The position numbers and the translations under genes are program-made. A stretch of DNA of 17,786 nucleotides from Gemmatimonadota bacterium. Its GTDB lineage: Bacteria > Gemmatimonadota > Gemmatimonadetes > Gemmatimonadales > Gemmatimonadaceae. Position 1 is the first letter of the stretch; each line of letters begins with the position of its first letter. The notes beneath the pieces were generated by a model that ran no database searches, had not been told where the DNA came from, and saw only the letters and a program-made list of their open reading frames with translations. Where the stretch lies: contig JARIET010000026.1 of assembly GCA_031127185.1 (NCBI GenBank), forward strand, positions 1 through 17,786, given 5' to 3'. Positions 1 through 17,786 of this stretch are shown piece by piece.

Positions 1-442
1 CCCGTCATCAGCGCGTGCGCAGGCACGTCGCGGGTCACGACGGCTCCGGCACCGATGAAGGCGTAAGGGCCGAGTGTGACGCCACAGACGATCGTGGCGT
101 TGGCGCCAATTGTCGCGCCGCGCCCGACGAGCGTCTTCTTGTACTCGTGTTTGCGCGATACGGCGCTGCGCGGGTTCACGACATTGGTGAACACCATTGA
201 CGGCCCACAAAACACATCGTCCTCGAGCTGCACGCCTTCGTAAACCGAGACGTTGTTCTGGATCTTCACGTTGTTTCCGATCTTCGTTCCGCCCATGACC
301 ACGACGTTCTGTCCGAGCGAGCAATCGTTGCCAATGACAGCGCCGGGCATCACGTGGCAGAAATGCCAGACTTTGGTCCCGGACCCGATCACGGCACCCT
401 CGTCCACATAGGCGCTTTCGTGAATGAACGGCGGCGTGCTGG

Positions 443-446
<4 letters not shown>
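1..446 (-). CDS. WbpD/WlbB-like sugar N-acetyltransferase, partial (3' end beyond window)
   Basis: The frame is open from ATG at 446 to the left edge, giving 148 codons without a stop, so the C-terminus is missing. The protein is a left-handed beta-helix acyltransferase with repeated hexapeptides such as AVIGSG, AVIGND, TKIGNN and ATIGAN. The runs [31 protein letters not shown] and [13 protein letters not shown] closely resemble the WbpD/WlbB family. That family acetylates the 3-amino group of a UDP-2-acetamido-3-amino sugar (often the glucuronate) during O-antigen or other surface glycan synthesis in the cytoplasm. The start ATG overlaps the carB stop in an ATGA motif, implying translational coupling. 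Two surface-sugar genes (gmd and an rmd-like gene) lie upstream in the same run. The family is clear; the exact sugar substrate is inferred. Confidence 0.85.
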
Positions 447-3673
<3,227 letters not shown>

Positions 3674-3689
3674 CGTGGGCGAAACTTAA

Positions 3690-4667
3690 CTACCGGGATG
3701 TACCCGGGATTCCCGCGGCCACGTCCCGAATGATGTCCACAATGGTCAGGCGCGGCACCCAGCCCGTGTCCTCACGAATCTTGAGGGAGCTCCCGGCAAG
3801 GTGAGGGAGGTCGACGGTCCGCAGCAGCTGCGTATCCGCGACGAATTCGACCTCGACTTCCAGCAAGTCGGCCACAAGCTTCGCGAGCTTTCCGATCTCG
3901 ACCGCCGTGCCGCTGGCCACGTTGTAGACCTCGCCGGGCAGGCCCTCCTCAACGAGGGCCACATAGGCGCGGGCCACATCTTCCACGTGCAGAAAATCGC
4001 GCGCGACAGCGGTGTTGCCGATGGTGACGCGGTCGTTTCCGCTCTGCTTGGCCGAAAAGATCCGGTGCACCAGCCCCGGAATCACGAACTCCCTGGACTG
4101 GCCACGACCGGAGTGATTGAACGACCGCGTGCAGACGACCCGCACTCCTGAGCGGCGGAAGGCAGCGAGCGCGAAGGTCTCCTGCGCCGCCTTGCTGGCG
4201 GCGTACGGAGTCACCGGACGGCACTCGGCCTCTTCAATCAGCGGAAGCGCAGACAGGTCGTGGCGGCCATACTGCTCACCGCTCCCGACCATCAGCACTC
4301 TCGGATCCAGCGTGCCGGCCACCCGGCGCTCCTCGATCACGTCAAGCAGGCGAACCGCAATGCCCACGTTGGTGTCCAGTGCAAGCGCCGGATCACGGCC
4401 CGCGGCCGGCAAGAAGGCCATGCCAGCGAGGTGAAACACCGCATCGGGCGCCGCAGCGTCAACCGCCTCGCGCACTGCGTCGGCGTGCAAGAGGTCATCG
4501 CGACGCCACTGGACCTGGTCGTGGTCTTCGGGCGAGAGCACACCAGATCCCGGCGCTCCAACGAGCGAAGATCCCGTGACGTCCCAGTCGTGTCGGACGA
4601 GTTCGCGGCAGAGCCACTGGCCGACAAACCCGCCGGCGCCCGTTACCAGCGCCCGACGTCGCGCCAT
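3690..4667 (-). CDS. NAD(P)-dependent epimerase/dehydratase, GDP-6-deoxy-D-mannose reductase-like
   Basis: This 325-residue protein is an extended short-chain dehydrogenase of the sugar epimerase/reductase type. The N-terminal nucleotide-binding motif GAGGFVG is at residues 10-16, the catalytic tyrosine and lysine are in PYAASK (Y155, K159), and the Ser region is VGSGEQYG. The stretch SFNHSGRGQS followed by FVIPGLV is characteristic of GDP-4-keto-6-deoxy-D-mannose reductases (Rmd), which yield GDP-D-rhamnose. The gene directly follows gmd, whose product makes the keto-sugar substrate, with one base between the gmd stop and this ATG (TGAGATG). That arrangement supports a two-step pathway from GDP-mannose to a GDP-6-deoxyhexose. 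A GDP-fucose synthase or another reductase acting on the same intermediate cannot be excluded from sequence alone. Confidence 0.82.
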   Translation of the reverse strand: MARRRALVTGAGGFVGQWLCRELVRHDWDVTGSSLVGAPGSGVLSPEDHDQVQWRRDDLLHADAVREAVDAAAPDAVFHLAGMAFLPAAGRDPALALDTNVGIAVRLLDVIEERRVAGTLDPRVLMVGSGEQYGRHDLSALPLIEEAECRPVTPYAASKAAQETFALAAFRRSGVRVVCTRSFNHSGRGQSREFVIPGLVHRIFSAKQSGNDRVTIGNTAVARDFLHVEDVARAYVALVEEGLPGEVYNVASGTAVEIGKLAKLVADLLEVEVEFVADTQLLRTVDLPHLAGSSLKIREDTGWVPRLTIVDIIRDVAAGIPGTSR

Positions 4668-4668
4668 C

Positions 4669-5715
<1,047 letters not shown>

Positions 5716-5946
5716 TCACTTCGCGGCAGCGAGCGCGGCAGCACCGCGCGGCGCGCGACGAATCTTGTTCGCGGCGAGACAGCGGGTGCAGACCTTGACC
5801 TTCGTGGTCTTGCCATCCACCAGGATGCGGGCCACCTGCAGGTTGGGCTTCCACGTGCGGCGGGTCTTGTTGTTGGCGTGCGACACGTTGTTTCCGTACG
5901 CGACGCCCTTGCCGCAGGTGTAGCACTTATGACGATCGATCGGCAT
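5716..5946 (-). CDS. rpmB: 50S ribosomal protein L28
   Basis: L28 is a small protein of the large ribosomal subunit. The 76-residue basic protein has the L28 core ([17 protein letters not shown]) and two CxxC pairs, C8/C11 in CYTCG and C53/C56 in CTRC. It is therefore the zinc-ribbon (C+) form rather than the cysteine-free form found in some bacteria. The ATG at 5946 follows the rplQ stop by three bases, with GGGGA about seven bases upstream, so it is the last gene of the alpha operon here. L28 is more commonly found beside rpmG or on its own, so its place after rplQ is unusual. A terminator follows. Confidence 0.96.
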
Positions 5947-5949
5947 GAC

Positions 5950-6306
5950 TCAGTCCCCAACCAGTTCGATGCGCGCCATCTCGGCGGCGTCACCCTTGCG
6001 GTGGCCGGCCTTGATGATGCGGGTGTAGCCGCCCTTGCGCGTCGCGAACTTCGGGCCGACTTCCTGAAACAGCTTGTCGGCGGCGCCGCGCTTGTGGATA
6101 TGCTTCACGGCGCCACGGCGGGCGTGCAGCGTGCCCTCCTTGGCCTTGGTGATCAGCTTCTCCACGAACGGGCGCAATTCCTTCGCCTTGGCTTCCGTCG
6201 TGATGATCGCGCCCTGCTCAATGAGCGACGTGGCGAGGTTGCGAAGCAGCGCGAGGCGCTGTTCGCTGGTGCGGCGCAGCGAGCGCCCGGCTTTACGGTG
6301 ACGCAT
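5950..6306 (-). CDS. rplQ: 50S ribosomal protein L17
   Basis: L17 binds 23S rRNA near the peptide exit region of the large subunit. The 118-residue protein starts MRHRKAGRSLRRTSEQRLALLRNLATSL, a textbook L17 N-terminus given here in abbreviated form as MRHRKAGR.L.R...HR/QR. It continues with ITTEAKAKELRPFVEKLIT and a C-terminal GYTRIIKAGHRKGD.A.MA.IEL motif. The length matches the bacterial family. It begins five bases after the rpoA stop, the standard rpoA-rplQ order, and is followed three bases later by rpmB. No oddity is seen in the coding sequence. Confidence 0.98.
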   Translation of the reverse strand: MRHRKAGRSLRRTSEQRLALLRNLATSLIEQGAIITTEAKAKELRPFVEKLITKAKEGTLHARRGAVKHIHKRGAADKLFQEVGPKFATRKGGYTRIIKAGHRKGDAAEMARIELVGD

Positions 6307-6311
6307 GGAGC

Positions 6312-7373
6312 CTATTCCTCAGCCGGATCATCCGGCGCGTTGGCGGCGGCACGGCTTGGCGGCGTGCCCCAGTCAGTGACGCGAATGCCGTCCTCGACTT
6401 CTTCGAACCGCATGCCAAAGTTGAGCCCTTCACGCTCGAGCAGGTCCGCGATCTCCTGGAGCGACTTCTTGCCGAAGTTCTTGACTTCGAGAATCTGCTG
6501 TTCCGTGAGACGAACGAGATCGCCCAGCGTGCGAACGCTGGAGTTCTTGAGCGAGTTGACCGAGCGAACGGACAGTTCGAGCGCGTCAATCGACATCGCC
6601 AGCAGGTTGGAGAGCCGCGCGGCGTTCGACGTGCCGTCGCCCACGGGCGCGGCGGTGTGGGTGCCGAAGCCCGCGAAGTACTGGAAGTGCGTCTGCGCGA
6701 GCGCGGCCGCGTAGCTCACGGCCTCTTCGGGCGTCACCGTGCCATTCGTCTCCACCGTCAGCACGAGCCGATCGTAGTCGGTGCGCTGACCAACGCGGGT
6801 CTCGCTGACCGAGAAGTTCACGCGACGGACCGGCGAGTAGAGCGAATCGACGCGAACGAGGTCCACCGGGAGGCTGCGGTCAGCCGGGTGCTGCTCGGCC
6901 TCGACGTAGCCGCGTCCCTTGTTCACGTAGAGTTCGACCGAGAGCTCACGGTCGTCCTGCAGCGTGAAGAGGTGGTGCTTGGGGTTGACGACGCGCACAC
7001 CCTTCTGGTTCTCGACCGCGGCGGCCGTGACAGCGCCGGCGCCGTCCACGGCGATGCGGAGGATCGTCTCCTCGACATCATCATCCAGCTGGAGCGTCAG
7101 GGTCTTCAGGTTGCCGATGATCTGGTGGACGTCCTCGACCACGCCCTGAATCGTCTGGTGCTCGTGGAGTACGCCGTCGATCCGGAAGCCCCAGACTGCG
7201 GAGCCGCGGAGCGACGAGAGCAGCATGCGCCGCATGGCGTTGCCGAGCGTGTGGCCGAAGCCACGCTCCAGCGGTTGCAGGCGGAACTCGCCGATGTTCG
7301 GGTTGTCATCCCGCTTGGTTGCTTCAACGAGCGCCGGGCGAACGAGCCCGCGCAGATCAATTGCCTGTGCCAT
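6312..7373 (-). CDS. rpoA: DNA-directed RNA polymerase alpha subunit
   Basis: The alpha subunit dimerises to start RNA polymerase assembly and contacts promoter UP elements and activators through its C-terminal domain. At 353 residues it is somewhat longer than the 329 of E. coli. The N-terminal domain shows FGHTLGNAMRRMLLSSL and the dimer/assembly core. The C-terminal domain has ELSVRSVNSLKN, keeping the Arg and Asn that contact DNA, followed by NFGKKSLQEI and GLNFGMRF. A short acidic, alanine-rich tail ends the protein. The ATG at 7373 has AGGA nine bases upstream. A 113-base spacer with inverted repeats separates it from rpsD, much longer than the other gaps in this operon. Confidence 0.98.
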   Translation of the reverse strand: MAQAIDLRGLVRPALVEATKRDDNPNIGEFRLQPLERGFGHTLGNAMRRMLLSSLRGSAVWGFRIDGVLHEHQTIQGVVEDVHQIIGNLKTLTLQLDDDVEETILRIAVDGAGAVTAAAVENQKGVRVVNPKHHLFTLQDDRELSVELYVNKGRGYVEAEQHPADRSLPVDLVRVDSLYSPVRRVNFSVSETRVGQRTDYDRLVLTVETNGTVTPEEAVSYAAALAQTHFQYFAGFGTHTAAPVGDGTSNAARLSNLLAMSIDALELSVRSVNSLKNSSVRTLGDLVRLTEQQILEVKNFGKKSLQEIADLLEREGLNFGMRFEEVEDGIRVTDWGTPPSRAAANAPDDPAEE

Positions 7374-7393
7374 AGTTAGGAATCCTGTGTGTG

Positions 7394-7474
7394 GTCAGGC
7401 GTCGCTTGCGCGGCGCCTACGCCCTGCCCCGCCCCTGACGCGCGGCAGGCCCGTCGGAATGTCAGGGATCCGAC
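7394..7474 (-). promoter_or_regulatory. Inverted repeats in the rpsD-rpoA spacer
   Basis: The spacer holds GTCAGG at 7394-7399, CCTGAC at 7434-7439 and a second GTCAGG at 7461-7466 (plus-strand reading). The central copy can pair with either outer copy but not with both. A separate six-base stem, GTCGGA at 7453-7458 with TCCGAC at 7469-7474, competes for part of the same region, and GGCGT/ACGCC lies inside the first loop. No T-tract follows, so a plain terminator is unlikely. An mRNA structure controlling rpoA relative to rpsD, perhaps through S4, is possible but unproven. Confidence 0.35.
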
Positions 7475-7486
7475 CGTTACAGCCTG

Positions 7487-8119
7487 TTACTTGGAATACA
7501 ACTCGACGACCAACTGCTCCTGCGCGGCGATCGGGATGGCGGCACGCGACGGACGCTCCAGCATCCGGCCGGTGAACGACTCCTTGTCGACGGCCAGCCA
7601 GGTCGGCGCAACACCACGCGACGAGTGCTCCAGCGACGACAGCACCGCCACGAGCCCACGCGACCCTTCCCGCATCCGGACCGCCTGTCCCGGCTCAACG
7701 ACAAAGCTCGGCACATCCACCGCCTTGCCATTCACCTCGACGTGACGGTGACGGATCAGCTGACGCGCGGCGCGCCGGCTGGCCGCAAAGCCCATCCGGT
7801 ACACCATGTTGTCCAGCCGGCTCTCGAGCGCAGCGAGGAGGTTGTGGCCGGTAATGCCCGGCAACGAGCTCACCTTTTCAAACGTGTTGCGGAACTGCTT
7901 TTCGGTCAGGCCATACGTGCGCTTGATCTTCTGCTTTTCGCGCAACTGCTTGGCGTATTCCGACACCTTGCGACGACGCGCCGTGTTCTGGCCGTGCTGG
8001 CCGGGCGCGTAAGGACGACGCTCCACGGGGCACTTCTCGGTGAAGCACTTGGTGCCCTTGAGGAACAGCTTGGTGCCCTCGCGGCGGCACTGGCGACAGG
8101 CGGGTCCGGTATACCGCAT
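7487..8119 (-). CDS. rpsD: 30S ribosomal protein S4
   Basis: S4 nucleates assembly of the 30S body by binding 16S rRNA, and in several bacteria it represses its own operon. The 210-residue protein has an N-terminal zinc-binding set C8, C11, C25 and C30 (C+ form), followed by RRPYAPGQHGQ and the S4-specific helical region. The S4 RNA-binding domain follows, including ESRLDNMVYRMGFA, SRRAARQLIRH and HVEVNGK. Length is normal for the family. The ATG at 8119 is three bases after the rpsK stop, with GGAGGG inside the end of rpsK as its Shine-Dalgarno. It is followed by the long spacer before rpoA. Confidence 0.98.
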   Translation of the reverse strand: MRYTGPACRQCRREGTKLFLKGTKCFTEKCPVERRPYAPGQHGQNTARRRKVSEYAKQLREKQKIKRTYGLTEKQFRNTFEKVSSLPGITGHNLLAALESRLDNMVYRMGFAASRRAARQLIRHRHVEVNGKAVDVPSFVVEPGQAVRMREGSRGLVAVLSSLEHSSRGVAPTWLAVDKESFTGRMLERPSRAAIPIAAQEQLVVELYSK

Positions 8120-8122
8120 GGA

Positions 8123-8500
8123 TCAAACCCTCCGACGCTTCGGGGGACGGCAGCCGTTGTGCGGAATCGGCGTGACGTCCTTGATGGACTTCACTACGAG
8201 ACCGGCAGCGGCGAGCGCCTGAATCGCGCTCTCGCGGCCCGAACCCGGGCCCTGCACCTTCACATGAACCCGGCGCACACCGAGCGTGAGCGCCTCGCGC
8301 GCGCACTGCTCCGCGGCAACGGTTGCGGCGAACGGGGTGGACTTCTTGGAGCCCTTGAACCCCGCCTTGCCCGACGAACCCCACGAGACGGCGTTTCCGT
8401 GCGCGTCGGTGATGGTGATCGTCGTGTTGTTGAAAGTCGCGCTCACGTGGGCCACGCCCTCGGCCTCGATCACACGCTTGGTCTTCTTTCCGATAGCCAT
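8123..8500 (-). CDS. rpsK: 30S ribosomal protein S11
   Basis: S11 sits on the platform of the small subunit near the mRNA exit. The 125-residue protein shows the family signatures [33 protein letters not shown] and VKGPGxGR-type [12 protein letters not shown], and ends with the basic [14 protein letters not shown]. The ATG at 8500 shares its first base with the rpsM stop (TAATG), giving tight translational coupling. The next gene, rpsD, starts three bases after the stop. Nothing unusual is seen in the coding sequence. Confidence 0.98.
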
Positions 8501-8877
8501 TACTTGGTCACCTTCTTCTTGCCTGCGATGGCGCGGCGCGGACCCTTCTTGGTGCGCGCGTTGGTGTGCGTACGCTGGCCGCGGACCGGAAGCCCCTTAC
8601 GGTGGCGCGTGCCGCGGTAGGCGCCAATGTCCATCAGGCGCTTGATGTTCATCGCGATTTCGGTGCGGAGCGCACCTTCAACGCGATGATTCTTTTCGAT
8701 TTCCTGGCGCAGCCGGTTGACGTCCGCGTCGGTCAGGTCCTTGATCCGCTGGTCGGGATTGACGCCGGCGTTTTCCAGGATGCGGCGGGCAACCACCCGC
8801 CCGATGCCGTAGATGTAGGTGAGTCCGATCTCGACGCGCTTTTCGCGCGGCAGGTCGACGCCTGAGATTCGTGCCAT
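8500..8877 (-). CDS. rpsM: 30S ribosomal protein S13
   Basis: S13 lies in the head of the small subunit and contacts the large subunit and P-site tRNA. The 125-residue protein begins [21 protein letters not shown], typical of S13 (shown here up to the conserved tyrosine region), then has YGIGR..A..IL and the C-terminal [20 protein letters not shown] motif with a lysine-rich tail that reaches the tRNA. The ATG at 8877 is seven bases after the rpmJ stop. The stop codon overlaps the rpsK start by one base. Confidence 0.98.
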
Positions 8878-8884
8878 ATGTGGA

Positions 8885-9001
8885 TTAACCCTGCCGCTGC
8901 TTGTGCTTGGGATTGCGCTTGCAGATGATGCGAGTCACCCCACGGCGGGTGACAACCTTGCAGTGCTCGCAAATCGGCTTGACGCTCGTACGGACTTTCA
9001 C
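8885..9001 (-). CDS. rpmJ: 50S ribosomal protein L36
   Basis: L36 is the smallest large-subunit protein. This 38-residue gene reads [15 protein letters not shown] at its start and ends NPKHKQRQG, an unmistakable L36. The zinc ligands C11, C14, C27 and H33 are present, so it is the C+ form. The start is GTG at 9001, preceded by GGTGGAG with a six-base gap. A second in-frame GTG four codons upstream would add four residues, but the chosen start matches the family N-terminus and has the right Shine-Dalgarno spacing. It heads the operon; infA, map and secY, which often precede it, are absent and pyrF lies upstream instead. Confidence 0.96.
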
Positions 9002-9007
9002 TCGAAA

Positions 9008-9014
9008 CTCCACC
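9008..9014 (-). promoter_or_regulatory. Shine-Dalgarno of rpmJ
   Basis: GGTGGAG on the minus strand stands six bases before the GTG at 9001. It supports that codon over the GTG four codons earlier, which lies within this same motif. Confidence 0.6.
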
Positions 9015-9055
9015 GGGAAGGGCCGCTCAGGGTGCTGCAGGCGGCCGAAACGCGT

Positions 9056-9082
9056 TGTCAGGCCCCGATTTGGGGCAAGACA
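9056..9082 (-). promoter_or_regulatory. Leader hairpin upstream of rpmJ
   Basis: TGTC and GCCCC pair with GGGGC and GACA across a five-base loop, with a two-base internal loop (AG opposite AA). This makes a compact nine-pair stem. It sits in the 5' leader about 55 bases before the rpmJ start, at the place where a transcript from the candidate promoter would begin. It has no T-tract and so does not look like a terminator. It may protect the 5' end of the message or act in ribosomal-protein autoregulation; neither is shown. Confidence 0.4.
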
Positions 9083-9085
9083 CTA

Positions 9086-9114
9086 AGGATACCTGGCGGT
9101 AGGCCTTGACACAA
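9086..9114 (-). promoter_or_regulatory. Candidate sigma-70-type promoter for the rpmJ-rpmB operon
   Basis: On the minus strand, TTGTGT (9114-9109) and TATCCT (9091-9086) are separated by 17 bases. Each half matches the consensus only partly (3 of 6 and 4 of 6), but the spacing is ideal and it lies in the only long gap upstream of rpmJ. It would start transcription near 9079-9080. A partial palindrome (GGCTTG/CAAGGCC) covers the -35 hexamer. Confidence 0.35.
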
Positions 9115-9143
9115 GCCCCCGGACCGACGTGTACCAAACTGCG

Positions 9144-9842
9144 TCAAGCGGGCAGGAGCGCCCTTTTGATGAGTTCGCAGGCCGCCGCCGGGTCCGGGGC
9201 AGCCGTCACTGCCCGGCCCACGACCACCCAGGTCGCACCAGCGACGACGACTTCTGCGGGTGTGGACACCCTGGCCTGGTCGTGTGTGGCGCCGCCCTCC
9301 ATCCGCAACCCCGGCACAAGCGTGCCGAACGCCGGCCCATGGTTCCTGCGAATCTCTCCCGCTTCGGCGCCCGCGCAGACCACACCACGCGCCCCAGCCG
9401 CGGCTGCGACCAGCGCCATCCGGTACACCTGGGCCGACGCGGGTCCTGCAGGCAGTCCGGTGGCGGCCGCGTACGCGGCATCGTCGAATGAAGTCAAAAC
9501 CGTGACGGCGAGAATGCCTGTGCGCGAGCCCGCGCCGTCGACCGCCGCCCGAACCATCGCGTCACCCCCAATGGCGTGAACGGTCAGCAAGTCCACGCCC
9601 AGCGTGGCCGCCGATGCCGCTGCGCCCTTCACCGTGTTTGGTATGTCGTGGAGTTTGAGGTCGAGAAAGACTCGCTTCGACGCAGCGCGCAGCCACTCGA
9701 CGACGGCCGGCCCTTCCCGGGTAAACAATTGCAGGCCGACCTTGTAGAAATCGGCCGAGCCGCCGAGTTTCGCGACGAGCACCTTCGCGTCGGCCATCGT
9801 GGGCACGTCCAACGCGATGATCGGGATTGGACCGCCGCTCAC
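9144..9842 (-). CDS. pyrF: Orotidine 5'-phosphate decarboxylase
   Basis: PyrF decarboxylates OMP to UMP, the last step of de novo pyrimidine synthesis. With the GTG start at 9842 the protein is 232 residues, normal for the family. ALDVP carries the first substrate-binding Asp (D12), YKVG has K34, and FLDLKLHDIPNTV (59-71) holds the catalytic D61-K63-D66 array. PGLR near the C-terminus and GRAVTAA form the phosphate-binding end. The GTG overlaps the pyrD stop (GTGA) and has GGAG eight bases upstream. An ATG at 9905 would be in frame but would add 21 unlike residues inside pyrD, so I reject it. It is the last gene of the smpB-amidase-pyrD-pyrF run; no terminator is visible after it. Confidence 0.95.
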   Translation of the reverse strand: MSGGPIPIIALDVPTMADAKVLVAKLGGSADFYKVGLQLFTREGPAVVEWLRAASKRVFLDLKLHDIPNTVKGAAASAATLGVDLLTVHAIGGDAMVRAAVDGAGSRTGILAVTVLTSFDDAAYAAATGLPAGPASAQVYRMALVAAAAGARGVVCAGAEAGEIRRNHGPAFGTLVPGLRMEGGATHDQARVSTPAEVVVAGATWVVVGRAVTAAPDPAAACELIKRALLPA

Positions 9843-10777
9843 GACGGCCACTCCAGCGTTCCAATGATCTCGGAAATGCGCGCCACGCCGTGCGTGGAAC
9901 ACCAACGACGGAGTCCATCGACGATGCGCTCCGGCTGGCGCGGGTCGGCCAGGGCTGCCGTCCCGATTCCGACGATCGAGGCACCAGCGAGGAGGTACTG
10001 CAGCGCGTCGTCCGCGGTCGTCACGCCGCCAAGTCCGAGGATCGGAAGCGACACCGCCTGCCGCACCCGATACGTGGCGAGGACGCCGACAGGCCGAAGG
10101 CCGGGTCCGCTGACCCCGCCGGTCCCGAATCCGAGCGCCGGGCGACGGGTGTCCGGATCAATCACCAGCCCGGGGATGGTGTTGACCACGCTAATGCCGT
10201 CAGCACCCGCGTCCGCAGCGCACTTGGCCGTGTCGCCGATGTTCGCCAGCGTGGGTGACAGCTTCACGAAGAGCGGGCGCTTGGTACGCGCGCGGGCCCG
10301 CGACACCAACGCAGTGAGTGCGTCGCGGTCAGCGCCAAACTCAAGGCCACCGGCCCGCGTGTTCGGACAGCTCACGTTGAGTTCAAAGGCCTGAAACCCC
10401 GGCGCGTCATCGAGCGTCTCCACGACCTGGGCGAAATCCTCCAGGATCCGACCGACCACATTCACCATCACGCGCGCGCGCTGCACGTTTGCCGCGAGCC
10501 AGGGCAACTCGTCGCGCTTGACGACATCCATCCCCGGATTCGCGAGACCCACCGCGTTGATCATCCCGTCGCCGAAATCGGCGACTCGGGGAGCCGGGGC
10601 ACCGGGGCGCACCTCCACGCTCACGGCCTTCGTCACCAGGCCGCCGAGGCGGTCGAGGGCGACGACATTGGCGATCTCGCGCCCGTAGGCCGCCGTACCG
10701 GCGGCCAGCACGATGGGGTTCTGGAAGGTGATGCCCGCCGCGGTGGTGGCGAGCGATGGCGATGAGGGGTCGGTCAC
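9839..10777 (-). CDS. pyrD: Dihydroorotate dehydrogenase, class 1 (probably 1B)
   Basis: PyrD oxidises dihydroorotate to orotate, the fourth step of UMP synthesis. From GTG at 10777 it is 312 residues, typical of soluble class 1 enzymes. It lacks the N-terminal membrane extension of class 2. FELNVSCPNTRAGG (131-144) contains the catalytic Cys137 of class 1; TKAVS has the FMN-contacting K50, and LFVKLSP (169-175) has K172. GGVSGPGLRP and GLGGVTTADDALQYLLAGAS bind FMN. The general look is class 1B, which uses NAD through a PyrK partner, but no pyrK is in this window. The GTG overlaps the amidase stop (GTGA). An upstream in-frame start would extend 39 residues into the amidase gene and is unlikely. 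Confidence 0.93.
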   Translation of the reverse strand: MTDPSSPSLATTAAGITFQNPIVLAAGTAAYGREIANVVALDRLGGLVTKAVSVEVRPGAPAPRVADFGDGMINAVGLANPGMDVVKRDELPWLAANVQRARVMVNVVGRILEDFAQVVETLDDAPGFQAFELNVSCPNTRAGGLEFGADRDALTALVSRARARTKRPLFVKLSPTLANIGDTAKCAADAGADGISVVNTIPGLVIDPDTRRPALGFGTGGVSGPGLRPVGVLATYRVRQAVSLPILGLGGVTTADDALQYLLAGASIVGIGTAALADPRQPERIVDGLRRWCSTHGVARISEIIGTLEWPS

Positions 10778-11703
10778 TTTCCCGTTGCGGATGAGCCGCC
10801 GGACACCCGGCGTTCCCATCGCGCAAGGTAATCGAGCACGCCGGTCGCGATGGCGTCGGCGAGTCGTGCCTGCCCTGCCGAACTGGCAATCCAATCCGCG
10901 TCCGACCGGTTTGTGCCGAAACCGATTTCCACGAGTACGGACGGCATGAACGCCTTCACCAGCACCATGAAACCCGCTTGCTTGACGCCACGGCTCGGAC
11001 CCGGGTGCACGCCGCGCATCCGAGTCTGGATGGTCTGGGCCAGCTCACTCGACTCGCGCAAATACTCATTCTGCGCCATGTCGCTCAGCATCATGCCAAG
11101 CGGATCGTCACGCGGCACTTCGGCGTCGGTCTCGAATCGGACGACCTCGTTTTCAATTGCCGCCACGCGGCGATCATCGTCGGTCTTCGCTTCGGCCAGG
11201 AAGTAGGTCTCAAACCCGCGCGCGGCGGCCGGGTCACGCCATTTCGGGTTCGCGGCGTTGACGTGCACCGAAACAAAGAGCGTTCCGCCTTCGCGATTGG
11301 CGATCTTTCCCCGGTCCGCCAGCGCAATGAGCGTATCGCGCGTGCGCGTCATTACCACGTTGGTTCCGGCGTTCTCCAGGCGCGCCGCGACTTTGGTCGC
11401 CACTTGCAGCGCAATGTCTTTCTCGTAGATGCGCGCGCGCCGGGAGGTCATCCCGGTCATGCCGCGGTCGGGTCCACCGTGGCCGGCATCGATGACCACC
11501 GTGCGCTTTGCGGGGCGCGGCGACGGTTCACGAGGCCCCGCCACGGCCACCGGAGCACGGCGCGAGACGGCTGGTGGCGCCGCTTTCGCGCTCGGGCGCG
11601 ACTGTGCCTCGCCCAGTGGTGCCGTGATCATCGCGGCAATCACCGCGGCAGCGCCCACGCGTCCGCGCCGAGCGCGGGTAATAGATGCGCCGCGCTGATT
11701 CAC
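10774..11703 (-). CDS. N-acetylmuramoyl-L-alanine amidase (Amidase_3), exported
   Basis: This enzyme cleaves the amide bond between N-acetylmuramic acid and the stem peptide, and AmiC-type members act in daughter-cell separation and wall turnover. The 309-residue protein starts with basic residues and a hydrophobic stretch (VGAAAVIAAMITAPL, about 16-30), ending in GEAQS, a likely signal peptide. A Pro/Ala/Arg-rich linker runs to about residue 67. The Amidase_3 domain follows with zinc ligands H75 (IDAGHGG), E94 (YEKDIAL) and H147 (SVHVNA), and the catalytic E258 in VLVEIGFGTN. The start is GTG at 11703, overlapping the smpB stop (GTGA), with GAAGGT upstream. No LysM, SPOR or AMIN domain is visible. 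Its place between smpB and pyrD is unusual. Confidence 0.93.
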   Translation of the reverse strand: MNQRGASITRARRGRVGAAAVIAAMITAPLGEAQSRPSAKAAPPAVSRRAPVAVAGPREPSPRPAKRTVVIDAGHGGPDRGMTGMTSRRARIYEKDIALQVATKVAARLENAGTNVVMTRTRDTLIALADRGKIANREGGTLFVSVHVNAANPKWRDPAAARGFETYFLAEAKTDDDRRVAAIENEVVRFETDAEVPRDDPLGMMLSDMAQNEYLRESSELAQTIQTRMRGVHPGPSRGVKQAGFMVLVKAFMPSVLVEIGFGTNRSDADWIASSAGQARLADAIATGVLDYLARWERRVSGGSSATGK

Positions 11704-12188
11704 GATCGCACCTTCAACGCGCGTGCCATTTCGCGCTCGCCTTCCTTGCGCTTCAACGTCTCACGCTTGTCGTGCACTTTCTTCCCGCGCCCGAGCCCGA
11801 GCCGTATCTTGGCATGCGACCCCTTGAAGTAGAGTTCGAGCGCAATCAGCGTCAGTCCCTGCCGCTCGACGGCACCGATCAGCCGCTTAATCTCCCGCCC
11901 GCGCAGCAGCAGTTTTCGCGTCCGCACGGGGTCATGGTTGAACTGGTTGCCCTGCTCATAGGGCGGCACATGCATGTTGATGAGCCAGACCTCGCCGTCC
12001 TTCACAATGCCGTACGCGTCGTTGATCGTGGCCCGCCCGGCGCGAAGCGACTTCACTTCGGTACCCAGCAGCATCACACCGGCCTCCCACGTCTCCGTAA
12101 TCTCATAATCGAACCGGGCGCGCTTGTTCCGCGCGATCTGGCGCACCTCGTTCTTCGATTTCGGAAGGGTGGTAGTTGGCTTCGACAT
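11700..12188 (-). CDS. smpB: tmRNA-binding protein SmpB
   Basis: SmpB binds tmRNA and brings it to stalled ribosomes for trans-translation. From ATG at 12188 it has 162 residues, close to the usual 150-160. Family motifs are NKRARFDYEI, EAGVMLLGTEVKSLRAG, INMHVPPYEQGN and the C-terminal GRGKKVHDKRETLKRKEG with EREMARALK. An in-frame ATG at 12212 would add eight residues, but it has no Shine-Dalgarno, while a G-rich GGGGGA stands ten bases before 12188 and the extra residues do not resemble the family. The gene begins 80 bases from the divergent tRNA-Leu. Its stop overlaps the amidase start, making it the first gene of a four-gene coupled run. Confidence 0.96.
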   Translation of the reverse strand: MSKPTTTLPKSKNEVRQIARNKRARFDYEITETWEAGVMLLGTEVKSLRAGRATINDAYGIVKDGEVWLINMHVPPYEQGNQFNHDPVRTRKLLLRGREIKRLIGAVERQGLTLIALELYFKGSHAKIRLGLGRGKKVHDKRETLKRKEGEREMARALKVRS

Positions 12189-12198
12189 GGCGGCAGTA

Positions 12199-12204
12199 TC
12201 CCCC
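12199..12204 (-). promoter_or_regulatory. Probable Shine-Dalgarno of smpB
   Basis: GGGGGA on the minus strand lies ten bases before the ATG at 12188. The spacing is on the long side, but nothing comparable precedes the alternative ATG at 12212, so it favours the shorter protein. Confidence 0.45.
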
Positions 12205-12229
12205 GACAACATGACGATTCGCGGCGCCC

Positions 12230-12258
12230 TTGGGTATCGGGTGCGCGTCGGTTAGTTT
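12230..12258 (+). promoter_or_regulatory. Candidate promoter for tRNA-Leu
   Basis: TTGGGT (12230-12235) and TAGTTT (12253-12258) are 17 bases apart on the plus strand. Each matches the sigma-70 consensus at about half its positions. Transcription would start near 12265, four bases before the tRNA. The call rests on spacing and position. Confidence 0.3.
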
Positions 12259-12268
12259 CCTCGTCCCT

Positions 12269-12353
<85 letters not shown>

Positions 12354-12359
12354 CTGGGC

Positions 12360-12475
12360 ACGACAACTGCGAGTGTACGGTGAACGGTGTACGGTTTGAC
12401 GGTCTCAATGACCCGACTGCTGTGCACCGTCTACCGTTAACCGTCTACCGTAGACCGTCAGCTCGCTGTTGTCGT
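12360..12475. repeat. 116-bp imperfect palindrome with ACGGT/ACCGT heptad arrays
   Basis: The outer arms are unique sequence: 14 bases at 12360-12373 pair with 12462-12475 with one mismatch (T12368 opposite T12467). Inside the left arm, ACGGT occurs at 12377, 12384, 12391 and 12399 (spacing 7, 7, 8). Inside the right arm its complement ACCGT occurs at 12426, 12433, 12440, 12447 and 12454 (spacing exactly 7). The pentamer is invariant while the two linker bases vary. A small GGTC/GACC hairpin (12401-12413) lies near the centre. The element fills the gap between tRNA-Leu and the convergent unknown gene. It could serve as a terminator for both, or be a dispersed repeat; there are no coding signs or T-tracts. 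Confidence 0.85.
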
Positions 12476-12482
12476 TGACCCA

Positions 12483-13043
12483 CTACTTGCCGCCCACGAC
12501 CTCGCTCGGCGGCAGGTGCTCGGGAAGCTGGGCCGTTCCGTAGACCTCGCGCAGCACGGTGTTGCACTCCAGGGCATAGCCGGCGAACACTTCGATCGCC
12601 CGAGCCAGCGGCGAACCGGCGCTGCGTGTGCCGTCGGAAGCGAACGCCAGCAGCACGCGACCGAGTCGGTCGCTGGTACCGGCTGCGCCGCGGGCAAAGA
12701 ACGCATCGCGATAGGCCTGCAGGCGGTCGGCGAACTGACGCTCAGCAAGAGGCCGCATGTCGGGCGCGACGCGTTCATCACGTGCAAATATTTCACGCAA
12801 GGCCGCGGCAACGTCTGAACTGGTCTGGTCGTCGAGCGCATCGCGTTCGGCCACAAACAGTGCGACCGCCATGCGAGCGTAGCGCAGTTCCCATTGCGCG
12901 TGATCCTCGTCGCCGGCGGCGGCCGATGTCGCGAGCCAGGTCACGTCGGCCACCGCTGGCTCTGCAAATGCGGTTGCGGCGTACTTGCGGGCCCTTTCCA
13001 ACCGCGCCCTCGCCGCGCGCCACTCCGGAGTGAACGGAATCAC
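12483..13043 (-). CDS. Hypothetical protein, probably all-helical
   Basis: I do not recognise this protein. From GTG at 13043 it has 186 residues starting MIPFTPEWRAARARLERARK. It is rich in Ala, Arg, Glu and Leu, with no signal peptide, membrane segment or clear catalytic motif, and looks mostly alpha-helical. Features near the middle are QWELRYARMAVALFVAERDALDD and a C-terminal region ending EVVGGK (each quoted only in part in the family sense). The frame stays open upstream to 13220, but that part overlaps the Rrf2 gene in another frame and reads as basic low-complexity sequence, so I place the start after the Rrf2 stop, 23 bases downstream. No strong Shine-Dalgarno is seen. Co-transcription with the regulator is likely; the function is unknown. 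Confidence 0.7.
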   Translation of the reverse strand: MIPFTPEWRAARARLERARKYAATAFAEPAVADVTWLATSAAAGDEDHAQWELRYARMAVALFVAERDALDDQTSSDVAAALREIFARDERVAPDMRPLAERQFADRLQAYRDAFFARGAAGTSDRLGRVLLAFASDGTRSAGSPLARAIEVFAGYALECNTVLREVYGTAQLPEHLPPSEVVGGK

Positions 13044-13066
13044 CGGATGATGGGCGCCAATGCCGA

Positions 13067-13522
13067 TCAGGCCTGGAGGACCGGCAGGCCGATGCGCTGA
13101 CGCACCGCCGGCTCCTTTTCGAGCAGGTCGGAGAGGCACACGCTGTCGAGCACCTCGTCGATCCGCTTCTGCAGCATCATCCACACGGGACGAATGCTGC
13201 ACTCGTGTGCGGTCGAACAACGGACCTCATCCACCGGGTGACTCTCACAATGGAGGTCGAATGTCACGAGTTCCGCGGCGGTGATGATCTCGCGCACCGT
13301 GATCTCGGACGCCGGGCGGGTGAGCGCGTAACCGCCGCGCGCACCGCGCGTGCTGGACACAATCCCGGCGCGGCGCAGGCGCAGGAGGATCTGTTCCACG
13401 TAGTCGGCCGGGAGCTGTTCGCGGGCCGCCAGGTCGCGGCCGTTGACCGCTGCCTCATCGGTGCGCTTCGCCAGGTGCAGCGCACAGATGACTCCGTACT
13501 CGGCCCAGGTCGTGATGCGCAT
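13067..13522 (-). CDS. Rrf2-family transcriptional regulator, probably Fe-S
   Basis: Rrf2 proteins are dimeric winged-helix regulators that often sense Fe-S status, nitric oxide or redox stress. The 151-residue protein starts MRITTWAEYGVICALHLAK, close to the family N-terminus. Its helix-turn-helix and wing region includes LPADYVEQILLRLRRAGIV and RGARGGYALTRP. Cysteines C92, C102 and C108 form the likely cluster site, with C108 in ECSIRPVW as in many members. The spacing C-x9-C-x5-C is wider between the first two than in IscR (C-x5-C-x5-C). The ATG at 13522 follows the aspA stop by 37 bases and has no strong Shine-Dalgarno. It may control itself, the unknown gene after it, or genes elsewhere. 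Confidence 0.9.
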   Translation of the reverse strand: MRITTWAEYGVICALHLAKRTDEAAVNGRDLAAREQLPADYVEQILLRLRRAGIVSSTRGARGGYALTRPASEITVREIITAAELVTFDLHCESHPVDEVRCSTAHECSIRPVWMMLQKRIDEVLDSVCLSDLLEKEPAVRQRIGLPVLQA

Positions 13523-13554
13523 ACCAGAAACTAGCGAACTTCAACTGTAAGTGC

Positions 13555-13580
13555 ACGATTTACGGCTTACGGCCCACGGT
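13555..13580. repeat. Short CCGT heptad array across the aspA stop codon
   Basis: On the plus strand ACG begins at 13555, 13562, 13569 and 13576, exactly seven bases apart, with three of the four units reading ACGG. On the minus strand the core is CCGT, as in the right arm of the 12360-12475 element. The TAA stop of aspA lies within the array, which also encodes the last residues (TVGRKP). It may be a smaller member of the same repeat type, or chance. Confidence 0.45.
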
Positions 13581-14981
13581 GTTGCCGGGAACGCCGATTT
13601 CCGTCATGGCGCGCAGGTCCAACACACGCTTCAGCTCGTCGTCCGGCAGGACCTTGAGCCGCGTCGCCAGCTCGCGAATCGACTCACCGGTCTTCAGCGA
13701 CTCCTTAGACAGTTCGGCTGCTTTGGCGTAGCCGATGTAGGGGGCCAGCGCCGTCGCGAGCGCCGCCGACCGTTCCACCCAGTAGGCCGCCTGGGCCGCG
13801 TCTGCCATGATGCCACGCACACATCGTTCATCGAACACGCGGATTGCGTTTGCGAGAATCCGTTCCGACTGCAGCAGGTTGTGGGCGATGACCGGCATCA
13901 TCACGTTCAACTCGAGCTGGCCGTGCTCGGCCGCGAATGCCACCGTGGTGTCATTGCCGATCACCTGATAGCAGACCTGATTCACCATCTCGGGAATGGA
14001 CGGATTGATCTTCCCCGGCATGATGCTCGAGCCGGGCTGCACTGCCGGAAGTGCGATTTCATTCAGGCCGGTACGCGGCCCGCTGGCAAGCAGCCGGATG
14101 TCACTCGAGATCTTGGACAGGTCGAGGGCCACACCGCGCAGCGCCGCGCTGAAGGCAGTGAAATCACCCATCGACTGCATCAACTGCACGGGGTCCAGAC
14201 CCAACCGAAGTTCAATGCCGGCATTCGCGACGAGCTCATTCACCATGCGCTCGGGATACACCGGTTCGGCGTTCACGCCAGTGCCGACGGCCGTGCCGCC
14301 AATGCCAATGTCCCGGAGGTCATCGGTGGCCGCTTCAACCCTCCGGCGGGCGCGCTCCAGCGTACCGGCCCATGCGGCGAACTCCTGGCCAAGCCTGATC
14401 GGCATCGCGTCCTGCAAGTGCGAGCGACCCGCCTTGACGATGCCGTCGAACTCCGAGGCCTTCGCCCGCAGGCTTGTGACGAGGGTGTCGAGCGAGGAGA
14501 CGAGTGCCCGCGCCTCCGTGACCACGGCGATGCGCATTGCGGTCGGGATCACGTCATTCGTCGACTGCGCCATGTTGACGTGATCATTTGGATGCACGGG
14601 AGCGTAACCGCCCCGCGGCGTGCCGAGCAGTTCATTGGCCCGGTTCGCGAGCACTTCGTTCACGTTCATGTTGAGGGATGTTCCGGCGCCCGCCTGGTAG
14701 ACATCCACAACAAACGCCTCGGCGTGGGAACCCGCGAGCACTTCGTCCGACGCGCGCACGATTGCATCAGCGGAAGCCGCTTCCAGGCGGCCCGTGCCTT
14801 GATGGACCCGGGCCGCGGCGCGCTTGATCCTCACGATCGCGGCGACGAACGCCGGACTCGGCCGCAACCCGGAGATGGGAAAGTTCAGTACTGCGCGCTG
14901 CGTCTGCCCACCGAACAACGCTCCCGCTGGCACCTCGACAGGGCCAAGGGGATCCCGCTCCGTGCGAGTGCCCGGCGTCAG
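13560..14981 (-). CDS. aspA: Aspartate ammonia-lyase
   Basis: The enzyme reversibly converts L-aspartate to fumarate and ammonia and belongs to the fumarase/aspartase superfamily. The family loop GSSIMPGKIN is at about residues 317-326 of the 473-residue form. HPNDHVNMAQSTND and QAGAGTSLNMN favour aspartase over fumarase C, as does the region EMVNQVCYQVIGND followed by AEHGQLELNVM. The start is the odd point. GTG at 14933 is the first conventional codon but would drop TRTERDPLGPVEVPAGAL.G, whose first half is conserved in the family. No ATG, GTG or TTG lies upstream in frame within reach. CTG at 14981 overlaps the lipoprotein stop (CTGA) and gives a length matching the family, so I use it. 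Fumarase activity cannot be wholly excluded. Confidence 0.88.
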   Translation of the reverse strand: MTPGTRTERDPLGPVEVPAGALFGGQTQRAVLNFPISGLRPSPAFVAAIVRIKRAAARVHQGTGRLEAASADAIVRASDEVLAGSHAEAFVVDVYQAGAGTSLNMNVNEVLANRANELLGTPRGGYAPVHPNDHVNMAQSTNDVIPTAMRIAVVTEARALVSSLDTLVTSLRAKASEFDGIVKAGRSHLQDAMPIRLGQEFAAWAGTLERARRRVEAATDDLRDIGIGGTAVGTGVNAEPVYPERMVNELVANAGIELRLGLDPVQLMQSMGDFTAFSAALRGVALDLSKISSDIRLLASGPRTGLNEIALPAVQPGSSIMPGKINPSIPEMVNQVCYQVIGNDTTVAFAAEHGQLELNVMMPVIAHNLLQSERILANAIRVFDERCVRGIMADAAQAAYWVERSAALATALAPYIGYAKAAELSKESLKTGESIRELATRLKVLPDDELKRVLDLRAMTEIGVPGNTVGRKP

Positions 14982-15787
14982 GGCGAGGTCGGGGTCGGCC
15001 AGTGGTAGCTCGATACCAGGTTGAAGTACGAGAGCGGCACGGGCACCTGGGCGTAGATGGTCCGGATGCGCTGTGCAATGACATCGCGCGTGGAAGCTGA
15101 AATCCAGTCGTTACCCAGCACCACCGGCACAGATCCTGCACCGTCGTCGACAAAAGAACAGGACACCTGCCGGTTGAATGTCGTGCCGGCACCGCTCGCG
15201 TAGCGAAAGGTCAGGAACATCCCTGACTGGTCGTCACTCGCCGCGGTCCAGGTCGCGCTGACCGGAGTGCCGACGGCTGGAACGACCACCGGGTTCAGCA
15301 CAAATGCCTCGGCCGTCTTGCCTCGAAACACGCCCACCGGGAACCCGTCCGGATTGCCGGCGATGGTGACGACCATCGAATCACCGGGCGTGAACGGGAT
15401 CCCGCCGCTGAGCGCGCTGCGGTAGCTGACGTCGGTCGACCCCGCGATCTGGCGCAGTGTATCCGTGCGTCCGCCCATCGCTATGGTCACAAATGGACCG
15501 GCGCTGACACCGGGTGCTTCCACGGGAGCCTGCGGCGTCCCAGTGGTGTCGGTGTAGGCGGCTGCCACGCACGTGTCGCGAATCCCGCTCGTCGTCACGA
15601 ACGTCGCACCGGTCACGCGATAAAACGCCAGCTGCGGCGCGGTGGTGAACCCGGTTCCTTTTGTGCGCGCGCTGAGATTGCCAACACCGACCGGGTTTCC
15701 CGAGACGCCGCTCGTAATGGTGTCACATGCCGTGACCGAGACGACGGCGATGACCAGCGCGGGAAGGAGGACTCTGGGGCTATGCAT
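14978..15787 (-). CDS. Putative lipoprotein of unknown function
   Basis: This 269-residue protein begins with a lipoprotein signal: a short basic start, a hydrophobic core (VLLPALVIAVVSV) and a lipobox VTAC with Cys21 as the lipidation site. The mature part is rich in Ser, Thr, Gly and Val with regular hydrophobic alternation, suggesting beta-sheet structure. Two further cysteines, in DTCVAA and VSCSFVDD, might form a disulfide. I do not recognise the family. It is probably anchored in the inner or outer membrane, facing the periplasm or the cell surface. The ATG at 15787 lies in one arm of an 11-bp inverted repeat and has no clear Shine-Dalgarno. Its stop overlaps the likely CTG start of aspA. 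Confidence 0.85.
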   Translation of the reverse strand: MHSPRVLLPALVIAVVSVTACDTITSGVSGNPVGVGNLSARTKGTGFTTAPQLAFYRVTGATFVTTSGIRDTCVAAAYTDTTGTPQAPVEAPGVSAGPFVTIAMGGRTDTLRQIAGSTDVSYRSALSGGIPFTPGDSMVVTIAGNPDGFPVGVFRGKTAEAFVLNPVVVPAVGTPVSATWTAASDDQSGMFLTFRYASGAGTTFNRQVSCSFVDDGAGSVPVVLGNDWISASTRDVIAQRIRTIYAQVPVPLSYFNLVSSYHWPTPTSP

Positions 15788-15860
15788 GCACAGGCGGACG
15801 TTGGGGAAGTTGGAGAGTGGCGGGACGGCCCAGCACCGAATCAGGCGCGCGCCTGTGCAT
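15786..15860. repeat. 11-bp inverted repeat and 14-bp palindrome before the lipoprotein gene
   Basis: ATGCACAGGCG at 15786-15796 is exactly the reverse complement of CGCCTGTGCAT at 15850-15860, with 53 bases between. The first arm includes two bases of the lipoprotein start codon. The second arm overlaps a perfect 14-bp palindrome, CAGGCGCGCGCCTG (15842-15855), which could fold on itself instead. There is no T-tract. This could be an mRNA structure masking the start, or a pair of protein-binding sites. Confidence 0.5.
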
Positions 15861-15884
15861 CATACCCCGGAACGCATCCAAACG

Positions 15885-16571
15885 TTACGCGTTCAGGTCG
15901 CGAAGCACTGCGCCGGACACGCGGCGGGCTGTGCCGGGGACGACTACCGCGCCGAGGAGGAACGGGTTTGAGTGGCGCTCACGGCCGATCGTCGTGCGGG
16001 GGCCGTGCCCGGGATGAATGACGGTCGCGTCGGGGAGTCCGAGCAGTCGATCGAGCGAGCCCACGAACGCGTTGGGATCACTCAAGGGCAAGTCAGTGCG
16101 ACCCACCGAGCCATTGAAGATGCAATCGCCTGCGAGCGCGATGCCTTCGCCGACGAACGCCACGTGTCCGGGCGCGTGACCGGGGACATGCATCACCGCG
16201 AATCTCAGCGAGCCGAGCTCCATGATCTGACCCTCGGCCAGCTCGCACTCCGGCGGCTCTGGTTGCTCGAACCGCAGGCCGTAGGACGCGGCGGCGCGCT
16301 CGGCGTATGCATAGACCAGCGCGTCAGCCGGGTGCAGGTGCACCGGGATTCCTGGCCATGCGCGGCGGACCGCTGATACGGCCCCGATGTGATCAAGGTG
16401 TGCATGGGTCAGCCAAACAGCGGACGGCGCAACGCCGCGGCGTGCTGCCATGGCTTCTATCTCTCCGCCGTCGTCGCCGGGATCGACCAGCACCGCGGTG
16501 CCGGCCGATTCGTCCGTCACGAGGTAGCAGTTCTCCTCAAACGGACCGACAGTGACAAAGTCGACAATCAT
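15885..16571 (-). CDS. MBL-fold metallohydrolase, glyoxalase II-like
   Basis: The 228-residue protein has the metallo-beta-lactamase fold zinc motif THAHLDH (residues 55-61: H56, H58, D60, H61), followed by VPGHAPGH (H132, H136), AGDCIF (D149) and HPGHG (H189). The C-terminal RTTIGRERHSNPF is typical of the YcbL/small glyoxalase-II-like group, which hydrolyses thioesters such as S-lactoylglutathione or related thiols. It lacks the separate C-terminal helical domain of classical glyoxalase II. The ATG at 16571 is 28 bases after the trxB stop, so the two may be co-transcribed, in keeping with thiol metabolism. The exact substrate is unknown. Confidence 0.92.
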   Translation of the reverse strand: MIVDFVTVGPFEENCYLVTDESAGTAVLVDPGDDGGEIEAMAARRGVAPSAVWLTHAHLDHIGAVSAVRRAWPGIPVHLHPADALVYAYAERAAASYGLRFEQPEPPECELAEGQIMELGSLRFAVMHVPGHAPGHVAFVGEGIALAGDCIFNGSVGRTDLPLSDPNAFVGSLDRLLGLPDATVIHPGHGPRTTIGRERHSNPFLLGAVVVPGTARRVSGAVLRDLNA

Positions 16572-16599
16572 CGGACGGCCTGCGGCGTTCTACGACGGG

Positions 16600-17589
16600 T
16601 CAGCCGGTACCGCGCGCGGTCAGCATCGGCTGCGGCTGCGGCGGGGGCGCGCCATTCTTGCGCGCGGTGAGGTACTTCTCAACAGCGATCGCTGCGGTCG
16701 TCGCGTCACCGACGGCCGTCGTCACCTGGCGGGTCAACTGTGCGCGCACATCGCCGGCGGCAAACAGTCCGCGAATCGACGTTTCCATGTTCGCATCGGT
16801 GATGAGGTAGCCGCTGGCATCGTGCTCGATGTGCCCCTCGATGATGCCGGTGTTTGGGCGGAAACCGACGAAGATGAAAAGGCCCGTCGCCTGCAGGTCG
16901 CGACGCTCGCCCGACTTGAGGTTGCGGATCTTCGCGTGCGTCATCAGTCCTTCGGCGCCAGCGATCTCGTCGACCACGGTATCCCAGATCACTTCGATCT
17001 TCGGATTGTTGAATACACGCTGCTGCACGATCTTCGAGGCCCGGAATGCGTCGCGGCGGTGCACGAGATACACCTTTGCCGCATATCGGGTGAGGAAGTC
17101 GGCTTCCTCGCAGGCGGCGTCGCCACCGCCGACCACCATGATGGTGTGTTGCTTGAAGAACGCGCCGTCGCAGATGGCACAGTACGAAACGCCCTTGCCC
17201 GCGTACTCGATTTCGCCCGGAATTTCCAGCTTGATCGGCGTACCGCCGGCGGTGACGATTACGGCAGGCGAGGCGAAGATGTCGCCGTTCTCCATCACGG
17301 TTTCAAAGGTCCCGTCGGCAGTCCGGCGAACCCTTTCCACACGGTGGTAGGTGCGCACATCAGCGGCAAACTTGATGGCGTGGGCGTTGAACTTATCGGC
17401 GAGTTCGTACCCGAGCACATGCTCGAAGCCGATGTAGTCCTCAATCACTTCCGTGTTGAGCAACTCACCGCCGGGGAGCCCCTGCTCCAGCACGACGTTC
17501 TTGAGCATGGAGCGGCCGGCGTACATCCCGGCGCAAAGTCCGGCAGGTCCGGCTCCAATGATGACGACTTCGAGTTCGTGTGTTGCCAC
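16600..17589 (-). CDS. trxB: Thioredoxin-disulfide reductase
   Basis: TrxB uses NADPH and FAD to reduce thioredoxin in the cytoplasm. The 329-residue protein has the FAD motif GAGPAG (residues 12-17), the redox-active pair C137/C140 in CAICDG, the NADPH motif GGGDAA (154-159) followed by VHRRDAFRAS, and the C-terminal FAD motif FAAGDVR. Length is slightly above the usual 310-320 because of a short Pro/Gln-rich tail (APPPQPQP). GGGDAA has Ala where GGGDSA is common. The start is GTG at 17589, just ahead of ATHELEVVIIGAG, where the family begins; the Shine-Dalgarno is weak. The MBL hydrolase follows. Confidence 0.97.
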   Translation of the reverse strand: MATHELEVVIIGAGPAGLCAGMYAGRSMLKNVVLEQGLPGGELLNTEVIEDYIGFEHVLGYELADKFNAHAIKFAADVRTYHRVERVRRTADGTFETVMENGDIFASPAVIVTAGGTPIKLEIPGEIEYAGKGVSYCAICDGAFFKQHTIMVVGGGDAACEEADFLTRYAAKVYLVHRRDAFRASKIVQQRVFNNPKIEVIWDTVVDEIAGAEGLMTHAKIRNLKSGERRDLQATGLFIFVGFRPNTGIIEGHIEHDASGYLITDANMETSIRGLFAAGDVRAQLTRQVTTAVGDATTAAIAVEKYLTARKNGAPPPQPQPMLTARGTG

Positions 17590-17670
17590 TGCAGCGTCCG
17601 ATTCGGGAATGCGCTCGCGGAGATCGCGGGCTCCCGTAATCTCGCCAATTGGGGAAGGCGGTGGAACCGC

Positions 17671-17786
17671 TCAGGCCGGAATGATGCCACCGACCGCGGC
17701 GTGGCAGTGGCTCGCCGTTGCCACCCACACCGGCGACCCCGTGGCCACCGCGGCCGTGACGACTGTGTGTGCGGCGAACACATCGG
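17671..17786 (-). CDS. C-terminal fragment of an unknown protein (5' end beyond window)
   Basis: The last 37 codons of a minus-strand frame run from the right edge to TGA at 17671-17673. The peptide reads DVFAAHTVVTAAVATG, then SPVWVATASHCHA and ends GGIIPA. Most third positions are G or C, as in the real genes here, and the other two minus frames give basic, less protein-like sequence. I do not recognise the family. A small GCGGT/ACCGC hairpin follows the stop but lacks a T-tract. The 81 bases between this stop and trxB hold no promoter I would defend. Confidence 0.45.
   Translation of the reverse strand, partial: DVFAAHTVVTAAVATGSPVWVATASHCHAAVGGIIPA

Follow-up and report, generated by a model that had tools for sequence, protein, structure and literature searches.

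The palindromic element at positions 12360-12475 of the window (the whole stretch of 17,786 nucleotides that was analysed) is a member of a genus-wide family of dispersed elements, whose copies are about 100-120 bp long. These elements stand at gene ends in inherited places, carry stems that differ by genome, and have arms that agree mainly at the cores of their repeat units. Their conserved outer arms touch or overlap stop codons, and each 7-nt unit consists of an agreeing 5-nt core and a mostly non-agreeing linker. The reading preferred here, with somewhat less than even confidence, is a bidirectional gene-end element composed of inverted arrays of heptad sites and matched to a putative reader encoded by the genome.

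The window copy and its neighbours

The window copy is a palindrome whose 14-bp outer arms differ by one mismatch; between them lie four ACGGT and five ACCGT units, almost all at a 7-bp spacing. The left outer arm, ACGACAACTGCGAG (12360-12373, plus strand), was read directly and aligned; it recurs in gaps of genomes G000 and G256, and its family consensus is about AACNACAACNGCGAGT. The left array (12377-12403, plus strand) holds ACGGT at 12377, 12384, 12391, and 12399, the last unit being preceded by a 3-nt linker. A 22-nt loop (12404-12425) leads to the right array (12426-12458, minus strand), where ACCGT stands at 12426, 12433, 12440, 12447, and 12454 with an exact spacing of 7 and 2-nt linkers. 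The right outer arm (12462-12475, minus strand) is the reverse complement of the left apart from the mismatch, both in sequence and in the RNA fold; it is T-rich towards its outer end, but the T-rich tract is interrupted and the arm itself is paired. The left array has the linkers GA, GT, and TTG; those of the right array, given on the ACGGT strand, are CT, AG, TA, and AG, and none of them match across the palindrome.

Chance origin of this palindrome is excluded. The window contains six ACGGTNNACGGT pairs, all inside the element, where 0.04 are expected, and none of 200 shuffles attained six. The predicted RNA fold of 12355-12485 has a free energy of -65.6 kcal/mol, compared with -41.2 ± 3.9 for shuffles (z -6.2), and thus predicts the stable hairpin that an intrinsic terminator calls for. 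Judging from the sequence and the fold, the outer stem may continue through pairing of GGG at 12356-12358 with CCC at 12480-12482. The first-pass annotation had described the ACGGT/ACCGT heptads, the 14-bp arms, and the four-versus-five unit count, and direct reading, the pair count, and the fold all bear this description out.

The element occupies the gap between tRNA-Leu and a convergent protein-coding ORF. The tRNA gene (12268-12354, plus strand; anticodon CAG; ARAGORN and Rfam RF00005) lies upstream with its 3′ end facing the element. The ORF (12483-13220, minus strand), which has no Pfam match and is given with its longest start, the true start being uncertain, has its stop codon 7 nt from the right outer arm. 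A default-setting repeat search of the window reported nothing at the element, and an Rfam search of the window reached the gathering score for the tRNA only. A terminator scan made no call at the element; it admits only loops of 3-8 and is blind to this stem. The covariance model R1, built from eight elements, scores the window copy at 86.3 bits on the plus strand (12360-12473) and 76.3 bits on the minus strand (12362-12475), scores that are not independent because the window copy is one of the eight. R1 also gives a weak match, which may be chance, at 13538-13621 beside a gene for an Rrf2-type regulator (12.6 bits, E 0.068). The window is contig C98 of a 2.2 Mb genome that is 61% complete, and its RpoA, RpsD, and RpsK are 86%, 81%, and 91% identical to those on Gemmatimonadetes record VHBQ01000080.1 (L141).

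A dispersed family at inherited gene ends

At E ≤ 0.01, R1 finds matches in 14 of the 18 genomes of this Gemmatimonadota genus. With at most 150 candidates scored per genome on both strands, so that one palindrome is usually counted twice, there are 40 matches in the window's own genome, 65 in G256, 71 in G257 (the genus maximum), and a single match in each of G250 and G252; G057, G173, G251, and G254 have no match. Across the family, R1 at E ≤ 1e-4 matches 28 of 118 genomes and 12 of 35 genera. The pattern (ACGGTNN)2ACGGT occurs 14 times in the window's own genome and its reversed form not at all. A dispersed intergenic repeat had been among the first proposals for this element, and these counts, together with the outer arms found in gaps, establish it; further copies in the genome and its relatives were looked for and found.

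Gaps and coding sequence were separated by gene calls from a purpose-made codon-based script rather than a standard annotator. Exact matches to the outer-arm 12-mer number four in G000 and six in G256 within gaps (39 kb), compared with two and none in coding sequence (488 kb); gaps of G231 and G063 contain none. With up to one mismatch, the gap matches run into heptads, as judged by eye, in 6 of 7 cases in G000 and 10 of 12 in G256, and the reversed control has none in gaps of either genome, one in G231, and two in G063. At the same stringency the far longer coding sequence holds 17 matches in G000 and five in G256; gaps and coding sequence hold none versus seven in G231 and two versus five in G063. 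As a genome-wide marker the raw 12-mer count was rejected: summed over the 18 genomes, 81 exact matches face 76 for the reversed control, so raw counts are uninformative and the enrichment is visible in gaps only.

Gene neighbourhoods were assigned for 74 elements, the best-scoring part of the R1 matches, which came from 58 of 60 loci (L382 and L383 omitted) and 150 aligned matches of 156 after two duplicated G256 places had been dropped from a set of 76. The 66 that could be placed lie in 37 tandem, 25 convergent, and 4 divergent gaps, with 8 unplaced, against a background of 169 tandem, 28 convergent, and 49 divergent gaps in the G000 and G256 stretches. The window copy was scored as tandem in this count, in which tRNA genes were uncalled, and is convergent once the tRNA is included. 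The median distance to a stop codon is -1 nt (50 of 87 measured distances lie within 10 nt), so the outer arm often overlaps the stop codon; the median distance to a start codon is 30. Where a stop codon lies inside an outer arm, the C-terminal residues of the protein would come from that arm: L130:1497-1514 reads NDKSE and then stop, and the start of the L418 element is similar (frames by eye). Many elements occupy narrow gaps between tandem genes, tuf-rpsJ among them, and because strong termination there would come at a cost, this counts against the preferred reading. A two-way terminator, as first suggested, is plausible in view of the position at stop codons, the convergent excess, and the plain hairpins that occupy the same slots of some relatives, although the right outer arm is T-rich only with interruptions.

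The tRNA-Leu slot was located in 17 of the 18 genomes (G083 was not parsed) and read in 16, including the window's own. It holds a heptad-built palindrome in G000, G256, G249, and G169, and conservation at the locus was thus looked for and found; the G249 copy has TCATTGG units followed by TTTTT, and only the right arm of the G169 copy is seen, the left side being an assembly gap. In G255 the outer arm is almost identical and heptads are absent, G027 carries a short perfect hairpin, and G250, G251, G252, G057, G254, G063, and G092 have a plain strong hairpin; the slots of G236, G173, and G253 were left unclassed. Plain hairpins thus occur both in genomes with no R1 match (G251, G057, and G254) and in carriers of the family (G063 and G092). 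The tuf-rpsJ gap, read in 17 genomes and not found in G251, carries a heptad element in eight: G000, G236, G092, G083, G249, G256, G063, and G169. G252 and G257 have a short form there, G255 has two direct units, and G057 and G254, neither of which has family matches, have a plain hairpin. No hairpin was found in this gap in G250, G027, G173, or G253, whose short gaps could be deletions. The lack of a tuf-rpsJ hairpin in G173, which has no R1 matches, and the plain tRNA-Leu hairpins of G063 and G092 count against the preferred reading.

The stem sequence is a dialect, largely set per genome. The consensus of the 5′ arm is CGGCTGACGGTTGACGGCTGACGGT in G256, GGGTGGTCGGTGGTCGGTGGTCGGT in G236, CGGTTTGCGGTTGGCGGTTTGCGGA in G000, and CGGTCATTGGTCGTTGG... 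in G169. Flank comparison gave many cross-genome orthologous pairs among 76 elements. Stem identity, computed after removal of the two duplicates, is 0.736 between loci of the same genome (403 pairs), 0.602 between genomes at the same locus (59 pairs; 0.583 for the 52 pairs left without close genome pairs), and 0.573 where neither locus nor genome is common (2239 pairs). With close genomes removed, same-locus pairs are not distinguished from other pairs (P = 0.18), and outer-arm identity differs little among the three classes (0.669, 0.688, and 0.635). In G063 and G083, whose flanks are 93-97% identical, stem identity is 0.92-0.98 at three common loci (the listing behind this comparison still holds a duplicated G256 element); the copies are therefore inherited. 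The tuf-rpsJ elements of G249 and G169 have flanks that are 97% identical and a stem identity of 0.50, which may reflect fast change or an alignment phase error.

Heptad arrays in other genomes and known relatives

Within the phylum, the four-unit pattern is present in 16 of 249 genomes, 15 of them in the same family. The reversed control, four TGGCA units 7 apart, matches 53 times in G202, 10 times in G115, and less often elsewhere, which indicates that other heptad families exist. A scan for three ACGGT units facing three ACCGT units, run on a collection that represents 84,980 species by a single genome apiece, returned 114 stretches. The 80 titled stretches among them come from Gemmatimonadota, Saprospiraceae and other Bacteroidota, Desulfobacterales and other former Deltaproteobacteria, Chloroflexota, Aminicenantes, Thermoanaerobaculia, Planctomycetota, and Methylomirabilota. 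The same 3+3 pattern had no match in the viral contigs searched, and a virus element was rejected on that ground. All 114 loci were used for placement and yielded 117 elements, of which 96 were placed (72 tandem, 16 convergent, and 8 divergent; background gaps of 75 nt or longer number 265, 44, and 83 in these classes), 9 lay inside a called ORF, and 12 lay near a contig edge. Their median distance is 5.5 nt to a stop codon (104) and 31.5 nt to a start codon (88).

Period 7 is prominent beyond ACGGT itself. With the bait masked, the flanks of the 80 loci hold 68 period-7 arrays, compared with 1-32 for each remaining period between 4 and 14, and heptads other than ACGGT make up many of the 68. 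Gaps and coding sequence hold 9 versus 2 period-7 arrays in G000 (19.8 kb and 307 kb), 25 versus 5 in G231, 7 versus 0 in G256, and 2 versus 2 in G063; the 20 G000 contigs, the G256 stretches, and part of the G063 stretches were picked from contigs with earlier matches, and G231 was picked as array-rich, contigs C1-C20 being used consecutively. In three of these four genomes, gap arrays have period 7 more often than any other; in the exception, G063, it (2) stands behind period 11 (4). Lone arrays in a single orientation are frequent in G000 and G231. They have no consistent orientation by eye, and a tie between array polarity and gene strand was rejected. Where neighbouring arrays are opposite, ACGGT comes first and ACCGT second in 12 of 12 cases, seven from the window and genome stretches (G000 and G256 contigs partly picked for matches) and five from masked named flanks. 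A G-rich 5′ arm prevails in heptad hairpins (19 versus 2) and was rejected as a heptad-specific mark, since plain hairpins lean likewise (52 versus 24). The Bacteroidota flanks of L133, L139, L148, and L161 carry period-7 inverted hairpins with different heptads, such as AATTGAG and ACGATTT, in genomes that also carry ACGGT arrays. In Desulfobacterales bacterium HSG2 (L187 and L173), several kinds of heptad array lie very densely within a few kb.

The inverted heptads of Xanthomonas are the closest precedent, and the inverted heptad build itself is already known; Rehm is reportedly the first author of the 2015 paper that describes them. In the available part of that paper (PMC4692102), inverted convergent pairs of GGGAATC or (GGGANTN)n heptads stand at gene ends, in most cases flanked by the same genes in both of two species, and no role is assigned to them. 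This corrects the first-pass statement that no named element has such a palindromic build. The two types share tandem 7-nt units in which roughly five positions are constant and two vary, an intergenic place near stop codons that is rare between divergent genes, and paired arrays in convergent orientation. The Xanthomonas heptads, as that text describes them, are G-rich, quadruplex-forming, and of one type, whereas the ACGGT units carry GG at most and the stems differ by genome; a shared outer arm and genome-specific dialects are found here and are not reported there.

Other known systems resemble the family in part. TAACTGA repeats of Beggiatoaceae, Cyanobacteria, and Bacteroidetes (MacGregor 2015, PMC4679880) are likewise intergenic heptads scattered across distant phyla, but the text seen describes direct repeats (with one inverted set) of one exact heptamer, mostly just upstream of start codons. 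REP/BIME sequences and GTAG/CGTC-tagged palindromes (Di Nocera et al. 2013, PMC3733652) are also extragenic and lie downstream of genes in tandem and convergent gaps; these palindromes measure 20-40 bp, the abstract gives no 7-nt period, and GTAG types are tied there to RAYTs. A Y1_Tnp (RAYT type) search was positive in 5 of 14 controls and in none of the 18 genus genomes, several of which are incomplete, and RAYT mobilisation within the genus was rejected; of eight other family genomes tested, one was positive and seven were without the domain. The DNA uptake sequences of Neisseriaceae (PMC3630211, 2013), to go by the accessible text, have species dialects of a short motif and inverted pairs associated with terminators, but they are single 10-12-mers that occur some 1900 to almost 6000 times in a genome, compared with tens of elements, each made of arrays, in this family. 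An uptake-sequence reading was rejected because copy number is far below about a thousand (40 in the window's own genome and at most 71 in the genus, with at most 150 candidates scored in each). The parS sites of plasmid pSM19035 (Volante et al. 2022, PMC9499535) are, in the portion seen, contiguous 7-bp WATCACW sites in direct or inverted order, each bound by one ribbon-helix-helix omega dimer, with four or more needed for full activity. Both systems have unspaced 7-bp sites in direct and inverted order; omega acts at plasmid promoters and a centromere according to that source, whereas the present elements are dispersed over chromosomal gene ends. A literature search, with subscription papers mostly outside its scope, found no title or abstract naming this element. 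New, as far as the literature was searched, are the Gemmatimonadota family with common outer arms, the dialects at inherited sites, and the spread of ACGGT across phyla.

Arm pairing, rival readings, and meaning

In an alignment of 146 distinct rows, with nearly every palindrome present on both strands and with the bias of model-based alignments towards the model's own structure and phase, 89.5% of model cells pair across dialects versus 74.9% when shuffled, both-side changes number 504 versus 162, and slid structures bring pairing down to 22-49%. Per element, core positions pair at 80-100%, and the first core position is A-T, T-A, or G-C in 37, 18, and 13 of 75 elements. Three of six linker pairs are modestly above shuffles (59-66% versus 43-49%), and three are near or below chance. 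Within genomes, core compensation is absent from G256 (19 elements; 323 paired cells versus 322.1 expected) and G236 (11 elements; 199 versus 198.5). Paired cells exceed expectation in the mixed-flavour genomes G000 (282 versus 271.7), G083 (94 versus 85.7), G169 (92 versus 71.6), and G249 (75 versus 61.7); the difference in G063 (51 versus 47.9) is not significant, and the pooled count is 1171 versus 1113.4. Linkers within genomes pair at chance (205 cells versus 209.5, pooled). In the cross-phylum set (118 elements, window included), linkers are out of register (94 of 297, 31.6% versus 30.2%) and the unit counts of the two arms are uncorrelated (r = -0.04), which is consistent with the slipped pairing between unequal arms proposed at first pass.

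G196, from another genus of the family, carries standardised copies of about 100 bp, of which 40 were fetched (L458-L497). They have GCGGT cores with mostly GA, TG, or TT linkers and a common conserved loop seen by eye, and several copies sometimes stand in a row. Their whole-model pairing is above chance (872 versus 843.6), an excess that stems from the outer helix and the outermost heptad, where the alignment frame probably varies between rows; the three inner cores are about equal to expectation. Linkers in the 27 of 40 elements that could be parsed have no in-register match (20 of 73 versus 28-32%).

Under the preferred reading, the element would act on gene ends from either side, through transcription termination or protection of mRNA 3′ ends. 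Each arm would be a run of sites whose 7-nt units a putative genome-encoded factor reads on DNA or on the RNA hairpin, and an array of protein-binding sites, as proposed earlier, is plausible. The arms would pair since one site was laid down twice in opposite directions, and dialects would arise as the preference of the factor drifts and the copies follow. The search for a reader was limited to Y1_Tnp and found none. The G000 subfamilies and the conserved loop of G196, the latter suggestive of recent copying, are points against a reader, as are the lone single-orientation arrays. Arm agreement in mixed-flavour genomes fits pairing or whole-element copying as well as it fits a reader.

A plain bidirectional RNA hairpin, serving as terminator or 3′ stabiliser, in which only pairing counts and the heptads are stem growth by 7-nt slippage within each arm, is possible but doubtful. 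It explains the slots, including those of relatives that hold plain hairpins, and the cross-dialect pairing with its both-side changes; the variable first core position, the three linker pairs above shuffles, and compensation in mixed-flavour genomes also favour it. It is opposed by the missing core compensation in G256, G236, and the three inner cores of G196, by linkers at chance within genomes and out of register in the cross-phylum and parsed G196 elements, and by the lack of T-run excess after cross-phylum arrays (TTTT 12 and AAAA 23 of 227 flanks). Unit slippage also predicts runs of like linkers along arms, and there are none (0.357 versus 0.386 shuffled, in 71 mixed arms of at least 5 units). 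The claim that this is an organised element rather than slippage alone holds, given these linkers and the recurrence of outer arms on other copies; local slippage by itself is rejected by the dispersed copies and the random linker order. A reader is favoured over a plain hairpin because a hairpin explains neither the genome-wide dialects at inherited positions nor the absence of core compensation in single-dialect genomes.

Somewhat less probable is a selfish or passive dispersed repeat, comparable to BIMEs or MITEs, that a putative enzyme or conversion copies and whose new copies overwrite old ones at gene ends to yield dialects. Dispersed copies with conserved ends suggest this, and copying does explain G196, whose copies resemble recent amplification, and the mixed genomes, where the arms of one element share a flavour. 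G000 copies also show excess variance, that is, subfamilies (1 of 300 shuffles). Copies in G256 and G236, however, are approximately independent draws from one motif (58 and 143 of 300 column shuffles attain their variance of pairwise identity), in a test with about 25 columns and moderate power, and a reader is favoured because no genealogy is detectable there. The Y1_Tnp results, the inherited positions, and the stop-codon and orientation bias also weigh against copying. A neutral heptanucleotide microsatellite, confined to gaps because coding and promoter sequence is intolerant, is improbable. Its appeal lies in the frequency of period 7 in three of four genomes, in the reported preference of bacteria for heptads (PMC4692102, as far as that text was available), and in the occurrence of other heptads; the period counts of G063, the conserved outer arms, the palindromic build, the orthologous positions, and the per-genome dialects all speak against it. 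It is hard to hold for the genus family and may still apply to lone arrays.

A broader proposal, possible but less likely than not, is a hitherto undescribed gene-end signalling system, in which dozens of positionally conserved inverted 7-nt arrays per genome, with dialects rewritten in concert, would co-evolve with a putative sequence-specific 3′-end factor that acts in both directions. Additional examples would then be the similar ACGGT palindromes of Saprospiraceae, Desulfobacterales, Chloroflexota, and other groups. Over-representation of heptads in bacteria has been reported without an agreed function, and here heptads are the stems of inherited gene-end elements, whose place, period, and arm complementarity persist through genome-wide change of the stem sequence. 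Should there be a reader, the family would represent a novel means of marking gene ends, and its dialects would be a direct handle for finding that reader, through co-variation with a protein and cross-dialect swaps. If the elements are copied instead, they would represent an unexplained and apparently RAYT-free concerted evolution of bacterial palindromes.
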